Assembly (NCBI GenBank): GCA_018268675.1
Contig: JAFDWB010000092.1
Coordinates: 1-64,000, forward strand
Direction of reading: 5' to 3'
Origin: Actinomycetota bacterium
GTDB taxonomy: Bacteria; Actinomycetota; Thermoleophilia; Solirubrobacterales; 70-9
Length of the DNA: 64,000 nt
Shown here: piece after piece, positions 1 through 64,000 of the stretch
Layout: every line of letters begins with the position of its first letter
How positions within the stretch are numbered: the first letter of the stretch is position 1
Translations under genes and position numbers: made by a program
Notes under the pieces: generated by a model
What the model was told of the DNA's origin: nothing
Seen by the model: the letters and a program-made list of their open reading frames with translations, nothing else
The model's database searches: none

Positions 1-1
1 G

Positions 2-124
2 GCACTATCCGGCTGGCTCGAGTTCTATAACTGGCACAGACCACACGGCTCACTCAGCCACAGGTCGCCCGGAGCCCGCCTCGGCGAGCTGAAGCGGAAC
101 AACGTGGTCGGGTCTTACACCTAG
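2..124 (+). mobile_element. IS481-type transposase, C-terminal end (partial)
   Basis: An open frame enters from the left edge and stops at 122-124. The 40 visible residues contain WLEFYNWHRPH and end NNVVGSYT. This is the typical C-terminus of IS481/IS3-like DDE integrases, just after the catalytic glutamate region. The body lies outside the window, so it is unknown whether the copy is intact. It marks the edge of the catabolic-looking region that follows. No terminal inverted repeat could be defined with one end only. Confidence 0.8.
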
Positions 125-160
125 GGAGGTGCTCCGCTGAGGACCAGGGAGAGCGAGTGG

Positions 161-1930
161 ATGCGTCTCGAGACCGGCGAGGCCGGGGATGCGATGGTCG
201 CGGCGCTGGCCGCGGGCGGCGTCTCGAAGGTCTTCTTCTGCTCCGGCTCCGACATCAGCTTCCTGCAGGAGGCGGTGGCGAAGGCGACCGCGCTCGGCAC
301 GCCGACGCCCGCCCTGGTCACGGTCATGCACGAGGCCGTCGCCCTGCACGCAGCCGTCGGGTTCGCGGCGGTCGGCGGTGGGCCGGCGGCGACCGCGGTG
401 CACGTCGAGTCGGGGACCCTGAACTACGGCAGCGCTCTGGTGACCGCGTTCGCCGAGCGCTCCCCGGTGCTGATGATCTCCGGCGCCACCGCGCGGGCCT
501 ATCCGGGGACGATGCGGGGCGGTCGGGACAACCCGATCAACTGGTCGCAGGAGCGGTTCGACCAACGCGAGCTGGTCGGCGGCTACGCGAAATGGCGCTT
601 CCGCCTCGAGCTGCAGGACAACCCCGGACTGACGGTCAGCAGGGCCCTGCAGGTGGCGCTGTCGGCGCCGCGGGGCCCCGCGTTTCTCAGCGTTCCGCGA
701 GAGGTCGGGATGGCTCCGCTTGCGGGGGTCGCCTTCCCGACGGTCGACCAGCTCGGCCTGGCGCGGCCGCCGGCCCCGGACCCGGCGGCGATCGACACCC
801 TCGCCGGCTGGCTGCTGGCGGCGGAGCGGCCGCTGATCATCGCCGGCACCAGCGGCCGAGACCCGGCGACGGTCGCCGAGCTGGTGCGCATCGCCGAGGC
901 GATCGGCGCGCCGGTCTCCGACAACGGCTTCACCTACCGGATGAACTTCCCCGCCACGCACCCACTCGCCAACACCGGGCCGCTGCCGTGCGAAGCCGAC
1001 GTCGTCTTCGCCCTCGATCGCGACCTGCCGTGGGTGCCCGCGGGGCCGCGCGAGCTGGGTGACGACGGCGTCGAGGAAGCGACCGACCTGCCGCTCACCG
1101 ATCCGCGCCGCGCTCCGTCGGCCGACTGCCGGGTCGCCATCCTCGCGCAGGAACCGGTGGGGACCGAGATGACGATCCTGGAGCTGACCGCCGATCTGCG
1201 GATCGCGGCGGATCCCTTGCTCGGCCTCCGGGCCCTCGCCGCGGCGTTGGAGGAACGGCTGGAGGACCCTGCCCGCGAGCGCGCGCGGAAGCGGATCGCG
1301 GCAGCCACCGAGCGCCGGCGAGCGCGGTTCGAGCGCTTCGAGCGCGAGGCATCGGCGGCGTCGCGGTCGACCCCGATCGACCCGGCGTTCGTCGGGCACG
1401 AGCTCGCGCGCGTCGTCGACCGCGAGGCGATCCTGCTCGACGACGCGCTGACCAACTCGCGAATCGTCACCCGCTACGTGCGGATGGATCGTCCCGGCTC
1501 CTACTACTCGCCGTTCGGCACCGGCGGCGGCTGGGGCCCGGGCGCGGCCCTCGGGGCGAAGCTGGCGGCTCCCGACCGGGACGTGATCCTCGCCTCCGGC
1601 GACGGCTTCTACGCCTACGGGGTCCCGTCCGCCGCGCTTTGGAGCGCGGTGCGCTATGGCGCCCCCTACCTGGCGGTGGTCTTCGTCAACGCTCGCTACA
1701 GCACCGGAGTCGAGCAGCTCCTGCCCTATTACCCCGACGGCTTCAGCCGGGCCGGCGGCTTCGAGGGGGCCAACCTGGAGCCCCCGCCCGATTACGCCGC
1801 GGAGGCGCAGGCGGCCGGGGCGGCGGGCTTCTCGGTCACCGCCCCGGAGGAGCTGCGCGACGCCCTCGAGCAAGGCATCGCCGCGACCCGGGAGGGTCGG
1901 CCCGCGGTGGTCGCGGTCCGGGTCAGGTAG
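161..1930 (+). CDS. Thiamine diphosphate-dependent enzyme (acetolactate synthase-like)
   Basis: 589 aa with the three-part architecture of the TPP decarboxylase/synthase family: N-terminal pyrimidine-binding domain (about 1-170), central domain (about 190-330) and C-terminal diphosphate-binding domain (about 380-589). The glutamate that activates the cofactor is probably E58 in VMHEAVALH. The diphosphate/Mg motif starts at GDG 480-482, with the partner Asn at about 510 (VFVNARYS). The family includes acetolactate synthase, benzoylformate decarboxylase and oxalyl-CoA decarboxylase, and the substrate cannot be read from the sequence. No regulatory ilvN-type subunit follows, which argues against a housekeeping acetolactate synthase. 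It converges on an amidohydrolase and sits beside a Liv transporter, so a catabolic role is inferred. A purine-rich stretch (AGGGAGAG) precedes the ATG. Confidence 0.85.
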   Translation: MRLETGEAGDAMVAALAAGGVSKVFFCSGSDISFLQEAVAKATALGTPTPALVTVMHEAVALHAAVGFAAVGGGPAATAVHVESGTLNYGSALVTAFAERSPVLMISGATARAYPGTMRGGRDNPINWSQERFDQRELVGGYAKWRFRLELQDNPGLTVSRALQVALSAPRGPAFLSVPREVGMAPLAGVAFPTVDQLGLARPPAPDPAAIDTLAGWLLAAERPLIIAGTSGRDPATVAELVRIAEAIGAPVSDNGFTYRMNFPATHPLANTGPLPCEADVVFALDRDLPWVPAGPRELGDDGVEEATDLPLTDPRRAPSADCRVAILAQEPVGTEMTILELTADLRIAADPLLGLRALAAALEERLEDPARERARKRIAAATERRRARFERFEREASAASRSTPIDPAFVGHELARVVDREAILLDDALTNSRIVTRYVRMDRPGSYYSPFGTGGGWGPGAALGAKLAAPDRDVILASGDGFYAYGVPSAALWSAVRYGAPYLAVVFVNARYSTGVEQLLPYYPDGFSRAGGFEGANLEPPPDYAAEAQAAGAAGFSVTAPEELRDALEQGIAATREGRPAVVAVRVR

Positions 1931-2057
1931 CGGACGCCGACCGCGCCGGCCCTGGCGTTCCTCCCGTATACCAAGCGTGGCCTCGGGCCCCGATCTCAGG
2001 CCGGACGGCCGCACCCGGCCAGGGCCACCCACCCCGATCCACCCGCGGAACCAACCC

Positions 2058-3032
2058 CTAACCGATCGTCAACCCCGGCACCCGGTTCTCTTCGATCACC
2101 TTGGTCGCCTGCTCGCGCGGCAGGTTGTCGGTGACGAAGGGGCGGGCGAGCGCGCGGTCGATCCATGGGTAGTCGGTGGCGAAGAGGACGCGATCCTCCC
2201 CGTACAGCTCGATCGCGGAGCGGAGGGAGGACGGGGTGCTGCTCACGCAGTCGACATAGAAGGATCGCCGCAGGTGCTCGCGGATGGTGCCGGGGAGGGT
2301 CGGGGCGAAGCCCTCGCGCGTCTCTTCGAGGCGACCGATCACGTAAGGGACGACACCGCCCAGGTGAGGATGGACGACGACCAGCTCCGGGCAACGGTCC
2401 AGGGTGCCGCCGAAGACGAGCGCGAGCGCCGCCGCCGCCGTGTCGAACATCCACGCCAGGCCGATCTCGATCGCGGGGAACGGCAGGCGGTCGTGGCAGA
2501 TCGAGTCGTGCGAGGGGTGGAGGAAGAGCGGGACCCGCAGCTCGGCGATGCGTTCGAAGATCGGGTCGCTCGCCGCGCCGGCGATCGGAGCGCCGTCGAC
2601 GTTGGAGAGCATGCAGACCCCCTTCAGGCCGAGCTCACCGATCGCGCGGTCGAGTACCTCGACGGCGGCGTCGGGGTCTTGCATCGGCAGCATCGCCAGA
2701 CCGGCGATGCTGCCGGGGTGGTCGCGCTGCGCGGCGGCGAGGAGCTCGTTGAGCGACTCGCAGATCTCGCGGGCGCGCCGCCGCTCGAGGTGATCGACCT
2801 GCCCGAGCATGTTCGGGCTGACGACGCTCGCGTCGATGCTGTGGTCGTCCATGTCCTGGAGGAGAGCGTCGAGACTGAGAAAGTGCCCGGGCACGTTCCA
2901 GGGGTGGCCCTCCACGGCTTCGTACCGGTAGGTCCCGTCCTGGTTCGCCGCCGCCCGCGGCAGCGGGCCGGTGCTCGACAGCGAGGCCACCAGCGAGTGG
3001 GGATACCAGTGTGCCTGATGGTCGACGATCAT
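2058..3032 (-). CDS. Amidohydrolase-2 / ACMSD-like metal-dependent hydrolase or decarboxylase
   Basis: 324 aa TIM-barrel enzyme of the amidohydrolase_2 family. It begins with the metal-binding segment DHQAHWYP. Further metal ligands are expected in LFLHPSHD, VVHPHLGG and the late Asp of LFATDYPW. Relatives either decarboxylate aromatic or enol acids (aminocarboxymuconate-semialdehyde decarboxylase, gamma-resorcylate decarboxylase) or hydrolyse ring amides. The sequence does not separate these. The ATG at 3032 is chosen because AAGGAGAG lies just upstream and the open frame further upstream carries no family sequence. It is divergent from the Liv transporter genes and shares their intergenic control region, which suggests co-control with uptake of its substrate. 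Confidence 0.85.
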   Translation of the reverse strand: MIVDHQAHWYPHSLVASLSSTGPLPRAAANQDGTYRYEAVEGHPWNVPGHFLSLDALLQDMDDHSIDASVVSPNMLGQVDHLERRRAREICESLNELLAAAQRDHPGSIAGLAMLPMQDPDAAVEVLDRAIGELGLKGVCMLSNVDGAPIAGAASDPIFERIAELRVPLFLHPSHDSICHDRLPFPAIEIGLAWMFDTAAAALALVFGGTLDRCPELVVVHPHLGGVVPYVIGRLEETREGFAPTLPGTIREHLRRSFYVDCVSSTPSSLRSAIELYGEDRVLFATDYPWIDRALARPFVTDNLPREQATKVIEENRVPGLTIG

Positions 3033-3110
3033 CGTCGTCTCTCCTTCGATGAGTAGTTCTGAACGGCACTGCCCGAATATCGAATTGCTCCTTGAATCTA
3101 TCCTGGCGAG

Positions 3111-3140
3111 TTGACAACGGCGATTTACTGCCCATTTAAA
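3111..3140 (+). promoter_or_regulatory. Candidate promoter for the Liv transporter operon
   Basis: TTGACA at 3111-3116 is followed after 18 bases by TTTAAA (3135-3140). A second TTGACA at 3157-3162 lies 18 bases before TACGGT (3181-3186). Both point toward the substrate-binding protein gene at 3258, which has its own ribosome site (GAGAGGAG). The 225-base region is shared with the divergent amidohydrolase gene and is AT-richer than its surroundings. Confidence 0.45.
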
Positions 3141-3257
3141 GACTTGATGAGAGTCCTTGACACCGCCGTCAACCCGCGGGTACGGTAGTCGGGATTCATT
3201 GTTCGTATATCGCACATGGCGTGAATTCCGGTCATCACCTGTCTGGAGAGGAGTGGG

Positions 3258-4562
3258 ATGCGAACGAGGAGGTTGCTTGCGGGCGCCGTGGCGCTCCTTG
3301 CTGTCGTGATCGCGGGCTGCGGCAGCTCGTCGTCGGAAATCGGCAGCGGCGCGCTGGTCATGGCCAGTTACCAGCCCTACACCGGGCCGGATGCCGCCTA
3401 CGGCCCTGAAGGCACGGCGTTGTGCTCGTTCGCCGCGTACGAGATCAACTCCGGCGGCGGGGTGATGGGGCACAAGTTCCAGTGCGAAGCCTTCGACAGC
3501 ACCGGTGACCCAGCCGACGCCTTGCCGGTCGCCAACCGCATGCTCGCCAACACCACGAACCTGATTATGGTGTACGGGCCGACGCAGAGCGCCCAGCGCG
3601 CGGTCGAACCGGTACTGAACCAGGAAAAAATCGTCCACTTCCCCGACAGCGGTGACCCGGCATACGACCACCAGACCAGCCCCTACTTCATCAGGAACGG
3701 TCCGTCCGACTCGTTGGCCGGAACCGCGATCGCCGCCTACACCGCGAACCATGCGGGCTACAAACACGTGGCGATCGCGTTCACCAACGAAGAAGCAGCC
3801 CAGACCGTGGTGCCTGCCCTCAAGGAAACGTTCGCAAAGCTGGGGGGAACCTTCACCTCGGAACAGACGCTGGCACCGGGGCAGACCTCGTATCGCACCG
3901 AGATCTCCCACATCCTCGCCTCCCATCCGGAAGCGATCGTCACCGAGATGGATCCGCAGACGGCCGCCACCTTCTTCTCCGAGGAGCTCGAACTGAACGG
4001 TGGTGAATTGCTGCCGACGATCACGACCTCGGCCGCGCTCGACAGCAACTGGGTCGGGGGGGTGGCGAAGGCGATCGGCCCCGAACAGTTCATGCAGAAG
4101 ATCGTCGCCGTCGCGAGCAACACCCCGACCGAAGGGCCCGGGTACGAAGAGTACCTGCAGGCGTTGAAGAAGGCCCCGAACAACATCCCGGAACGGGAAA
4201 ACTACGCCGCGGATCCCTACGCGCAGCTTGGCTATGACGGTCTGGTCTGCGGCGCCTTGGCGATGCTCGAGGCGAACTCGCTCGAATCTGAAAAGTGGGC
4301 TCCGTACGTTCCCAAAGTGATCAACGGCGAAAAGGGCGCCATCGTGGTGCACACCTTCCCGGAAGGCAAGAAAGCCATCGAAGCGGGGAAGACGGTGCGC
4401 TGGTCTGGGGCGGCCGGACTCGTGACGCTGAACAAATACAACAACTCATCCACTCCGTTCACGGGCTACAAATGGAACGGGAAGGGGAACGGCGTCGCCT
4501 CGCTGGAACCGACCGGGGGAGAAGTCAGCTCGAAGGAACTCGAAGAAGCCGGTGGGGCGTAG
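3258..4562 (+). CDS. Liv-type ABC transporter substrate-binding lipoprotein
   Basis: 434 aa exported binding protein. Residues 1-20 form a lipoprotein signal peptide with lipobox VIAGC and Cys21, followed by a Ser-rich linker. The mature part is a type I periplasmic-binding fold of the branched-chain amino acid/amide family (PYTGPDAAYGPEG, ANRMLANTTNLIMVYGPTQS). Such proteins bind amino acids, urea, amides or aromatic acids, so the ligand is open. It is first in a five-gene operon with two permeases and two ATPases. Glutamates are mostly GAA, as in other exported proteins here. GAGAGGAG precedes the ATG. Confidence 0.9.
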   Translation: MRTRRLLAGAVALLAVVIAGCGSSSSEIGSGALVMASYQPYTGPDAAYGPEGTALCSFAAYEINSGGGVMGHKFQCEAFDSTGDPADALPVANRMLANTTNLIMVYGPTQSAQRAVEPVLNQEKIVHFPDSGDPAYDHQTSPYFIRNGPSDSLAGTAIAAYTANHAGYKHVAIAFTNEEAAQTVVPALKETFAKLGGTFTSEQTLAPGQTSYRTEISHILASHPEAIVTEMDPQTAATFFSEELELNGGELLPTITTSAALDSNWVGGVAKAIGPEQFMQKIVAVASNTPTEGPGYEEYLQALKKAPNNIPERENYAADPYAQLGYDGLVCGALAMLEANSLESEKWAPYVPKVINGEKGAIVVHTFPEGKKAIEAGKTVRWSGAAGLVTLNKYNNSSTPFTGYKWNGKGNGVASLEPTGGEVSSKELEEAGGA

Positions 4563-4565
4563 GCG

Positions 4566-5453
4566 ATGGAACTCAATCTCGCGCTCGGCTTCGGCCTGGT
4601 GACGGCGTCGATCCTCGCCCTCGGCGCCGTCGGCTTCACCCTGCAGTTCGGGATCACGAACATCTTCAACCTGTCGTTCGGACAGGTGATGACGGTGGGG
4701 ATGTTCGCCGCCTACCTGATCAATGTCCAAGGGGGCCAGAGTCTCTGGGTCGGGGTCCTCGGGGGCGCCTTGGCGGGCGCGGTGGTCTCGGGTTTCCTCA
4801 ACAAGACGGTGTTCATGCCGTTCCTGCGGCGCGGCGTCTCGCTGGACGGGATCATCATCGTCAGCCTCGCCGTGGGGCTCGTCTTGGAGAACGTGATGCT
4901 CGCCTTCGCCGGACCGTCTTTCAAGGCCTACAACCAGCCCCGAACCCACTCGATCCACGTACTTGGGATGATCCTCACGGTGCAGCAGCTGCTGATCATC
5001 GGGATCAGCGTGGCCGCGCTCGTGGGTCTCCACCTGTTGCTGCGGCAGACCCGGCTCGGGAAGGCGATGCGGGCGACCGCCGCCAACGCCGGCCTCGCTC
5101 GCACCAGCGGGATCGCGACCGATCGCGTGACGATGATCGCCTGGTGCCTGTCCGGGGCGCTGTGTGGGGCGGCCGGCGTCACCTTCGCGCTCAACCTGGC
5201 GACGTTTGACACCACGACCGGCTCCAGCTTGCTGTTGGTGGTGATCGCGGCGGCGGTGTTCGGCGGGGTGGGACAGCCCTACGGGGCGATGCTGGGCGCG
5301 TTGGTGATCGGTCTCGCCACCGAATTCGCGGCGCTGGTGAGCCCGAACCTGAAGGAGGTGATCGCCTTCGCGATCCTCGTCGTGATGCTGTTGGTCCGTC
5401 CCGACGGCTTGATTCCGTCGGCCGCCACCAAAGAAACGATGGGCGCCCGATGA
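4566..5453 (+). CDS. Liv-type ABC transporter permease, LivH-like
   Basis: 295 aa, almost entirely hydrophobic with about eight membrane segments. It contains the LivH-family stretch MRATAANAGLARTSGIATDRVTMIAWCLSGALCGAAGV, which couples to the ATPases. It starts three bases after the binding-protein stop and overlaps the next gene by four bases (ATGA), so it is translationally coupled. It forms half of the membrane channel with the LivM-like protein. Confidence 0.9.
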   Translation: MELNLALGFGLVTASILALGAVGFTLQFGITNIFNLSFGQVMTVGMFAAYLINVQGGQSLWVGVLGGALAGAVVSGFLNKTVFMPFLRRGVSLDGIIIVSLAVGLVLENVMLAFAGPSFKAYNQPRTHSIHVLGMILTVQQLLIIGISVAALVGLHLLLRQTRLGKAMRATAANAGLARTSGIATDRVTMIAWCLSGALCGAAGVTFALNLATFDTTTGSSLLLVVIAAAVFGGVGQPYGAMLGALVIGLATEFAALVSPNLKEVIAFAILVVMLLVRPDGLIPSAATKETMGAR

Positions 5454-6457
5454 CGACCGCCTGGCAGTTCTACTTCATCACGCTGCTCACCTATTCCGGT
5501 GTCAACATCATCGCCGCCTGGGCGCTCAACCTTCAGTATGGGCTCGGCGGCATCCTCAACTTCGCCTTCATCATCTTCCAGGCGGTCGGTGCCTACGCCG
5601 CCGCAGTGCTGACGCTGGGGCCGGCGGGAGGCATCACCACCTTCCAGACCTACGTCGGCGGGGCCCACCTGCCGTGGCTGCTTGCGTTGGTGGTCGCGAC
5701 CTTGGCCGGAGGTGTGCTCGCCCTGCTCGTCGGGCTGGTGGCGCTGCGGCCGAAGCGGACCGACTACCAGGGGATGGTGTTGCTGACGGTGGCGATCATC
5801 GCGGCCGTCGTGGTCACCGACGAGAAAGGCTGGCTCAACGGCGCCTCGGGGCTGGTGGGTGTGCCGAAGCCGTTCAACGAATCGCTGGGGCTCGGTCTGA
5901 TCGAATACGGCTGGTTCTACGTCGGCGTGGTCGCCGTCGCCGTGGTGTTGGTCTTCATCGTGATCCACCTGCTGACCAGCTCGCCATGGTGTCGCCAGGT
6001 CCGGGCGATGCGCGAAGACCCGGTGGCCGCGGAAGCGCTCGGCTTGAACGTGCCCGCGCGGCGGCTGCAGGTGTTCGTGATCGGCGGCGCGATCGCGGCT
6101 TTCAGCGGCGCGCTGCTGGTCGGCTACATCGGGTCCTGGTCGCCGGGGGCCTGGGGGCCGGGAGAGACCTTCCTGCTCTTCGTCTGCATCGTGGTCGGCG
6201 GGCTGGGGAACAACTTCGGCGCCGCCGTCGGCTCCGTGCTCGTGCTCACCGTGTTGTTCAACGGCCTCGCCTACCTGCCGATCTTCTCTTACACCACGGC
6301 GGCGGAGGCGCTGCAGCTCGTGCTGCTGGGCCTGATCGTGATCGCCTTCCTCTGGTTCAAACCGCGGGGCCTGTTCCCGGAGCGCCGCCGCCGCTTCGCG
6401 TTCCCCTCGGCGGGCCCGGATCGCGGCACCGCCGTCGCGGTCGAGGAGGCGCGGTGA
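5450..6457 (+). CDS. Liv-type ABC transporter permease, LivM-like
   Basis: 335 aa inner-membrane protein with eight to ten hydrophobic segments. The coupling-loop sequence VRAMREDPVAAEALGLNVPARRLQVFVIGGAIAAFSGALL is diagnostic of LivM. The cytoplasmic C-terminus is basic (KPRGLFPERRRR). It overlaps LivH by four bases and the ATPase gene by four bases (GTGA). Confidence 0.9.
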   Translation: MTTAWQFYFITLLTYSGVNIIAAWALNLQYGLGGILNFAFIIFQAVGAYAAAVLTLGPAGGITTFQTYVGGAHLPWLLALVVATLAGGVLALLVGLVALRPKRTDYQGMVLLTVAIIAAVVVTDEKGWLNGASGLVGVPKPFNESLGLGLIEYGWFYVGVVAVAVVLVFIVIHLLTSSPWCRQVRAMREDPVAAEALGLNVPARRLQVFVIGGAIAAFSGALLVGYIGSWSPGAWGPGETFLLFVCIVVGGLGNNFGAAVGSVLVLTVLFNGLAYLPIFSYTTAAEALQLVLLGLIVIAFLWFKPRGLFPERRRRFAFPSAGPDRGTAVAVEEAR

Positions 6458-7263
6458 TCGCCTCGGAGTCCGACCCGGCCGGCGCCGACCGCCGGGTCCA
6501 GCCCGCCGCCGGGATCCTCGAGGTCCGCGACCTGCACAAGGACTTCGGCGGCGTCCACGCCCTGGCGGGAGCCTCCTTCTACGTCGAACAGGGGACGATC
6601 ACCGGCCTGATCGGCCCCAACGGGGCGGGTAAGTCGACGCTGATCAATCTCGTGTCGGGCTTCACCCCGCCGGGCTCCGGCCAGGTGGTCTACGACGGCG
6701 AGGACATCACCGGTCACTCTGCGCATCAGATCGCGCGGTTGGGGCTGGTCCGCACCTTTCAGCTCTCCAGCGAGTTCGCCCGGCTCACCGTGATCGAGAA
6801 CCTCCTCACCGCGGTCCCGGACCAACGCGGTTCGACCGTCCTCGCCGCCTTGCGCGGAAAGCGCTACTGGCGACGGGCCGAGGAAGAATCGGTCGCCCGC
6901 GCCCGCGAGTTCTTGGGGCGGTTCGGGCTCACCGATGTCGAAGATCTCTACGGCGCCGAACTCAGCGGCGGCCAGAAACGGCTGCTGGAGATCTCGCGGG
7001 CGCTGATGGGGCGGCCGCGGGTATTGCTGCTCGACGAGCCGTTCGCCGGCGTCAACCCGACGCTGGCGCGCGAGGTCGAGGACATCCTGCGCGCGCTGCG
7101 CGACGAGGGGATGACCATCGTCCTCGTCGAGCACGAGATGGGCGCGATCGACCGGCTGTGCGACACCGTGGTGGTGATGGCCGCCGGCACCGTCCTCGCC
7201 GAGGGCTCGATGGCGGAAATCCGCGAAAATCAGGAGGTGGTCGATGCGTACCTCGCCGGGTGA
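6454..7263 (+). CDS. Liv-type ABC transporter ATP-binding protein, LivG-like
   Basis: 269 aa. The start is taken as the GTG at 6454 that overlaps the LivM stop. The open frame extends upstream, but that part only shadows LivM. Walker A is GPNGAGKST, the signature is LSGGQ and Walker B is VLLLDEP. The segment after Walker A (RTFQLSSEFARLTVIENLL) and the C-terminus (GTVLAEGSMAEIRENQEVVDAYLAG) are typical of LivG. It energises import together with the LivF-like subunit. Confidence 0.9.
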   Translation: MIASESDPAGADRRVQPAAGILEVRDLHKDFGGVHALAGASFYVEQGTITGLIGPNGAGKSTLINLVSGFTPPGSGQVVYDGEDITGHSAHQIARLGLVRTFQLSSEFARLTVIENLLTAVPDQRGSTVLAALRGKRYWRRAEEESVARAREFLGRFGLTDVEDLYGAELSGGQKRLLEISRALMGRPRVLLLDEPFAGVNPTLAREVEDILRALRDEGMTIVLVEHEMGAIDRLCDTVVVMAAGTVLAEGSMAEIRENQEVVDAYLAG

Positions 7264-8002
7264 GTCGCCGCGCCGGGATGGCCACCTCGTCGTCGAGGAT
7301 CTGAGCGCCGGCTACAAGAAGACCGCGATCATCCGCGGTGTCGATGTCGCGGTGTCGAAAGGCGAAGTCGTGACCGTGATCGGACCCAACGGAGCCGGCA
7401 AGAGCACGCTCCTGAAGTCGGTCATGGGCCTGTTGGAGCCGATGGCCGGCAGCATCTCGCTGGGCGGCGAGCCGATCGGCGGGCTGCCGGCGAACAAGGT
7501 CGCCGCCAAGGGCGTGGGGTACGTCCCCCAGGTGCGCGACGTCTTCGAGACGCTGTCGGTGAAGGAGAACCTGGAGATGGGCGGGTACCACCTGCGCCGC
7601 CCGGAGGTCCAGGAGCGCATCGAGGAGGTGCTCCTCGCCTACCCTCAGCTGAAGGGGATGCTGACCCGCTCGGCGGGCAAGATCAGTGGCGGAGAGCGGA
7701 AGATGGTCGCGATCGGCCGTGTGCTGATGACCCGACCGAGCCTCGTCATCCTCGACGAGCCCACCGCCGGCCTGTCGCCCAAACTGGCCCAGCAGATGCT
7801 CGAGCAGTACGTCGCCCGCCTCACCGCCCGCGAGGTCGCCGTCCTGTTGGTCGAGCAGCGGGCTCGCGAGGCGCTCGAGATCTCCCAGTACGCCTACGTC
7901 CTGGCCTCCGGGGAAGTGAAGCTGGAGAGCGCGGCCGCCTCGATCCTCGACCGCGACGATCTCGGCCAGGTGTTCCTGGGGCGGACCGAAGGAGCTGCCT
8001 GA
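7244..8002 (+). CDS. Liv-type ABC transporter ATP-binding protein, LivF-like
   Basis: 252 aa. Walker A is GPNGAGKST, the signature is ISGGERKM (a LivF-type variant) and Walker B is LVILDEP. It overlaps LivG by 20 bases, and the first 12 residues are not conserved family sequence, so a slightly later start is possible. It is the last gene of the Liv operon. A 115-base gap separates it from an unrelated polar amino acid transporter. Confidence 0.9.
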   Translation: MRTSPGESPRRDGHLVVEDLSAGYKKTAIIRGVDVAVSKGEVVTVIGPNGAGKSTLLKSVMGLLEPMAGSISLGGEPIGGLPANKVAAKGVGYVPQVRDVFETLSVKENLEMGGYHLRRPEVQERIEEVLLAYPQLKGMLTRSAGKISGGERKMVAIGRVLMTRPSLVILDEPTAGLSPKLAQQMLEQYVARLTAREVAVLLVEQRAREALEISQYAYVLASGEVKLESAAASILDRDDLGQVFLGRTEGAA

Positions 8003-8117
8003 GCCGCAAGGCCGAGAGGCCGTCCGAGGTGGCCCGGGCGCCGGCTTCCTCGTCCCCACGCCCGCCGCGGCGTCGCCGATTCACGTAGGATGCACCGTCT
8101 TCGGGCCCCGGATTTCC

Positions 8118-8996
8118 ATGCGTAGATCGACCCTTGCCATCGTCCTCCCGCTCGCCCTCGGCCTGGTGCTGGTCGCGGCCGGCTGCGGCGGCAAGACCTC
8201 GAGCTCCTCGACCACCGCCGCGGGCGAAGGCGAAGCCGCGAGCGCCGCCGCCTGCACCCCGGCGAAGATGCAGACGCAGACGCCCGGCGTGCTGACCGTC
8301 GCCACCGACAAACCCGCCTACCCGCCGTACTTCGAAGAAGGCGAACCGGCCAACGGGAAGGGCTTCGAGAGCGCCGTCGCCTACGCGATCGGCAAGCAGC
8401 TCGGGTACCCGAAATCGAAGATCAAGTGGACGGTCGAGCCCTTCGACTCCTCCTACGCGCCGGGCCCGAAGAGCTTCGACTTCGACGTCAACGAGATCTC
8501 GATCACGCCGACCCGCGAAAAGGCGGTCGACTTCTCGGTGCCCTACTACTCGGCCAACCAGGCGGTCGTCGCGCTGGAAGGATCGGCGGCGGCGAAGGCC
8601 AGATCGCTGGCCGAACTGAAGGACACCAAGATCGGGGTCCAGATCAACACCACGAGCCTCTCCGCGGTTAACGAAGAAATCGAACCGTCGAACAAACCGG
8701 AAGTCTTCAACAGCTCCGGCGACGTGGTGACGGCGCTGAAGAACGGACAGGTCGAAGCGGTGGTGGTCGACCTCCCGACGGCGCTCTACCTGACCGCCGC
8801 CCAGGTCGAAAACGCGACCATCGTCGGCCAGTTCGGCAAGGCCGAAGGCGAAGAATGGGGCGCCCTGCTGGCGAAAGGCTCGCCGCTGACCGCCTGTGTC
8901 TCCGGGGCGATCGAAGCGCTCGAAGAATCGGGCGAACTGGAAAAGATCACGCAGCGGTGGATGAGCCAGGCCGCGAAAGCGCCGCAGCTTCACTGA
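8118..8996 (+). CDS. Polar amino acid-type ABC transporter substrate-binding lipoprotein
   Basis: 292 aa. The signal peptide has the lipobox LVAAGC. The mature region is a type II binding fold of family 3 (GVLTVATDKPAYPPYFEEG, ... FDFDVNEISITPTREKAVDFSVPYYSANQAVV). In that family such sequences contact the alpha-amino and carboxyl groups of glutamine, glutamate, arginine or related solutes. It is followed directly by its permease and ATPase. A weak -10-like TAGGAT lies 24 bases before the ATG. Glutamate codons are nearly all GAA. Confidence 0.9.
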   Translation: MRRSTLAIVLPLALGLVLVAAGCGGKTSSSSTTAAGEGEAASAAACTPAKMQTQTPGVLTVATDKPAYPPYFEEGEPANGKGFESAVAYAIGKQLGYPKSKIKWTVEPFDSSYAPGPKSFDFDVNEISITPTREKAVDFSVPYYSANQAVVALEGSAAAKARSLAELKDTKIGVQINTTSLSAVNEEIEPSNKPEVFNSSGDVVTALKNGQVEAVVVDLPTALYLTAAQVENATIVGQFGKAEGEEWGALLAKGSPLTACVSGAIEALEESGELEKITQRWMSQAAKAPQLH

Positions 8997-9012
8997 GCTG
9001 CGCCCGCGGCGG

Positions 9013-9852
9013 GTGACCGAGACCGCCACCACCGCCCCCGGCGCGCGTCGCCTCGAACGCGAGGCGGCCAAACGACGCCGCGCGCGCCGCAACGCGGGGA
9101 TCGCCGCCGCCTCCTCGGTGATCGTCATCGGCGGCCTCGCGGCGCTGATCCTCACCAGCCCCGGCTGGCCCACGGTTCGCGAAACGTTCTTCTCCTGGAG
9201 CGAATTCCGCAATGCCTTCCCGGAAGTCCTGAACGGCTTCTGGCTCGACATCAAGGTCTTCATGGTGGTCGAGGCGGCGGTGCTCGTGATCGCGCTGGTG
9301 ATCGCGATGATCCGCGTCAACCGCTCGCCGGGCCTCTTCCCGGTGCGCCTGCTCTCGACCGTCTGGGTGGACGTCTTCCGCGGCGTGCCGACGGTGCTGC
9401 TCGTCTACCTGGTCGGCTTCGGCGTCCCGGCGCTCGAACTCGAAGGTCTGCCGACCGACCCGGTGGTGCTCGGCGGGATCGCGCTGACGCTCTCCTACAG
9501 CGGCTACGTCTCCGAGGTCTACCGGGCCGGGATCAACTCGGTCCACCGCGGGCAGACCGACGCGGCGCTCTCGGTCGGCCTCACCCAGACGCAGGCGATG
9601 CGCCACGTGGTCCTGCCGCAGGCGATCCGCCGCGTCGCCCCGCCGCTGCTGAACGACTTCGTCGCCCTGCAGAAGGACGTCGCGCTGATCTCGATCATCG
9701 GCCCGCAAGAGGCCTTCCGCGTCGCCCAGATCTACCAGGGCGAAAACTTCAACTACACGCCGATCATCGCCGCGGCGATGCTCTACCTGGTGATCACGAT
9801 CCCGCTGGCGCGGATCGTCGACCGCATGGGCGGGGCCGGGGGAGTGCGCTGA
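9013..9852 (+). CDS. Polar amino acid-type ABC transporter permease
   Basis: 279 aa with a charged cytoplasmic N-terminus (about 30 aa) and five or six membrane segments. The HisM/GlnP coupling motif is present as YVSEVYRAGINSVHRGQTDAALSVGLTQTQAMRHVVLPQAIRR. The start is a GTG. It lies 16 bases after the binding-protein gene, and its stop overlaps the ATPase start. Confidence 0.9.
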   Translation: MTETATTAPGARRLEREAAKRRRARRNAGIAAASSVIVIGGLAALILTSPGWPTVRETFFSWSEFRNAFPEVLNGFWLDIKVFMVVEAAVLVIALVIAMIRVNRSPGLFPVRLLSTVWVDVFRGVPTVLLVYLVGFGVPALELEGLPTDPVVLGGIALTLSYSGYVSEVYRAGINSVHRGQTDAALSVGLTQTQAMRHVVLPQAIRRVAPPLLNDFVALQKDVALISIIGPQEAFRVAQIYQGENFNYTPIIAAAMLYLVITIPLARIVDRMGGAGGVR

Positions 9853-10610
9853 TGGCGCGCGGCGGGCCGCCGGTGATCGAGGTGCGCGGCGTGACCAAGG
9901 CCTTCGGCGAGCGCGAGGTCCTGCACGGAGTCGACTTCGATGTCGCCGAGCACGAGGCGGTCGCGCTGATCGGTGCCTCCGGCTCGGGGAAGTCGACGCT
10001 GCTGCGGTGCATCGACCTGCTCGAGGAGATCGACGACGGCGACATCTTCCTCGACGGCGAGGTGATCACCGACCCCTCGGTGCCGCCGGTGGCGGTGCGG
10101 CGCAAGCTCGGGGTCGTCTTCCAGGCCTACAACCTCTTCCCCCACATGAGCGTCCTGCAGAACGTGGTGCTGGGACAGATGCGGGCGCAGAAGGTGGGGC
10201 GGCGCGAGGCGGAGGAGGAAGGGCGGGCGCTCCTGGCGCGCTTCGGCCTCGCGGGGCGCGAGGACGACCGCCCCGAGGAGCTCTCCGGCGGCCAGCAGCA
10301 GCGCGTCGCGATCGCCCGCGCCTTCGCCGGCAAGCCCCGCGCCCTGCTCCTCGACGAGGTGACCAGCGCCCTCGACCCGGAGCTCGTCGGCGAGGTCCTC
10401 GAGGCGGTCCGCGACCTCAAGGCGGCGGGCATGACGATGGTGATCGCCACCCATGAGATGGCCTTCGCCCGCGAGGTCGCCGACGAGGTCGCCTTCCTCC
10501 ACCAAGGCCGCATCGTCGAGTCCGGCCCACCTCGCCAGGTGCTGGAGGAACCCCACGCCGAGGAGACCCGCCGCTTCCTCGCCCGGCTGCTGGAGGCGGG
10601 GCGGGCGTAG
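9852..10610 (+). CDS. Polar amino acid-type ABC transporter ATP-binding protein
   Basis: 252 aa GlnQ/HisP-like ATPase. Walker A is GASGSGKST, the signature is LSGGQQQRVAIARA and Walker B is ALLLDEV, followed by TSALDPELVGEVL. The Val after the catalytic Glu, where Pro is common, is also normal in this subfamily. The H-loop is ATHEM. The start overlaps the permease stop by one base, and this is the last gene of the three-gene transporter. Confidence 0.9.
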   Translation: MARGGPPVIEVRGVTKAFGEREVLHGVDFDVAEHEAVALIGASGSGKSTLLRCIDLLEEIDDGDIFLDGEVITDPSVPPVAVRRKLGVVFQAYNLFPHMSVLQNVVLGQMRAQKVGRREAEEEGRALLARFGLAGREDDRPEELSGGQQQRVAIARAFAGKPRALLLDEVTSALDPELVGEVLEAVRDLKAAGMTMVIATHEMAFAREVADEVAFLHQGRIVESGPPRQVLEEPHAEETRRFLARLLEAGRA

Positions 10611-10633
10611 GGGCGGGGCCAGGCCTACGCCCC

Positions 10634-10673
10634 TTGCTCAGTTGCGTGCGCCTGGGCGCCCTCAACTCAGCAA
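10634..10673. repeat. Imperfect inverted repeat after the amino acid transporter operon
   Basis: Arms TTGCTCAGTTG and CAACTCAGCAA pair at 10 of 11 positions around a GC-rich centre. It lies between the convergent transporter ATPase and universal stress protein genes. It may act as a transcription end or may be another dispersed palindrome. It has no T-run. Confidence 0.5.
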
Positions 10674-10730
10674 ACGACGCGGGGGCTGCGGCGGATGTCT
10701 CACCGGATATGCACGAGGCGCCGGCCGGCC

Positions 10731-11162
10731 TCAGGCCTCGCAGTGGGACCGGAGCATCAGCACGGGGACGGCGGCCTTGTGGAGGACCTTCTCGGAGACC
10801 GAGCCGAGCAGGGCGCGGTGGACGCGGCTGTGGCCGTGGGATCCCATCACGAGGAGGTCGTACTGGTCCTCGGCGACGACCTTGAGGATGGTGGGGGCGA
10901 TCTCGCCGTGCTCGAGGCGGGTGGTGACGCCGACGTCGTTCGGGATCTCGGCGAGGGCCTCGCGGATGATCTCGCCGTGGGACTCGTCGGTCTCCTGCGG
11001 CGGCGCGACGCCCGGGCCGACCTGGGTCGGCTGGTGGGGGACGACGGTGAGCAGCGTCAGCTTGGCGTTCTGCTCGCGGGCCAGGGTGACGGCGTGGCGC
11101 AGCGCGGTTCGCGAGTCGGCCGACCCGTCGAGCGCCACCAGGATGTGGTGGTAGACGCTCAC
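10731..11162 (-). CDS. Universal stress protein, UspA family
   Basis: 143 aa single Usp domain. The N-terminal strand HHILVALDGSADS and the ATP-binding pattern GSHGHSRVHRALLGSVSEKVL (G-x2-G-x9-G-S) are complete, so it is predicted to bind ATP. It starts at a GTG and is monocistronic, divergent from the tRNA-Thr operon. A short inverted repeat (GTCAC...GTGAC, 11174-11189) lies just upstream and could be an operator. Confidence 0.9.
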   Translation of the reverse strand: MSVYHHILVALDGSADSRTALRHAVTLAREQNAKLTLLTVVPHQPTQVGPGVAPPQETDESHGEIIREALAEIPNDVGVTTRLEHGEIAPTILKVVAEDQYDLLVMGSHGHSRVHRALLGSVSEKVLHKAAVPVLMLRSHCEA

Positions 11163-11275
11163 CGCGCCAGTTTGTCACTGCCTGGTGACATTTCCTCACA
11201 ACCGTACAACGCAAAGTCCCTTGATCCCTGAGGGCGCACTCTAATGCGTTGTTTGCAGGCGATTAGTCAAGAAGC

Positions 11276-11303
11276 TTGCGTAATTCAGAACCGGTGTTAT
11301 GCT
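11276..11303 (+). promoter_or_regulatory. Candidate promoter for tRNA-Thr and the biosynthetic operon
   Basis: TTGCGT (11276-11281) and TATGCT (11298-11303) are separated by 16 bases and lie about 75 bases before the tRNA. No better promoter is visible between the tRNA and the ArgRS-like gene 38 bases further on, so the tRNA and operon may share a transcript. Confidence 0.5.
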
Positions 11304-11377
11304 GCGCGACGAATCGAGCAATCAGGGAACTCGATGTGCAGGTAAGCGGGAAACTAGTCGTTCGGTTCGCATAGCCA

Positions 11378-11450
11378 GCACCAGTGCCTTAATCGGTTAA
11401 AGGACCGGACTTGTAAGCCGGTGATCCGGGTTCGAGCCCCGGCTGGTGCA
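11378..11450 (+). tRNA. tRNA-Thr (anticodon TGT)
   Basis: 73 bases fold as a complete cloverleaf. The acceptor is GCACCAG/CTGGTGC with discriminator A, the D stem is CCTT/AAGG, the anticodon loop is CTTGTAA and the T arm is CCGGG-TTCGAGC-CCCGG. No CCA is encoded. The closing pair of the anticodon stem is A-G (positions 31/39), which is unusual. The loop has U33 and reads ACA codons. It is directly followed by an aminoacyl-tRNA synthetase paralogue. Confidence 0.9.
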
Positions 11451-11488
11451 CTTCCGCAAAATCCGGGGTGAAACCGGAGAACGGGGCT

Positions 11489-13207
11489 ATGGCAGGGAAC
11501 ATTTTCGACAGCATCGACGGGGTGGCGGCGGGAGTGTCCGCGGCGGCTCCCTGGGCGGCGCGCTCGCCCTTCCGGCCGGAGGAGGGCCGCGATCTGATGC
11601 TGGTGCCCCGGGTCCGCGACTGGCTCGCCGACCCAGCCGCGCGGGAGGCGCTCGAGCGGATCGCCGCCGACCCCGCCGTGGCCGAGGTCCGCGAGCACGG
11701 CAAGGGCGTCGACGTCCGCCTCGACGACGAATGGATCGAGGCGCGCGGCGAGCCGCTCGAGTCCGGCCCCGTCGCCCCCGATGCCAACGCAGACCTCGCC
11801 GCCGGCGCGCGCTACGCCGTCTACTTCTGGGGCGCCAACACGACCAAGGCCCTCCACGTCGGCCACCTCCGCAACCTCGCGCTCGGCAACGCGATCGCCG
11901 CCGCGCTGCGGGTCGGCGGCGCCCGGGTGGAGAACCGCAGCCTGATCTGCGACGTCGGCCGCAGCATGGGGGAGGCGATGGCAGGAGTCGTCGACTCCGG
12001 CCGCGCCGACGACGAGCTCGGCGGCGAGAACGGCGAGAAGTCCGATCACTTCGTCGGCCTCTGTTACGCCGACTACGTGAAGGCGGGGCGCGGCGACCTC
12101 GGCGACGACGGCGCCGAGGACTCGGTCGCCCGCGAGTCGGCCGTCTACGACGACAAGGCCGACGAGCTGATGATGCGGGTGCTGGCGGGCGACCAGCGGG
12201 CGCTGGAACTGTGGTCGAAGACGCGCGCCTGGGTGATCTCCGGGCAACGGAAGACGCTCGCCCGGCTCGGCGTCCCCTTCGACCGGGTGATCTTCGAGTC
12301 CGACTTCCTTCCCGAGGTCGCCGAGCTGACCAACCTCGGCCTGCGCGAAGGGACGCTGCGCCGCCGCGAGGACGGGATGGTCATCTACCCGACCGGCCGC
12401 GAGGAGCTGGAAGAGATGCCGCTGGTGCGCGCTGACGGCCTCCCGACCCAGCACATGCGCGCGCTCGCCTACTGGGCGGCGGCGCCGGAGCTCGACGACC
12501 TCACCTCGCTGCAGGTCTGCGGCACCGAGTGGGTCGCCCACGTCACCTGCCGGCGGCAGCTGCTCGACGCGCTCGCGGTCGCCCGCCCGAACGGCCACCC
12601 GAACCCGGTCACCAACGGCGACGGCCGCGGCGGCCCGCCCACCCACGACGTCTTCCACGGCATGGTCGCGCGCTCCAACGAAGCGGTGAGCTCCTCGAAG
12701 CAGGGGGCGCTGCTGATCGACGACCTGGTCGAGTGGGCCGACGGCCGGCTCCTCGCCGACCCCGAGCTGGCGGCGGTGCGGGCGGCCCACCCGCAGCCCG
12801 ACCGGATCGCCGCCCGCGTCGTGCTCGCCTACTTCCTTCTGCAGACGACCTCGAAGCGGGTCGAGTTCGAGCCGGAGTTGCTCTTCGAGGCCGAGCGCAG
12901 CCTCGGCTGGGACCTCGTCCGCGCGCAGGCGGCCGGGACCCGGGTGCCGGCCGGGGTCGGCGCGGGGGGCGGTGGCGGCGCGGGTGCCGAGGATCCCGAC
13001 TACCGCTTCGCCGTCGTCCAGTCGGAGCTCTTCCGCCGCCACCTGCGGAGCGCGATCGCCGACCTCGACCCGGTGCCGCTCGCCCGCTATATCTCCCATT
13101 TCTCCCGCTGGTACGCGAGCGGCGGGCCGCAGTCGCCGCGGGTCGGCGCCGTCGCCCGGGCGGTGCTCGACGAGGGCGTCCGCGGGCTCGGTCTGGAGGC
13201 GGCGTGA
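11489..13207 (+). CDS. Arginyl-tRNA synthetase paralogue
   Basis: 572 aa from the ATG at 11489, which has GGAG upstream; an in-frame GTG at 11468 is the alternative. The class I catalytic core shows the ArgRS-type HIGH segment (KALHVGHLRN) followed by IAAALRVGGARVENRSLICDVGRSMGE. The late core has ADGLPTQHMRALAYW and VCGTEWVAHVTCRRQLL. The C-terminus (about 480-560) is a DALR-like helical domain. The KMSKS-equivalent loop reads EAVSSSKQGALLI. Key ArgRS strings such as the SPN before HIGH and GDWG after it are replaced (WGANTTKALHVGHL; CDVG), so a housekeeping role is doubtful. It is the first gene of a tightly overlapping operon with chorismate and N-oxygenation enzymes. I infer that it activates or transfers an amino acid in a biosynthetic pathway. 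Its stop overlaps the pabAB start. Confidence 0.7.
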   Translation: MAGNIFDSIDGVAAGVSAAAPWAARSPFRPEEGRDLMLVPRVRDWLADPAAREALERIAADPAVAEVREHGKGVDVRLDDEWIEARGEPLESGPVAPDANADLAAGARYAVYFWGANTTKALHVGHLRNLALGNAIAAALRVGGARVENRSLICDVGRSMGEAMAGVVDSGRADDELGGENGEKSDHFVGLCYADYVKAGRGDLGDDGAEDSVARESAVYDDKADELMMRVLAGDQRALELWSKTRAWVISGQRKTLARLGVPFDRVIFESDFLPEVAELTNLGLREGTLRRREDGMVIYPTGREELEEMPLVRADGLPTQHMRALAYWAAAPELDDLTSLQVCGTEWVAHVTCRRQLLDALAVARPNGHPNPVTNGDGRGGPPTHDVFHGMVARSNEAVSSSKQGALLIDDLVEWADGRLLADPELAAVRAAHPQPDRIAARVVLAYFLLQTTSKRVEFEPELLFEAERSLGWDLVRAQAAGTRVPAGVGAGGGGGAGAEDPDYRFAVVQSELFRRHLRSAIADLDPVPLARYISHFSRWYASGGPQSPRVGAVARAVLDEGVRGLGLEAA

Positions 13208-15561
13208 TGCGCACGCTCCTGGTCGACAACCACGACTCCTACACCTACAACGTCTTCCACCTGCTGGCGGCGGCCTCGGGGGAGGAGCCGGTGGTGGTCA
13301 ACAACGACGCGGTCAGCTGGCGGGTGCTCTCGCGGTCGAAGTTCGACGCCTTCGTGCTCTCGCCTGGCCCGGGGCGCCCGGAACGCTGGCACGACTTCGG
13401 CGTCTGCCGCGACATCCTCCGCTACAGCGAGGTGCCGGTGCTGGGGATCTGCCTCGGCCACCAGGGGATCGGCAACCTGCTCGAGGGCGGCGTCGCCAGC
13501 GCCCCGCAGCCGATGCACGGGCGGCTCAGCCGCGTCCGCCACCGGGGGACCGGGATCTTCGCCGGCGTGCCGCAGGACTTCGCGGTCGTCCGCTACCACT
13601 CGCTCGCGATCACCGGCCCGGTCGGCCCCGAAGGCCACGTCGTCGCCTGGGCCGACGACGGCGTCGTGATGGGCGTCGAGCATGTCTCGCGGCCGATGTG
13701 GGGGGTCCAGTTCCACCCCGAGTCGATCGCCACCGAGCACGGCGACCGCATCGCGCGCAACTTCTTCGAGCTCGCCGGGCGCGCCGCCGCCGCGAGCCCC
13801 TCGACCCACTTCATCCCAAGTCCAGCGCGCCATTCCCAGGACCCCCGCCCGCGACGGGCCGAAAACCCGCCAGATAGTCCGGTTTCCGGCCCGTCGGCGG
13901 GGGTGGCGCGCGCCGGGTGGACGGTGCGGTCGCGGACGCTCGAGGGGGCGGCGCCGACGGAGCACCTCTACGAACGACTCTTCGCCGCCGCCGAGACGTC
14001 CTTCTGGCTCGATAGCGCCGACGCGCCGACCTGGCTCGCGCAGTGCTCTTATATGGGGACCAGCGCCGGGCCGGGGGAGCGGCACCTCTCCTACGACGTC
14101 GACGCCGCGACGACGACGATCCGCACGCCCGGCGGGGAGGAGGTCCGCCACGGCTCGATCTTCGACCTGCTCGAGCGCGAGCTGACCGACCTCCGCGCCG
14201 AGGCACCGGACGGCGTCGACCGCGGCCTGATCGGCGGCTACGTCGGCTACCTCGGGTACGAGCTGAAGGCCGACTGCGGCTCGTCGAACGTCCACAGCTC
14301 CGACCTCCCCGACGCGGCCCTGGTGCTCGCCAACCGCGTCGTCGCCGTCGACCACGCCCGCGAGCGAACCCACCTCTTCGCCCTGGTCCCCTCCGCCCCG
14401 GCCGACGGTGTTGATGGGCCGAAAACCGCTGATATAGAGCGGTTTTCGGCCCGTCAACGGGAGGAACTGGCGGCGGCGGAGGCGTGGCTCGAGGAGGCGA
14501 CGCGGCTCGCCGCGGCGGCGATCTGCGACCCGCCGCCGGAGCGACCGCTCGACCCGCCTGCCGAACCCGGCGGGCACGTCACCTTCCGCTGCGGCCGCGG
14601 GCGCGCGCGGTACCTCGCCGACATCGAACGCTCGCAGGCGGAACTGGCGGCGGGGGAATCCTATGAGGTCTGCCTGACCGACCAGATCTCGACCGACGCG
14701 AGCCCCGACCCGTTCGCGCTCTACCGCCGTCTGCGGCGCTCCAACCCGGCGCCGTTCGCCGCCTTCCTGCGCTTCGGCGACACCGCGATCGTCAGCTCCT
14801 CGCCGGAGCGCTTCCTCTCGGTCGGCCGCGACGGCGCGGTCCAGGCGCGCCCGATCAAGGGGACGATCTCGCGCGCCGAGGATCCCGCCGAGGACGCCGC
14901 CCGCCGCGCGGAGCTCGCCGCCGACGAAAAGACCCGCGCCGAGCACCTGATGATCGTCGACCTGCTGCGCAACGACCTCGGCCGGGTCAGCGAGGTCGAC
15001 TCGGTCCGCGTCCCCGACCTCATGGTGGTCGAGCCCTACGCGACGGTCCACCAGGTCGTCTCGACCGTGACCGGGCAGCTCGAGGCGGGGCGCTCGCCGG
15101 TCGAGTGCGTGCGCAACTGCTTCCCCGGCGGCTCGATGACCGGGGCGCCGAAGGAGCGCACGATGGAGATCATCGACGAGCTCGAGGACGAGGCGCGCGG
15201 CGTCTACTCGGGCGCGATCGGCTACTTCGGCACCGACGGGGCGGTCGACCTCTCGATCGTGATCCGGACGATCGTCATCCGCCCCGGCCGCACGACGATC
15301 GGGGCGGGCGGCGCGATCGTCATGCAGTCCGACCCGGAGGAGGAGTTCGACGAGATCCTGCTGAAGGCGCGGGCGCCGATGGCGGCGATCGCGCGCACCG
15401 TGACCGGGCGCGGCGACGAGGGCGCCTGGAGCGTCGAGCTCGAGCCGCGGGCGGCGATGGCAGGGGTGGCGGCGGGCCGCGGGGATGGCGGCTCGGCGCG
15501 CGACGCAGTCAGGGACGACGGGTCGCCCGCGCCGCCGACGAGGAGCGCCGAGGCGGCATGA
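13207..15561 (+). CDS. pabAB: Fused PabA-PabB aminodeoxychorismate synthase
   Basis: 784 aa. Residues 1-205 are a class I glutamine amidotransferase (LLVDNHDSYTYNVFHLL, nucleophile C82 in GICLGHQG, H170/E172 in QFHPES). Residues about 240-740 are the chorismate-binding component I. PIKGT at 549-553 carries the lysine typical of PabB, where TrpE has alanine, so the product should be 4-amino-4-deoxychorismate. LLRNDLGRVSEVDSV and SMTGAPKE are also intact. The chemistry is chorismate plus Gln to ADC plus Glu. It can feed folate or, with an ADC mutase, p-aminophenylalanine-type metabolites; the mutase-like gene three positions downstream favours the second. Two palindromic elements are translated within it, one in the domain linker (about 212-233) and one in a PabB loop (402-417). 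Its stop overlaps the GNAT start (ATGA). Confidence 0.92.
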   Translation: MRTLLVDNHDSYTYNVFHLLAAASGEEPVVVNNDAVSWRVLSRSKFDAFVLSPGPGRPERWHDFGVCRDILRYSEVPVLGICLGHQGIGNLLEGGVASAPQPMHGRLSRVRHRGTGIFAGVPQDFAVVRYHSLAITGPVGPEGHVVAWADDGVVMGVEHVSRPMWGVQFHPESIATEHGDRIARNFFELAGRAAAASPSTHFIPSPARHSQDPRPRRAENPPDSPVSGPSAGVARAGWTVRSRTLEGAAPTEHLYERLFAAAETSFWLDSADAPTWLAQCSYMGTSAGPGERHLSYDVDAATTTIRTPGGEEVRHGSIFDLLERELTDLRAEAPDGVDRGLIGGYVGYLGYELKADCGSSNVHSSDLPDAALVLANRVVAVDHARERTHLFALVPSAPADGVDGPKTADIERFSARQREELAAAEAWLEEATRLAAAAICDPPPERPLDPPAEPGGHVTFRCGRGRARYLADIERSQAELAAGESYEVCLTDQISTDASPDPFALYRRLRRSNPAPFAAFLRFGDTAIVSSSPERFLSVGRDGAVQARPIKGTISRAEDPAEDAARRAELAADEKTRAEHLMIVDLLRNDLGRVSEVDSVRVPDLMVVEPYATVHQVVSTVTGQLEAGRSPVECVRNCFPGGSMTGAPKERTMEIIDELEDEARGVYSGAIGYFGTDGAVDLSIVIRTIVIRPGRTTIGAGGAIVMQSDPEEEFDEILLKARAPMAAIARTVTGRGDEGAWSVELEPRAAMAGVAAGRGDGGSARDAVRDDGSPAPPTRSAEAA
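13842..13904. repeat. Palindromic element, family A (copy inside pabAB linker)
   Basis: Arms contain CGACGGGCCGAAAACC and GGTTTCCGGCCCGTCG around a short AT-containing centre (AGATAG), with outer CCCCCGCC/GGCGGGGG extension. It is read in frame as the linker between the amidotransferase and PabB domains. It is related to copies at 14410, 21812 and 63928. Confidence 0.8.
14410..14458. repeat. Palindromic element, family A (copy inside PabB domain)
   Basis: Arms GTTGATGGGCCGAAAACCGC and GCGGTTTTCGGCCCGTCAAC surround TGATATAGA. It is translated as VDGPKTADIERFSAR, at an expected surface loop before a helix. One base pair in the arms differs from perfect symmetry. Confidence 0.85.
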
Positions 15562-16121
15562 CCGGACCGGTCGTCGACATCCCGGCCGCCGAGCCGGGGG
15601 AAGGCGGTTGGGACATCCGTCCCGCACGTACCGATGACGTACCGGCGGTGGCCGCGGCGGTCGCGGCGCTGCTCGCGGAGCTGGGCGGGACGCCGCCGCC
15701 GCGCACCGCGATCGAGGCCGAGGCCCGCGCCCACATCGAGGACCCGTCCCTCGGCATCGTCCTCGTCGCCCAGCTTGCCCCCGACCCCGCCGCTCCCGCG
15801 GTGAGTTTGCAGAAACCCGCGGATCGCGCGGGGAACTGCGAACTCGTCGGGGTGCTCGCCGCGAGCTGGGCGCGGGCGATCCAGGTCGCCGGGCGCCTGC
15901 TCACGATCGAGGTCCTCTGGACGCGGCGCGAGTGGCGCGACCGTGGCGTCGGTGCGGCCCTGGTCGAGGCGCTCGCCGCGGCGGCGGCCGCCGCGGGGGC
16001 GGGCCGGGTCGAGGTCGGGCTGCCGCGCGAGAGCTTCCCCGCCCTCCGCCCCACCGAGCGCTTCTACCTCGCCAACGGCTTCGAGCGCCTCGGCCCGCGG
16101 ATGCGGAGGGCAGTGCCGTGA
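15558..16121 (+). CDS. GNAT-family N-acetyltransferase
   Basis: 187 aa. The N-terminal IRPARTDDVPAVAAAVAALL and the acetyl-CoA loop WRDRGVGAALVEALAAAA followed by PRESFPALRPTERFYLANGFERLG define the GNAT fold. The acceptor is unknown, and an amine of the pathway intermediate is a natural guess. Residues 82-97 (VSLQKPADRAGNCELV) are encoded by a family B palindrome. It sits between the strands VLVAQL and VGVLAAS, where other GNATs have a tight turn. The start overlaps the pabAB stop and the stop overlaps the deacetylase start. Confidence 0.85.
   Translation: MTGPVVDIPAAEPGEGGWDIRPARTDDVPAVAAAVAALLAELGGTPPPRTAIEAEARAHIEDPSLGIVLVAQLAPDPAAPAVSLQKPADRAGNCELVGVLAASWARAIQVAGRLLTIEVLWTRREWRDRGVGAALVEALAAAAAAAGAGRVEVGLPRESFPALRPTERFYLANGFERLGPRMRRAVP
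15801..15848. repeat. Palindromic element, family B (copy inside GNAT gene)
   Basis: Arms GTGAGTTTGCAGAAACCCGC and GCGGGGAACTGCGAACTCGTC surround GGATC. The copy lies in frame in a beta-turn of the acetyltransferase. The same sequence occurs between genes at 21894, 35770 and 63849. Confidence 0.85.
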
Positions 16122-17080
16122 GCGAGCTGGTGATGGTCGAGCAGCGGACCAACGGTCTCGACACGAGCTCAATCTGGATCCGCGAAGGCGGGGTGCGGTT
16201 CGTGGGGCGGGATTCCGACGCGCGGCTCGCGGCGCTGCGGCTCGGGCTGCGACGCCACTTCGGGGTGCGGGCGGTCGACGCGGGGGCCGGGGACGAGGAG
16301 GTCGAGCGCGCACTCGCGGCGCTGCACGGTCCCCGCCATCTGGCCGCCCTCGACGCGGTCGGGGAGGAGCCGACCGTGCTGGCGGACCTGGCCCCGCCCG
16401 GGCTCGAGCCCGACATCCCGGTCAACGCGGCGCTCGTCGCCGCCGCCCGGGAGGCGGTGCGGACGGCGCTCTCGGCGGCGGGCCGGCTGCTCGACGGCGA
16501 TCGCTATGCGTACGCGGTGTGCCGGCCGCCCGGCCACCACGCGGGCCCCGACTTCATCGGCGGCTACTGCTACCTGAACAACGCCGCCGCCGCGGTGCAG
16601 GCGCTGCGCGAAGGGGGGCTCGCCCCGGTCGGCGTCCTCGACCTCGACCTCCACTACCCGAACGGAACCGCGGAGCTGGTCGAGCGGATGGGGGGCGAGG
16701 CGACGCTCCACTCGCTGCACGCCACCCCGGTCACCAACGTCGCCGCCGGCACCGCACTGCCGCGGGCACTGCGGGAACGCGCCCATGCCTTCGCCGCCGC
16801 TCCCGACCCGGCCGCCTACCTGGCCGAGGTCGAGGCCTCACTCGCGGAGCTCGCCGCCGACTCCGCCGCGTTGGTCGTCTCGCTCGGCTACGACACGGTC
16901 GAGGGCGACCCCCACGGTGGCTGGCACTTCGGCCCCGAGGTCTTCGCCGGCATCGGCCGCCTCCTCGCCGCCACCGAGCTGCCGGTCTGCGTCGTCCAGG
17001 AGGGCGGCTACGCGCTCGAGGCGCTGGCGCCGTGCAGCCACGCCTTCGTCGCCGGACTGCTCGGGGAGGACCCGGTTTGA
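16118..17080 (+). CDS. HDAC/acetylpolyamine amidohydrolase-family zinc deacetylase
   Basis: 320 aa from the GTG that overlaps the GNAT stop. Family motifs are RPPGHHAGPD (the paired active-site histidines), GYCYLNNAAAA, and the zinc ligands D177 and H179 in LDLDLHYPNG plus D259 in SLGYDTVEGDP. All ligands are present, so it should be active. Relatives remove acetyl groups from polyamines, small amines or lysine side chains. Being coupled to an acetyltransferase suggests a protect-and-deprotect step on one pathway intermediate, or resistance by acetylation. That pairing is inference. Confidence 0.85.
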   Translation: MSELVMVEQRTNGLDTSSIWIREGGVRFVGRDSDARLAALRLGLRRHFGVRAVDAGAGDEEVERALAALHGPRHLAALDAVGEEPTVLADLAPPGLEPDIPVNAALVAAAREAVRTALSAAGRLLDGDRYAYAVCRPPGHHAGPDFIGGYCYLNNAAAAVQALREGGLAPVGVLDLDLHYPNGTAELVERMGGEATLHSLHATPVTNVAAGTALPRALRERAHAFAAAPDPAAYLAEVEASLAELAADSAALVVSLGYDTVEGDPHGGWHFGPEVFAGIGRLLAATELPVCVVQEGGYALEALAPCSHAFVAGLLGEDPV

Positions 17081-17490
17081 CCGCCGCCGGGGAGCGCGCC
17101 CTGACCCCGGCCGAGCAGGCGGTCGCCACGGGCCTGGCACCCTTCCGCGCGCGTCTCGACGAGATCGACGCGCAACTCGTCGACCTGCTCGGCGAGCGGT
17201 TCCAGATCTGCCGCGAAGTAGCCGTCCACAAGTCGGAAAACGAGATCGAGATGATGCAGCCGGGCCGGGTCGAGATCGTCCGCGCCCGCTATCTCCAGCA
17301 CGGCGCCGAGGTCGACCTCCCGACCGACTTCACGGCGGCCCTCTTCGACCTGATGATCGACGCCACCTGCCGCGCCGAGGACGAGCTGATGGTCCGCCTC
17401 GCCGCGGGTGAGGGGAGAGCGTCTGCATTTACCCCTCCTGCGCGGGGGAAAACGCAGACACAGACGCGGGCGCGCGGGAGTGTGACGTGA
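17077..17490 (+). CDS. AroQ-type chorismate mutase, possibly 4-amino-4-deoxychorismate mutase
   Basis: 137 aa starting at a TTG that overlaps the previous stop. The all-helical AroQ pattern is visible: RLDEIDAQLVDLLGERFQICREVAVHKSENEIEMMQPGRVEIVRARY, with the substrate-contacting Arg of helix 1, the Arg/Lys of REVAVHK, and a C-terminal helix (FDLMIDATCRAEDELM). The expected step is rearrangement of chorismate to prephenate, or of ADC to 4-amino-4-deoxyprephenate as PapB/CmlD do. The neighbouring ADC synthase supports the amino substrate. No PapC-like dehydrogenase is in the window. The last 25 residues are low complexity and partly encoded by a palindrome (17419-17461). Confidence 0.8.
   Translation: MTAAGERALTPAEQAVATGLAPFRARLDEIDAQLVDLLGERFQICREVAVHKSENEIEMMQPGRVEIVRARYLQHGAEVDLPTDFTAALFDLMIDATCRAEDELMVRLAAGEGRASAFTPPARGKTQTQTRARGSVT
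17419..17461. repeat. Palindromic element in the mutase C-terminal tail
   Basis: Arms GCGTCTGCATTTACCCC and GGGGAAAACGCAGACAC pair at 14 of 17 positions. It is translated as the tail beyond the last helix of the AroQ domain and belongs to a family different from A and B. Confidence 0.7.
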
Positions 17491-18773
17491 GCCTGCCGCC
17501 GGGGCCGCGGCTGCCGCGGGCCCTGCAGGCGCTCGGGTGGGCGCGGCGGTCGCTGCCCTGGCTGGAGCGCTGCCGGGCGCGCTACGGCGACGCCTTCACC
17601 CTGCGCATCCGGCACTGGGGCGACTGGGTCGTGCTCGCCGACGAGGTCGACGTCAAAGCCGTCTTCACCGCCGGCGACAAGGTCGGGGTCGCGCTCGCCA
17701 ATCCGCTGCTCGGGCCCGTGCTCGGGCCGCGCTCGGTGATGCTCTCCGAAGAACCCGAGCACATGCGCCGGCGGCGCGTCGTCCTGCCCGCCTTCCACGG
17801 CGAGGCGATCGCCAACGACGCCGAGACGATCGGCGAGGTGACGCGCCGCGAGATCGCCGCCTGGCCCGCCGGCGAGCCGTTCGCGCTCTGGCCGCGGATG
17901 CAGCGGATCACCCTCGAGGTGGTGATGCGCGCCGTCTTCGGCCCCGGCGCCGACGACCCGCGCCTCGACGACCTGCGCCGGCGCCTCGCCGACCTCACCG
18001 ATTACCTCAACCGCCCGCGCAGCCTCGCCGCGCTCACCGCCCTCGGCCCGGAGTGGGTGCGCCGCAGCCGCGGCTACCGCCAGGCGATGCGCCCGGTCGA
18101 GGACGCGGCACTCGCCGAGGTCCGCCGCCGCCGCTCCGAGCCGATCCCCGCCCGCCCCGACATCGTCTCGATGCTGATCGCCGCCCGCCGCGAGGACGGC
18201 TCGCCGCTCGGCGAGGGTGAGCTGCGCGACGAACTCCTCACCCTGCTCACCGACGGCCCGACCTCGACCTCGCTCGCCTGGACCTTCGAGCGCCTCCTCC
18301 GCAACCCGGAGACCCTCGCCCGCGCCCGTCGCGCCAGCCTCGCCGCGGGCGCCGACGACGCCTACCTCGACGCCGTCGTCAAGGAGACGCTGCGCATGCG
18401 CCCGCCGGTGCCGGTCGTCGTCCGCCGCCTGCGCGAGCCGATGTGGATCGCCGGCCGCGACCTCCCGGCCGGGACCGTCGTCGCCCCCTGCATCCACCTG
18501 CTCCACCGTGACCCGTCCCACTACCCCGAGCCGCTCCGCTTCCGCCCCGAGCGCTTCCTCGAGACCCCCGCCGGGACGTACACCTGGATCCCCTTCGGCG
18601 GCGGCGTGCGCCGCTGCCTCGCCGCCAGCTACGCCGAACTCGAGATGAAGCGGGTCCTGCGCGAGGTGCTGGCGGCGGTCGACCTTCGACCGGTGGACGG
18701 TCGCGACGAGCGGGTCCGCAAAGCTGCGATCTCCTTCAGTCCGGGAGAGAAGGGGTTGGTGATGGTGGGATGA
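17487..18773 (+). CDS. Cytochrome P450
   Basis: 428 aa. The C-helix is EPEHMRRRRVVLPAFHGEAI and the I-helix region is LLTDGPTSTSLAWTFERLL. The ExxR motif is E300-R303 (KETLRMRPP) and the heme loop is PFGGGVRRCLAA with Cys377. All catalytic landmarks are intact. The oxygen-activation segment reads DGPTST, close to the usual A/G-G-x-x-T. A monooxygenase in this operon could hydroxylate or couple the aromatic part of the product. The substrate is unknown, and redox partners are not in the window. The GTG start overlaps the mutase stop and the stop overlaps the next start. Confidence 0.93.
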   Translation: MSLPPGPRLPRALQALGWARRSLPWLERCRARYGDAFTLRIRHWGDWVVLADEVDVKAVFTAGDKVGVALANPLLGPVLGPRSVMLSEEPEHMRRRRVVLPAFHGEAIANDAETIGEVTRREIAAWPAGEPFALWPRMQRITLEVVMRAVFGPGADDPRLDDLRRRLADLTDYLNRPRSLAALTALGPEWVRRSRGYRQAMRPVEDAALAEVRRRRSEPIPARPDIVSMLIAARREDGSPLGEGELRDELLTLLTDGPTSTSLAWTFERLLRNPETLARARRASLAAGADDAYLDAVVKETLRMRPPVPVVVRRLREPMWIAGRDLPAGTVVAPCIHLLHRDPSHYPEPLRFRPERFLETPAGTYTWIPFGGGVRRCLAASYAELEMKRVLREVLAAVDLRPVDGRDERVRKAAISFSPGEKGLVMVG

Positions 18774-21637
18774 GCGAGGGGATCTCCGATCTCCTGATCG
18801 TCGGCGCGGGGGCCAAGGCGGCCGCGATCGCCGCCAAGGTCGACGCCCTGAACCGGCTCGGCCTGGCCGCGCCGACGGTGACGATCGTCGAGAAAACCGA
18901 GCCCGCCGCCTCCTGGCTCGGCCTCAACGGGATGACCTCGGGCGAAGAGCCGCTCGCCGTGCCGCCGATCAAGGACGTCGGCTTCCCGTATCGCAGCGCG
19001 CGCCAGTTCCCGGCGGTCGGGGACGAGCTCGACGCCGCCCTGCTGCCGCTCAGCTGGCAGCGCCACGCGATCGAACGCGGCGAGTACGCGCCCTGGGTCA
19101 ACGCGGGCGCGCCGCCGATCCTCCACCAGGACTACGGCACCTACCTCGGCTGGGTGCTGGAGCGCGCCACCCGGGGCGTGAGCCTGCTGCGCGGCCGGGT
19201 AGTGGCGGTCGCCCTTGATCCGTCTCGCGAGCACTGGGTGATCGACGTCGAGGGCGGGGAGGACGGCGCGCCGCGGCGGCTCGCCGGGCGGGCGCTGCTG
19301 CTCACCGGGCCGGGGGTCCACCGGGCGTTCCCGCACGATCCGGCGGCCGAGCCCCGCGTCCTCCACTGCGACAGCAGGCGCGACGAGTTCGCCCGGCTGC
19401 CCGCCGAGCGCGAGGTCGACGTGGCGATCGTCGGCGGCGGCGAGAGCGCGCTCTCGGCGCTCGTCTTCCTGCGCGCGCTCCGCCCCGCGGCGCGGATCAC
19501 CGTCTACACGCCGGTGCTGCCGCTCTCTCGCGGCGAGAGCTTCCTCGAGAACCGCGTCTTCGCCGACCCCGACGACGTCGGCTGGGAGGCGCTCGACCTC
19601 GAGGCCCGCCGGGACTTCGTCAAGCACTGCGACCGGGGGGTCTTCGACGCCGGCGTGATCGCCCGCCTCGCCGGCGAGCAGCGCTGCGAGTTCGAGCTCG
19701 GCCGCGCGGTCGGGGTCACCGCGGCGCGGGGCGGGGAGGAGGTGGAGCTCGAGCTCGAGACCCCGGCCGGACCCGCGATCGCCCACCACGAGTACGTCGT
19801 CAACTGCACCGGCTTCGACCTGACGGCGCAGCTGCGCGGCCTCTTCGCCGAGCCGGTGCGCGCCGACCTCGAGGCGCGGGTCGGGCCGATCTGGGACCGC
19901 CCGCCGGGGACCGAGCTGCGCTTCGACCGCTCGCTGGCGCTCGAGGGGATGGAGCCGCGCCTCCACATCCCCGGCCTCGCGGGCCTCAGCCAGGGCCCGG
20001 GCTTCGCCAACCTCGGCAGCCTCGGCCTGCTCGCCAACCGGGTGCTGGCGCCGCTCCTGCCGGCCCTCGCGAAGGCGCGCCGCGGCGCGGCGGCCGGAGC
20101 GCTGACGATCCTCGTCGTCGCCCTGCTGGCGGGCTGCGGCGGCGGCTCGTCCTCCTCGTCCCCGTCCGGCGGATCGGGCTCCGGCGAAGGAGGCGGGAGC
20201 ATCGCCCCCGGCAAGGAAGTCGCCTACCCCGGCATCGACCTCGCCAACACGCGCTTCGCGACCGGCCCGATCAACCGCGCCTCGGCGCCGCAGCTGAAGC
20301 TCGCCTGGAAGGTGCCGAGCAAAGCGCGGAGCACCTACGGCGCGTTCGCCGCCTCGCCGGTGATCTCGGGCGGCGTCGTCTACATGCAGGACCTCGAATC
20401 GAACGTCGCCGCGGTCGACCTCGAATCGGGCGAAACCCTCTGGGAAACGAAGATGGAAGAACCGGACCAGGGGCCGAACGGCGTCAGCGTCGCCGAAGGC
20501 ATGGTCTTCGGCGCGACCCCGACCAAGGCCTTCGCGCTCGACGCCGAAACCGGCAAGGAAGTCTGGTCGACCAAGCTGACCACGGTGCGGAACGAATCGA
20601 TCGACATGTCGCCGGGCGTCCACGGTGGGCTCGTCTATGTCTCGACCGTGCCGACCAACGTCACCAGCGGCTACTACGGCGGCATCGTCGGCACGCTCTG
20701 GGCGCTCGACACGAAGACCGGGACGAAAAAGTGGCACTTCGACACGGTGCCGAAGAGCCTCTGGTCCAAGCAGCACCGCTCGATCAACGCGGGCGGCGGC
20801 CTCTGGTACGCGCCCTCCTTCGACGAAGAAGGCGGGATCTACATGGGGACCGGCAACCCGGTGCCGTTCCCGGGCGCCGAAGGGCTGCCCTGGGGCAAGA
20901 GCCGCCCCGGCCCTGACCTCTACACCGACTCGCTGGTGAAGCTGAACGCGAAGACGGGCAAGCTCGAGTGGTACCACCAGGTGACGCCGCACGACCTCTA
21001 CGACTGGGACTTCCAGGATCCGCCGATCCTGGCGAGCGCGGGTGGCCGGGAGCTGGCGATCGGGGCGGGAAAGTCGGGCCAGGTGGTCGCGGTCGACGCG
21101 AAGACCGGCAAGGTCGTCTGGCAGGTCGCGGTCGGCAAGCACAACGGCCACGACGAAGACGGCCTGCTCGCGATGCGCGGCGAATTCTCCAAGCTGCCGA
21201 GGCAGGCGACGGTCTACCCGGGCCTCCTCGGCGGCGTGATCGCCCCGATGGCCGCCTCGAAGACGACGCTCTTCGTGCCGATCGTCAACCACCCGCTGAC
21301 GGTCGAAAACGGGGAAACGATCAGCGAAGGCAGCGAAATGAGCGGCGAAATGGTTGCCCTCGATCTCGCCACCGGCAAGAAAGTGTGGAGCCAGACCTAC
21401 GAAGCGCCGGCCTTCGGCGCCCCGGTCGCGGTCAACGACATGGTCTTCTTCGCCACCTTCGACGGCATCCTGCACGGCCTCGACGCGAGCACCGGCGGCG
21501 AAGTCTGGAGCGCCACCCTGCCCGCCGGCTCCAACTCCGGCGTGACCGCCTCCGGCGACAGCCTGGTCCTCGCCGCCGGCATCGCGGTCGCCGAAGGCCA
21601 GACGCCCTCGTTGGTGGCGTATCGGCTCGGGGGGTGA
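18770..21637 (+). CDS. MbtG-like N-hydroxylase joined in frame to a PQQ-type quinoprotein lipoprotein
   Basis: 955 codons without a stop. Residues 1 to about 430 match lysine/ornithine N-monooxygenases: FAD site IVGAGAKAAAIAAK, KDVGFPYRSARQ, NADPH site IVGGGESALSAL, and the late LAGLSQGPGFANLGSLGLLANRV as in mycobactin MbtG. Residues about 434-456 form a lipoprotein signal (RRGAAAGALTILVVALLAGC, Cys456) followed by a Ser/Gly linker. Residues about 480-955 are a quinoprotein beta-propeller (GIDLANTRFATGPINR, TPHDLYDWDFQDPP). Glu codons change sharply from GAG to GAA at the junction. An internal GTG at 20042 could start the lipoprotein separately, so this may be two products from one frame. The first overlaps the P450 stop. 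Confidence 0.8.
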   Translation: MSEGISDLLIVGAGAKAAAIAAKVDALNRLGLAAPTVTIVEKTEPAASWLGLNGMTSGEEPLAVPPIKDVGFPYRSARQFPAVGDELDAALLPLSWQRHAIERGEYAPWVNAGAPPILHQDYGTYLGWVLERATRGVSLLRGRVVAVALDPSREHWVIDVEGGEDGAPRRLAGRALLLTGPGVHRAFPHDPAAEPRVLHCDSRRDEFARLPAEREVDVAIVGGGESALSALVFLRALRPAARITVYTPVLPLSRGESFLENRVFADPDDVGWEALDLEARRDFVKHCDRGVFDAGVIARLAGEQRCEFELGRAVGVTAARGGEEVELELETPAGPAIAHHEYVVNCTGFDLTAQLRGLFAEPVRADLEARVGPIWDRPPGTELRFDRSLALEGMEPRLHIPGLAGLSQGPGFANLGSLGLLANRVLAPLLPALAKARRGAAAGALTILVVALLAGCGGGSSSSSPSGGSGSGEGGGSIAPGKEVAYPGIDLANTRFATGPINRASAPQLKLAWKVPSKARSTYGAFAASPVISGGVVYMQDLESNVAAVDLESGETLWETKMEEPDQGPNGVSVAEGMVFGATPTKAFALDAETGKEVWSTKLTTVRNESIDMSPGVHGGLVYVSTVPTNVTSGYYGGIVGTLWALDTKTGTKKWHFDTVPKSLWSKQHRSINAGGGLWYAPSFDEEGGIYMGTGNPVPFPGAEGLPWGKSRPGPDLYTDSLVKLNAKTGKLEWYHQVTPHDLYDWDFQDPPILASAGGRELAIGAGKSGQVVAVDAKTGKVVWQVAVGKHNGHDEDGLLAMRGEFSKLPRQATVYPGLLGGVIAPMAASKTTLFVPIVNHPLTVENGETISEGSEMSGEMVALDLATGKKVWSQTYEAPAFGAPVAVNDMVFFATFDGILHGLDASTGGEVWSATLPAGSNSGVTASGDSLVLAAGIAVAEGQTPSLVAYRLGG
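20042..21637 (+). CDS. Possible separate product: PQQ-type dehydrogenase-like lipoprotein
   Basis: Alternative internal start at GTG 20042 in the same frame as the N-oxygenase, giving 531 aa. The N-terminus would be VLAPLLPALAKARRG followed by a hydrophobic stretch and the lipobox LLAGC, a normal lipoprotein signal peptide. The body is an eight-bladed-propeller type quinoprotein (alcohol or sugar dehydrogenase-like) with repeated G-x-x-x-A-L-D-x-x-T-G-x-x-x-W units. The region TPHDLYDWD lies near the family's active site. Without a Sec-accessible N-terminus the fused form could not export this domain, so internal initiation is attractive. No strong ribosome site is seen before the GTG. Confidence 0.45.
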   Translation: MLAPLLPALAKARRGAAAGALTILVVALLAGCGGGSSSSSPSGGSGSGEGGGSIAPGKEVAYPGIDLANTRFATGPINRASAPQLKLAWKVPSKARSTYGAFAASPVISGGVVYMQDLESNVAAVDLESGETLWETKMEEPDQGPNGVSVAEGMVFGATPTKAFALDAETGKEVWSTKLTTVRNESIDMSPGVHGGLVYVSTVPTNVTSGYYGGIVGTLWALDTKTGTKKWHFDTVPKSLWSKQHRSINAGGGLWYAPSFDEEGGIYMGTGNPVPFPGAEGLPWGKSRPGPDLYTDSLVKLNAKTGKLEWYHQVTPHDLYDWDFQDPPILASAGGRELAIGAGKSGQVVAVDAKTGKVVWQVAVGKHNGHDEDGLLAMRGEFSKLPRQATVYPGLLGGVIAPMAASKTTLFVPIVNHPLTVENGETISEGSEMSGEMVALDLATGKKVWSQTYEAPAFGAPVAVNDMVFFATFDGILHGLDASTGGEVWSATLPAGSNSGVTASGDSLVLAAGIAVAEGQTPSLVAYRLGG

Positions 21638-21655
21638 GGCCTGCTGACGGCCGGC

Positions 21656-21707
21656 GGCGCGGCCATCCCCCTCATCGCTCGCCTGTTGTGAAGGGGATGG
21701 CCGCGCC
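21656..21707. repeat. Palindromic element, family C
   Basis: Arms GGCGCGGCCATCCCC and GGGGATGGCCGCGCC flank a loop of about 22 bases. Located 19 bases after the operon stop, it is able to form a strong hairpin in RNA. The copy at 35701 has nearly identical arms. Confidence 0.85.
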
Positions 21708-21811
21708 TTGGCCTGCGCCGGACCGGGCGTCCCGCCACAGAGACGCCACGGGACGGTTCGCGTCCCGTCGACAACTGCGCGTACTTCGTGACCCTTCCCC
21801 AGGCCCCCGAT

Positions 21812-21860
21812 GTTGATGGGCCGAAAACCTGACATATAGGCGGGCTTTCGGCCCATCAAC
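21812..21860. repeat. Palindromic element, family A
   Basis: Arms GTTGATGGGCCGAAAACC and GGCTTTCGGCCCATCAAC around a centre with ATATAG. It is an intergenic copy of the element also found translated within pabAB. Confidence 0.85.
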
Positions 21861-21893
21861 CTGGCGGTCGCCTGGCGACGTGTGGGAGGGCGC

Positions 21894-21942
21894 GGTGAGT
21901 TCGCACTTTCCCGCGCTATCCACGGGTTTCTGCGAGCTCACC
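21894..21942. repeat. Palindromic element, family B
   Basis: Outer arms GGTGAGTTCGCA and TGCGAGCTCACC with inner CCCGCG/CACGGG. It is an intergenic copy of the element found inside the GNAT gene. Confidence 0.8.
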
Positions 21943-21990
21943 AGGGGTCCCACGGGAGGCCGGGGCTCTGCCCGATCCGGCGCAGGCCAA

Positions 21991-22043
21991 GGCGCGCCCG
22001 TCGCCCTCATGACCAGCCGAAGCATGAGGGGGACGGGCGCGCC
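21991..22043. repeat. Palindromic element, family C, variant arms
   Basis: Arms GGCGCGCCCGTCGCCCTCAT and ATGAGGGGGACGGGCGCGCC. The arms differ from 21656 in the middle (CCCGTC instead of GCCATC) and match the 63746 copy, showing compensatory change within the family. Confidence 0.85.
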
Positions 22044-22163
22044 GCGGGGCGGCAGCCGGCACCCGGCGGCGAGAGCCGAAGATGAGGACGCTCTAACGGA
22101 AAATTTCTGCCCCTCTAATACTCGTCTCAGGCGGGGCTTATCTGGGCGCGGGAGCCTCCGGGT

Positions 22164-22931
22164 ATGGCACATACTCATCCCTCGTCGCGTCTCCCGCAAC
22201 CGGGCGGGTCATCTGTGCTTCCCGCGAACGGGGCCGCTCCACCCACGGCCCCGAGCAAGAACTGGGACCATCACGTCCAGCAGGCCGATGAACTCTCGCG
22301 GACGCCCGGGTTCCAGGACCTCCGCGACCGCATCGTCGCCAAGGCCGCGCCGGTTCAGGGCGAGCGCGCGATCGACGTCGGCTGCGGCACCGGTCTGCTC
22401 GCCCTTGCCCTGGCGCCCACTTGCGCCGACGTCTGGGCGATCGACTACGCGCCCGGGATGATCGAGCACCTGCGCGGGGTGCTGGCCGGCGAGATGATCA
22501 CCAACGTCTACCCGCTGATCGCCTCCGCCGTCTCCCTGCCCCGGACGGACGCGAGCGTCGACCTCGTCGTCTCCAACTACTGCTTCCATCATCTCGACGA
22601 GCGCGGCAAGCGGGCGGCGATCTCCGAGACCTTCCGCGTCCTCCGACCTGGCGGTCGCCTAGTCTTTGGCGACATGATGTTCAGCTGGAACCCGGCGCAG
22701 GAGCGCAACCGCGAGGTGATCGGATCGAAGCTACGCTCGATCGCGCGCCGCGGCCCCTCGGGCTGGCTGAGGATCATCCGCAACGCCGGGCGCATGGCGG
22801 CCGGCCGCGGCGAGCGCCCCGCGTCGCCCGATTGGTGGAGGATCGCGTTGCTCGAAGCCGGGTTCGACTCGATCGAGATCGAAGTGCTCGCCCACGAGGG
22901 GGGCGTCGCCGCGGCGATCAAGCCTGCATGA
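22164..22931 (+). CDS. Class I SAM-dependent methyltransferase
   Basis: 255 aa. The SAM motif I is AIDVGCGTGLLALALAP, the acidic end of strand 2 is IDYAPGMI, and motif post-I/III are DLVVSNYCFHHL and LRPGGRLVFGDMMF. The fold is that of UbiE/Methyltransf_11 proteins acting on small molecules. The first 30 residues are low complexity, so a later start near 22254 is possible. It lies after the biosynthetic operon but 526 bases away and is coupled (ATGA) to a C39 peptidase gene. Membership of the pathway is uncertain. Confidence 0.85.
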   Translation: MAHTHPSSRLPQPGGSSVLPANGAAPPTAPSKNWDHHVQQADELSRTPGFQDLRDRIVAKAAPVQGERAIDVGCGTGLLALALAPTCADVWAIDYAPGMIEHLRGVLAGEMITNVYPLIASAVSLPRTDASVDLVVSNYCFHHLDERGKRAAISETFRVLRPGGRLVFGDMMFSWNPAQERNREVIGSKLRSIARRGPSGWLRIIRNAGRMAAGRGERPASPDWWRIALLEAGFDSIEIEVLAHEGGVAAAIKPA

Positions 22932-23911
22932 GCACGGCCGGCGCGCGGCCGCGGCCGCGACGCGCCGTCATCAGGCGCCGTCGGCTCGCCGCACTGGCGG
23001 CTCTCGCGACCGCGGCGACCGCGGTCGGCATCGCCGTCGCCAACGGCCAGAGCGCCGGCGGCGGCGAAGGCGGCGGAGCGACCCCGGCGAGCCCGCCGCC
23101 GCAGGTGGTCAAGGTCGAACTCGGCGGGAAGACGCTGGAGCGCGCCCATGTCGGCGCCCTGAGCGCGCCCGCAGCCCAGGCCCGCCTGGTCTCCCAGGTC
23201 CCCGCCCACCAGACCGTGCACGACGGCAAGGCGACGATCACCTACGCGGTCGACGTCGGCGCCGTCGCGGCCGCGCTTAAGCACGTCGTCCGCGAAGGCG
23301 GCGGCACCGTCGTCATCCCCCGGCACGCGGTCGCCTCGACGATCGCCGTGCCGATGATCGGCCAGGTCCTGCGCGACGACTGCGAGGCGACGGCCCTCTC
23401 GATGGTCCTCGGCTACGCCGGCACCCCGGTCGACCAGCTGACCCTGCAGCGGCAGGTCGCCCATGCCCAGCCGCTCGACCCCACCACCGGCCCGAACGGG
23501 GAAGAGGTCTGGGGCGATCCGAGCCTCGGCTTCGTCGGCAGGGCCGACGGCGGCGGTCCGGCGGGCGGCTTCGGCGTCTACCAGGGCCCGATCCGAGCCC
23601 TCGCTCAGCGCCACGGCCTCGCGATGACCGAACTCACCGGGACCTCACCGCGGCGCATCTACGCGGCGCTCCTGGCCGGGCATCCGGTGCTCGCCTGGGT
23701 GGCGCTCTCGGAAGGGCCCTACGCGACCTGGACCTCCCCGGCCGGGCGCACGATCAACATCAACTACGGCGAGCACGCCGTCGTCCTCACCGGGTTGAAG
23801 GAAGGCGTCGTCGCGGTCAACGACCCGCTCTCGGGCGAACGGATTACTTGGTCGACGAGCCAGTTCGAGCAGATGTGGGCCGGTCTCGGGCACCGAGCCC
23901 TAGCCGCCTGA
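22928..23911 (+). CDS. Exported C39-family (papain-like) peptidase
   Basis: 327 aa. A basic N-terminus and a hydrophobic segment (LAALAALATAATAVGIAVA, about 22-40) suggest export or membrane anchoring. The C39 catalytic pattern is present: Cys in RDDCEATALSMVLGYAG, His in YGEHAVVLTG and Asp in AVNDPLSGERITW. Relatives cleave peptides or are cell-wall associated. It is translated from the ATG overlapping the methyltransferase stop. The last 68 bases overlap the convergent PAP2 gene. Confidence 0.8.
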   Translation: MSTAGARPRPRRAVIRRRRLAALAALATAATAVGIAVANGQSAGGGEGGGATPASPPPQVVKVELGGKTLERAHVGALSAPAAQARLVSQVPAHQTVHDGKATITYAVDVGAVAAALKHVVREGGGTVVIPRHAVASTIAVPMIGQVLRDDCEATALSMVLGYAGTPVDQLTLQRQVAHAQPLDPTTGPNGEEVWGDPSLGFVGRADGGGPAGGFGVYQGPIRALAQRHGLAMTELTGTSPRRIYAALLAGHPVLAWVALSEGPYATWTSPAGRTININYGEHAVVLTGLKEGVVAVNDPLSGERITWSTSQFEQMWAGLGHRALAA

Positions 23912-24482
23912 GCCCCGCTTCGAACCAGCCGCCGAGGAGGTCGGAGAGGCGGTCGATGCGGTCGCGCGCCGGCCGCGCGTAGAGCAGCAGGGCGGCGCCG
24001 CAGCCGAGCGCCGCGCCGGCCAGCACGTCGCTGGGGAAGTGGACGCCGATCGCCACCCGGCCGATCGAGAGCACCGCGGCGGCGATCAGGGCGACGGTCC
24101 CCCAGAGGCGGTTGCGCAACCAGATCGCCATCGCGATCGCGAAGGCGCCGGTCGCGTGGTCGCTGGGGAAGCCGGGGTCGGCGGCGTGGCCGCTGAAGAG
24201 GTGGACGCCGTGGGGGTCGTCGACGAACGGCCGCGCCCGGTCGACGATTTCCGAGATCACTTTGCCGACCAGCAGGGCCAGCCCGGCGCTGAGTCCGGCC
24301 GCCACCGCCGTCCGCCGCCAGGGCCGCAGGCGCTCGCCGTTGGCGAAGACGAGGATCAGGACCAGGGCGGCGATGAACAGCGCCTCCGAGATGTTGATGT
24401 AGAACAGCAGCGGGTCCTCCACCGCGTCGTGCTGGTAGAGGAAGTCGTTGAGGGTGTGGAGGATGCTCCAGTCCATGGTCAA
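23844..24482 (-). CDS. PAP2-family membrane phosphatase
   Basis: 212 aa with five or six membrane segments. The three phosphatase signatures are KVISEIVDRARP, PSDHATGA and SIGRVAIGVHFPSD, with all catalytic His/Arg present. Substrates are lipid phosphates such as undecaprenyl or phosphatidyl phosphates. The frame opens with TTG (24482), and ATG two codons later is equally likely. The C-terminal 30 residues are basic and cytoplasmic. Confidence 0.9.
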   Translation of the reverse strand: MTMDWSILHTLNDFLYQHDAVEDPLLFYINISEALFIAALVLILVFANGERLRPWRRTAVAAGLSAGLALLVGKVISEIVDRARPFVDDPHGVHLFSGHAADPGFPSDHATGAFAIAMAIWLRNRLWGTVALIAAAVLSIGRVAIGVHFPSDVLAGAALGCGAALLLYARPARDRIDRLSDLLGGWFEAGLRRLGLGARDRPTSARTGSSTK

Positions 24483-24547
24483 AGAAACGTAAGAGCATTG
24501 TTAAAGGCTCAGATGAGAGCCGGATGATAAGCCCCGCCAGGCGGTGG

Positions 24548-24553
24548 TAGGCT
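24548..24553 (+). promoter_or_regulatory. -10 hexamer of a probable leaderless promoter (tetR)
   Basis: TAGGCT lies seven bases before the ATG at 24561, with no Shine-Dalgarno between. Transcription would begin at or next to the start codon. Confidence 0.55.
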
Positions 24554-24560
24554 CGCCGGG

Positions 24561-25139
24561 ATGTCACCGGTCGGTGACAAGGTGGCCGCGCCCCGGCGCC
24601 CGCACGACGCCGAGGCTTCGCGGCGCGCGCTCCTCGCCGCGGCCCGCGAGGTCTTCGACGAGGTGGGGTACGACCGCGCGACCACCCGCGAGATCGGCGA
24701 GCGGGCGGCGGTCGACCCGGCGCTGATCGCCCGCTACTTCGCCTCCAAGGAAGGCCTCTTCCTCGCCGCGATCGCCGCCGGCTCGGCCGAGGACGACGGC
24801 ATCGACTTCGAGCCGCGGGCGCTGGTCGCCTTCCTGCTCGAGCGCTGGGACGAACGCGGCCACAGCCCGATCAGCCGCGCCCTCGCCAGCCCCACGCTCA
24901 GCCCCGGCGCGCGCGAGCAGGTCAGCGCCGTGGTCGGCGACCGTGTCCTCGCCGGCCTCGCCGCCGAGCTGCGCGGGCGCGGCGTCGCCGCCGCCGAGCT
25001 GCGGGCGGAGCTCCTCGTCGCGCTTGCCGTCGGCGTCGCCGTGACCCGCAGCAACGGCACCCTGGCGACGCTCGCGGCGGCGCCGCGCGAGCAGGTCCTG
25101 GCGACGCTCGGCCCGCTACTCGACGCCCTGGGCGGGTAG
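24561..25139 (+). CDS. TetR-family transcriptional regulator
   Basis: 192 aa. The N-terminal helix-turn-helix is RRALLAAAREVFDEVGYDRATTREIGERAAVDPALIARYFASKEGLFLAAI. The C-terminal half is the usual variable ligand domain (TetR_C, alanine-rich). The start codon sits inside a perfect 16-base palindrome, a likely autoregulatory operator. Targets are unknown; the divergent PAP2 gene and the downstream NUDIX gene are candidates. Confidence 0.9.
   Translation: MSPVGDKVAAPRRPHDAEASRRALLAAAREVFDEVGYDRATTREIGERAAVDPALIARYFASKEGLFLAAIAAGSAEDDGIDFEPRALVAFLLERWDERGHSPISRALASPTLSPGAREQVSAVVGDRVLAGLAAELRGRGVAAAELRAELLVALAVGVAVTRSNGTLATLAAAPREQVLATLGPLLDALGG
24563..24578. promoter_or_regulatory. Perfect operator-like palindrome over the tetR start
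   Basis: GTCACCG-GT-CGGTGAC begins within the ATG and just follows the -10 TAGGCT. A TetR dimer bound here would block its own transcription start. Confidence 0.55.
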
Positions 25140-25148
25140 GGGGCGAGG

Positions 25149-25640
25149 ATGGCGACAAAGCGCAGCGCCGGCATCCTGCTCTACCGCCGCCGCGAGGACG
25201 GCGAGACCGAGTTCCTGCTCGTCCACCCGGGCGGCCCCTACTGGGCGAAGCGCGACGAGGGCGCCTGGTCGATCCCGAAGGGTGGGATCGAGGCCGAAGA
25301 GGACGCCCGCGAGGCGGCCCTGCGGGAGCTCGACGAGGAGCTCGGCGCCGCCCGCCCGGACCTCGAGCCGGAGGATCTGATCGAGCTCGGCCAGGTGCGC
25401 CAGCGGGCGGGCAAAGTGGTCGACGCCTGGGCCGCGGAGGCCGATTTCGATCCCGCCGCGCTCGACAGCAACACATTCGAGATGGAGTGGCCCCCGCGCA
25501 GCGGCCGCGAGGTCGAGTTCCCCGAGATCGACCGCGCCGACTGGTTCGACCTCGAGTCGGCCCGCCGCAAGCTCCTCCCGGCCCAGGGCGAGTTCCTCGA
25601 CCGCCTGCTCGAGCGCCTCGGCCGCCCCGTCGCCGGCTGA
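25149..25640 (+). CDS. NUDIX hydrolase
   Basis: 163 aa. The Nudix box is complete: GGIEAEEDAREAALRELDEELG (G-x5-E-x7-R-E-U-x-E-E-x-G). It begins SAGILLYRRR, the usual first strand, and resembles short bacterial diadenosine polyphosphate or nucleotide pyrophosphatases. It lies nine bases after the tetR gene. GGCGAGG precedes the ATG. Confidence 0.92.
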   Translation: MATKRSAGILLYRRREDGETEFLLVHPGGPYWAKRDEGAWSIPKGGIEAEEDAREAALRELDEELGAARPDLEPEDLIELGQVRQRAGKVVDAWAAEADFDPAALDSNTFEMEWPPRSGREVEFPEIDRADWFDLESARRKLLPAQGEFLDRLLERLGRPVAG

Positions 25641-25662
25641 GCTCGACCTCACCGTCGCGGGC

Positions 25663-25668
25663 TAGACT
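25663..25668 (+). promoter_or_regulatory. -10 hexamer of a probable leaderless promoter (RDD gene)
   Basis: TAGACT is placed six bases before the ATG at 25675, and no ribosome site is present. It is the same arrangement as at 24548, 47224 and 48092. Confidence 0.55.
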
Positions 25669-25674
25669 CGCCGG

Positions 25675-26691
25675 ATGGCCGACGAGAGCACGCCACTCGC
25701 GGCGCGGCTGCTGGGTGCCGGAGCGCGTGGCGCCGGGGCCGTCGGCCGCGCCACCGGCCTCGACAAGGCGGTGGAAATGGCCGCCGAGGAGGCGATCGTC
25801 ACGGCGATCGAAAGCGAGGCGGTCGAGCGGGCGCTGGTGCGGGTGCTGGAAGGGAAGATCGTCGACGAGGCGGTGCAGGGGGCGCTGGCCAGCGACGCGG
25901 TGAAGAAAGCGCTGCTCGAGACGCTCGACTCCGAGCTCTTCGAGGACGTCTGGCGCCAGCTGCTCGCCTCGCAGGAGATCCAGCAGATGATCGAGCGGAT
26001 CGCCGAGGCGCCCGAGGTGCGCACCGCGATCGCCTCCCAGGGTGTCGGCCTGCTCGGCGACATCGGCCGCCAGTTCGCCAAACTCGCCCGCGACCTCGAC
26101 GACGTGGTCGAGCGGGTCCTCCGCCGCATCTTTCGCCGCCGTCTCCGGCCGCTGCCGACCAACCGCGCGGGCGCCGTCAGCCGCGCCGCCGCCTTCGTCA
26201 TCGACGCCGTCTTCATCAACCTCTTCTTCACCGTCGCCGCCGGGGCGCTGACCCTGCTCGTGACCTTCTTCGGCGGCCACGCCGACAGCGTGCCGCGCGG
26301 GGTGTTGGCGGTCGGCTCGCTGATCTGGCTGGCGGTGGTCGGCACCTACCTGGTCGGCTTCTGGGCGCTGACCGGCCAGACGCCCGGCATGCGCTTCCTC
26401 GGCATCCGCCTGGACGAGCGGCGGCTGCCGCTGCGCCGCGCGATCCGCCGCCTGGTCGGCCTCGGGCTCTCCTTCGTCACCTTCGGGATCGGTTTCCTCG
26501 GCATCGTCTTCGGCGAATCGCGCCGCGGCTGGGACGACCGCATGGGCCTGACCGAAGTCATTTACGACGAGCGGCGCCCCGCCCCGGCGCCGTGGTCGAC
26601 GTTGACCGCGCCCGCGCCGGCACCGCCGCTGCCGGCGGACGCCGCGGGGCCGGTCAGCGACCCGGCAGGGCCCGCTGCACCAGCAGCGTGA
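25675..26691 (+). CDS. RDD-family membrane protein
   Basis: 338 aa. Residues 1-155 are soluble, acidic and helical, with no obvious family. Residues about 160-305 form the RDD domain: R-A-A-A-F-V-I-D start, two or three membrane segments, and GQTPGMRFLGIRLDERRLPLRRAIRR followed by GWDDRMGLTEVIYDE. RDD proteins are poorly understood and some affect Na+/H+ exchange. The C-terminus is Pro/Ala rich and its end overlaps the convergent DUF389 gene by 38 bases. Confidence 0.85.
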   Translation: MADESTPLAARLLGAGARGAGAVGRATGLDKAVEMAAEEAIVTAIESEAVERALVRVLEGKIVDEAVQGALASDAVKKALLETLDSELFEDVWRQLLASQEIQQMIERIAEAPEVRTAIASQGVGLLGDIGRQFAKLARDLDDVVERVLRRIFRRRLRPLPTNRAGAVSRAAAFVIDAVFINLFFTVAAGALTLLVTFFGGHADSVPRGVLAVGSLIWLAVVGTYLVGFWALTGQTPGMRFLGIRLDERRLPLRRAIRRLVGLGLSFVTFGIGFLGIVFGESRRGWDDRMGLTEVIYDERRPAPAPWSTLTAPAPAPPLPADAAGPVSDPAGPAAPAA

Positions 26692-27547
26692 GGCTGCCGG
26701 TGGCGATCAGCAACGCGACGTTGACGGCGAGGACGAGGACCGCGCCGCCCGCTTCTTCGATCCCGCCCGCGCCGAGCGCGACGCCGAGGTAGGCGGAGGC
26801 GGGGATCGTAGTCACCGAGATCGCAACGCCGACCGCCGCCGCGGCGCCGCTCTCGAACGAGAGCATCGCCGCGATCCCCGCCGCGGCCGCGACCAGCACG
26901 GTCGAGTAGTCGAGGTGGGCAAGGGTCTGCAGGCCCGAGTCCTCGACCTTGAAGCCGGCGGGGAGGTAGCCGGTCCAGCGCAGCAGCGCCGAGAGCACCA
27001 TCGCGGTGACGACGACCGAGACCATGCCGATCGTGAGCGTGGCGAACGCCCGCGCCGCCAGCCGCCGGCGCCCCGCGACCAGCCCGACGCAGGTGGCGCA
27101 GATCGGCAGCAGGTCGGGGCTCACCGCCATCGCGCCGACGACCAGGATGCCGCTGGAGACGATCACGCCGAGGGCCGCGATCACCGCGGCGACGTTGATC
27201 AGGGCCAGGTAGCGGGCGAGCGGCCGCGAGTTGGCGCGCGCCTGCCCCATCACCTCGATCCAGGCGAAGCCCTCGATCCCGCCGCCGCCGCGCAGGTGGC
27301 GGGGCTGCGGCGCCACCACCTCGACCCGGGTGAGGAGGTAATCGTCGACCGCGATCCCCATCGCCTCGATCGCCGCGACCAGCTCGTCGGCGGCCGCCGG
27401 CTCGATGTCGGCGACGAACACCGTCTGCCCTTCGCGCGCCGCTTCGTCGGGCTGCCGCACCACCCGTCGCACGCCGCGCAGCTCGCGCAGGAGCCCCCCG
27501 AAGGCGGGCTCGCGACGCGCGTCGATCGATGCGTGGAGGCGCAGCAC
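26654..27547 (-). CDS. DUF389 (TIGR00341-like) membrane protein
   Basis: 297 aa. The soluble N-terminal domain (about 1-110) resembles a regulatory alpha-beta module. Five or six membrane segments follow, with the family hallmark SGILVVGAMAVSPDLLPI and later SFESGAAAAVGVAISVTTIPASAYLGVA. No biochemical function is established for DUF389. It starts at GTG, with a CAGAAT hexamer six bases before it, similar to the leaderless pattern seen elsewhere. Confidence 0.85.
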   Translation of the reverse strand: MLRLHASIDARREPAFGGLLRELRGVRRVVRQPDEAAREGQTVFVADIEPAAADELVAAIEAMGIAVDDYLLTRVEVVAPQPRHLRGGGGIEGFAWIEVMGQARANSRPLARYLALINVAAVIAALGVIVSSGILVVGAMAVSPDLLPICATCVGLVAGRRRLAARAFATLTIGMVSVVVTAMVLSALLRWTGYLPAGFKVEDSGLQTLAHLDYSTVLVAAAAGIAAMLSFESGAAAAVGVAISVTTIPASAYLGVALGAGGIEEAGGAVLVLAVNVALLIATGSLTLLVQRALPGR

Positions 27548-27591
27548 GCGCCCATTCTGAGTGCGCGCCCGGCGTCAGCCGCGCCGCCGTG

Positions 27592-28080
27592 TCAGTCGAC
27601 CAGCTTCAGCACCTTGAATGTTTTCGCGCCCCGCGGGGTCTCGACCTCGACCGTCGCGCCGACCGCGGCGTCCATCAGCGCCTGGCCGATCGGCGACTCG
27701 GCCGAGAGCTTGCCGGCGGCGAGGTCCGCCTCGGTCGAGCCGACCAGGGTCCAGACGTTGGCCTCGTCCTTTGCCTGGTCGAGGACTTCGGCGGTGCGGC
27801 CGAAGGCGAAGGCGTCGCCGTCCTCGCTCGCCTCCACGACCACCGCGTTGCGGAGGCGCTCCTGGAGGCGCTTGATCCGCGTCTCCATCATCGCCTGGTC
27901 GTCTTTTGCCGTGTGGTAGTCGGCGTTCTCCTTGAGGTCGCCGAGCGCCCGGGCGACGCGGATGCGCTCCGCCATCTCGAGGCGGCGCGGCCCTTCCAGC
28001 TCGGCCAGCTCGGCTTTCAGTTCTTCGATGCCGGCGGCGGTGATCGGCTCGCCGCCCGCGCTCTGGTTCGCAGGAGTCAT
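27592..28080 (-). CDS. greA: Transcription elongation factor GreA/GreB family
   Basis: 162 aa, the normal Gre length. The N-terminal coiled coil contains GIEELKAELAELEGPRRLEMAERIRVARALGDLKENADYHTAKDDQAMMETRIKRL, with the acidic tip residues (D/E at DLKENADY) needed for transcript cleavage. The C-terminal FKBP-like domain follows (WTLVGSTEADLAAGKLSAESPIGQALMDAAVGATVEV). It rescues backtracked RNA polymerase. It is monocistronic, upstream of the DUF389 gene on the same strand. Confidence 0.95.
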   Translation of the reverse strand: MTPANQSAGGEPITAAGIEELKAELAELEGPRRLEMAERIRVARALGDLKENADYHTAKDDQAMMETRIKRLQERLRNAVVVEASEDGDAFAFGRTAEVLDQAKDEANVWTLVGSTEADLAAGKLSAESPIGQALMDAAVGATVEVETPRGAKTFKVLKLVD

Positions 28081-28140
28081 CTGGGGAGGGTGTCAAAAAC
28101 GGGTGGTCGGCGGCCGGCTGCCCGGCAAGTCCCTGAGCGC

Positions 28141-29568
28141 TCAGCCGCTGCTCTTGCCGAGCAGTTCCGGGGCGAGCGTCTTCACCTTGGCGCCGTTCGC
28201 CTTCGCCAGCTGTCCGATCCCGAAGAGTTCCTCGTCCGTGCGCAGCAGCGAGTACGGGTCGTACGGGGCGGCGTCGGTGGAGCCCTTGGTGACGAACTTG
28301 GAGAGCAGCAGGGCGCCGGTCTTCAGCGGGTTGGCGGGCGGCGCCGGCGCGGGCTGGCCTGCCGCCGGCGGCGCGGGCGGGTTGACGCCGCCGAAGGTGA
28401 CGATCAGCAGGCCGTCCTTTTTGTAGGCGGGGGAGGCGAGGATCTCCGGCACCACCTGGGCGAGCCAGGCGTCGGCCGCCGCGGGGCCGTTCGGGGCGCC
28501 TTCCGGGCACTGACCGGCGACTCCCGCCGAGCAGAGGTTGGGGGAGATGTAGGAGAAGCTCGGCGTCTTCGCTTCGCTCTTCAGGTCTTTTTGGAGTTCG
28601 GTGATCGGCACGTCGTTGGTGGAGCAGGCGCCGAGGTCGAGCAGCGAGTGGAAGTGGGTGAACGGGTTCAGCCGCGTCGAGTAGCCGCCCGTCGCTGGCT
28701 TTTCTTCTTCTTCGGCCCCGGGGAAGACGCAGTTGGCGGGCGCCCCGGTCGTCGGGTTCGCCATCCCTTCCATGTAGGCGCGCCAACTGAAGCCGCCGAC
28801 TTCGAGCTGGTCGCCGAAGGTGAAGACTTCGACCGGGTAGACGCAACCTTCGCCGGAGATGACCCCGCCTTTGTTCAGCGAGGAGGTCGGCGGGAAGCTG
28901 GTGAAGACCGGGCACTCGGCGGCGGTCGCCTTGTTCGGCGGCTGGCCACTCACCGTCGCCACCCCGTTCGGCAGCAGCGCCTGGCTCAGCACCGAGTAGT
29001 TCGACAGCAGGAGGCCTTTGGGACGCAGGGTGCCGTTCAGATAGGGCATCTGCGACGCGGTGCCGGAGCCGAACGCGGCCTGGTAGCCGCTGCTGACCAG
29101 GGAGATGAGGAAGACGTGCTTGATCCGCCCGGCTTCCGGTTTGCTCGGCGGCGCTTCTTGTTCGGCTTCTTTCGTCGGTTCTTCTTCCGCTGCCGGTTCC
29201 GGTGAGGGTTCCGGTGCGGTTTCTTCGGGGACGGCGACGGGTTCGGGCGCCGGCGCCGGGGCGCTCGGTTCCGGCGCCGGGGTCGACTTGTGCGCGACCG
29301 GCGCGGGCGAGGATTCCGCCGGTTCCGGCGTCGGTTCGGGCGCCGCTTCGAGCGGGGTGGGGGTCGATGCCGCGGTGCGCTCGGCGGCGAGGCTGCGGCC
29401 GAGGATCGAGGCCAGCGGGCTTGCTTCGGGCTGGTTGGTCGCCGCCGCGGCGACGATGCCCGAGGTCGCCACCAGCGAGGAGGCGACGAGGAGCCCGAAG
29501 CGTTTGCCGGTGAGCGACGCCCCCGCGGCGATCGCGGCGCGGATCCGCGTCCGGACCCAGCCGGTCAC
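28141..29568 (-). CDS. Exported phosphoesterase (phospholipase C/acid phosphatase-like)
   Basis: 475 aa from the GTG overlapping the upstream stop. A signal/anchor segment (LLVASSLVATSGIVAAAA) is followed by a Pro/Glu-rich linker to about residue 150. The domain begins HVFLISLVSSGYQAAFGSGTASQMPYLNGTL, then SNYSVLSQALLPNGVATVSGQPP, as in PF04185-type phosphoesterases. It is the last gene of the pst operon, so release of phosphate from extracellular esters is inferred. The usual first metal ligand region (E-N-x-S/T-F) reads S-S-G-Y-Q here, so catalytic competence is uncertain. Glu codons are mainly GAA. Confidence 0.7.
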   Translation of the reverse strand: MTGWVRTRIRAAIAAGASLTGKRFGLLVASSLVATSGIVAAAATNQPEASPLASILGRSLAAERTAASTPTPLEAAPEPTPEPAESSPAPVAHKSTPAPEPSAPAPAPEPVAVPEETAPEPSPEPAAEEEPTKEAEQEAPPSKPEAGRIKHVFLISLVSSGYQAAFGSGTASQMPYLNGTLRPKGLLLSNYSVLSQALLPNGVATVSGQPPNKATAAECPVFTSFPPTSSLNKGGVISGEGCVYPVEVFTFGDQLEVGGFSWRAYMEGMANPTTGAPANCVFPGAEEEEKPATGGYSTRLNPFTHFHSLLDLGACSTNDVPITELQKDLKSEAKTPSFSYISPNLCSAGVAGQCPEGAPNGPAAADAWLAQVVPEILASPAYKKDGLLIVTFGGVNPPAPPAAGQPAPAPPANPLKTGALLLSKFVTKGSTDAAPYDPYSLLRTDEELFGIGQLAKANGAKVKTLAPELLGKSSG

Positions 29569-30164
29569 GAGCCGGCCTCGGTCGGCACGAGCGGCGTGCC
29601 GCACTGCGCGCAGAACCGCACCGCGTGCCCGTAGGGAGCGCCACAACCCGGGCACAACCCGGCGGCGTCCGCCCGCTCGAGTTCGAGCACCCGCTCGACC
29701 GCCAGGAGTTCCGCATCCACGCGCTGCAACTCGGCCGCCTTCCGCGTCAACACATCGAGCCGCACGTGATCCCGGATCGCCATCTCATAGAACGCCCCGC
29801 CCAAATCTGCCTGCATCACCGTGAACTTCTCCAACAGCCGGTCCCGCTGCCCGATCAGCTCCGCACTGTCCTCCTCCCGCACCTCCGCCTCTTCGGCAGC
29901 CTCCGCAGCCGTCAGCTTGATCTTCTTCGGCCGCGCCGGAGCGTCCCCGTTGCTCGGCGGCGGCACCGGGAAGCGCGGCGGCCCGACCGGCGGCCCCACC
30001 GGCAGCCTCTGCGTGGCGTCAGCCTGCGAGAAACCGGACCCTTCACCCGACGAACCCTGCACCGCCTCCAGGGCCCCCTGGGGAAGACCCGCCGGAACCT
30101 CCCCGCTGTTGTTCCCCCGGGTCTTCCCCAGGGGGCCCGGCAAGCGATCCGAAAGCCGACTCAC
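29565..30164 (-). CDS. Zinc-ribbon and coiled-coil protein in the pst operon
   Basis: 199 aa. The N-terminal 70 residues are Pro/Gly-rich and include the translated palindrome at 30071-30138. Residues about 80-160 are charged and helical (coiled coil). The C-terminus is a zinc ribbon, CPGC-x10-CAQC. No signal peptide is seen, so it is probably cytoplasmic. It is coupled by four-base overlaps to both neighbours. Function unknown. Confidence 0.7.
   Translation of the reverse strand: MSRLSDRLPGPLGKTRGNNSGEVPAGLPQGALEAVQGSSGEGSGFSQADATQRLPVGPPVGPPRFPVPPPSNGDAPARPKKIKLTAAEAAEEAEVREEDSAELIGQRDRLLEKFTVMQADLGGAFYEMAIRDHVRLDVLTRKAAELQRVDAELLAVERVLELERADAAGLCPGCGAPYGHAVRFCAQCGTPLVPTEAGS
30071..30138. 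repeat. Long palindrome, family E (copy inside zinc-ribbon gene)
   Basis: Perfect 20-base arms (30071-30090 and 30119-30138, GGGCCCCCTGGGGAAGACCC and its complement) enclose a 28-base centre. The centre is nearly identical, in reverse orientation, to that of the copy at 51046-51107, while the arms are unrelated. Confidence 0.85.
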
Positions 30165-30880
30165 GGTTCCACCCCCGGCGGCAGTTCTTCCTTCGACCCA
30201 CTACCACCGCCACCCCCACCGACGACCACCACATCCGGCAGATTCTGCTGCGCCTTGATGTAGTTTTCGCCCGTCTGTTCGGGGCTTTCTTCGATCAGTT
30301 TGGTGTTGGCTTCTTCGGTCGCCTTGCTCGCCTTGTACCCCGTGACCTGGTGGACGGTGCCGTTCTTGGTCGTGTTCAGCACCTTGCCGCCGCCCTTTTC
30401 GGCCGCCTTCGCGGCTTCCTTGCCGCTCTTGCTTTTGCCGCCCTTGGCGTTCTTGCCGCCCTTCGCGGCCTTTTCGCCGCTCTTGCCCGCGGTCTGCGCC
30501 GGTGCCGTCCCCGTTCCCGCGGGCGCCGCCGCGAGCTGCTGCTTTTCCGCCTGGTGCAGCGCCTTCAGCAACGCCTCTTCGTTGGAGTTGCCGGACCCGC
30601 TGCGCCCGACCACGACCCCGAGCGCGACCGCGATCGGCAGCAGCGCGAAGAACCCGACCGCAGCGGCGCGGCTGCCGCCCCCGGGCTTTTTCGCCTGGCC
30701 TTTGGTCAGCGGCCGGCGCGATTTTTTGCTCATCGCGGCGAAGTAGCGCGAGGCCGGGTTCGACCCGTTGCCGCGCCGCGCCGCGCATTCGACGCAGTAG
30801 CGCTGCTGGGGGTCCATCGGCGCCCCGCACTCTTCGCACGGCTCGAGCCCCTGCGCCCGCATCTGGCCCGCTTCCGTCAC
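30161..30880 (-). CDS. Membrane-anchored zinc-ribbon protein in the pst operon
   Basis: 239 aa from GTG. The N-terminal zinc ribbon is CEECGAPMDPQQRYCVEC (about 15-32). One membrane segment (AAAVGFFALLPIAVALGVVVG, about 75-95) follows, then an exported Lys/Gly/Ala-rich low-complexity region and an acidic C-terminal part with a Gly run. The zinc ribbon would face the cytoplasm. The exported part uses GAA for Glu. Function unknown; coupling to phosphate transport genes is the only clue. Confidence 0.7.
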   Translation of the reverse strand: MTEAGQMRAQGLEPCEECGAPMDPQQRYCVECAARRGNGSNPASRYFAAMSKKSRRPLTKGQAKKPGGGSRAAAVGFFALLPIAVALGVVVGRSGSGNSNEEALLKALHQAEKQQLAAAPAGTGTAPAQTAGKSGEKAAKGGKNAKGGKSKSGKEAAKAAEKGGGKVLNTTKNGTVHQVTGYKASKATEEANTKLIEESPEQTGENYIKAQQNLPDVVVVGGGGGGSGSKEELPPGVEP

Positions 30881-31089
30881 TTTCCCCCCTGACCCTTGTG
30901 CTTGTGCGCGGCCTTGTGCCGCCTCTGTGCCTTCCGTTCGGCGCGCGCCTTGAGGATGTGCGCCGCCTTCGCCTGCTGGGCGGCGGCCTTTTCCTGGGTC
31001 GTCGAGCAGCCCGCGGCGCCCCCGCCGAGCAGGCAGAGGCAGGCGGCGAGCGCCAGCGGCCGGGCGATGGCGGGGCTAGCCGAACGCAC
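30877..31089 (-). CDS. Small basic lipoprotein in the pst operon
   Basis: 70 aa from a GTG inside the pstB 3' end. Signal peptide RPLALAACLCLLGGGAAGC has a clear lipobox, and the 42-residue mature part is rich in Lys, Arg, Ala and His (KAERKAQRRHKAAHKHKGQ). The strong positive charge at the cell surface could bind polyphosphate or teichoic acids, but this is speculation. It overlaps both neighbours. Confidence 0.65.
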   Translation of the reverse strand: MRSASPAIARPLALAACLCLLGGGAAGCSTTQEKAAAQQAKAAHILKARAERKAQRRHKAAHKHKGQGGK

Positions 31090-31960
31090 CGCTGACGTAC
31101 TCCCGCGTCCGCGCCTGGGCGGGCGTGTTGAAGAGCCGGGTCGCGCTGTTGTACTCGACCAGGTCGCCCAGGTACATGAAGGCGACGTGGTCGGCGATCC
31201 GGTAGGCCTGCTGCAGGTTGTGGGTGACGATCACCACGGCGACGTCGTCGCGCAGCTTCACGATCAGGTCCTCGATCACCGCGGTCGACTGCGGGTCGAG
31301 CGCCGAGCACGGCTCGTCGAGCAGCAGCACCTCGGGCTCCGCGGCGAGCGCCCGCGCGATGCAGAGCCGCTGCTGCTGGCCGCCCGACAGCTTCAGGGCC
31401 GGGTGGTCGAGGTTGTCCTTGACCTCCTCGAAGAGCCCCGCCCGCTGCAGCGCCGAGTGCACCTGCGGCGCCAGCACCTTCTTTTTCGTCCGCCGCGAGC
31501 CCTGCTCGCGCAGCACGTAGGCGATGTTGTCGAAGACGCTCATCGGGAACGGGTTCGGCTGCTGGAACACCATCGTCACGCGGCGCCGCAGCAGGGTCGG
31601 CTCGATCAGTCGGATGTCGACGTCGTCGAGGCGGATCGAGCCGGTCAGCTTCGCCGCCGCGGTCAGCTCGGTGAGCCGGTTCAGCGAGCGCAGGAGCGTC
31701 GTCTTGCCGCACCCCGAGGGCCCGATCAGCGCCAGCACCTCGCCCTGGCGGATCGGCAGCGACACGCGTTTCACCGCCTCTTTGGCGCCGTAGTGGACCG
31801 AGACGTCGTCCACCTCCATGCGCCGGATCGAGAACTGCGGCGCCGCGATCGAGCGCCGCGCGGCGACGAAACTGGTCGCGGTCGCCGGCGCCTCGGCGGC
31901 GGGGGTCGGGTCCTGCGGGTCGAGCCGCCGGATCGGCGGCGGGGCGGTCAGTGGCTCCAC
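31076..31960 (-). CDS. pstB: Phosphate ABC transporter ATP-binding protein PstB
   Basis: 294 aa. Walker A is GPSGCGKTT, the signature is LSGGQQQRLCIARA and Walker B is VLLLDEPCSALDP. The PstB hallmarks MVFQQPNPFPMSVFDNIAYVLR and NLQQAYRIADHVAFMYLGDLVEY are present. The first 47 residues are not conserved, so the true start may be the internal Met near MEVDDVSVHYG. It overlaps pstA by 13 bases. No phoU follows. Confidence 0.93.
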   Translation of the reverse strand: MEPLTAPPPIRRLDPQDPTPAAEAPATATSFVAARRSIAAPQFSIRRMEVDDVSVHYGAKEAVKRVSLPIRQGEVLALIGPSGCGKTTLLRSLNRLTELTAAAKLTGSIRLDDVDIRLIEPTLLRRRVTMVFQQPNPFPMSVFDNIAYVLREQGSRRTKKKVLAPQVHSALQRAGLFEEVKDNLDHPALKLSGGQQQRLCIARALAAEPEVLLLDEPCSALDPQSTAVIEDLIVKLRDDVAVVIVTHNLQQAYRIADHVAFMYLGDLVEYNSATRLFNTPAQARTREYVSGAFG

Positions 31961-32946
31961 GTTCCTGCCTTTCGGGCGCGGCGGTGGACCAGGTCGGCGG
32001 CCGCGTTCAGGCCGAGGACCATCAGCAGCAGGACGAAAGCCGCCGCGTAGGCTTTCTGCGGCTGGTTGAGGTTCCCGGTCGGGGAGGCCTCGTAGACGAA
32101 GTTGGTGAGCGTGGTCCCGGCCCCGCGCAGGTAGTCGAGCGGGAACGGCGCCCCTTCGACCGGGGCGAAGTTCTGCGTCGCGCCGAGCAGCACGACGATG
32201 ATCGCGGTGTCGCCGATGATCCGGCCGAGGCCGAGGATCATCCCGGTCGCCACCTGCGGGCGGGCGGTGGGGAGGAGGATGCGCCGCGTCGTCGCCGCCT
32301 TCGTCTTGCCGACCGCGAAGGAGGCCTCGCGCACGTGGCGGGGGATCGATTCGAGGCCCTGGCGGGTCGAGGCGACGATCAGCGGCAGCGCCACCAGGGC
32401 GAGCATCGCCGCGGCGGCGAAGAAGGAGCGGCCGAAGACGACCCCTTCGTTGCTGCGGCTGAGGAAGCCGAGCGCGGTGCTGGAGAAGATCACGGTGCCG
32501 AACAGGGCGAGGACGATCGAGGGGATGCCGGCGATCGCCTCGATCGTCAGCTCGGTGACCCGCGCCAGCGGTGCCGGGCGCCCGTACTCGACCAGCCAGA
32601 CCGCGATCGCGACGCCCGCCGGCAGTGCCAGCGCGATCCCCATCGTGCCGACGATCAGGGTGCCGAAGAGGGCGTCGGAGAAGCCGCCGGATTCGGTTTC
32701 CGAGAAGCCGCTCGCCGCCGGGGTGGTCAGCTCGGAGAGCTTCAGGAACTTCACGCCTTGGAGGAAGAGGTAGACGACGATGCCGACGGCGATCGCGCAG
32801 AAGAGCAGGCCGAGCGCCCAGCAGAAGGCGAGCCCGAGCCGGTCGAGGAGGCTCCAGGTGGCGCTGCCCTCGACCGCGCGGGTGGGCGCCTTGCGCTCCG
32901 GCGGCGGTGCCTGCGGCGGCGGTGGGGTGGCGAGCGAGGACTCCAT
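31948..32946 (-). CDS. pstA: Phosphate ABC transporter permease PstA
   Basis: 332 aa. Six membrane segments with the family stretch IEAIAGIPSIVLALFGTVIF and the coupling loop ESIPRHVREASFAVGKTKAATTRRILLPTARPQVATGMILGLGRIIGDTA. The start is the ATG overlapping the pstC stop; the open frame upstream is only a shadow of pstC. It forms the channel with PstC. Confidence 0.93.
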   Translation of the reverse strand: MESSLATPPPPQAPPPERKAPTRAVEGSATWSLLDRLGLAFCWALGLLFCAIAVGIVVYLFLQGVKFLKLSELTTPAASGFSETESGGFSDALFGTLIVGTMGIALALPAGVAIAVWLVEYGRPAPLARVTELTIEAIAGIPSIVLALFGTVIFSSTALGFLSRSNEGVVFGRSFFAAAAMLALVALPLIVASTRQGLESIPRHVREASFAVGKTKAATTRRILLPTARPQVATGMILGLGRIIGDTAIIVVLLGATQNFAPVEGAPFPLDYLRGAGTTLTNFVYEASPTGNLNQPQKAYAAAFVLLLMVLGLNAAADLVHRRARKAGTWSH

Positions 32947-33938
32947 CACGCGGCCCCGTACTTGCGCATCGCCCGGCGCGCCATCCACCCGGCGAACGAG
33001 CAGAAGGCGGCGGAGAAGAGGAGGACCGCGGCGATCGCGAAGAGCGTCGCGTTGGCGGGCGGCGAGCTCAGCTGGTCGACGTTCTTGACGATCGTCGGCG
33101 CCAGCGGGCGCGAGGGCTCGTAGACGAAGATCAGGCCGTCGGCGGGGTTCGGCGCCCAGCCGGTCGAGCCGGAGATCATCGCCAGCATCACCGACTCGCC
33201 GATCGCCCGGGCGACCGCCAGCACGGTCCCGGCGATGATCGCGGGCCGGGCGGCGCGGACGGCGATCTTCCAGGTCGTGCGCCAACGGTTGACGCCGAGC
33301 GCCAGCGATCCCTCGACCCAGCCCGGTTTCACCGACCGCAGGCCGTCGCTGAAGATCGAGACCATCAGCGGCGCGATCATGATCGTCAGCACGATCACCG
33401 CCGCCATCAGGCTGTAGCCGGTCAGCGAGATCACGCCCGCGACCGAGGCCTTCTCGCCTTGGGTGATCAGGTGGTTGCCGATGAACGGGACCAGGATCAG
33501 CACCCCGAGCAGGCCATAGATGACCGACGGGACGCTGGCCAGGAACCGCACCACCGGCTGCAGGATGTTGGCCATCCAGGTGGGGGCGAACTCGACGATG
33601 AAGACGGAGATGAAGAGCGCCGTGACGAGGCCGCAGATGACCGCGCCGCCGGTGATCAGGATCGTCGACCAGATCAGCGGCCAGGCGTGGAAGGTCCAGA
33701 CGTAGTTGAGCCCGTTCTGGCCCGAGAGGGAGATTTCCTGGAGCTGGTTGTCGACGTCGCCGCCAGGGCCGAACCAGGCGAGGCCGTTATGGGCGAACGA
33801 GGGCCACGCCCGCACGAAGACGACCGCGATCATCGCCAGCAGCAGGCCGACGACGAAGACGACCAGCGCGCCGAGCATCCGCTCGACGCGCTGGTCCGAC
33901 CACTTCGGGCCGTACTCGGGTTGGAGCTCCTCTTCCAA
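32946..33938 (-). CDS. pstC: Phosphate ABC transporter permease PstC
   Basis: 330 aa. A cytoplasmic N-terminus and six membrane segments, with LASVPSVIYGLLGVLILVPFIG and the coupling loop LRSVKPGWVEGSLALGVNRWRTTWKIAVRAARPAIIAGTVLAVARAIGESVML. It lies nine bases after pstS and its stop overlaps the pstA start. Confidence 0.93.
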   Translation of the reverse strand: MEEELQPEYGPKWSDQRVERMLGALVVFVVGLLLAMIAVVFVRAWPSFAHNGLAWFGPGGDVDNQLQEISLSGQNGLNYVWTFHAWPLIWSTILITGGAVICGLVTALFISVFIVEFAPTWMANILQPVVRFLASVPSVIYGLLGVLILVPFIGNHLITQGEKASVAGVISLTGYSLMAAVIVLTIMIAPLMVSIFSDGLRSVKPGWVEGSLALGVNRWRTTWKIAVRAARPAIIAGTVLAVARAIGESVMLAMISGSTGWAPNPADGLIFVYEPSRPLAPTIVKNVDQLSSPPANATLFAIAAVLLFSAAFCSFAGWMARRAMRKYGAA

Positions 33939-33947
33939 CTCCGGTCC

Positions 33948-34778
33948 TTACTTCTTGGCCTTCTTGTTGAATGCGGCGACGCCGCCGGCCTTGTTGATGA
34001 TTTCGCCGGCTTCCGGGCTGGTGCGGGCCCAGTCGGCGAATTTCTGCACCGCGGGGCTCGGGTTCGCCGTCGGCAGGACCAGGAAGATGTACCGCGACAG
34101 CGGGTACTTCAGCGGTTCCACGCTGATGTTCTTCGGTTCGCAGGCGACGCCGTTGACCTTCACCGGCTTGATGCCCTTTTTCTGCCAGGCGAGCCCGGCA
34201 TAGCCGATCGCGTTCGGGTCCTGCTTGACCGCGTTGACGACGAGGCCGTCGGCGGTCAGCGCGTTGACGTTCGAGGCCGGGAGTTCGTTGTTCAGCACCG
34301 ACTGGAGGAAGAAGGTGTAGGTGCCTCCGTTGGTGTCGCGGCCGACCGGGTCGATCGTGGTGTTGAGGCCGGAGCCGGGAACCTGGCTCCAGTTGGTGAT
34401 CAGGCCCCGGTAGATGTCGTGGAGCGATTCGATGCTGATGTTGCTCAGCTTGTTCTTCGGGTTGACGTCCATGCAGAGGCCGTCGAGGTAGAGCTTGATG
34501 TAGGTGGTGCCGGCGTCGCTGGGGAGCGGCGTGCGGGCCTGTCCGGCGAACTGGCTGGTGCCGTTCTGGACGTCTTTGATGCCGGCGTTGCCGCCGTCCG
34601 CCGTGTAGACGAAGTGGATCTTGTGATTGACGTTCTTCGTGTACGCGGCGAAGAGGGCCTGCAGCACGGGCTGCGCGGCCACGGAGCCGGACCCGATCAG
34701 GGTCTGCGCGCCGGCCGACGCCGGCACGGCAAGGCCGAGGACGGCCACCGCCGTCGCGGCGAGGGTCTTGATTCTCAT
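33948..34778 (-). CDS. pstS: Phosphate-binding protein PstS
   Basis: 276 aa from the ATG preceded by AGAGAGGA; an upstream ATG at 34823 lacks both a ribosome site and a signal-like start. Residues 1-24 are a Sec signal with SPase I site ASAGA and no lipobox Cys. The mature start TLIGSGSVAAQPVLQALFAAY and TADGGNAGIKDVQNGTSQFAG resemble the phosphate-binding loops of PstS. ITNWSQVPGSGLNTTIDPVGRDTNGGTYTFF supplies the second half. It is the first gene of an eight-gene operon. Confidence 0.88.
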   Translation of the reverse strand: MRIKTLAATAVAVLGLAVPASAGAQTLIGSGSVAAQPVLQALFAAYTKNVNHKIHFVYTADGGNAGIKDVQNGTSQFAGQARTPLPSDAGTTYIKLYLDGLCMDVNPKNKLSNISIESLHDIYRGLITNWSQVPGSGLNTTIDPVGRDTNGGTYTFFLQSVLNNELPASNVNALTADGLVVNAVKQDPNAIGYAGLAWQKKGIKPVKVNGVACEPKNISVEPLKYPLSRYIFLVLPTANPSPAVQKFADWARTSPEAGEIINKAGGVAAFNKKAKK

Positions 34779-34817
34779 TCGGGTGATTCCTCTCTGCCGG
34801 GTTGGGAGCACTTTCTT

Positions 34818-34830
34818 GACCAACTTGGTC
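34818..34830. promoter_or_regulatory. Perfect inverted repeat in the pstS leader
   Basis: GACCAA-C-TTGGTC lies 40 bases before the pstS ATG and downstream of its predicted promoter. It is positioned like an operator for a dimeric regulator and does not resemble the direct-repeat Pho boxes of enteric bacteria. Confidence 0.4.
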
Positions 34831-34847
34831 GCCTTACGCTATCACTT

Positions 34848-34875
34848 TGGATAGTTTATTGACGTAGATTGTCAA
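34848..34875 (-). promoter_or_regulatory. Candidate pstS operon promoter
   Basis: Read on the minus strand, TTGACA (34875-34870) and TATCCA (34853-34848) are separated by 16 bases and point toward pstS. The region is AT-rich for this genome and is shared with the divergent gene at 34916. Confidence 0.5.
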
Positions 34876-34915
34876 GAAAGGCCGCCCGGCAGGCCGACGA
34901 AAGTGAGGAATCAAG

Positions 34916-35683
34916 TTGTCCAAGAAGAGGCTCTCAACCCCGCGGGCGGCGACCGTCATCGTGCTGGCGGCCGTGGTGGCCGTCTCGGTGACGGCGGTGC
35001 CGTCGATCGCGGCGTCGTTCCTGACGCCGAAAGCGGCGTCGCAGAAATATGTCACCAAGCAGAAGGCCTCGAAGACCTACCTGACCAAGTCTGGGGCTTC
35101 GAACTACCTGACCAAGACGGCCGCGGCCAATCTCTACGTGGCGAAAAAAGGCGCGGCCTTGCCGCCGGTCGCCGCGATCGCCGCGAGCAACACGCTGTTC
35201 TCGCTCAACTCGGCGACCTCGGGGTACATCCCGACCGCGTTCGTCTCGTTTGCGACCAAGGCCACCGCTAGCACCGCGGTGATCACCTTCTCCGGGCAGG
35301 CCAGCTGCACCAACCCGGTGAAAGCGCCGACCCCCGATCAGGCCTGCCCGATCACGATCCTGGTCGACGGCCAGCCCGCGGCCAAAAAGGTGAACTTCGT
35401 GCCGGCGACGGCCGAAGGCACCTCGAGCAAGCCGGCCGCCGCGATCGCCAACACGATCGTCCAGACGACCGTGCTCGGCAAAGGCGGCCACACGATCCAG
35501 ATCGAATACGCCGGTGCCTCGGGGCTGAATTTCCAGCTCAAATCCTGGAACCTTGCCGTCCAGGCCTACCCGCAGGCCGAAGAAGTGGAAGAAACGACGA
35601 CGGCCCCGAGCGGGTCGGGCTCGGGCAAGGGCTCGGGCTCGGGCAAGAGCTCCGGCTCGGGTTCGGGCGGCAGCGGCAAGTAG
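34916..35683 (+). CDS. Exported protein with YxTK repeats, function unknown
   Basis: 255 aa starting at TTG with TGAGGA seven bases upstream. Residues 1-33 form a Sec signal (VIVLAAVVAVSVTAVPSIAA). Residues about 40-80 contain four imperfect ten-residue repeats of the type ASKTYLTKSG. The middle is a beta-rich region with two Cys (SCTN, QACP), and the C-terminus is a Ser/Gly/Lys tail. Glu codons are all GAA. It is divergent from pstS, so phosphate control is possible. No family recognised. Confidence 0.7.
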   Translation: MSKKRLSTPRAATVIVLAAVVAVSVTAVPSIAASFLTPKAASQKYVTKQKASKTYLTKSGASNYLTKTAAANLYVAKKGAALPPVAAIAASNTLFSLNSATSGYIPTAFVSFATKATASTAVITFSGQASCTNPVKAPTPDQACPITILVDGQPAAKKVNFVPATAEGTSSKPAAAIANTIVQTTVLGKGGHTIQIEYAGASGLNFQLKSWNLAVQAYPQAEEVEETTTAPSGSGSGKGSGSGKSSGSGSGGSGK

Positions 35684-35700
35684 GCCCGCCGACGCCTCAC

Positions 35701-35750
35701 GGCGCGGCCATCCCCCTCGCTTCGGCTCTTATGAGGGGGATGGCCGCGCC
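35701..35750. repeat. Palindromic element, family C
   Basis: Arms GGCGCGGCCATCCCCCTC and GAGGGGGATGGCCGCGCC with a short loop. Located 17 bases after the stop of the exported repeat protein, the same position relative to a stop as the copy at 21656. Confidence 0.85.
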
Positions 35751-35769
35751 TTGGCGTGCGCCAGGCCGA

Positions 35770-35816
35770 TGAGTTCGCAGTTCGCCGCGCATAGCGCGGG
35801 TTTCTGCGAACTCACC
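35770..35816. repeat. Palindromic element, family B
   Basis: Arms TGAGTTCGCAG and CTGCGAACTCACC with inner CGCGC/GCGCG. Again next to a family C element. Confidence 0.8.
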
Positions 35817-35830
35817 GGAAAAGGCGGCGG

Positions 35831-36034
35831 TCAGCGGCCGGGGCGGGGGAGGTTCTCGCCGAGGACGAGGCGGGCGCGGTGGAAGATCGCGTCGTCGGCG
35901 TTGGACTGGGAGTCGTCGCGGTTGGCGGAGCGAGTGGTCCGGTTCGGGCCCGTGCCGGCCGGGGCTTCGTCACGGATCAACCCGGCGATCCGCCCTCGAT
36001 TGGTGAAGGTGGTGCGTGAGACCTTCTTGGCCAT
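35831..36034 (-). CDS. Small basic protein, function unknown
   Basis: 67 aa, MAKKVSRTTFTNRGRIAGLIRDEAPAGTG..., rich in Arg and Thr. A strong AAAGGAG ribosome site lies ten bases before the ATG, which makes it a credible gene despite its size. No membrane segment or Cys motif is seen. It stands alone between palindromes, upstream of none of its neighbours. Confidence 0.55.
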   Translation of the reverse strand: MAKKVSRTTFTNRGRIAGLIRDEAPAGTGPNRTTRSANRDDSQSNADDAIFHRARLVLGENLPRPGR

Positions 36035-36146
36035 CTTTCTGCGCTCCTTTCTCTAGTTTCTTGAGCGACTAAATCAAGATAGCAGGGCGCCGGGAAAGCC
36101 GCGAACGGTCTTTCCTATCGCCTCGCACCGGTCGCCACGCCGCGAG

Positions 36147-36193
36147 GCGCGTTCGCACTTAGCCACAACTATCGGGGACAACTGCGAACGCGC
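36147..36193. repeat. Palindromic element, family B, variant arms
   Basis: Outer arms GCGCGTTCGCA and TGCGAACGCGC with a longer unpaired centre. It lies between the small basic gene and the end of cysA. Confidence 0.75.
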
Positions 36194-36288
36194 TCCGGCG
36201 GGATGGCGGCGGATCGGCGACAATCCGTCACACAGCGGCGAGATGGGCGGGGCGCCACCCGGCAAAGCGCGCCCCGCCCGTCGCCTCT

Positions 36289-37325
<1,037 letters not shown>

Positions 37326-37326
<1 letters not shown>

Positions 37327-38153
37327 CAGGCGGCCTCCTTTCGTTTGAGCAGGTTCATCGCCATCAGCACCGCCAGGGCCAGCAGCGCCAGCAGGACGGC
37401 GGCGCCGAAGGCACCGGGGAGGTTGAAGTTCTGGTAGTTCTTCTCGACGAAGAGCGGCAGCGTCTGGGTTTCCCCGGAGATGTTTCCGGAGACCACCGAG
37501 ACGGCGCCAAACTCGCCCAGCACGCGGGCGGTGCAGAGGACGACACCGTAGGCGACGCCCCAGCGGATCGCCGGCAGGGTCACCCGCCAGAAGGTCTGCC
37601 AGGGCCCGGCGCCGAGCGTCTCCGCGGCCTGCTCCTGTTCGGTGCCGATCTCCTGCAGCACCGGCACCGTCTCCCGGACCACGAACGGGACCGAGACGAA
37701 GATGCAGGCGAGGACGATGCCGGGGGTCGAGAAGAGGACCTTGATCCCGGCTTCGGCGAGGCCCGGTTCGAGCCACCCGTGTTTGCCGTAGAGGAGGAAG
37801 AGGGAGAGGCCGATCACCACCGGGCTGATCGCGAACGGGAGGTTGAGCGCCGCGTCGATCAGCCAGTTGCCCTTCCACTTGTGGCGGACCAGGAGCAGCG
37901 AGCAGATGATCCCGAAGACGGTGTTGATCGGCACCGCGATCGCCACCGTGATCAGGGTCAGCTTCAGCGCGTGCAGGCCGTCGGAGGAGGTGATCGCTTC
38001 GAACGGCGGCGCCAGCCCTTCTTCGAAGGTTTTGTAGAAGAGCAGGATCAGCGGCGCGACCAGGAGCACGGCGATGTAGCCGAGCCCGAGCACGCGCAGG
38101 CCCCAGCCGCCGGTCGTCGACCCGCCGGCGTGGTTACCCACCGAGCTACTCAC
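37326..38153 (-). CDS. cysW: Sulfate ABC transporter permease CysW
   Basis: 275 aa with six membrane segments. The CysW-family coupling loop is [61 protein letters not shown]. The [17 protein letters not shown] end matches the family. It overlaps cysT by eight bases and cysA by one codon. Confidence 0.92.
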
Positions 38154-39039
38154 GCTCTTCGTCCTCCGCGGCGACGACGAGGCCGCCGGCCCCGGCGCCC
38201 TGGGCGCGTTCGTGGCGGGTGCCCCAGCGCTGGATCAGGGTGATCAGGAAGAGGCAGACCAGCGCCATCGCCAGCAGCACGATCGAGATCGCCGCGGCGC
38301 CCGATTCGTTCCCCGATTCGATCTGCTGGCCGATCAGGATCGAGGCCACCGTCGTGTTCTTCGTGCCGCCCGCGAAGAGCAGCACCGAGCCGTACTCGCC
38401 GAGCGCCCGGGCGAACGCCAGGGCGACGCCGGCGGCGAGGCCGGGGAGGAGGTTGGGGAAGATGATGCGACGGAAGACGGTGAGCCCGCCCGCGCCGAGC
38501 GAGGCCGCCGCCTCCTCCATGTCGCGGTCCATCTCCATCAGCAGCGGCTGCACCGCGCGGACCACGAACGGAAGCGTGACGAAGCAGAGGGCGACGACGA
38601 TCGCCGTGCGGGAGAGTGCGATGTCGATCCCGACCGGCGAGTTCTTGCCCCAGAGCTCGATCAGGATCAGGCTGGCGACGATCGTCGGCAGCGCGAAGGG
38701 CAGGTCGATGATCGCGTTGACGAACGACTTGCCGGGGAAATCGTCACGGACGAGGAGCCAGGCGACGATCGTGCCGAACACCGCGTTGATCGCCACCACG
38801 ATCAGCGAGCAGACCAGGATCAGCGCCAGCGCCGACTTCGCCTGCGGCGTCGTGACCTGGCTCCAGAAGTGGGCCAGCCCCTGGCTGAGCGATTCGTCGA
38901 GCAGCGCCGCCAGCGGCAGCAGCACGATCACGCTCAGCCAGAGGACGACCAGCCCACGGCCGAGGCCCGCGCCGACCCGGGGCAGGCGCAGGGGCCTGCT
39001 CCGGGTCGCGGCGGGGTGCTGTGCGGCGTGGGCCTCCAT
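38146..39039 (-). CDS. cysT: Sulfate ABC transporter permease CysT
   Basis: 297 aa with six membrane segments. It has the coupling loop QPLLMEMDRDMEEAAASLGAGGLTVFRRIIFPNLLPGLAAGVALAFARALGEYGSVLLFAGG. The C-terminus (RWGTRHERAQGAGAGG) is cytoplasmic. It starts three bases after the binding-protein gene. Confidence 0.92.
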   Translation of the reverse strand: MEAHAAQHPAATRSRPLRLPRVGAGLGRGLVVLWLSVIVLLPLAALLDESLSQGLAHFWSQVTTPQAKSALALILVCSLIVVAINAVFGTIVAWLLVRDDFPGKSFVNAIIDLPFALPTIVASLILIELWGKNSPVGIDIALSRTAIVVALCFVTLPFVVRAVQPLLMEMDRDMEEAAASLGAGGLTVFRRIIFPNLLPGLAAGVALAFARALGEYGSVLLFAGGTKNTTVASILIGQQIESGNESGAAAISIVLLAMALVCLFLITLIQRWGTRHERAQGAGAGGLVVAAEDEERE

Positions 39040-39042
39040 CGC

Positions 39043-40119
39043 TCAGTTGGAGCTCGTCGAGACGCCCAGTTCTTCCTCGATCTTGGCGACCGAGCCCTTT
39101 TCTTCGTCGAAGAACTGTTCCTTGACTTTCGCCCAACCGCCGAACTTGCTGATCTTGAACAGCCCTTTTTCGGGGGCGGGGAACTGCTGTGCGTTCACCA
39201 GCTTCGGGTTGACCGGCCGGTAGCCGTTTTCCGCCCACAGTTCCTGGCCTTCGTTCGACCAGAGGAACTTGAGGAAGTCTTCGGCCTGCGGCTCGGGCGC
39301 TTCTTTGGTGACCGCGATCGGCGTTTCGATCTGGATCGTGTACGGGGGGATGACGTATTCGACTTCTTCGCCTTCCTTTTCCGCCTTGATCGCTTCGTTC
39401 TCGTAGGTGAGGAGGACGTTGCCCTGGCCTTCTTTGAAGGCGTTGAAGGCGTCGCGGCCGCTGCTCGGCTGGGCCTTCGTCTTTTCGAGCACCGACTTCA
39501 CCGCCGCCAGCGCTTCGGTTTCGTTGGCGCCTTCTTCGATCGCCGAGCCGTAGACGGCCATGATGTTCCAGCGGGCCGAGCCGGAGCTGAACGGGTTCGG
39601 CGTGATCACTTCGGCTTCCTTGTTTTCCTCGAGGTCCTTGAAGGACTTGATCCCGAGTGGGTTGCCTTTCTGGACCAGGATCACGACCAGCGAGTCGGTG
39701 GCGATCCCGCCGTAGGGCTGTTTCGTCCAGTTCTTGGAGACGATTTCGCCTTCTTCGACCAGCCGTTCCATGTCGCTGCCGGTGGAGAAGTGGACGACCG
39801 AGGCGGGCTGGCCGGCGGCCACCGCGCGGCTCTGGTCGCCGGAGGCGCCGAACGAGTTGCTGAAGCTGACCCCCTTGCCCTGCGAGGTTTTGGCGAAGGC
39901 CGGCTCGAGGGTTTCGGAGTAGACGGTTTCCGGGGTCGAGTAACCGACCACGCTGAGCTTGGCGCCTCCCGAGGAGCCTCCGCTCGATTCTTCGCTGCCG
40001 GCGCTGGTGCTGCTGGAGCCGCCGCCGCAGGCGGTGACGATCAGAGCGACCAGCAAGGTGAGAGCGGCCATCAGGCCGGCCGTCACGCTGCGCCGCCGGG
40101 TGGTGCGAGCGTTCCGCAT
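39043..40119 (-). CDS. Sulfate-binding lipoprotein (Sbp/CysP type)
   Basis: 358 aa. The signal peptide has lipobox IVTAC, then a Ser-rich linker. The sulfate-family stretches are NSFGASGDQSRAVAAGQPASVVHFSTGSDMERL and NPFSSGSARWNIMAVYGS, which hold anion-binding main-chain and Ser contacts. It is the first gene of the four-gene operon; AAGGAAGGAA precedes the ATG. Upstream (40139-40152) is a run of TTAG repeats on the minus strand. Glu codons are mostly GAA. Confidence 0.9.
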   Translation of the reverse strand: MRNARTTRRRSVTAGLMAALTLLVALIVTACGGGSSSTSAGSEESSGGSSGGAKLSVVGYSTPETVYSETLEPAFAKTSQGKGVSFSNSFGASGDQSRAVAAGQPASVVHFSTGSDMERLVEEGEIVSKNWTKQPYGGIATDSLVVILVQKGNPLGIKSFKDLEENKEAEVITPNPFSSGSARWNIMAVYGSAIEEGANETEALAAVKSVLEKTKAQPSSGRDAFNAFKEGQGNVLLTYENEAIKAEKEGEEVEYVIPPYTIQIETPIAVTKEAPEPQAEDFLKFLWSNEGQELWAENGYRPVNPKLVNAQQFPAPEKGLFKISKFGGWAKVKEQFFDEEKGSVAKIEEELGVSTSSN

Positions 40120-40240
40120 CTATGTTCCTTCCTTTTTCGACTAACTAACTAATAAATGGAAGGGAAGGACCGTAGCACAAAGTCGAGCGACAAAGTAGGG
40201 AATTGTGATCGGCCGCCAGCTTTTCCCTTTCACCCCCGGG

Positions 40241-40287
40241 TGCGTTCGCACTTATCTTCGGATAGCGGCGGGAACTGCGAACTCGTC
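40241..40287. repeat. Palindromic element, family B (supplies a stop codon)
   Basis: Arms TGCGTTCGCACTTAT/ and the family 3' arm GGGAACTGCGAACTCGTC. It covers the end of the metallophosphoesterase gene and provides its last codons and stop (TAA at 40254-40252). Confidence 0.75.
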
Positions 40288-41421
40288 GGGCGGCGGGGGC
40301 GACGCGTCGATCCCGCGCGCCTTCGCGGCGAGGGCGACCAGCTCGGCGTGCTCGCGGTCGCGGAGGAGCTCGACCTGGCGCGGCGGCCCGCTGTCCTCGA
40401 CCCAGGTGACGGTCCCGGGCCAGTAGGAGTTCGGCGGCGTGCCGGGGTTGTGGAGCGGGGTGGAGAAGACCCAGTTGCCGGTGTTGTGGAGCTCGCCGCC
40501 GCCCGCGAGGCGCCAGGGCGCTTCGCCGGGGCGCGGACCGCCGCGGTGGCTGTGGCCGGTGATCACATGGCCGCCGTCGACGCCGAGCCGGCGCGCCATC
40601 TCGCTCGCTCCGGCTACGCCGCTGCGGAAGATCGAGGCGCCGGTGATGTCGGTCTCGAAGTCGGCGCGGAGCAGGCGGTTGACGCCCGCGACGGCGAGCG
40701 GGAAGGCGGCCCGCGCGGCGCGCGCCTTGATCCGGCGGGCGCGGTTGCGGTCGGGGCGGTCGGCGGCGAGCATCTCCCAGGCGGCTTCGGACGGACCGAG
40801 CTCGTTCGGGCGCAATCGCCGCCGTCTCGCCTGGGCGGCACCGTAGGCGAGCCCGTAGATGGGGCGGACCAGGCGCTCGTAGTCGGCGGGCGTGGCGGGG
40901 TCGGGGAGCGGGCCGGAGAGCCGGCGCGCGGCGGCGACGGCGACGCACTCGACCCGCGGCAGGCGCAGGTGGGCGTCCATGTAGTGGCCGTGCGTCGCGT
41001 AGACGTCGTCGCGCAGCCAGATTCCCGGGTAGGCGATCCGCAGGCGGGCGGGGGCGAGGGCGGCGGCGAGCGTCGCGGTCGGCCCGGCGGTCGGGTCGGC
41101 GGTCGCGTCCAGGGGCAGCGGCGTGTCCTCGATCGAGAGGCGGTCGAGGAGCGGCTCGGCGAGGTGGCTGTCGTGGTTGCCGGGGACGAGGACGACGTCG
41201 ATCTCCCCGACCGCGGCGCCGAGCTCGGCGAAGAAGGGGAGTGCGTGGGTGAGGGCGGCGCCGAGCGGGCGCTCGCGCAGCTCGACCGCGTCGCCGAGCA
41301 GCACCACGCGGTCGGCGCCGCGCAGCTCGGCGAAGAGGACGGCGCGGATCTCGGCGTCGCGCAGCACGTCGCCGCCGGTCGCGGTACCGAGGTGGAGGTC
41401 GGAGACGATCGCCGTCTTCAC
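40252..41421 (-). CDS. Calcineurin-like metallophosphoesterase
   Basis: 389 aa. The metal-binding blocks are SDLHLG, LLGDAVELRE, VPGNHDSH and GHSHRGG, all intact, plus YATHGHYMDA in the middle. Related enzymes hydrolyse UDP-diacylglucosamine, cyclic nucleotides or phosphoproteins, and the substrate is not deducible. The start is GTG with TAAAAG six bases upstream, a plausible leaderless arrangement. The C-terminal residues DEFAVPAAIRR come from a family B palindrome. Confidence 0.88.
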   Translation of the reverse strand: MKTAIVSDLHLGTATGGDVLRDAEIRAVLFAELRGADRVVLLGDAVELRERPLGAALTHALPFFAELGAAVGEIDVVLVPGNHDSHLAEPLLDRLSIEDTPLPLDATADPTAGPTATLAAALAPARLRIAYPGIWLRDDVYATHGHYMDAHLRLPRVECVAVAAARRLSGPLPDPATPADYERLVRPIYGLAYGAAQARRRRLRPNELGPSEAAWEMLAADRPDRNRARRIKARAARAAFPLAVAGVNRLLRADFETDITGASIFRSGVAGASEMARRLGVDGGHVITGHSHRGGPRPGEAPWRLAGGGELHNTGNWVFSTPLHNPGTPPNSYWPGTVTWVEDSGPPRQVELLRDREHAELVALAAKARGIDASPPPPDEFAVPAAIRR

Positions 41422-41469
41422 CCCGTCCTTTTAGCGGACGGAGCCTCTGGCCGGCCGGCCAGTCGTCGC

Positions 41470-41475
41470 TAGACT
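41470..41475 (+). promoter_or_regulatory. -10 hexamer of a probable leaderless promoter (alpha/beta hydrolase)
   Basis: TAGACT lies seven bases before the ATG at 41483. This supports the first ATG over the later ATG at 41516, which has its own GGTGAGG ribosome site. Confidence 0.5.
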
Positions 41476-41482
41476 CCCTTGG

Positions 41483-42460
41483 ATGTACTCCATGTACTCC
41501 TTTGGTGAGGAACTCATGGCTCCGGCCAACGGCATCGAGCTCTGCTATCAGGAGATGGGCGAGCCCGACGGCGAGCCGCTGGTCCTCGTGATGGGTCTGG
41601 CGACGCAGATGATCGCCTGGCACGAAGGGCTCTGCCGCCTCCTCGCCGAGCGCGGCTACAGGGTCATCCGCTTCGACAACCGCGATATCGGCCGCTCGAC
41701 CAAGCTCGACTCGGCGGGGGTGCCGAGCAGGCTCGACCTGCTGCTCGGGCGCCGCGCCACGGCGCCCTACCTGCTGCGCGACATGGCCAAGGACGTGGTC
41801 GGCCTGCTCGACTTCCTCGAGATCGGCGCCGCCCACGTCGTCGGCGCCTCGATGGGCGGGATGATCGTCCAGCAGCTGGCGATCGACCACCCGCAGCGGC
41901 TCCGCTCGATGGTCTCGATCATGTCGAACACCGGCAGCCGCCGTAGCGGCCAGCCGAGCCTCAAGACCTACGGCCTCCTGCTCGGCAACCCGCCCCACGG
42001 CCGCGACCAGGTGATCGCCCGCGCGGTGCGCACCTTCAAGATCATCGGCTCGCCCGATTTCCCCTTCGAAGAAGATGTGATCCGCGAAACGGCGGCCCGC
42101 TCCTATGACCGCGGCCATTCCGCTGCCGGCGTGATGCGCCAGCTCCACGCCATCGTCGCCTCCGGCGACCGCACCGAGGCCCTCCGTCGCGTCCAGGTCC
42201 CGACCGCCGTCATCCACGGCACCCGCGACCCTCTCGTCAAACCCACGGGTGGTCGCGCCACCGCCCGCGCGATCCCCGGCGCCCGCCTGATGATGATCGA
42301 CGGCATGGGCCACGACCTCCCCCGCGACCTCTGGCCGACCTTCGCCGAAGCGATCGCCGCCAATGCCGCCCGTGCCGACCGCCTTCCCGACTACGCCGCC
42401 GCGGACCCCGCCGAGCGGCAGTCCCACGGCGGCCCGGAAGCCGCCGCCGAACCCGCCTAG
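41483..42460 (+). CDS. Alpha/beta-fold hydrolase
   Basis: 325 aa. The oxyanion region is LVLVMGLATQMIAW, the nucleophile elbow is GASMGGM, the acid is in HGTRDPLVKP and the histidine is in DGMGHDLP, so the triad is complete. It is similar to actinobacterial hydrolases annotated as epoxide hydrolase or esterase; the substrate is unknown. Two starts are possible: 41483 (leaderless -10) and 41516 (Shine-Dalgarno), the latter giving MAPANGIELCYQ, which fits the fold equally well. Confidence 0.88.
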   Translation: MYSMYSFGEELMAPANGIELCYQEMGEPDGEPLVLVMGLATQMIAWHEGLCRLLAERGYRVIRFDNRDIGRSTKLDSAGVPSRLDLLLGRRATAPYLLRDMAKDVVGLLDFLEIGAAHVVGASMGGMIVQQLAIDHPQRLRSMVSIMSNTGSRRSGQPSLKTYGLLLGNPPHGRDQVIARAVRTFKIIGSPDFPFEEDVIRETAARSYDRGHSAAGVMRQLHAIVASGDRTEALRRVQVPTAVIHGTRDPLVKPTGGRATARAIPGARLMMIDGMGHDLPRDLWPTFAEAIAANAARADRLPDYAAADPAERQSHGGPEAAAEPA

Positions 42461-42483
42461 AGCCCCCGACCGGGGGCCACCTA

Positions 42484-42567
42484 TGCGGCTGAAAGGAGTC
42501 GAACCTTCACGGGCGCTAGCCCACACGGACCTGAACCGTGCGCGTCTACCAGTTCCGCCACAGCCGC
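42484..42567 (-). tRNA. tRNA-Leu (anticodon CAG)
   Basis: 84 bases on the minus strand. The acceptor is GCGGCTG/CAGCCGC with discriminator A. The anticodon stem-loop is CACGG-TTCAGGT-CCGTG, and a long class II variable arm and T loop GGTTCGACTCC follow. No CCA is encoded. It is divergent from tRNA-Glu. Confidence 0.95.
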
Positions 42568-42661
42568 GAGTCCCGCCAATCTACCGGTCCGAGCCCCAAA
42601 ACCCCTCCGTGACCCACGCCACGTTCCTCCCGATCCCTGCCCGCTAACATGCTCCTCCCTC

Positions 42662-42734
42662 GCCGCTATCGTCTAGGGGACTAGGACGCCGGATTCTCAG
42701 TCCGGAAACCGGGGTTCGAATCCCCGTAGCGGTA
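42662..42734 (+). tRNA. tRNA-Glu (anticodon CTC)
   Basis: 73 bases with the anticodon stem-loop CCGGA-TTCTCAG-TCCGG and T arm CGGGG-TTCGAAT-CCCCG. The acceptor ends TAGCGGT plus A, with no encoded CCA. This tRNA reads GAG, the dominant Glu codon of the cytoplasmic genes here. TAACAT (42645-42650) may be its -10. A rho-independent terminator follows. Confidence 0.95.
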
Positions 42735-42754
42735 CTCCAGATGTAGAGCGAAAC

Positions 42755-42778
42755 GACCGCCCGCGAGGCGGTCTTTTT
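42755..42778 (+). terminator. Rho-independent terminator after tRNA-Glu
   Basis: GACCGCC-CGCGA-GGCGGTC followed by TTTTT. It is a clean hairpin plus T-run, the clearest intrinsic terminator in the window. Confidence 0.85.
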
Positions 42779-42821
42779 CGTTCTCGGGTCAAGGCTCAGG
42801 TCAAGGAAACGCAGTCGCGAT

Positions 42822-42840
42822 GCAGTCGGGTCAAGACTGC
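42822..42840. promoter_or_regulatory. Operator-like inverted repeat before hicA
   Basis: GCAGTC-GGGTCAA-GACTGC ends eight bases before the hicA ATG. A related GCAGTCGCGAT half lies just upstream. HicB proteins commonly bind such sites for autoregulation. Confidence 0.4.
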
Positions 42841-42847
42841 GGGCCCA

Positions 42848-43084
42848 ATGAATCCTTTCCCCTCGATGAAGGCGAGGCGCCTCCTCGCGGTGCTGGAAAG
42901 GCAGCCGTTGGGCTATGAGGTGGTGCGCCAATCCGGCTCTCATCGGCGGATGCAGTCGCCGGACCACCCGCCGCTTATCTTCGCCTTCCACAACGGCGCC
43001 ACGATCCCCGCCGGCCTGGTCCGCAAGATCCTCTCATCAAGGACGTTGGACTTGATGAGGGGGGAGCCCCGGAAGCTACTCTGA
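42848..43084 (+). CDS. hicA: HicA-type mRNA interferase toxin
   Basis: 78 aa. The dsRNA-binding-like fold of HicA is recognisable: KARRLLAVLERQPLGYEVVRQSGSHRRMQSP, containing the catalytic-His signature GSH, and HNGATIPAGLVRKIL. It would cleave mRNA unless bound by HicB. It lies just downstream of tRNA-Glu and is followed after 13 bases by hicB. The usual toxin-first order is kept. Confidence 0.88.
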   Translation: MNPFPSMKARRLLAVLERQPLGYEVVRQSGSHRRMQSPDHPPLIFAFHNGATIPAGLVRKILSSRTLDLMRGEPRKLL

Positions 43085-43097
43085 CGTGGAGGATCAA

Positions 43098-43298
43098 ATG
43101 GAAACTGTGCGCGTTATCTATCACCACGAAACCGATGGCTGGTGGGCCGAGTCGCCTGATGTCGAGGGTTGGTCGGCCGCTGGTAACAGCTACCAAGAGG
43201 TTGCCAAACTGGCCGAGGAGGGCATTCGCTTTGCCCTTGAGCGCGACGACGTCGCCTTGGAGAACGTCGTCCCCGTAGGCGACTCCGTCGCCGCCTAG
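43098..43298 (+). CDS. hicB: HicB-type antitoxin
   Basis: 66 aa from the ATG with TGGAGG five bases upstream. METVRVIYHHETDGWWAESPDVEGWSAAGNSYQEVAKLAEEGIRFAL is the HicB partial RNase H-like fold. There is no C-terminal DNA-binding domain, so autoregulation through the upstream inverted repeat would need the toxin complex or another factor. Confidence 0.88.
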   Translation: METVRVIYHHETDGWWAESPDVEGWSAAGNSYQEVAKLAEEGIRFALERDDVALENVVPVGDSVAA

Positions 43299-43604
43299 TC
43301 TCACGACGCTCAATGGTGGAGCTGGCGCCGCCGGGACTCAAGGAACCGGTCATCGGAGCGTGCAGTGGGGGAAGCGGCCGGATCCTCGCTCGGGGAGCGG
43401 ATCTGGAACTGACCTCCCTGAGGGTGACAGGCCGAGGGTTGTCCTGGTCCAACGGCGGAACTCTCGAATCGGCCGGTCTTTGATTGCGTCTGCCGGCCGC
43501 GTCTCGCCGAGCCGGCAGGTCAGGCAATTCGCAGGCCCCTCGAACCCGGTCATGGGCGATCAGTCCGTCGAAGCTGTGCGCGAGGTGCCGAGTAGAGGCT
43601 GCCT
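43299..43604. other. Gap after hicAB, no supported gene
   Basis: 306 bases. Open frames exist on both strands, but none has a recognisable family, a start signal or consistent codon use. One hairpin, CTGCCGG...CCGGCAG near 43490-43515, is visible. The stretch could be degraded sequence from the event that brought hicAB. Confidence 0.5.
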
Positions 43605-44159
43605 TCAGGTGTCGAAGATCTCGTTGACGTGTCCGGCGGCGACACCGTGGACGCCGTCGATCTCGCCGAGGTCGGCGGCGAGGGCGGCGACGGAGCCGCC
43701 GCCGTGCACCTCGAGGGAGACGGTGACCTCTCGCTCGAGGCGGTCCCCACGCTCGACGCGGACGTCGGCGACCTTGAAGTCGAGCGGGGTGCAGGCCTGG
43801 AGGATCCTCCTCAGGATGCCGCGGCCGCCCTCGTGGACGACCCGCACCGCCGACGGGGCGTAGGGAGGCCGGCAGACGACGGGCGAGCGGCGCGAGAATG
43901 TAGACGGTGACGAAGTAGGCGAGCGTGGCGGCGATCGCCAGGGCCGGTAGCGAGGCGCCGGGGCGGCGCCGGCCGTGGCGGTCAGGCCGCGTACGGAGTC
44001 ACGGCGGACGAGGATCAGGCCGGCGCCGATGAATCCGATCCCGGAGACGATCCGGGCGGCCACCCGCGACGGATCGAGCACCACTTCCTGGGGCATCAAG
44101 ACGTCGATGCCGATCACGATCGTGTTCGGGGAGACGGAGCCCGCCGCCTCCCCGGCCAA
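43605..44159 (-). pseudogene. Decayed MgtC/SapB-family membrane protein gene
   Basis: The frame contains LDPSRVAARIVSGIGFIGAGLILVRRDSVRGLTAT, the core MgtC signature. The following membrane helices are missing or shifted: a hydrophobic segment (LPALAIAATLAYFVTVYILAPLARRLP) is found in another frame near 43880-43960. The C-terminal ACT-like domain (VRVERGDRLEREVTVSLEVHGGGSV) returns to the first frame. The N-terminal helices before VSPNTIVIGIDV are also absent. A deletion with two frame changes explains this. Confidence 0.75.
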
Positions 44160-44260
44160 CGATGACGGCCGACGGCAGGGCGAATCTGCGAACTGCCCGT
44201 GCCACTCGCGATCGGTACCCGCCTCCTCGGCGCAAAACTGTCGTCAGGGGGAGCGATGAG

Positions 44261-44268
44261 CGGGTACC
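44261..44268 (+). promoter_or_regulatory. GGGTACCC site before the zinc-ribbon gene
   Basis: The palindrome lies 34 bases before the start codon at 44303. GGGTA is the -10 core of SigB/SigF-type stress promoters in actinobacteria. The -35 match (expected GTTT-like) is poor. Confidence 0.4.
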
Positions 44269-44302
44269 CCTGTCAGTCCTCGATGGTGGAAGAGGGGAAG
44301 CG

Positions 44303-44521
44303 ATGCGACAGCTGGTCGGGTGCCGGCGCTGCGGGCACGTGGAGATGGCGACGGCGAAAGCCGAGGTCGGCGAGACGGTCGGCGCCTGCCCGCGCTGCGG
44401 TGGGCCGCTGCGGGCGGTCGGGCTGCTCGGCGCCCGGCTCCTCGCCCAGGTGCGGCGCTACCCCTCCGACGCGATCGAGCCGGGTGGGGCCAGGAACGAC
44501 CGACGGACCCACGAGAGGTAG
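44303..44521 (+). CDS. Small zinc-ribbon protein
   Basis: 72 aa from the ATG preceded by AGAGGGGAAGCG. Two knuckles, CRRCGH and CPRCGG, are spaced as in a rubredoxin-like or zinc-ribbon fold. The basic C-terminal tail contains RYPSDAIEPGGARNDRR. No signal peptide. Function unknown; presumably stress-related from its promoter and neighbours. Confidence 0.65.
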   Translation: MRQLVGCRRCGHVEMATAKAEVGETVGACPRCGGPLRAVGLLGARLLAQVRRYPSDAIEPGGARNDRRTHER

Positions 44522-44563
44522 GGCCGCACGGTCGAAGCCTTTCCAGCCCGCTTCAGGCTCGTT

Positions 44564-45082
44564 CTACCTCACGTCACGCACCGCCTCAAGGTGCGCTTCG
44601 TACATTTCGAGGTTCATCGCGGCGGCGGCGACGGCGGTCGGGTCGGAGCCCTGCGCGATCTCCGCCTCCGCTGCCTTGATCGCTTCCAGATGCCCTTCGA
44701 TCTCGCCTTCGGTATAGGCCTTGTCGAAGGCCGCGCCTTTGGCTTCCCCGAGTCTCTGCAGCGCGCTTTTCATCGCCGGGGCCGGGTCGGTCGGCACCGT
44801 GGCGCCGATTTCCTTCGCCACGGTACGGTCTTCGGCGAAGGCGACGGCGTGTTCGCGGGCGAGCATCGCGCCGAGCTGGGCCACCTGCGGGTTGCCCGCC
44901 TGCTTGGCGGCGAGCTCGCCGGATTTGATCTCGAAGAGGTCGATCCGCAGCGCTTGCTGGATCCAGTCCTGGTCGATCTCGGTCGGCTGCGCCCCCGGAT
45001 AGGGCTCGGCGCCGGCGGCGGCCGGGATCGAGAGGCCCGCTATGGCTGCGAGGGCCATGACGAGCATGATCGCCTTCTTCAT
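44564..45082 (-). CDS. Exported DUF4142 protein
   Basis: 172 aa from the ATG preceded by AAAGGAGGAACC, an excellent ribosome site. The signal peptide is MKKAIMLVMALAAIAGLSIPAAAGAE. The mature four-helix DUF4142 domain has QDWIQQALRIDLFEIKSGELAAKQAGNPQVAQLGAMLAREHAVAFAED. Such ferritin-like exported proteins are common in stress regions and their function is not known. A GGGTACCC site lies 32 bases upstream. It is divergent from the gene at 45197. Confidence 0.88.
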   Translation of the reverse strand: MKKAIMLVMALAAIAGLSIPAAAGAEPYPGAQPTEIDQDWIQQALRIDLFEIKSGELAAKQAGNPQVAQLGAMLAREHAVAFAEDRTVAKEIGATVPTDPAPAMKSALQRLGEAKGAAFDKAYTEGEIEGHLEAIKAAEAEIAQGSDPTAVAAAAMNLEMYEAHLEAVRDVR

Positions 45083-45113
45083 GGTTCCTCCTTTGCTCGT
45101 GGGCGAACCCAAC

Positions 45114-45121
45114 GGGTACCC
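45114..45121 (-). promoter_or_regulatory. GGGTACCC site before the DUF4142 gene
   Basis: Located 31 bases upstream of the DUF4142 start on the minus strand, paired with a second copy at 45162 that faces the divergent gene. Confidence 0.4.
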
Positions 45122-45161
45122 GCTGCCGCCGATCCGATTCACGCTTCGGCGGCGCCTCATC

Positions 45162-45169
45162 GGGTACCC
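45162..45169 (+). promoter_or_regulatory. GGGTACCC site before the gene at 45197
   Basis: GCTT-N15-GGGTAC, close to the GTTT-N15-GGGTA pattern of SigB/SigF promoters, ends 28 bases before the start codon. Confidence 0.45.
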
Positions 45170-45196
45170 ATCTGGCGAGCACGAAAGGAGGCTCCG

Positions 45197-45535
45197 ATGC
45201 CACCACGCGGTGTAAAAAAAGGCAGCAAACGCGACCGACAGTACGAGGAGATCGTCGAAAGCGAGAAGAAGGAGGGGCGCTCGACCAAACGCGCCAAAGA
45301 GATCGCGGCGCGCACGGTGAACAAGGAAAGAGCCCGCGCGGGCGAATCGCGGACGCGGTCCAGCGGCTCGACCAGCGGTCGCTCGGCATCGAGTCGTGGC
45401 GGCAGACAGTCCGGCAAAGGACCCGCCGGGCGGACCAAGCAGCAGCTCTACAACGACGCCAGACGACTCGGGATCGAAGGGCGGTCGAGCATGGACAAGG
45501 AAGAACTCCAGCACGCTGTCGCCGGCGCGAGCTGA
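45197..45535 (+). CDS. Small basic protein with Rho-N-like C-terminus
   Basis: 112 aa from the ATG after AAAGGAGG. The N-terminal half is highly charged (MPPRGVKKGSKRDRQYEEIVESEKKEGRSTKRAKEIAARTVNKERA), the motif of proteins often labelled plasmid stabilisation. The middle is Ser/Gly/Arg rich. The end, TKQQLYNDARRLGIEGRSSMDKEELQHAV, is a SAP/Rho-N-like helix-extension-helix that may bind nucleic acid. Stress-related from promoter and neighbours; the function is inferred only. Confidence 0.75.
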   Translation: MPPRGVKKGSKRDRQYEEIVESEKKEGRSTKRAKEIAARTVNKERARAGESRTRSSGSTSGRSASSRGGRQSGKGPAGRTKQQLYNDARRLGIEGRSSMDKEELQHAVAGAS

Positions 45536-45543
45536 GTCCTCGG

Positions 45544-45666
45544 GTCCCCGGATTGGGCTTCGTCGAGGACCTGCCGCAGGCGAAGATCGCCGAGCGGATC
45601 GGTTGCTCGCCGATGCATGTCTCGTGGCTGCTGCGCGCGACCCTCGAGCGATTGGCCACCGAACAG
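45544..45666 (+). pseudogene. Remnant of a SigB/SigF-type sigma factor, region 4
   Basis: The frame reads GFVEDLPQAKIAERIGCSPMHVSWLLRATLERLA, matching the region 4 helix-turn-helix of general-stress sigma factors (FEDLTQSEIAERIGVSQMHVSRLL in the family). No regions 2 or 3 exist upstream, where another gene ends at 45535. It is a 35-residue orphan fragment and must be non-functional. Confidence 0.7.
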
Positions 45667-45671
45667 GAGGA

Positions 45672-45889
45672 TGAAGCCGACGGCGCCGACGAGGAAGACG
45701 GCGATCGCGATCAGCGGCAATACGAAGAAGGCGACCGCCACGGCAAACAGAAGGATGAAGGCCGCGCCCGCGAGGCGAGCGGTCTCCTGGGCGCGCCGGA
45801 AAGAACCGGGCGAGGTCCGGATCGCCCGCCCGGTCGGCGTCTTCGAGCCTCGGCACGTTGCCCAGGCGCTGCTCAAGCGGGGTACCCAC
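45672..45889 (-). pseudogene. Frameshifted small membrane protein
   Basis: The N-terminal part VGTPLEQRLGNVPRLEDADRAGDPDLARFF is in one frame. A 35-residue hydrophobic hairpin (GAAFILLFAVAVAFFVLPLIAIAVFLVGAVGFILLFGG) with lead-in RRAQETARLA is in the next. Joining them near 45798 with a one-base change restores a single small membrane protein. The 3' end runs into the sigma-factor fragment. A GGGTACCC site (45880-45887) lies at its 5' end. Confidence 0.55.
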
Positions 45890-45934
45890 GAAGATGCGGT
45901 CGAACCCGTCGCGGCAAGCTCGACGAGGGCGGTC

Positions 45935-46165
45935 TCAGTAGGTCGGGGGTCGCGGATCCCCCGGATCGCGGTATTCGCGCACCCGGGCCGAGCGCGAGCT
46001 CATCCGCTGTTGGACGAACCCGAGGATCAGCCCGGCGATCCCCGCGACCATCAGGATCACGCCGACCACATGCAGGTTCACGTGGTCGACTTGGAGGTTG
46101 GTCGCGAACTTGAGGATGGCCCCGACCACGATCAGCATTATCGACGCGCCGATGGTCACGGCCAT
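45935..46165 (-). CDS. Small two-helix membrane protein (DUF6458-like)
   Basis: 76 aa from the ATG at 46165 (MAVTIGASIMLIVVGAILKFATNL...). It has two membrane helices joined by QVDHVNLHVVGVILMVAGIAG and a charged tail (QQRMSSRSARVREYRDP). The upstream extension to 46246 lacks family sequence. Function unknown; such proteins are common in actinobacteria. Confidence 0.75.
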   Translation of the reverse strand: MAVTIGASIMLIVVGAILKFATNLQVDHVNLHVVGVILMVAGIAGLILGFVQQRMSSRSARVREYRDPGDPRPPTY

Positions 46166-46231
46166 GGGTATCCGCCAGGGGGCGTTCGAAACCTCGATCG
46201 TCGGCGCGGCGGTGCCACACTCACGCAGAAG

Positions 46232-46609
46232 ATGGAAACCGAACAAGGCGAGCCGCGGTCGCTGCCGGCGATCACCGACATCTCACGCGAGATCGTCCAG
46301 ATTCACGCGACGTACTATGGGCGCGGCCCGACCAGGGCGAAGACGGTCTGGCGCGAGGACATCGTCGTCTGCGTCCTCGAGGACATCTTCACCAAGCCCG
46401 AGCAGGTCCTCGTCGATGCCGGTCGGTTCGGGCAGGTGCGGGCGAACCGCCAGCTCTTCCAGGACACGGTCGAGCCGCTCCTGCGCCAGGTGGTCGAGCG
46501 GGCGACCGGGGCGACCGTGCGCTCCTGCCTCAGTCAGGTGGGCGCCGACGGCTCGGCGACCGAGGTGTTCGTGCTCGACCGCCCGCCCCCTCCGCCCGCG
46601 GTTCTCTAG
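46232..46609 (+). CDS. DUF2294 (MpsC-like) domain protein
   Basis: 125 aa. TDISREIVQIHATYYGRGPTRAKTVWREDIVVCVLEDIFTKPEQVLVDAGRFGQVRANRQLFQDTVEPLLRQVVERATG matches DUF2294, a small soluble domain seen in Bacillus and actinobacteria and linked to bicarbonate transport as MpsC. No partner MpsAB is present here. It overlaps the convergent SRPBCC gene by four bases. Confidence 0.75.
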   Translation: METEQGEPRSLPAITDISREIVQIHATYYGRGPTRAKTVWREDIVVCVLEDIFTKPEQVLVDAGRFGQVRANRQLFQDTVEPLLRQVVERATGATVRSCLSQVGADGSATEVFVLDRPPPPPAVL

Positions 46610-47217
46610 CCCCTCTTGGCGGCAAGCCGCTCGGCGCGCTGCTTGATGCCGCGCAACATCTTCTGCTCCATCACCAACGAGCCGGGCTCCATCGGCAGCA
46701 TGCCGACGCGGGAGCGGAGCGTCGGCAGGCGGAACCGGTTGCGGCTGATCAGCCTCGTCTTGGCGTCCCGCTCGTCGAGCACGAAGCTCCAGACCCAGCT
46801 GCCGTCCTCCGAGCGCCAGCAGAGCGCCCGCTCGGGCTCGACCCGCTCCAGGCGCATGCGGTTCGGCCCGAGCCCGATCGTGTCGCCGACCTGGGGGTGT
46901 TGGAACTCGGGGAGGACGTGGTCGACGCTGTGCATGTCGAGGTGGAGCAGGTTCTCGATCCAGTCGTAGGTATACGCGCCCCCGCGCGGCGAGGGACCCA
47001 TCTGGGCCAGCCACGGCCAGACATCGGCGGCGGGGGCGTCGATCTCGATCGCCCGGGTCGAGACGCCGTCGGCGGCCTCGAGCAGCTCGTCCCCCGGGAG
47101 TCGCGACGCCGCCTCGCCTTCGGTGGCTCCCCAGGTGAGGATGCGGCGGCGCAACACCGTCGGGTAGAGCAGCCCGGCGAGGCCCACCAGGGCCAAGACG
47201 GTGAGACGCGACTTCAT
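46606..47217 (-). CDS. SRPBCC-like protein with N-terminal membrane anchor
   Basis: 203 aa. An N-terminal hydrophobic segment (VLALVGLAGLLYP) precedes a START/Bet v1-like domain: STRAIEIDAPAADVWPWLAQMG, GAYTYDWIENLL, then LERVEPERALCWRSEDGSWVWSFVLDERDAKTRLISRNRFRL. Domains of this kind form a cavity for hydrophobic ligands. The ligand is unknown. TAGACT lies six bases before the ATG, the leaderless arrangement. Confidence 0.8.
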   Translation of the reverse strand: MKSRLTVLALVGLAGLLYPTVLRRRILTWGATEGEAASRLPGDELLEAADGVSTRAIEIDAPAADVWPWLAQMGPSPRGGAYTYDWIENLLHLDMHSVDHVLPEFQHPQVGDTIGLGPNRMRLERVEPERALCWRSEDGSWVWSFVLDERDAKTRLISRNRFRLPTLRSRVGMLPMEPGSLVMEQKMLRGIKQRAERLAAKRG

Positions 47218-47223
47218 CGGGCG

Positions 47224-47229
47224 AGTCTA
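47224..47229 (-). promoter_or_regulatory. -10 hexamer of a probable leaderless promoter (SRPBCC gene)
   Basis: TAGACT on the minus strand, six bases before the ATG at 47217, with the sequence CGCCCG between. Confidence 0.55.
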
Positions 47230-47286
47230 AGGACCTATCTCGGTCCTGAGTCCGCATCCTTCGGCGGCCGTGGTGGAGGCTCTTCG

Positions 47287-47676
47287 CTAGTAGGCGGTCC
47301 AGACCTTCCAGGCGCCGTGGCGGAACTTGATCACGTAGGCGTGGAGGTTGCAGGCGGAGCAGGTCTGGCCGAGCGGGTGGACGACGACGTAGATCGAGTC
47401 GCGGAGGACCGCGGCGCCGCAGGATCGCCTCACCGGTCCGGCGTAGGTCGACCCCGGGCCGCGCGTGACTTCGAGGACCCGACCCGGGGACCCGAGCGCG
47501 GCCTTGGCGGTCGGGATCGCGCCGCGCGGGTTGACGGGACGTTCGAGGGCCGAGACAGAGGGGCAGGTGGTGGCGGCCGACGCCGGGCGCCCGAGCGGGA
47601 AGGAGAGGAAGAAGGCGACGAGGGCGAAGGCGACCCCGATCGCGGTGAGGCAGCCCCTGGTCGCCCGGGCGGTCAC
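47287..47676 (-). CDS. Exported small protein at the end of the tungstate operon
   Basis: 129 aa with signal peptide (LTAIGVAFALVAFFLSFPLGRPASAA). The mature part has paired cysteines (TCPSV, RRSCGAAV, QTCSACNLHAYVIKF) that could form disulfides. No family recognised. It lies 10 bases after the HTH-TOBE gene on the same strand and may be co-transcribed. Confidence 0.65.
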   Translation of the reverse strand: MTARATRGCLTAIGVAFALVAFFLSFPLGRPASAATTCPSVSALERPVNPRGAIPTAKAALGSPGRVLEVTRGPGSTYAGPVRRSCGAAVLRDSIYVVVHPLGQTCSACNLHAYVIKFRHGAWKVWTAY

Positions 47677-47686
47677 GGCGTCGTCC

Positions 47687-48085
47687 TCAGGTCTCGGGCG
47701 GCGTCGAGACCATCACCGAGGTCGCCTTCACCATCGCCACGGCCGGCATCCCCGGCGCCAGGCCGAGCTCCTCGACCGAGTCGCGGGTGATCGCCGCGGT
47801 GACCAGGTGCGGCCCGGCCTCGATCTCCACCAGCGCCATCACGCCGTCGACCTCGACCGAGCGGATCACGCCGGGGAAGCGGTTGCGGGCCGAGGTCGAG
47901 TCGTCGGTGCCGTGACGGCGGGGGCGCTTGGAGAGGCGCGTCACCTCGGCCTGGGGGACGCGCCTGCGGTTGGCGGAGTCGCGGGTCGTGCGGATCTTCC
48001 CGGCGCGCGCCCAGCGCCGCACGGTGTCGACGCTGACGTCGAGGGCCCGCGCCGCTTCGCCGAGGGTCAGGTCCGCTGCGGCCAT
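47687..48085 (-). CDS. HTH-TOBE molybdate/tungstate-responsive regulator
   Basis: 132 aa. The N-terminal MerR/excisionase-like helix-turn-helix is LTLGEAARALDVSVDTVRRWARAGKIRTTRDSANRRRVPQAEV. The C-terminal Mop/TOBE domain is RNRFPGVIRSVEVDGVMALVEIEAGPHLVTAAITRDSVEELGLAPGMPAVAMVKATSVMV, which binds oxyanions in ModE and ModC. It probably senses molybdate or tungstate and controls the adjacent transporter. It has its own leaderless -10 (TAGGCT). Confidence 0.9.
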   Translation of the reverse strand: MAAADLTLGEAARALDVSVDTVRRWARAGKIRTTRDSANRRRVPQAEVTRLSKRPRRHGTDDSTSARNRFPGVIRSVEVDGVMALVEIEAGPHLVTAAITRDSVEELGLAPGMPAVAMVKATSVMVSTPPET

Positions 48086-48091
48086 GCGCGC

Positions 48092-48097
48092 AGCCTA
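48092..48097 (-). promoter_or_regulatory. -10 hexamer of a probable leaderless promoter (HTH-TOBE gene)
   Basis: TAGGCT on the minus strand, six bases before the ATG at 48085. It overlaps the end of the ATPase gene. Confidence 0.5.
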
Positions 48098-49057
48098 CTC
48101 CGGCGGCGCCCCCCGGTGGGCGGGAAAGTGGACCCCGCCGGTGGCCCGGACCCGCACCGCCGTGCCGACCTCTGGCCCCGGCAGGGCTGCGAGACAGGCA
48201 AGCGTGCCGGCGTCGAGCTCGAGCTCCAGCCGCACCCCTTCCTCGACCAGGATCCGGCGCCCCACCCGCGCGGCGAGCGGCCCGGCCGGGTCGAGCGCCA
48301 CCTGTCCGGGACGCAGCATGAGCGTCCCGTCGGGCCCGGCGAGCTCCCCCTCGAAGCCGAGGAAGCGGGCGACCTCCCGGCTCGGCGGGCGCTCCAGCAC
48401 CTCGGCCGGCGGCCCGGTGGCGGCGACCCGGCCGTCGAGCAGGACGAGGACCCGGTCGGCCAGCGCCCAGGCCTCGGCGCGGTCGTGGAGGACGATGCAG
48501 GTGGCGCGGCGCGGATCGCGGAGGACGTCGGCGACGGCGTAAAGGAGCTCCGAGCGCACGCTCGGGTCGAGCCCGGCGAAGGGCTCGTCGAGGAGCATCA
48601 CGTCGGGTTCGACCGCGAGCACCCGGGCGAGGTGGACGCGGCGCGCCTCGCCACCGGAGAGGGCGGTGGCGCGGCGCCCGGCGAGCGACCCGGCGCCCAG
48701 CGCGGTCAGCGCCCGCTCCGCCCTGCCGCGCCGCGCCGCCCGCGGCACCCCCCACCAGGCGAGGGCGAGCTCGACGTTGGCGCGCACCGAGCGCCGCGCC
48801 AGCGCCGCCGCCTGGCCCGCCGAGGCGAGCCGCCCGCGGCACTCGAGCTCCCCCGCGGCGGGCGCCAGGAGCCCGGCGAGGGCGGCGAGCAGGGTCGACT
48901 TGCCCGCCCCGTTGGGACCGAGGACGGCGGTCACCTCGCCGCGGCGGAGGTCGAGGTCGACGTCGCGCAGGACCTCGGTCCGGCCGCGCCGCACGGAGAG
49001 GCCGCGGGCACGGAGCACCGGCTCGGCATCGGGCGGGGCGCTCACGAGGCTCGCCAC
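48095..49057 (-). CDS. Tungstate/molybdate ABC transporter ATP-binding protein
   Basis: 320 aa. Walker A is GPNGAGKST, the signature is LSGGEARRVHLARV and Walker B is VMLLDEPFAGLDP. A C-terminal TOBE-like segment (about 240-310) follows (MLRPGQVALDPAGPLAARVGRRILVEEGVRLELELDAG), as in ModC and TupC. It overlaps the permease by 16 bases. Confidence 0.88.
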   Translation of the reverse strand: MASLVSAPPDAEPVLRARGLSVRRGRTEVLRDVDLDLRRGEVTAVLGPNGAGKSTLLAALAGLLAPAAGELECRGRLASAGQAAALARRSVRANVELALAWWGVPRAARRGRAERALTALGAGSLAGRRATALSGGEARRVHLARVLAVEPDVMLLDEPFAGLDPSVRSELLYAVADVLRDPRRATCIVLHDRAEAWALADRVLVLLDGRVAATGPPAEVLERPPSREVARFLGFEGELAGPDGTLMLRPGQVALDPAGPLAARVGRRILVEEGVRLELELDAGTLACLAALPGPEVGTAVRVRATGGVHFPAHRGAPPE

Positions 49058-49782
49058 CCGGGCAGCGGGAACCCGCCGCCGCGCTCGCGTCCCTCGCCCG
49101 CGTACTGGAAGACGGTGAGGGCGCCGCCGCAGATCGCCACCAGGCCGAGGAGCAGCACACCGAAGGCGATCGCGGTGCCGTATTCGCCCGCCGAGACCTC
49201 GGCCAGGACCGCGGTCGCGAGCGTCTGGGTGCGGCCGTGGATGTTGCCGCCGACCAGGACCACGGCGCCGACCTCCGAGAGGGCCGAGCCGAAGGCGGCG
49301 ATCGTCGCCCCGATCACCCCGACCCGCGCCTCGCGCAGCGCCAGCGCCGCCAGCTGGGGCCGCGAGGCGCCGAGCGCCCGCGCCTGGTCGAAGAGCGGCC
49401 GCGGCACCGCGGCGACCGCGGTCGCGGTGAAGGCGCCGACGATCGGGAAGGCGAGGAGGGCCTGGGCGAGGATCACCCCGTTCACGGTGTAGATCAGTTC
49501 GAGTCCGCCGAGCGGCGCGCCGCGGAAGAGGAAGAGGGCGACGATCAGCCCGACCACGACCGGCGGCAGGCCGAGGCCGGCGTTAAGCAGGCCGAGCGCG
49601 ACCCGCCTGCCGCGGAAGCGCCCCAGCCCGCAGGCGAGCCCCAGCGGCAGGCCGACGAGGAGGGCGAGGAAGGTGGCGCCGATCGCGATGTGGAGGGTGA
49701 CGCCGAGGACGCCGTAGACGTCCCCGTTGCCTTCGAAGAGCAGTTCGAAGGCCTGCTTTACCCCGTCCCAGATGAAGGTCAT
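49042..49782 (-). CDS. Tungstate-type ABC transporter permease (TupB-like)
   Basis: 246 aa with five or six membrane segments. TLHIAIGATFLALLVGLPLGLACGLGRFRGRR and NAGLGLPPVVVGLIVALFLFRGAPLGGLELIYTVNGVILAQALLAFPIVGAFT are typical of TupB, shorter than ModB. The coupling loop is DQARALGASRPQLAALALREARVGVIGATIAAFGSALSEVGAVVLVGGN. The matching TupA-like protein is encoded three genes upstream. Confidence 0.88.
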   Translation of the reverse strand: MTFIWDGVKQAFELLFEGNGDVYGVLGVTLHIAIGATFLALLVGLPLGLACGLGRFRGRRVALGLLNAGLGLPPVVVGLIVALFLFRGAPLGGLELIYTVNGVILAQALLAFPIVGAFTATAVAAVPRPLFDQARALGASRPQLAALALREARVGVIGATIAAFGSALSEVGAVVLVGGNIHGRTQTLATAVLAEVSAGEYGTAIAFGVLLLGLVAICGGALTVFQYAGEGRERGGGFPLPGWRAS

Positions 49783-49792
49783 CGCCGCGGCG

Positions 49793-50149
49793 TCACTTCC
49801 GCGGCGGCCGCACGATCACCACCCGGCCGTCGGCGAGCCGGTAGGCCTGGCCGATCTGGCGGCCGGTGCCGATCGCCTTTTGGTTGGTGAGGTGGACGGT
49901 CTTCACCTGGTCGCCCTTCTTCACGATCACCGTTTCCTTGCCCCCGCTGTGCTTGGTGACGGTGATGTTTTCGGAGGTGAGGAGGGAGGAGAGTTTGAGC
50001 GAGGCGAGCGCCGCCAGCAGGAAGGCGACGGCGAGGACGATGCCGAGGTCGAAGAGGTTGACGAGGCCGTCGAGCGGGTCTCCGGCGCGGTCGCCGCGGC
50101 GGCGGGCGTGGGGGGTGACGAAGGTGCGGCGGGGGCGGGGGGCGGTCAC
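49793..50149 (-). CDS. DUF2149 membrane protein
   Basis: 118 aa from the GTG overlapping the TolQ/ExbB stop. A short basic cytoplasmic N-terminus (RPRRTFVTPHARRRGDRAGDPLDGLVNLFDLGIVLAVAFLLAALASL) leads into one membrane helix, then an exported domain (ITVTKHSGGKETVIVKKGDQVKTVHLTNQ...). The layout is that of ExbD/TolR: one helix with an acidic residue (D of NLFDLGIVLA) plus a periplasm-side domain. DUF2149 proteins commonly accompany MotA/TolQ/ExbB proteins. Proposed partner of the channel at 50146. Confidence 0.8.
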   Translation of the reverse strand: MTAPRPRRTFVTPHARRRGDRAGDPLDGLVNLFDLGIVLAVAFLLAALASLKLSSLLTSENITVTKHSGGKETVIVKKGDQVKTVHLTNQKAIGTGRQIGQAYRLADGRVVIVRPPRK

Positions 50150-50781
50150 TCGCGCGGTCCCAGGAGCCGGCCGGCGACGAACTGCAGGTCGGAGAGGTCC
50201 TGGCCGTAGAGGCGGTCGCGGACCAGGGAGATGACGAAGGCGACGGCGCCGATCAGGAGACCGAGCACGGTGACGCTGAAGGCGACGCGGAGGTTTTCGG
50301 AGAGCTGCTTGACGTCGCCTTCGGCGAGCCCGGCGAGGGCGGGGGAGAGCGGGATCAGCGTGCCCATCAGCCCGAGCGCCGGCCCGAGGCGGACGAGGGC
50401 GCGGGTGCGCTCGAGCTTGCGCATCGAGTCGAAGTCGAAGTCGGCGAGCGCCTTCGCGCCCTCCTCCTCGCGGTCGGGGCGTTCCCACTGCCCGACCAGG
50501 CGCCCGATCGTCGCGCGCATCTCCGGCCCGGAGGCGATCCGGTCCAGCGACAGCGCGGCGGCGGCGTGGTCGCGTCTGGTGCGGAGCACCGCGAGGGCTT
50601 CCTCGGTCGCCGCCTGGAGGCCGGTGTAGCTGCGGCCGCGGCGGCGGGATAGCTCGATCGCGAAGCGGCCGAATTCGACCAGCACGATCGCCAGGCAGAG
50701 GAGCGCCGCGACCAGCACCGGCACCCGCAGGGCTTCGGCGACGTGGAAGATGACGTCCTCGATGTTGGCGGCCGGGATCAT
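50146..50781 (-). CDS. MotA/TolQ/ExbB proton channel-family protein
   Basis: 211 aa with three membrane segments and a large cytoplasmic loop. The loop contains RTRRDHAAAALSLDRIASGPEMRATIGRLVGQWERPDREEE. The conserved channel part is RTRALVRLGPALGLMGTLIPLSPALAGLAEGDVKQLSENLRVAFSVTVLGLLIGAVAF, matching the family's L-G-x-x-G-T-x-x-G helix and T-x-x-G-L helix. It should form a proton-conducting pentamer with the DUF2149 protein. It lies between TupA/PKD and TupB/TupC genes. Confidence 0.88.
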   Translation of the reverse strand: MIPAANIEDVIFHVAEALRVPVLVAALLCLAIVLVEFGRFAIELSRRRGRSYTGLQAATEEALAVLRTRRDHAAAALSLDRIASGPEMRATIGRLVGQWERPDREEEGAKALADFDFDSMRKLERTRALVRLGPALGLMGTLIPLSPALAGLAEGDVKQLSENLRVAFSVTVLGLLIGAVAFVISLVRDRLYGQDLSDLQFVAGRLLGPRE

Positions 50782-50792
50782 GGCTGGTGGGT

Positions 50793-52157
50793 TCAGTCGG
50801 CGGGTCTGCTGCGGCGCCACTCGAAGAGGGCGCCCGCGCTCAGCAGGGCGAGGACGATAAGCGCTCCGAGGGGGGCGGCGCCGCTGCCGCCGTTGCTCAC
50901 GGCGCCGGGGGACGAGGAGCTGGCGCCCGGTTCGCTTGCGGTGGCGGCTGCCAGTTCCGCGGGGGACAGGCGGTCGCCTACCAGGGTGCCTTCGACCAGT
51001 TCGCCCTGGGGGTGGGGCCCTTTGGATCGGTTTGCGTGTGAGGAGCCATCCGGGGGAGGCTCGGCGGAACAACAGCGCGGAGGTTCCGGCGAGCCTCCCG
51101 CGGATGGCGCCGCCGCCGGCTGGGCCACGGGTTCGGCTGGGGAGGGTTCAGGCGCAGGCGGGCTGGCCGTGGGCGATGAGGGTTCGGGCGTGCGGCGGGG
51201 GGTTTTGGTGCTGGACGGGCGCTTGTTGTGGGGGGCTTCGTGGGGTTTGGCGGGGGACGTCGGGGGCTTGGGCGGCTTCTGGTGTTCTTTTGGCTTCGGG
51301 GTCGGGATGGGAGATGCGGAGGGTTCCTGGGTGGTGGGAGGGGTGCCGACGACGATCGGGATGGTGGCTTCGCCGCCTGATTCGTCGGTGCCGGTGACGG
51401 TCACGCGGACGGTGAAGGTGCCGCTGCCGGTGAAGGTGTGGCTGGTGGCCGCGCCGGCGGCACCGGTGCCGTCGCCGAAGTTCCAGGCATAGGCGAAGGA
51501 CTCGCCGGGGAGGCCGCCGGCGGCGGTGGCGGTGAGCTGCACCGGGGTGCCGGACCGGGTCGAGGGCGGGGAGGCGCTCGCGTGGACTTCGAGGATGTCG
51601 CCGCGGTGGACGCCGAGCGCGAGTGCTTCGCCGGAGACGGTGGCGATGTTGTCGGTCGCGTTCACGTCGTTCGGGTTCGCCGCGATCAGGGGGCGGAAGA
51701 AGCGGGTGCTGGTCGCGTCGATCGAGACCAGGGCGGGCTTGCCGCCTTCGAAGGCCGGTGAGGGTTCGGCGAGGTCGGCCATCGGGAGGTAGGCGGCGCT
51801 GCCGTCGGGGCGCGGCACGGTCAGGTAGCCGGCGCCGGCGAGCGGGACGCCGGAGGCTTCGAGCGCCGCCAGCACCGGCATGCCGCGGCGCGGCGTCGGG
51901 GTGCCTGCTTCGCCCGCGGTCGCCCGCAGCAGGTAGATGGTCGATTCGGCGGGCGTGGCCGCCCGGATCGCCGCTTCGGTGACGAAGCCCTGTGCGCCGC
52001 CGGGCCCGCTGACCAGCACCCCGGGTCCGGCCGCCGCCCACGCGGGCGCGGCGGCCGGCCCCAGCAGCGCCAGGATCAGCGCACCGAGACCGAGACCGTG
52101 CGCGAGGTCGCGGGCGAGACGACGCCGGGATCGCGATAGCGGACGCGGAGCTTCCAT
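50793..52157 (-). CDS. PKD-domain surface protein with C-terminal membrane anchor
   Basis: 454 aa. A signal peptide (LGLGALILALLGPAAAPAWAAA) is followed by about 160 residues with no recognised family (GVLVSGPGGAQGFVTEAAIRAA...). A PKD domain (about 200-265) carries AYAWNFGDGTGAAGAATSHTFTGSGTFTVRVTVTG. A long Pro/Lys/Ser linker and a C-terminal helix (GALIVLALLSAGALFEWRRSR) follow, as in proteins anchored at the surface. The palindrome at 51046-51107 is translated in the linker. The 5' end overlaps tupA by 82 bases, so a later start is possible. Confidence 0.75.
   Translation of the reverse strand: MEAPRPLSRSRRRLARDLAHGLGLGALILALLGPAAAPAWAAAGPGVLVSGPGGAQGFVTEAAIRAATPAESTIYLLRATAGEAGTPTPRRGMPVLAALEASGVPLAGAGYLTVPRPDGSAAYLPMADLAEPSPAFEGGKPALVSIDATSTRFFRPLIAANPNDVNATDNIATVSGEALALGVHRGDILEVHASASPPSTRSGTPVQLTATAAGGLPGESFAYAWNFGDGTGAAGAATSHTFTGSGTFTVRVTVTGTDESGGEATIPIVVGTPPTTQEPSASPIPTPKPKEHQKPPKPPTSPAKPHEAPHNKRPSSTKTPRRTPEPSSPTASPPAPEPSPAEPVAQPAAAPSAGGSPEPPRCCSAEPPPDGSSHANRSKGPHPQGELVEGTLVGDRLSPAELAAATASEPGASSSSPGAVSNGGSGAAPLGALIVLALLSAGALFEWRRSRPAD
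51046..51107. repeat. Long palindrome, family E (copy inside PKD protein gene)
   Basis: Arms GCCATCCGGGGGAGGCTC and GAGCCTCCCGCGGATGGC (one mismatch) enclose GGCGGAACAACAGCGCGG and AGGTTCC. The centre matches the copy at 30071 in the opposite orientation at about 25 of 28 positions, although the arms are different. Confidence 0.85.
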
Positions 52158-53677
52158 CTGCCTGGCTTCAACTTGACGGTGACCTTGTAGGCGACGCCTT
52201 CACGCGCGCGGAGCTTCTTCAGCCCCTGCCACTTGGCGTGCCTGCCCGACTTGCGGCCCTGGATCACGAGGGTCGTGGCACCGGCGGGGGTTGCCGCGGG
52301 CCCGAAGGTGCCGCGCAGCGTCACCGTCCTCTTCTTCTTCGCCGGCTTCTTCAGCGAGATCCGCGAGCGGACCCCGATCGACCCGACGGCCGCGAACGTC
52401 TGGGTGAGGCTGCCGGAGGCGATCAGCGGGGTGACCGCGAGGTTCGGCCAGGCCGCGCCGGTGTTCGGCATTTCGACCCGCAGCAGCCCTTCGCGGTTCG
52501 CCACGCCCTGCAGCGAGTAGCTGCCGTCGGCGGCGGTGGTGGCGGAGGCGATCGTCGTGTAGGTCGCCGCTTGTCCGGCCGGCGGGTAGGGCGCCTGCTG
52601 CAGGTTCACCGGCACGCCGGCGATCGCGGGCGCCCCGGGAAGCAGGCCGGTGGCCCCGCCGGTGACGGTGAAGGCCGTGCCCGCGGCGAGGGCGCCGGAG
52701 ACCGAGGAGGCCGTCATCTTCGGGTGGGCGTCGGCGAAGAAGGCCGGCGCGCTCGCGTTCGGGAAGCTGGCGAGGCGAGCCTGGAACCCTTCCGAGGTGA
52801 GGTAGGTCATCAGCGCCTTGGCGCCTTCGACGTTGATGTTGATGCCCGGCTCCTTGGCCGGGTTGATCGCGTAGACGGTGAACGGGTTGGTGAGCAGGTT
52901 GCGGCCGCCCGGCGCGCTCGCTTCGTTGTCCTGGGAGACGATCTCGAGCGACGTGACAGAGCCTTTGCTGACCAGGCGGTTGAAGGTGCCGCGATCGGTC
53001 ATCTCGTAGCAGCCGCCGCCGCCGAAGGGGCACTGCTGCGTCAGCAGCACCGTTTCGGCCTGGCCAACGCCGGCGCGGTGGTACCAGGGGGCGTCTTCTT
53101 TGGTGCCTGCCGGGCCCGGCTCACCGAGTTGGTTCAGTTCGATCTTGGTCAGTTTCCAGATCGCCTTCTCCTGCGTGTTGGTGCCGGAGTTGTCGCCGCG
53201 GGAGACGAAGTTGGCCTTGCCTTCTTCGCCGGCCTTGGCGATCAGTTCAAAGGCGAGGACGGCGTTGTGGGGGGCTTTCGCGAGCACCCCGGCAGGGTCG
53301 TTCAGCGGCCCCGGGATCACGTAGTCGGAGTAGAAGATCGCCCGCCCGCGCGGTTCCAGCGAATAGCCTTCTTCGACGAAGGTCTTCTCCTGACTGGGGG
53401 CGTGGACGACGAGCGCATCGCCCTGCCCGGCCTTCGCGTTGGCGATCGCCTGGCCGGTCCCGACCGCGATGTACTTCATTTCGTACTGCGGGAAAGCTTC
53501 GTGGAAGCCCGGTTCGATCACTTCTTCGAGCAGGCCCGCGTCGCGGATGTCGGTGGTGCCCTGGACGATCACGGTCGAGCCGAGCGCCGCCGGCGCCGCC
53601 GACAACGCCACCAAGATGGCGACGACGAGCGCCACACCGCCCCTCGCAACCGAACCTTTCCTCGCCTTCCTTCGCAT
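52076..53677 (-). CDS. tupA: Tungstate-binding protein (TupA-like) with extra C-terminal domain
   Basis: 533 aa from the ATG at 53677; an upstream ATG at 53716 touches GGAGG too closely for good initiation. After the signal peptide (ALVVAILVALSAAPAALGS) comes the TupA pattern: VQGTTDIRDAGLLEEVIEPGFHEAFP, IAVGTGQAIANAKAGQGDALVVHAP, FVSRGDNSGTNTQEKAIWK. The TTD and DNSGT segments are oxyanion contacts in the family. The domain ends near residue 320. Residues about 330-533 are extra: a beta-rich region and a basic Ig-like part (KKPAKKKRTVTLRGTFGPA). The length is nearly double the usual TupA. Glu codons are GAA. Confidence 0.85.
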   Translation of the reverse strand: MRRKARKGSVARGGVALVVAILVALSAAPAALGSTVIVQGTTDIRDAGLLEEVIEPGFHEAFPQYEMKYIAVGTGQAIANAKAGQGDALVVHAPSQEKTFVEEGYSLEPRGRAIFYSDYVIPGPLNDPAGVLAKAPHNAVLAFELIAKAGEEGKANFVSRGDNSGTNTQEKAIWKLTKIELNQLGEPGPAGTKEDAPWYHRAGVGQAETVLLTQQCPFGGGGCYEMTDRGTFNRLVSKGSVTSLEIVSQDNEASAPGGRNLLTNPFTVYAINPAKEPGININVEGAKALMTYLTSEGFQARLASFPNASAPAFFADAHPKMTASSVSGALAAGTAFTVTGGATGLLPGAPAIAGVPVNLQQAPYPPAGQAATYTTIASATTAADGSYSLQGVANREGLLRVEMPNTGAAWPNLAVTPLIASGSLTQTFAAVGSIGVRSRISLKKPAKKKRTVTLRGTFGPAATPAGATTLVIQGRKSGRHAKWQGLKKLRAREGVAYKVTVKLKPGRWKLRVRYRDPGVVSPATSRTVSVSVR

Positions 53678-53982
53678 TCCGTCAACTTTCCATTTCCGTG
53701 GGTTTCGCCTATGCATCCTCCCGTCCCCTACCCGCGCCCATCCTATACATGGCCTGGCATTTGCCTATGAAGCGCCCGGGCGCGGCGACTCTTCCGGTCG
53801 CCGCCCTCCGGCCTGGGCAGGGATACGGGGCCCCGGCCTTCCGGTGTTCCTCACTTGCACATACGCCAAGTAAGGAACACCGCAGGGGCCACCGGGGAGG
53901 CGACCGCGCGGACGCGGCGTGCGCCCTGGGCCGGGCGGCAGCCGGCCGGGCCCGCGCCCCGACCATCTACGCTCGACGGACC
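53678..53982. other. Divergent control region between tupA and the MocA-like gene
   Basis: 305 bases without a supported gene. It contains a minus-strand TATAGGAT (about 53747-53754), a possible -10 for tupA, and the hairpin at 53842-53882. TACGCT (53969-53974) could serve as -10 for the gene at 53983. I looked for a molybdenum-cofactor riboswitch fold and could not support one. Confidence 0.5.
53842..53882. repeat. Hairpin in the tupA/mocA control region
   Basis: Arms CGGTGTTCCTCACTTG and CAAGTAAGGAACACCG (15 of 16 paired) around a nine-base loop. No T-run follows. It could be a terminator-like attenuator or another dispersed palindrome. Confidence 0.65.
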
Positions 53983-54606
53983 ATGAACACTCCCGGGTCC
54001 GTCGTCTCGATCGTCCTTGCCGCGGGTGCAGGCGAGCGGTTCGGGGGGACCAAGCAGCTCGCCGAGCTGGGCGGGAGGCCGCTGCTGCGGTACGCGCTCG
54101 ACGCCTCCCTGGCCGGACCCGCCACGGCGACGGTCCTCGTGCTCGGCGCGCAGGCCGAGGAGATCGAGGGCGCGCTCGACCTCGAAGGGGTCGCCGTGAC
54201 CCACTGCGCCGAGTGGTCGCTGGGGAGCGGCGCGTCGCTTCGCTGCGGCCTCGCGGCAGCGATGGAGGCCGACGCCGAGGTTGTCCTCGTCACCCTCGGT
54301 GACGAGCCGTTCGTCCCCGCCGGCGCGGCGTCCCGGCTGCTGGCGGCGCGGCGCCCCGGGGTGGACGCGCTGCGGGCCGCCTACGACGGCCGCCCCGGGC
54401 ACCCGGTCCTGATCGAGCGGGCCCTCTTCGGGCCGCTGGTCGAGGCGCTGCCCGGGACCAAGCCTGGTGTGCTTCTGAAACGCGCCGGCGTCATCGCGGT
54501 CGACTGCACCGACCTCGGCAGCCCCCTGGACGTCGACACCCCGGCGCAGCTCGAGGCGCTCCGGGACGACCTCCGCGCCGCCGACCCCCGCCGGGCGCCG
54601 CGCTGA
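53983..54606 (+). CDS. MobA/MocA-like nucleotidyltransferase
   Basis: 207 aa. The NTP-binding loop is VLAAGAGERFGGTKQLAELGGRPLLRYAL. Further family segments are LGSGASLRCGL, VVLVTLGDEPFVPAGAASRLL and the late CTDLGSPLDVDTPAQLEAL. This is the MocA/CoxI type (cytidylyl- or guanylyl-transfer to molybdopterin) rather than MobA. Placement beside a tungstate/molybdate transporter fits a role in cofactor maturation for a molybdo- or tungstoenzyme. No such enzyme is in the window. Confidence 0.85.
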   Translation: MNTPGSVVSIVLAAGAGERFGGTKQLAELGGRPLLRYALDASLAGPATATVLVLGAQAEEIEGALDLEGVAVTHCAEWSLGSGASLRCGLAAAMEADAEVVLVTLGDEPFVPAGAASRLLAARRPGVDALRAAYDGRPGHPVLIERALFGPLVEALPGTKPGVLLKRAGVIAVDCTDLGSPLDVDTPAQLEALRDDLRAADPRRAPR

Positions 54607-54610
54607 GCAG

Positions 54611-55687
54611 GTGGCAGCGTTCTCGGACGGCGGCGCAGGCGGGCCCCCGGGCCTCACCGAGCCGCTGCCGAACGAGCTGTCGGCGCGCCGCTTCCGGCGC
54701 AGCGCGCTGATCGCGCTCCTCGCGGCCGCCGCGGTCGCGGCGGTGATCCTCCTGCTGCCGGGGCTGGAATCGGTGCGGACCAGCTTCGCCGGCGCCGAGC
54801 CGGCCTGGATCGCGCTGGCGGCCTTCGCCGAGATCCTCTCCTGTCTCTCCTATGTGGTCGTCTTCCGCGCCGTCTTCTGCCGGCAGATGAGCCGACGCAC
54901 CGCGGCCGAACTGGGGCTGGCCGAGGAGGCGGCCAACTCGCTGCTCTCGGTCGGCGGTGCGGGCGGCCTGGCGCTCGGCGCCTGGGTGCTGCGGCGGCGC
55001 GGCGTGCCGGCGGACCAGATCGGGCGCCTGACGATCGCCTTCTTCCTCATCACCAGCGTCGCCAACATCGGGTTCCTGGTGCTTTGCGGGCTCGCGATCG
55101 CGTCGGGCCTGGCGTCCGGCCCGCGCGACTCGCTGCTCCTGGGTGGGGTGCCGGCGCTGGTCGGGATCGGCGCGATCCTGCTCACGCTCGGGATCGGCTC
55201 CTTCGCCGGCCGGGTCGGCGCGGACACCAGACACTCCCGCCTCAAGGTCGCGCTGGCGGCGGTCGAGGGCGGCGTCGACGCGGCGAAGGGGGAGCTTCGC
55301 TCGCCGCCCGCCCTGATCGGGTCGGCCGGCTACATGCTCTTCGACATCGCCGTCCTGGCGATCTGCTTCCGCGCGTTCGGCCTGCCGCTGCCGCCGCTGG
55401 TCGCCCTGATGCTCGCCTACATCATCGGCCAGCTCGGCGGCCTCGTGCCCCTGCCCGGCGGCGCCGGCGGCCTCGACCTCGGCCTGATCGGCGCCCTTGC
55501 CCTCTACGGCTCGACCCCCGCCGACGCGACCGTCGCCGTCCTCGCCTACCGCGCGATCTACCTGGTCGTCCCGGCCGCCCTCGGCCTGCCCGCCCTCGGC
55601 TCCCTCCGCCGGCGCCTCGCCCGGCCGGAAAGCGAGATGCTCTTCTGCACGCCGGGGGAGCTGGAGTCGCTGCGGCGCTCCGGTTAG
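54611..55687 (+). CDS. Flippase-like (YbhN / lysylphosphatidylglycerol synthase TM) protein
   Basis: 358 aa starting at GTG. Seven or eight membrane segments follow a 35-residue cytoplasmic N-terminus. SVGGAGGLALGAWVLRRRGVPADQIGRLTIAFFLITSVANIGFLVL and IIGQLGGLVPLPGGAGGLDLGLIGALALYG are family hallmarks (UPF0104/DUF2029-like flippase fold). Members transport or flip lipids. It starts four bases after the previous gene and is likely co-transcribed. Confidence 0.85.
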   Translation: MAAFSDGGAGGPPGLTEPLPNELSARRFRRSALIALLAAAAVAAVILLLPGLESVRTSFAGAEPAWIALAAFAEILSCLSYVVVFRAVFCRQMSRRTAAELGLAEEAANSLLSVGGAGGLALGAWVLRRRGVPADQIGRLTIAFFLITSVANIGFLVLCGLAIASGLASGPRDSLLLGGVPALVGIGAILLTLGIGSFAGRVGADTRHSRLKVALAAVEGGVDAAKGELRSPPALIGSAGYMLFDIAVLAICFRAFGLPLPPLVALMLAYIIGQLGGLVPLPGGAGGLDLGLIGALALYGSTPADATVAVLAYRAIYLVVPAALGLPALGSLRRRLARPESEMLFCTPGELESLRRSG

Positions 55688-55693
55688 GCGCTG

Positions 55694-55714
55694 GCGCAAC
55701 GGAATCTGTTGCGC
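55694..55714. promoter_or_regulatory. Operator-like inverted repeat before the Xre-RES module
   Basis: GCGCAAC-GGAATCT-GTTGCGC directly abuts the -10 hexamer TAATCT (55715-55720). Antitoxin binding here would block transcription, the usual autoregulation of such modules. Confidence 0.6.
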
Positions 55715-55720
55715 TAATCT
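55715..55720 (+). promoter_or_regulatory. -10 hexamer of a probable leaderless promoter (antitoxin)
   Basis: TAATCT six bases before the ATG at 55727; no ribosome site. Confidence 0.55.
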
Positions 55721-55726
55721 CCATGT

Positions 55727-56059
55727 ATGCCGGTGGCGACCGCGACCAAGATCACCGCCCTCAGCGAGGACCTCGGCTCGCAGCGCCGGGTCGCGGAGCT
55801 GCTCGGGGTCAGCCCGGCGCAGGTGACGCGCTGGCGCAAGGGCGGCGGCATCGACGTGCTGAACGCGGAGCGGGTCGACCTGCTCGAGCTGGTGCTGTCG
55901 GGCCTCCTGCGGCTGTACCCGCCGGAGGCGGCGGAGCGGTGGCTGCTGGGGACGAACCCGCGGCTCGGCGACCGGCGGCCGATCGACCTCGTCCGGGCCG
56001 GGCGCAGCCAGGAGCTGCTGGGCGCGATCGCGGACGAGCGCGCCGGCGGCTATGCGTGA
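55727..56059 (+). CDS. Xre/MbcA/ParS-type antitoxin
   Basis: 110 aa. The N-terminal helix-turn-helix is RRVAELLGVSPAQVTRWRKGGGIDVLNAERVDLLELVLSGL. The C-terminal toxin-binding helices contain YPPEAAERWLLGTNPRLGDRRPIDLVRAGRSQELLGAI, the MbcA/ParS signature (W-L...N-P-x-L-x-x-x-x-P-I-D-L). It should bind the RES toxin and repress its own promoter at the adjacent inverted repeat. It overlaps the toxin start by four bases. Confidence 0.88.
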   Translation: MPVATATKITALSEDLGSQRRVAELLGVSPAQVTRWRKGGGIDVLNAERVDLLELVLSGLLRLYPPEAAERWLLGTNPRLGDRRPIDLVRAGRSQELLGAIADERAGGYA

Positions 56060-56610
56060 GGCTCTGGCGCGTCCTCCCGCTCGATCGGCGCGCCGCGCCG
56101 GCGGGGCCCGGGGGACCGCTGTGGTTCCCGCGCGAGCTGCAGGGCCACGGGCGCCACGACAACCCTGATCTCTACGGCTGTCTCTACGTCTCCGAGGACG
56201 CGGCCGCCGCGGTCGCCGAGCCGCTCTCCGCCTTTCGCGGGACCGGGCGCCTGACGGCCTCGATGCTGACGCGCCTGGGCAGGCCGCTGGCGCTCGCCGA
56301 GCTCGAGGTGCCCGACGCGGCGCCCGCCGTCGACCTCGACGACCCCGATCTCCTTGCGGCGGAGCGCCTGCGCCCCTCGCGCGTCGCGACCCGCGCCCGC
56401 GCCATTACGCAGCGGCTCGCCGCCGAGCTCCACGACGCCCACCCCGACGCGGTCGGCCTGCGCTGGTGGTCGACCGTGGAGGCGAGTTGGCTCAACTGGA
56501 CGCTCTTCGACCGCGCCGGCCCCGTGCTGGCGGTGGTCAGGGTGGAGGAGATGCGGCTGGACGACCCCGCCGTCCGCGATGCGGCGGCGCTCCTCGGCCT
56601 GACTCCATGA
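56056..56610 (+). CDS. RES-domain toxin
   Basis: 184 aa from the GTG overlapping the antitoxin stop. RLWRVLPLDRR, PLWFPRELQGHGRHDNPDLYGCLYVSEDAAAAVAE, and the late LRWWSTVEASWLNWTLFDRA correspond to the RES fold. Its Arg, Glu and Ser give the name and make an NAD-binding pocket. RES toxins (MbcT, ParT relatives) destroy NAD+ or ADP-ribosylate targets. The catalytic Arg of RLWR, the Glu and the Ser in WWST are present. Confidence 0.85.
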   Translation: MRLWRVLPLDRRAAPAGPGGPLWFPRELQGHGRHDNPDLYGCLYVSEDAAAAVAEPLSAFRGTGRLTASMLTRLGRPLALAELEVPDAAPAVDLDDPDLLAAERLRPSRVATRARAITQRLAAELHDAHPDAVGLRWWSTVEASWLNWTLFDRAGPVLAVVRVEEMRLDDPAVRDAAALLGLTP

Positions 56611-56723
56611 ACAGTCGTCCATAGAAATCTCCTGATTACTCGACACTTATGGGCGCGCGTGTTAGCGTGGCTCGAACCGCCGGGCACAAGGGACCGGCGT
56701 CGACTCTTCGGGAGGAAGAGCCC

Positions 56724-57524
56724 ATGAAGTGGACTCGCATCTCTGCCGTGATCTGCGTGGCCGCCTTCTGCCTCGCGTTCGCCGCGCAAGCGTTGGCGAC
56801 GAAGTACGTGGCGCTCGGCGATTCGTACTCGTCGGGAACCGGGACGCGGACGTTCTACGAACCGTCCTGTCAGCGGTCGGTGTACACGTACCCGTACCTG
56901 TTGCACGAAGCGCACCCGGGCTGGACGTTCGTCGACGCCGCCTGCGCGGGGGCGACCACCTCGAGCCTGCTGAGCTCACAGGTGTCGAGCGTCACCGCGG
57001 AAACCAACTGGGTTACGTACACGATCGGCGGCAACGACGCCGGCTTCTCACATGTGATCACCGAATGTGCACTGCCGTCATGGCTTTCGAACTGCAATGG
57101 TGCGATCAACGAAGCGCAGACCTTCATCAAGAACACGCTGCCCGGCAGGCTCGACGAAGTGAACAACGCGATCAAGTCGCGGGCGCCCGAAGCCGAGGTG
57201 ATCGTGCTCGACTACCCGCGCCTGTTCAACGGTGAAAACTGCAACGCCTTCACCTTCTTCACCGCGAGCGAGGAGGCGCGGCTGAACGAAACCGCCGACC
57301 TGTTGAAGAGCGTGATCAGCGCCGCGGCGGCCCGGGCCGGATCGCACTTCGTCTTCCGCGACGTGATCCCGGCGTTCATCGGTCACGCCGTCTGCGACGG
57401 AGGCAGCGGCTCGTCGACCGAGTGGATCAACGGCCTCTCCAACCCGACCAGCGAAAGCTACCACCCGAAGGTCGCCGGTCACGCGAACGGTTACTACCCG
57501 GCGGTACACGGTGTGACCGGCTAG
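56724..57524 (+). CDS. Exported SGNH/GDSL hydrolase
   Basis: 266 aa from the ATG after GGAGGAAGAG. Signal peptide ISAVICVAAFCLAFAAQALA. Block I is ALGDSYSSG (Ser nucleophile), block III is TIGGNDAGF and block V is SESYHPKVAGH (His). Six or more cysteines suggest disulfides, as in the Streptomyces-type secreted SGNH lipases. Probable lipid esterase outside the cell. Glu codons mostly GAA. Confidence 0.9.
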   Translation: MKWTRISAVICVAAFCLAFAAQALATKYVALGDSYSSGTGTRTFYEPSCQRSVYTYPYLLHEAHPGWTFVDAACAGATTSSLLSSQVSSVTAETNWVTYTIGGNDAGFSHVITECALPSWLSNCNGAINEAQTFIKNTLPGRLDEVNNAIKSRAPEAEVIVLDYPRLFNGENCNAFTFFTASEEARLNETADLLKSVISAAAARAGSHFVFRDVIPAFIGHAVCDGGSGSSTEWINGLSNPTSESYHPKVAGHANGYYPAVHGVTG

Positions 57525-57534
57525 CAGCGTCCTT

Positions 57535-57888
57535 TCATTCGACGTGGTACCGGCCATTCGCATCGACGCTGACGCCGATGCAGTGGCCGGTTTTTTCGAC
57601 CGACCGGCGGAGCAGCTGGCGCATCGTCACTTCGGTGTCTTCGGGGCCGAAGGTCGCGTTCGGGTGGATCGAGGTGATCTTCGCCAGGTTCGCGTAACCC
57701 GCCACCCCTGCCTGGTGGCTCTTCTTGCTCGGGTTCTTGCAGGCGTTCGCCATCGCTTCCACGTCTTTGACGATGTGGATCGCCGCCGGCGTCCCGGCCA
57801 ACGATTCGAGCGTGTTTTCTTCCCCGCCACAGCCGGCCGCAGCGAGGGCCAGCGAGATGATCGCGGCGAGGGGGAGAAGGAGACGCAC
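57535..57888 (-). CDS. Small lipoprotein, function unknown
   Basis: 117 aa from the GTG at 57888 (VRLLLPLAAIISLALAAAGCGG, lipobox AAAGC). This start is supported by TAGCCT seven bases upstream; the longer open frame upstream would bury the signal peptide. The mature part has two Cys (NACKNP, GHCIGV) and ends GVSVDANGRYHVE. No family recognised. Divergent from the pyrophosphatase gene. Confidence 0.7.
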   Translation of the reverse strand: MRLLLPLAAIISLALAAAGCGGEENTLESLAGTPAAIHIVKDVEAMANACKNPSKKSHQAGVAGYANLAKITSIHPNATFGPEDTEVTMRQLLRRSVEKTGHCIGVSVDANGRYHVE

Positions 57889-57894
57889 CGTATC

Positions 57895-57900
57895 CAGGCT
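57895..57900 (-). promoter_or_regulatory. -10 hexamer of a probable leaderless promoter (lipoprotein)
   Basis: TAGCCT on the minus strand, about six or seven bases before the GTG start at 57888. Confidence 0.5.
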
Positions 57901-57971
57901 ACTGCCGAGCGGCCTGACTGAATATCCTTCGCCGCCCCCCAGGCCCGCGTCCCCCGCCCCGAAAGCCCTAC

Positions 57972-58484
57972 TTGAACGAGCCAATCCAGCAGAACCAGCT
58001 CCTCGCCTTCGTCGAGATCCCGAAGGGGAGCCGCAACAAGTACGAGTACGACGAGGGCCTCGACCGGGTGGTCTTCGACCGCTTCCTGTCCGGCTCGACC
58101 GTGTACCCGACCGATTACGGCTTCCTGCCCGGCCATCTGGGCGAGGACGGCGACCCGCTCGACTGTCTGGTGGTCGGCTCGGAGCCCACTTTCCCCGGCT
58201 GCGTGACGCCGGTGAAGCCGGTCGCGCTGTTCAAGATGCGCGACGAGAAGGGCGCCGACGACAAGGTCATCTGCGTGCCGACCCGCGACCCGCGCTGGTC
58301 CCACATCGAGAGCCTCGACGACGTTCCCGAGCAGCTCCAGGAAGAAATCGAGCACTTCTTCAACGTCTACAAGAATCTCGAACACAAGCCGGTCGAGACC
58401 GACGGCTGGCACCCCCTGAGCGACGCCGAACGGACGATCGAGGAGGCCCGCCGGCGCCAGCTCGAGGCGAACCCCGAGTCCTAG
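57972..58484 (+). CDS. ppa: Inorganic pyrophosphatase (family I)
   Basis: 170 aa. IPKGSRNKYEYDEGLDRVVFDRFL, YPTDYGFLPGHLGEDGDPLDCLVV (the D-G-D-P-x-D metal signature) and MRDEKGADDKVICVPTRDPRW are all standard. The enzyme hydrolyses pyrophosphate and is cytoplasmic and essential. The start is TTG, with no clear ribosome site. Monocistronic. Confidence 0.95.
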   Translation: MNEPIQQNQLLAFVEIPKGSRNKYEYDEGLDRVVFDRFLSGSTVYPTDYGFLPGHLGEDGDPLDCLVVGSEPTFPGCVTPVKPVALFKMRDEKGADDKVICVPTRDPRWSHIESLDDVPEQLQEEIEHFFNVYKNLEHKPVETDGWHPLSDAERTIEEARRRQLEANPES

Positions 58485-58507
58485 AGCGGCGGGCGCTCCC
58501 GTCGCCA

Positions 58508-58513
58508 TAATTT
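58508..58513 (+). promoter_or_regulatory. -10 hexamer of a probable leaderless promoter (GNAT)
   Basis: TAATTT six bases before the GTG at 58520, with no ribosome site between. Confidence 0.5.
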
Positions 58514-58519
58514 GCGGCT

Positions 58520-59056
58520 GTGATCGACGCCGCCGCCGTGATCGAGACCGAGCGCCTGCGCCTCGAGCGCTGGGACGAGCGCCACACCGAGCTGCTCGTG
58601 CGGCTCGCCTCGATGCCCGCGGTGATGCGCTTCATCGGCACCGGCGACCCCTGGCCGCCGCTCCTCGCCGAGGACGTCGCCCGCGCCGAGCGTCGCCACT
58701 GGGAGGACCACGGCTTCGGCTGGCGCGCCGCGATCGATCGCGCCGACGGCCGCGGCATCGGCCTCGTCTCGTTGAACTACGCGGGGGAGGGGACGGCCGG
58801 CCTCGACCCCGAGGAGCGCGAGATCGGCTGGTGGCTCGAGCCGGAGGCCTGGGGCAGAGGGCTCGGCTCCGAGGGCGCCGCGGCGCTCCGCGACGAGGCG
58901 TTCGAGGAGCTCGAGATGCCCAGCATCATCGCCCGCATCCAGCCGCCGAACTCGGCCTCGATCGGCGTCGCGCGGGCGCTCGGGATGGAGTTCGATTTCG
59001 AGACCACGGGGCGGAGTGGCGAGCGGCTGGTGGTTTACCGGCTCGATCGTTCTTGA
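58520..59056 (+). CDS. RimJ/RimL-type GNAT acetyltransferase
   Basis: 178 aa. It begins IETERLRLERWDERHTELLVRLAS, then EIGWWLEPEAWGRGLGSEGAAALRDEAFEELEMPSIIARIQPPNSASIGVARALGMEFDF, the acetyl-CoA loop and N-S-A-S/R helix of the ribosomal-protein acetyltransferase group. Acceptor unknown. Confidence 0.9.
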   Translation: MIDAAAVIETERLRLERWDERHTELLVRLASMPAVMRFIGTGDPWPPLLAEDVARAERRHWEDHGFGWRAAIDRADGRGIGLVSLNYAGEGTAGLDPEEREIGWWLEPEAWGRGLGSEGAAALRDEAFEELEMPSIIARIQPPNSASIGVARALGMEFDFETTGRSGERLVVYRLDRS

Positions 59057-59095
59057 GGCGGGCGATTGACGGAAGGGTTCCGGGGTTGGTCGGGC

Positions 59096-59199
59096 GGCCA
59101 TCGGGTGTCCCTCCGCCTGAAGCCGTCGCGCAGCTGGGGCGGGGTGTGAGGGTTCGGGCCGTCGTCCGGGAGCTTCATTCGGAGGGACACCCGATGGCC
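59096..59199. repeat. 20-base perfect inverted repeat enclosing 64 bases
   Basis: GGCCATCGGGTGTCCCTCCG (59096-59115) is exactly repeated in inverted form at 59180-59199. A shorter inner pair (CTGAAGC/GCTTCAT) continues the stem. It lies in the 256-base gap between the GNAT and GH15 genes, which otherwise shows nothing. Too perfect to be chance. Confidence 0.85.
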
Positions 59200-59312
59200 T
59201 TCGCCGGCGCTCCGTATCACGACTGACATGAAGCCGGGTCGTAGGGGTCACGCCGCGGGTGGGGGGATTGCTGCGGGGGCGGTCGTGCTTCGGCGTGGTC
59301 GCCCGGCCGGGC

Positions 59313-61214
59313 TCACAACCCTTCCCGGACCCCACCCATCGCCGTGAACACTTCTCTCGACCCGCCCTCCGGGTTCTCCTCGTCGGCGATCACGTGGGAC
59401 ACGGCGTTGACCAGCGCCAGGTGGGTGAAGGCCTGGGGGAAGTTGCCGAGGTGGCGGCCGGAGGCGGCGTCCATCTCCTCGGCGTAGAGGTCGAGCGAGC
59501 CGGCCATCGTCAGGAGGCGCTCGCAGAGCTGCCGGGCGCGGTCGCGCTCGCCGATCTCCGAGAGCGCCGAGACCAGCCAGAACGAGCAGATCAGGAAGGT
59601 GCCCTCCTTGCCGGAGAGGCCGTCGTCGGTCTCTTCGACCTTGTAGCGGAGCACGAGGCCGTCCTCGGTCAGGTCGCGGGCGATCGCCTCGACCGTCGCC
59701 ACGATCCGCGGGTCGTCGGCGGGCAGGAAGCGGTAGAGCGGCATCAGCAGCACCGAGGCGTCGAGCGCGTCGGTGTCGTAGTGCTGGCGGAACACCCCGT
59801 CGCGGCAGCCCCGCTCGCAGATCTCGGCCTTGAAGGCGTCGGCCTTCGCGCTCCACTCAGCGGCGAGGTCCTCGCGCCCCGCCTCGCGCGCCAGCCGCGC
59901 GCCGCGGTCGGCCGCCACCCACATGCTCACCTTCGAGGAGACGTAGTGCTGCGGCTCCCCGCGCGACTCCCAGATCCCCTGGTCGGGCTCGGGGAACGAT
60001 TCGATCGCTTTCTCCACCTGGTGGGCGATCAGTTCGCGGTCGGCCTGCGTCCCGGTCCCCTTCAGCGCTTTTTCGTGCAGGTAGACGGAGTCGAGGAGGG
60101 CGCCCCAGACGTCGTTCTGGTGCTGGTCGAAGGCGCCGTTGCCGATCCGCACCGGCCGCGCGCCGCCGTACCCGCAGAGGTGGTCGAGCGTCGACTCGGT
60201 CAGGTCCCGCTCGTGCCCGATCCCATACATGATCTGCAATTCGGGATGGTCCCGGCACACCTCCAGGATGAAGCGCATGAAATCGCGCGCCTCCTGGTCG
60301 AAGCCGAGCGTGTGCAGCGCCCAGAGGCTGAAGGTCGAGTCGCGGATCCAGGTGTAGCGGTAGTCCCAGTTGCGGGCCCCGCCCGGCGTCTCCGGCAGCG
60401 AGGTCGTCGAGGCGGCGACGATCGCCCCGGTCGGCGAGTAGGTAAGGCCCTTCAGCACCAGCGCGGAGCGCTGCAGGTGGATGCGCCACGGGTGGTCGGG
60501 GAATTCGCCGTGCCGCAGCCAGAGCCGCCAGAATTCCTCCGTCATCTTGATCCGCTCGTGCGCCTCGGCGGCGTCGGAGGGCCCGCTCAGCCCCGCCTGG
60601 CCCCAGCTCAGCGCGCAGTAGGCCCGCTCGCCCTCCTTCAGGTGGATCCGGCCGCGGACCGCGCCGCCGTCGGCCTCCAGCTCCAGGTCGGTGCGCAGCT
60701 CCAGCTCCGGCCCGCCCGCGCCGCGCGCCACCATTTCGCCCGGCGTTTCGCTCCCGGCGCTCCAGGTCGCCGCCCCGCGCCCGTAGTCGAAGCGCGGCAG
60801 GCACTCCAGCTCCACGTCGACTTCGCCGTCGATGCAACTGACCGTGCGCAGCAGCGAGTGGTCGGACTCGTGGGAGACGATCGGCGCGCCGCCGGTCGGC
60901 GTCCAGGAGGCGATCGAGAGCGCGTCGGTGACGACCAGCCAGCCGGTGTCCGTCACCCAGGTCGTCTCGATCACCAGCGTCCCCGGCTTGTAGCGGCGGC
61001 TGATCGGGACGACGACCCCCGGCGGGCGCAGCGTGAACCGGCCGGCGCCGCGGTCGAGCACCGAGGCGAAGACGCTCGGTGAGTCGAAGCGGGGGAGGCA
61101 GAGCCACTCGATCGCCCCGTCGAAGGAGACCAGCGCCGAGGTGTGGCAGTCCGAGAGGAAGCCGTAGCCGCCGATCGGCGGGAAGCTGTCGGAGGCGGGG
61201 CGGGCGCTCGGCAC
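59313..61214 (-). CDS. Glycoside hydrolase family 15 protein (glucoamylase/trehalase-like)
   Basis: 633 aa, the usual length. The N-terminal beta domain starts PPIGGYGFLSDCHTSALVSFDGAIEWLCLPRFDSPSVFASVLDRGAGRF. The (alpha/alpha)6 catalytic domain begins near residue 230 with LTYSPTGAIVAASTTSLPETPGGARNWDYRYTWIRDSTFSLWALHTLGF, the key GH15 signature, and continues to GKEGTFLICSFWLVSALSEIG with the catalytic Glu region. Intracellular; probably splits trehalose or alpha-glucans. GTG start with TAGCTT six bases upstream. Confidence 0.93.
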   Translation of the reverse strand: MPSARPASDSFPPIGGYGFLSDCHTSALVSFDGAIEWLCLPRFDSPSVFASVLDRGAGRFTLRPPGVVVPISRRYKPGTLVIETTWVTDTGWLVVTDALSIASWTPTGGAPIVSHESDHSLLRTVSCIDGEVDVELECLPRFDYGRGAATWSAGSETPGEMVARGAGGPELELRTDLELEADGGAVRGRIHLKEGERAYCALSWGQAGLSGPSDAAEAHERIKMTEEFWRLWLRHGEFPDHPWRIHLQRSALVLKGLTYSPTGAIVAASTTSLPETPGGARNWDYRYTWIRDSTFSLWALHTLGFDQEARDFMRFILEVCRDHPELQIMYGIGHERDLTESTLDHLCGYGGARPVRIGNGAFDQHQNDVWGALLDSVYLHEKALKGTGTQADRELIAHQVEKAIESFPEPDQGIWESRGEPQHYVSSKVSMWVAADRGARLAREAGREDLAAEWSAKADAFKAEICERGCRDGVFRQHYDTDALDASVLLMPLYRFLPADDPRIVATVEAIARDLTEDGLVLRYKVEETDDGLSGKEGTFLICSFWLVSALSEIGERDRARQLCERLLTMAGSLDLYAEEMDAASGRHLGNFPQAFTHLALVNAVSHVIADEENPEGGSREVFTAMGGVREGL

Positions 61215-61236
61215 GGCGGCAAGCTAGCACCGCGTC

Positions 61237-61242
61237 TAGGCT
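61237..61242 (+). promoter_or_regulatory. -10 hexamer of a probable leaderless promoter (small ORF 61249)
   Basis: TAGGCT six bases before the ATG at 61249. The divergent GH15 gene has TAGCTT at 61221-61226 in the same arrangement. Confidence 0.45.
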
Positions 61243-61248
61243 GAGGCG

Positions 61249-61368
61249 ATGAGGCTCTCCACGTTGGGCAGGGCGCGCGCCTGGCTCGTCACCGGGGCTC
61301 CGGGCCGCGGGTTCGCCTTCGCCCTCGACTTCGCCGCGGCGCTGCGGGCGATGAGGCGCTCCCGCTAG
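61249..61368 (+). CDS. Very small basic ORF upstream of trigger factor
   Basis: 39 aa, MRLSTLGRARAWLVTGAPGRGFAFALDFAAALRAMRRSR. Too short for most gene callers, but it has the leaderless -10 used by clearly real genes nearby. Its stop codon forms part of TAGGGT, a possible -10 for tig. One amphipathic or hydrophobic helix with basic ends. It may be a membrane-active peptide or a leader ORF. Confidence 0.35.
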   Translation: MRLSTLGRARAWLVTGAPGRGFAFALDFAAALRAMRRSR

Positions 61369-61380
61369 GGTCAGCCGACG

Positions 61381-62784
61381 ATGCAGACGACCCTCAAGGA
61401 GCTTCCCGATTCGCGCGTCGAGGTCCAGGCGGAGGTCCCGCCCGAAGACGTCCAGCGCGCCGCCAACCGCACCGCCCGCGCGATGGCGCGGGAACTGCGC
61501 CTGCCCGGCTTCCGCAAGGGCAAGGCGCCGCCGGCGCTGGTGATCCAGCGGATGGGCTTCGGGGCCGTCATCGCCGAAGCGATCCGGGACGCGCTCCCCG
61601 AGTGGTACGAACAGGCGCTGCTCGACGCCGCGATCACGCCGATCGGCGACCCCGACATCGACATCGTCTCCAGCCCCGAGGCGGAGGGCGAGCCGCTCAC
61701 CTTCAAGTTCGAGGTCGGGGTGCGGCCGATGGCCGAGCTCGGCGAGTACAAGGGCCTCGAGGTCGGCCGCGAGGACAAAGAGGTCGACGAGGAGGTGATC
61801 GACACCGAGGTGGACCGGATCCGCGAGGGGTTCGCGCGGCTCGAGCCGGTCGAGCGCGCCTCCGCCGAGGGCGACGCGGTGCTGATCGACTTCGAGGGCT
61901 TCGTCGACGGCCAGGCGTTCCAGGGTGGCAAGGCCGACGATTACCTGCTGACGCTCGGCTCGGGCCAGCTGATCGACAACTTCGAGGACCAGCTCGTCGG
62001 CGCCAAGCCGGGCGACGAGGTCGACGTCGAGGTCACCTTCCCCGACGAATACCAGGAAGAGAAACTGGCGGGCGAAGACGCGGTCTTCAAGGTCACGGTC
62101 AAGGAGGTGCGGGAGAAAATCCTCCCCGAGCTCGACGACGACTTCGCCTCCGACGCCTCCGAGTTCGACACCCTGGAGGAGCTCCGCGCCGACATCCGCG
62201 AGAAAGTCGCGGGCGCGCTGAACAGCCGCGCCGAGGAAGACTTCCGCATCGCCGCGGTCGACGCCGCGGTCGACAACGCGACGGTGGTGGTCCCCGACGA
62301 GATCGTCACCGCGCGGGCGACCGAACGGTGGGAGCGGATGGAACGCCAGCTCGCCGGCCAGGGGATGGACCCCAACATGTTCCTGCAGATGCAGGGTAAG
62401 ACGCGCGACGAGCTGATCGAGGAATCGAAGCCCGATGCCGAGCGGGAGCTGAAGCGCGAGGCCGTGGTGACGGCGATCGCCGCCGCCGAGGGGCTCGAGG
62501 CCTCCGAGGAGGAGATGGTGGAGGCGCTCGAGCACTCCGCCGAACACGAACGCACGACGCCGGAGAAGCTCTTGGCGCGGCTGCGCGAGAACGGGCGCGA
62601 CGCGATGATCCGCGAAGACCTGCTGGCGCGCAAGGCGATCGAGCTGGTCGCCGACTCGGCCAAGCCGATCCCGCTCGCCGAGGCCGAAGAGCGCAAGGGC
62701 AAGGCCGAGGCGGCGGAGAAGCTGCTGGCCCCGGAGGGCGAGGAGAAACCCGCAGGCAAACTCTGGACGCCCGGCGGCGAGTGA
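61381..62784 (+). CDS. tig: Trigger factor
   Basis: 467 aa. The ribosome-binding signature LPGFRKGKAPPALVIQRMG is in the N-terminal domain. A FKBP-type prolyl isomerase domain (about 155-240, VLIDFEGFVDGQAFQGGKADDYLLTLGSGQLIDNFEDQLVGAKPGDEVDVEVTFP) and a C-terminal chaperone domain follow, with an acidic/Lys-rich tail. It folds nascent chains at the ribosome exit. Followed by clpP after 19 bases, the common order. Confidence 0.96.
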   Translation: MQTTLKELPDSRVEVQAEVPPEDVQRAANRTARAMARELRLPGFRKGKAPPALVIQRMGFGAVIAEAIRDALPEWYEQALLDAAITPIGDPDIDIVSSPEAEGEPLTFKFEVGVRPMAELGEYKGLEVGREDKEVDEEVIDTEVDRIREGFARLEPVERASAEGDAVLIDFEGFVDGQAFQGGKADDYLLTLGSGQLIDNFEDQLVGAKPGDEVDVEVTFPDEYQEEKLAGEDAVFKVTVKEVREKILPELDDDFASDASEFDTLEELRADIREKVAGALNSRAEEDFRIAAVDAAVDNATVVVPDEIVTARATERWERMERQLAGQGMDPNMFLQMQGKTRDELIEESKPDAERELKREAVVTAIAAAEGLEASEEEMVEALEHSAEHERTTPEKLLARLRENGRDAMIREDLLARKAIELVADSAKPIPLAEAEERKGKAEAAEKLLAPEGEEKPAGKLWTPGGE

Positions 62785-62803
62785 TCAGTAGAGTGCCCGC
62801 ACG

Positions 62804-63388
<585 letters not shown>

Positions 63389-63401
63389 GCCACCCTCCGG
63401 T

Positions 63402-63407
63402 TAGGCT
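63402..63407 (+). promoter_or_regulatory. -10 hexamer of a probable leaderless promoter (gene 63415)
   Basis: TAGGCT seven bases before the GTG at 63415. Confidence 0.5.
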
Positions 63408-63414
63408 GCCGGGC

Positions 63415-63708
63415 GTGGCCGACCGCTACGAAGTAGACGACGAAGGCAACGCGGTCGCCGAAACCGCGGCCCCGGCCGACGATCCGCTGCGGCGCCAGGT
63501 CGAGGCGACGCTCCGCTTCGTCGCCCTGAGCACGGCCGTCGGCCTCGTCGTCATCGCGATCCTCGCCCTCGCGATCCCGAGCATCCGCGGTGTGATGATC
63601 CTGGTCGGCCTCGTCTACCTGATCACCTCCGTGACCGCCTACATCTTCCTGCGCCGCAACTTCAACGCCCGCCTGCAGCACGCCGGGCGCTCGCCCGAGG
63701 ACGCCTAG
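63415..63708 (+). CDS. Small two-helix membrane protein
   Basis: 97 aa from GTG. A charged N-terminal 35 residues (ADRYEVDDEGNAVAETAAPADDPLRRQVEATLRF) precede two hydrophobic helices (VGLVVIAILALAIPSI; VMILVGLVYLITSVTAYIFL) and a short basic tail. No family recognised. The leaderless -10 and position after clpP support it as real. Confidence 0.7.
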   Translation: MADRYEVDDEGNAVAETAAPADDPLRRQVEATLRFVALSTAVGLVVIAILALAIPSIRGVMILVGLVYLITSVTAYIFLRRNFNARLQHAGRSPEDA

Positions 63709-63745
63709 TCGGTCGATTCGGGGGCGGGGCCTGCTGTCGCCCGCC

Positions 63746-63800
63746 GGCGCGCCCGTCCCACCCTCACTACGGCTGGCTATGAGGGCGGGACGGGCGCGCC
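63746..63800. repeat. Palindromic element, family C, variant arms
   Basis: Arms GGCGCGCCCGTCCC and GGGACGGGCGCGCC plus inner CCCTCA/TGAGGG. It starts 38 bases after a stop codon and is the first of three elements to the window end. Confidence 0.85.
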
Positions 63801-63848
63801 TCGTGCGTATCCGGTGACGGAGAGGGCACAGGCCCCGCAGAGCGCCAC

Positions 63849-63897
63849 GGTGAGCTCGCAGAAACCCGCGGTATGCGCGGAGAACTGCGAACTCACC
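63849..63897. repeat. Palindromic element, family B
   Basis: Arms GGTGAGCTCGCAG and CTGCGAACTCACC with inner CCGCG/CGCGG; nearly identical to the copy translated inside the GNAT gene. Confidence 0.85.
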
Positions 63898-63927
63898 GGG
63901 GCACTCCGACGCTCCCCTGGCGTCGCC

Positions 63928-63980
63928 ATGTTGATGGGCCGAAAACCCGCCCATATGTCAGGTTTTCGGCCCATCAACAT
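63928..63980. repeat. Palindromic element, family A
   Basis: Arms ATGTTGATGGGCCGAAAACC and GGTTTTCGGCCCATCAACAT around a centre with ATATG, the most symmetrical family A copy in the window. Confidence 0.9.
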
Positions 63981-64000
63981 CCGAGGCCCGGGAAGGCGCA

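Follow-up and report, generated by a model that had tools for sequence, protein, structure and literature searches.

The window (the whole stretch of 64,000 nucleotides analysed here) derives from an actinomycetotan genome of the Solirubrobacterales, hereafter G000, and contains an operon of seven ORFs, from 11489 to 21637, in which every junction overlaps by one or four bases (Table 1). The arginyl-tRNA synthetase (ArgRS) paralogue, ArgRSp, and the PabA-PabB fusion, PabAB, share a single base within TGATG, and the remaining five junctions are four-base overlaps. ORF calls reproduced the coordinates and junctions of the seven overlapping frames described in an earlier note on this DNA, and each of the family names proposed there is backed by Pfam or NCBIfam. 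The description of the last gene as an MbtG-like N-oxygenase holds for residues 1 to ~440, but not for the remainder, which is occupied by a membrane segment or lipobox and a beta-propeller. The note made no mention of a tRNA gene that precedes the first ORF by 38 nt, and this gene is the strongest clue to the role of the synthetase. An ABC importer encoded further upstream adjoins ArgRSp in five other loci (L031-L033, L035, and L036); whether it belongs to the operon's system is uncertain.

Table 1. Features of the operon and its upstream neighbours in the window.
Feature	Position	Strand	Evidence and remarks
Amino-acid-type ABC importer (binding protein, permease, ATPase)	8118..10610	+	Pfam SBP_bac_3, BPD_transp_1, ABC_tran
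Dedicated tRNA gene (probable)	11378..11450	+	73 nt, anticodon UGU, software name tRNA-Thr; Rfam 65 bits, ARAGORN
ArgRS paralogue (ArgRSp), 572 aa	11489..13207	+	NCBIfam argS E 2.7e-23; AlphaFold pLDDT 86
ArgRSp domains: N-terminal, catalytic (NxTKALHVGH), DALR-like			
PabA-PabB fusion (PabAB), 784 aa, 4-amino-4-deoxychorismate synthase	13207..15561	+	Pfam GATase, Chorismate_bind
GNAT N-acetyltransferase	15558..16121	+	Pfam/NCBIfam
Zinc deacylase, HDAC/acetylpolyamine amidohydrolase fold	16118..17080	+	Pfam Hist_deacetyl; phmmer 3men E 1e-30
AroQ-fold 4-amino-4-deoxychorismate mutase, MMQP motif, TTG start	17077..17490	+	CM_2; best NCBIfam match TIGR01803 CM-like
Cytochrome P450	17487..18773	+	Pfam p450 E 1.4e-49; kept across clusters
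Last ORF, 955 aa, N-oxygenase-propeller fusion (family: Lys/Orn-oxygenase-like)	18770..21637	+	
NbtG/MbtG-type flavin N-oxygenase domain	18770..20086	+	phmmer 4d7e (L-Lys monooxygenase) E 2.4e-62
Membrane segment/lipobox and PQQ/BamB-like beta-propeller, in-frame fusion to N-oxygenase	20087..21637	+	Pfam PQQ, PQQ_2

The tRNA gene lies on the same strand as ArgRSp, as located by ARAGORN and Rfam, and this arrangement recurs in several genera: of 21 loci examined, 17 have a tRNA on that strand no more than 70 nt ahead of the synthetase gene. The spacing is 25-46 nt in 12 loci of the group linked to 4-amino-4-deoxychorismate (ADC) genes, while five loci with distant ArgRSp relatives carry a same-strand tRNA-Arg (UCU) 1-70 nt upstream. 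The tRNA of L050 is divergent and 208 nt away, those of L039 and L040 are nearby without being adjacent to ArgRSp, and several short or distant loci (L037, L043, and L051-L054) yielded no tRNA. The body of the cluster tRNA is conserved among loci; changes on both sides (compensatory changes) occur in 8 of its 21 stem pairs, and 98.6% of cells pair, as against 31-49% when slid. Its anticodon drifts: loci of the window's genus have UGU, those of the sister family UAA, and L038 and L099 AGU. All three genomes whose tRNA sets were checked (G000, G089, and G060) encode a separate canonical tRNA with the same anticodon, either tRNA-Thr(UGU), found at L263 in G000, or an 85-nt type II tRNA-Leu(UAA), and the cluster tRNA is therefore supernumerary. 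Its nearest genomic counterpart is only ~70% identical. That the tRNA is a chance neighbour or marks an integration site is disfavoured by its strand, its 25-46 nt spacing across genera, its supernumerary status, and its unique body. As in pylTS, a supernumerary tRNA thus stands beside a synthetase and both are conserved together, and these patterns indicate that ArgRSp and the upstream tRNA very probably form a dedicated pair.

ArgRSp scores 82 bits against the NCBIfam argS equivalog, below the cut-off of 262, and is ~24% identical to canonical ArgRS. The best matches to its predicted fold are nevertheless ArgRS structures, including the tRNA-bound 1f7u, with the mycothiol ligase MshC and CysRS also among the matches. 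When aligned to the yeast enzyme, it retains Glu294 (as Glu270) and replaces Tyr347 by Gln321 and Asp351 by Ala325, all three of which we take to be arginine-binding residues. Conservation extends to the HVGH motif and to a lysine upstream of it (Asn117-x-Thr-Lys120), but not to the lysine of KMSKS. These features suggest a repurposed ArgRS with an altered arginine side-chain pocket. As the earlier note had supposed, ArgRSp is a paralogue and not the sole ArgRS of its genome, a role ruled out by the canonical copy on contig C84. Our literature searches turned up nothing relevant on ArgRS paralogues within gene clusters.

A synthetase search across 201 genomes of the order recovered approximately 20 strong ArgRSp relatives, a class-wide search revealed none beyond the order, and a search of plasmids found no ArgRSp. 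The named copies belong to Solirubrobacterales, Solirubrobacteraceae, Patulibacter, Conexibacter, and unclassified Actinomycetota or Thermoleophilia MAGs. Gene calls around these relatives disclosed ArgRSp-PabAB-GNAT-(HDAC)-mutase, with P450, N-oxygenase, and propeller genes nearby, in two families of the order. Conservation of the gene set as a neighbourhood was a check named beforehand, and retention of the order across both families places the arrangement far from chance. Five genomes of the genus (the window, L029, L030, L031, and L084) fuse the N-oxygenase to the propeller, and L034, L036, L038, and L085 encode the two separately. Near distant ArgRSp relatives lie either genes for methyltransferases and for an ATP-grasp ligase or those for lysine 5,6-aminomutase and a paralogue of LysRS, surroundings that again point to cationic non-standard amino acids.

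The dedicated chorismate pathway proposed in the earlier note is supported by closer inspection of its ADC synthase and of its ADC mutase, the latter being of the type of PapB and CmlD. PabAB combines a fused glutaminase with the PIKGT lysine, as expected of ADC synthases, and its closest solved structure is the 4-amino-4-deoxychorismate synthase 8hx6 (phmmer E 7e-168). The mutase scores 55 bits against TIGR01803, below the cut-off of 73, and is assigned to the ADC mutases by an MMQP motif common to CmlD/PapB-type proteins. Among its plasmid matches are a 44% identical mutase from a chloramphenicol-type cluster in Rhodococcus, in a locus that also encodes PabB, a prephenate-dehydrogenase-like protein, and a chloramphenicol exporter, as well as that of a Streptomyces PabB/dehydrogenase/mutase locus. 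The active-site residues of the deacylase are conserved in alignment.

The earlier assertion that this combination of genes matches no known pathway requires revision, as PabAB-GNAT-deacetylase-mutase recurs in the same order at the heart of a Streptomyces locus fitting the stravidin/amiclenomycin cluster. Three Streptomyces-like loci (L202, L203, and L204) share the order PabAB-GNAT-HDAC-mutase, followed by a protein resembling prephenate dehydratase (PDT-like), and the window is 43% (PabAB), 36% (GNAT), 36% (HDAC), and 48% (mutase) identical to L203. Its GNAT is 35-37% identical to the Streptomyces cassette GNATs. A Bradyrhizobium plasmid encodes PabA, a PabB::GNAT fusion, HDAC, mutase, a PDT-like protein, and an exporter. 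Onward from this core, L203 encodes an IPM-synthase-like enzyme, a methyltransferase, a FemAB-like protein, an aconitase-family protein, an IPM-dehydrogenase-like enzyme, and BCAT, and is flanked by BioA, MFS, ACP, KAS, and BioF genes. The stravidin (sta) cluster has been described as drawing on chorismate and branched-chain metabolism and as lying beside an alpha-methyl-KAPA cluster, and one stravidin contains N-acetyl-amiclenomycin (PMC13336041). L203 fits this description, and its assignment to Streptomyces and to the stravidin/amiclenomycin cluster is presumptive.

The window shares with sta the contiguous PabAB-GNAT-HDAC-ADC mutase cassette in identical order, and the PDT-like gene that comes next in sta does so in the sister family as well. 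It differs in adding the private tRNA, ArgRSp, the P450, and the NbtG-like N-oxygenase-propeller fusion, and in its genus the PDT-like gene is unlinked. Since it also lacks the branched-chain module, the FemAB-like protein, and the adjacent bioA (or bioF) of L202 and L203, this operon is no stravidin cluster. In a tree of PabAB the cassettes do not group into a single supported clade, so a common origin of the cassette is not upheld. The presence of N-acetyl-amiclenomycin in a stravidin, together with the shared cassette, suggests that the GNAT would protect the substrate before the mutase and PDT-like steps and the deacetylase would unmask it afterwards, the expected product being an amiclenomycin-type amino acid. 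The core chemistry of the operon is thus probably of the amiclenomycin type.

The PDT-like protein of the sister family, ~205 aa in length and encoded after or near the mutase, has no Pfam match, including to the Pfam PDT family. The best fold match to its AlphaFold model (pLDDT 85) is the prephenate dehydratase 3mwb (E 4.4e-10), and the catalytic TRF of that fold is replaced by TTW or similar. The L044 and L203 copies are 52% identical. In the window's genus the gene is unlinked, yet it co-occurs with the cluster (G000, G077, G128, G056, G089, and G044), is absent from the cluster-less G047 and G114, and did not turn up in G108 or G130, both of which are incomplete. A narrow profile detected it only in G000 among 396 genomes of the phylum; a broader one detected it in 35 of 393 genomes of one Streptomyces-like genus. 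The G000 copy comprises only the N-terminal ~88 residues (contig C71), after which the frame enters other sequence, and no second half was found in the assembly; the truncation may reflect a misassembly or a broken gene.

Our main reading, to which we assign a probability of roughly 55%, is that the operon makes an amiclenomycin-type cationic amino acid and loads it onto the private tRNA. The sequence itself establishes which genes are present and in what order, the conserved pairing of synthetase and tRNA, the core held in common with the Streptomyces and Bradyrhizobium loci, and the fold of the PDT-like protein; the reactions, the charged amino acid, its acceptor, and the product we infer, as follows. 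PabAB would convert chorismate to 4-amino-4-deoxychorismate, the GNAT would acetylate the 4-amine as protection, and the AroQ mutase would yield (N-acetyl-)4-amino-4-deoxyprephenate. The PDT-like protein, whether linked as in the sister family or unlinked as in the window's genus, may then effect decarboxylation without aromatisation, and a housekeeping aminotransferase would complete the amino acid. The HDAC-fold enzyme, to which such a substrate would resemble N-acetyl-lysine, would strip the acetyl group. The predicted product is the non-proteinogenic 3-(4-aminocyclohexadienyl)alanine or a close analogue. An arylamine or aryl product had been envisaged in the earlier note; we consider a non-aromatic cyclohexadienyl amine likelier, as the operon lacks a PapC-type dehydrogenase and its relatives possess a PDT-fold protein instead.

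ArgRSp, with its changed side-chain pocket, could charge this amino acid onto the tRNA encoded upstream, a step for which we hold the odds to be even. Given charging, the tRNA would very probably be used non-ribosomally, as donor for aminoacyl transfer. None of the operon's genes can be recognised as encoding a transferase dependent on aminoacyl-tRNA, and the GNAT is unlikely to be such an enzyme because it is also found in loci without ArgRSp. The use of charged tRNA finds a plausible parallel in valanimycin biosynthesis, where VlmH, VlmL, and VlmA (N-hydroxylase, SerRS, and GNAT-fold aminoacyl-tRNA transferase) likewise bring together an N-oxygenase and a synthetase paralogue. That system uses a canonical amino acid and, so far as is known, a canonical tRNA, and the GNAT of the window is a short acetyltransferase rather than a FemX-type double GNAT. 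The P450 and the NbtG-like N-oxygenase would oxidise the scaffold, plausibly by N-hydroxylation of the distal amine. That the N-oxygenase acts on the distal amine of the chorismate-derived scaffold could go either way; lysine is a more tentative candidate substrate. Several observations weigh against the main reading: the PDT-like gene of G000 is cut short, a transferase, bioA, and the branched-chain module are missing, cassette PabAB proteins form no single clade, and the KMSKS lysine is not conserved.

Of the alternatives, the one that survives best, while still unlikely, is that the N-oxygenase acts on lysine and that the product joins N6-hydroxylysine to a chorismate-derived part, one or other of which ArgRSp would activate. 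Residues 7-432 of the last ORF give a full-length match to the nearest solved relative, NbtG, an L-lysine N6-monooxygenase; an amino-acid-type importer is linked in the genus, and distant ArgRSp relatives keep company with the lysine aminomutase and LysRS paralogue mentioned above. The domain is thus shared with the lysine N6-monooxygenases NbtG and MbtG, but the window differs from their settings in having no siderophore genes near the operon and, in its genus, a beta-propeller fusion. The core and tailoring genes leave the substrate unsettled, and the MetRS-cupin fusion that forms hydrazines is absent.

A p-aminophenylalanine route of the chloramphenicol/pristinamycin type, in which ADC synthase and mutase would supply a dehydrogenase that aromatises their product, leaving an arylamine for the N-oxygenase and P450 to act on, is somewhat less likely again. 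The operon shares its ADC synthase and MMQP-type ADC mutase with the CmlB/D/C and PapA/B/C cassettes, and with the PDT-like gene truncated in G000 a housekeeping prephenate dehydrogenase could substitute. In the Pap/Cml-type loci examined, however, a dehydrogenase lies beside PabAB and mutase (with an NAD-binding neighbour in another such locus), whereas no ArgRSp cluster contains a PapC-like dehydrogenase. Its place is taken by the PDT-like protein, linked in relatives and co-occurring with the cluster, and the GNAT and deacetylase match the amiclenomycin-type cassette.

Comparably unlikely is that ArgRSp is a tRNA-free ligase which adenylates an amino acid and passes it directly to a small molecule in the manner of MshC, the tRNA being incidental. 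MshC and CysRS are among its fold matches, a deacetylase and GNAT beside a synthetase paralogue recall MshB-MshC-MshD of mycothiol biosynthesis, and SbzA and AcmF appear as synthetase-like enzymes of product chemistry in a review from 2026 on natural product enzymes that depend on aminoacyl-tRNA (PMC12945691). MshC is, however, CysRS-derived and tRNA-free, while ArgRSp is ArgRS-derived, has its own tRNA, and would act on a chorismate-derived substrate. The tRNA accompanies ArgRSp in several genera and in more than one subfamily, is extra to the canonical set, and shows the covariation of a functional tRNA; ArgRSp itself keeps its N-terminal and DALR-like domains, and tRNA-bound 1f7u is among its best fold matches.

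It is distinctly improbable that the ribosome inserts the chorismate-derived cyclohexadienyl (or N-oxygenated) amino acid in a small number of proteins or peptides, at particular sense codons that are very rare (ACA, ACU, or UUA), as a natural form of genetic code expansion. Such a reading would follow the organisation of pylTSBCD, which likewise places a tRNA gene, its cognate synthetase, and biosynthesis of a cationic non-standard amino acid (conjectural for the window) in one locus. Codons matching the cluster tRNA are rare in the genes sampled: ACA occurs at 0.24 per thousand codons in G000 and UUA at 0.12 in the sister family (where ACA stands at 4.8), and L038 has zero ACU in 4107 codons. 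This rarity is as expected if mis-decoding is costly, with the distant UCU pair departing from it (AGA 5.4 per thousand). Unlike the pyrrolysine system, however, the window's synthetase is class I and ArgRS-derived, the anticodon drifts and reads rare sense codons, canonical isoacceptors are present, and there is no sign of recoding. Reassignment on a genome-wide scale is disfavoured by these isoacceptors and by the few ACA codons inspected, which occupy ordinary positions in housekeeping genes such as TrpE and TrpG.

Very improbable is a role for ArgRSp as a self-resistance ArgRS shielding the producer from an arginine-mimicking product: antibiotic clusters often carry an additional synthetase copy for resistance, with SbzA named in the above review (PMC12945691), but ArgRSp has diverged to ~24% identity with canonical ArgRS and lost Arg-pocket residues, its relatives occur in unrelated gene contexts, and its own tRNA bears a non-Arg anticodon. 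Finally, that folate and Tyr/Phe housekeeping enzymes clustered by chance has a negligible probability: the cluster PabAB, the sole ADC-synthase-like gene seen in G000, may also feed folate, but several relatives possess a second, folate-type PabAB, AroQ-type mutases occur only in cluster-bearing genomes (22 genomes tested; relatives without the cluster lack AroQ), G000 encodes a separate PheA alongside TrpE and MenF, and gene order is kept across families and core order across phyla.

Returning to the main reading, the core may be regarded as a further system of the amiclenomycin kind, whose private tRNA and ArgRS-derived synthetase, P450, and N-oxygenase we could not match in the literature searched. 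Apart from pyrrolysine, our searches found no report of a dedicated tRNA and divergent synthetase inside a non-standard amino acid locus. A keyword search of the review cited above, which treats synthetase-like enzymes and transferases, showed no such pair (PMC12945691). If correct, the reading would provide a natural ArgRS-derived synthetase/tRNA pair apart from the host set, which may accept a cationic cyclic amino acid and be useful for genetic code expansion. It would also extend amiclenomycin-type chemistry, known for biotin antimetabolites, by a new branch in uncultured Solirubrobacterales, identify the acetylation/deacetylation pair as a protecting-group strategy on an ADC pathway, and make anticodon drift traceable in a tRNA possibly freed from decoding.

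A minor observation concerns the company of the PDT-like protein. The cupin neighbouring it in L127-L129 was set aside as a candidate pathway member, since it is not homologous at 1e-4 to the cupins of L038 and L039 and shared synteny explains its position. In the latter two loci a cupin is, respectively, fused to the PDT-like protein and encoded next to it (together with an SDR in L039), a pairing which recalls BacA/BacB of bacilysin.

The last gene of the operon joins, in one reading frame, a cytoplasmic-type flavin N-oxygenase, a membrane segment and a beta-propeller of exported type; five genomes of the window's genus have this fusion. The PDT-like (prephenate-dehydratase-fold) gene of the window's genome ends after approximately 88 residues, past which its reading frame continues into unrelated sequence; this break reflects either a broken gene or a misassembly of the MAG.

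Coordinates of the N-oxygenase fusion and the PDT-like gene in the window's genome
Feature	Location	Positions	Equivalent locus
N-oxygenase/beta-propeller fusion	window	18770-21637	
PDT-like gene	contig C71	24527-24850	L127:9928-10200

Elsewhere, a second, divergent PDT-like subfamily was found in some 32 Streptomyces-like genomes (L205-L215); in several of these loci a DUF6421-like protein neighbours it, together with a class IV aminotransferase. This subfamily possibly marks a further pathway, one whose prephenate-type decarboxylase is non-aromatising. On Variovorax plasmids (L137, L138, L139), PDT-like proteins lie within amino-acid ABC transporter operons or adjoin an MMQP-type mutase, and a role in uptake or catabolism is possible.

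Three sister-family genomes (L037, L041, L042) have an argininosuccinate lyase close to the cluster, adjoined in L037 and L041 by a 3-methyladenine DNA glycosylase-like gene.

Among the distant relatives of the ArgRS paralogue, those of L046-L049 are accompanied by their own tRNA-Arg(UCU), an arrangement conserved in four genomes together with an ATP-grasp ligase and two methyltransferases homologous to each other; codon counts indicate that AGA is not rare in these loci. In L050-L054, lysine 5,6-aminomutase subunits adjoin the distant paralogue, joined in L053 by a LysRS paralogue and in L051 by an additional protein that carries LeuRS editing and anticodon domains. Taken together, these five loci present unusual lysine chemistry surrounded by several synthetase paralogues. 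Outside the phylum, an Allomuricauda MAG contig (L110) encodes a protein remotely related to the ArgRS paralogue, at 26% identity.
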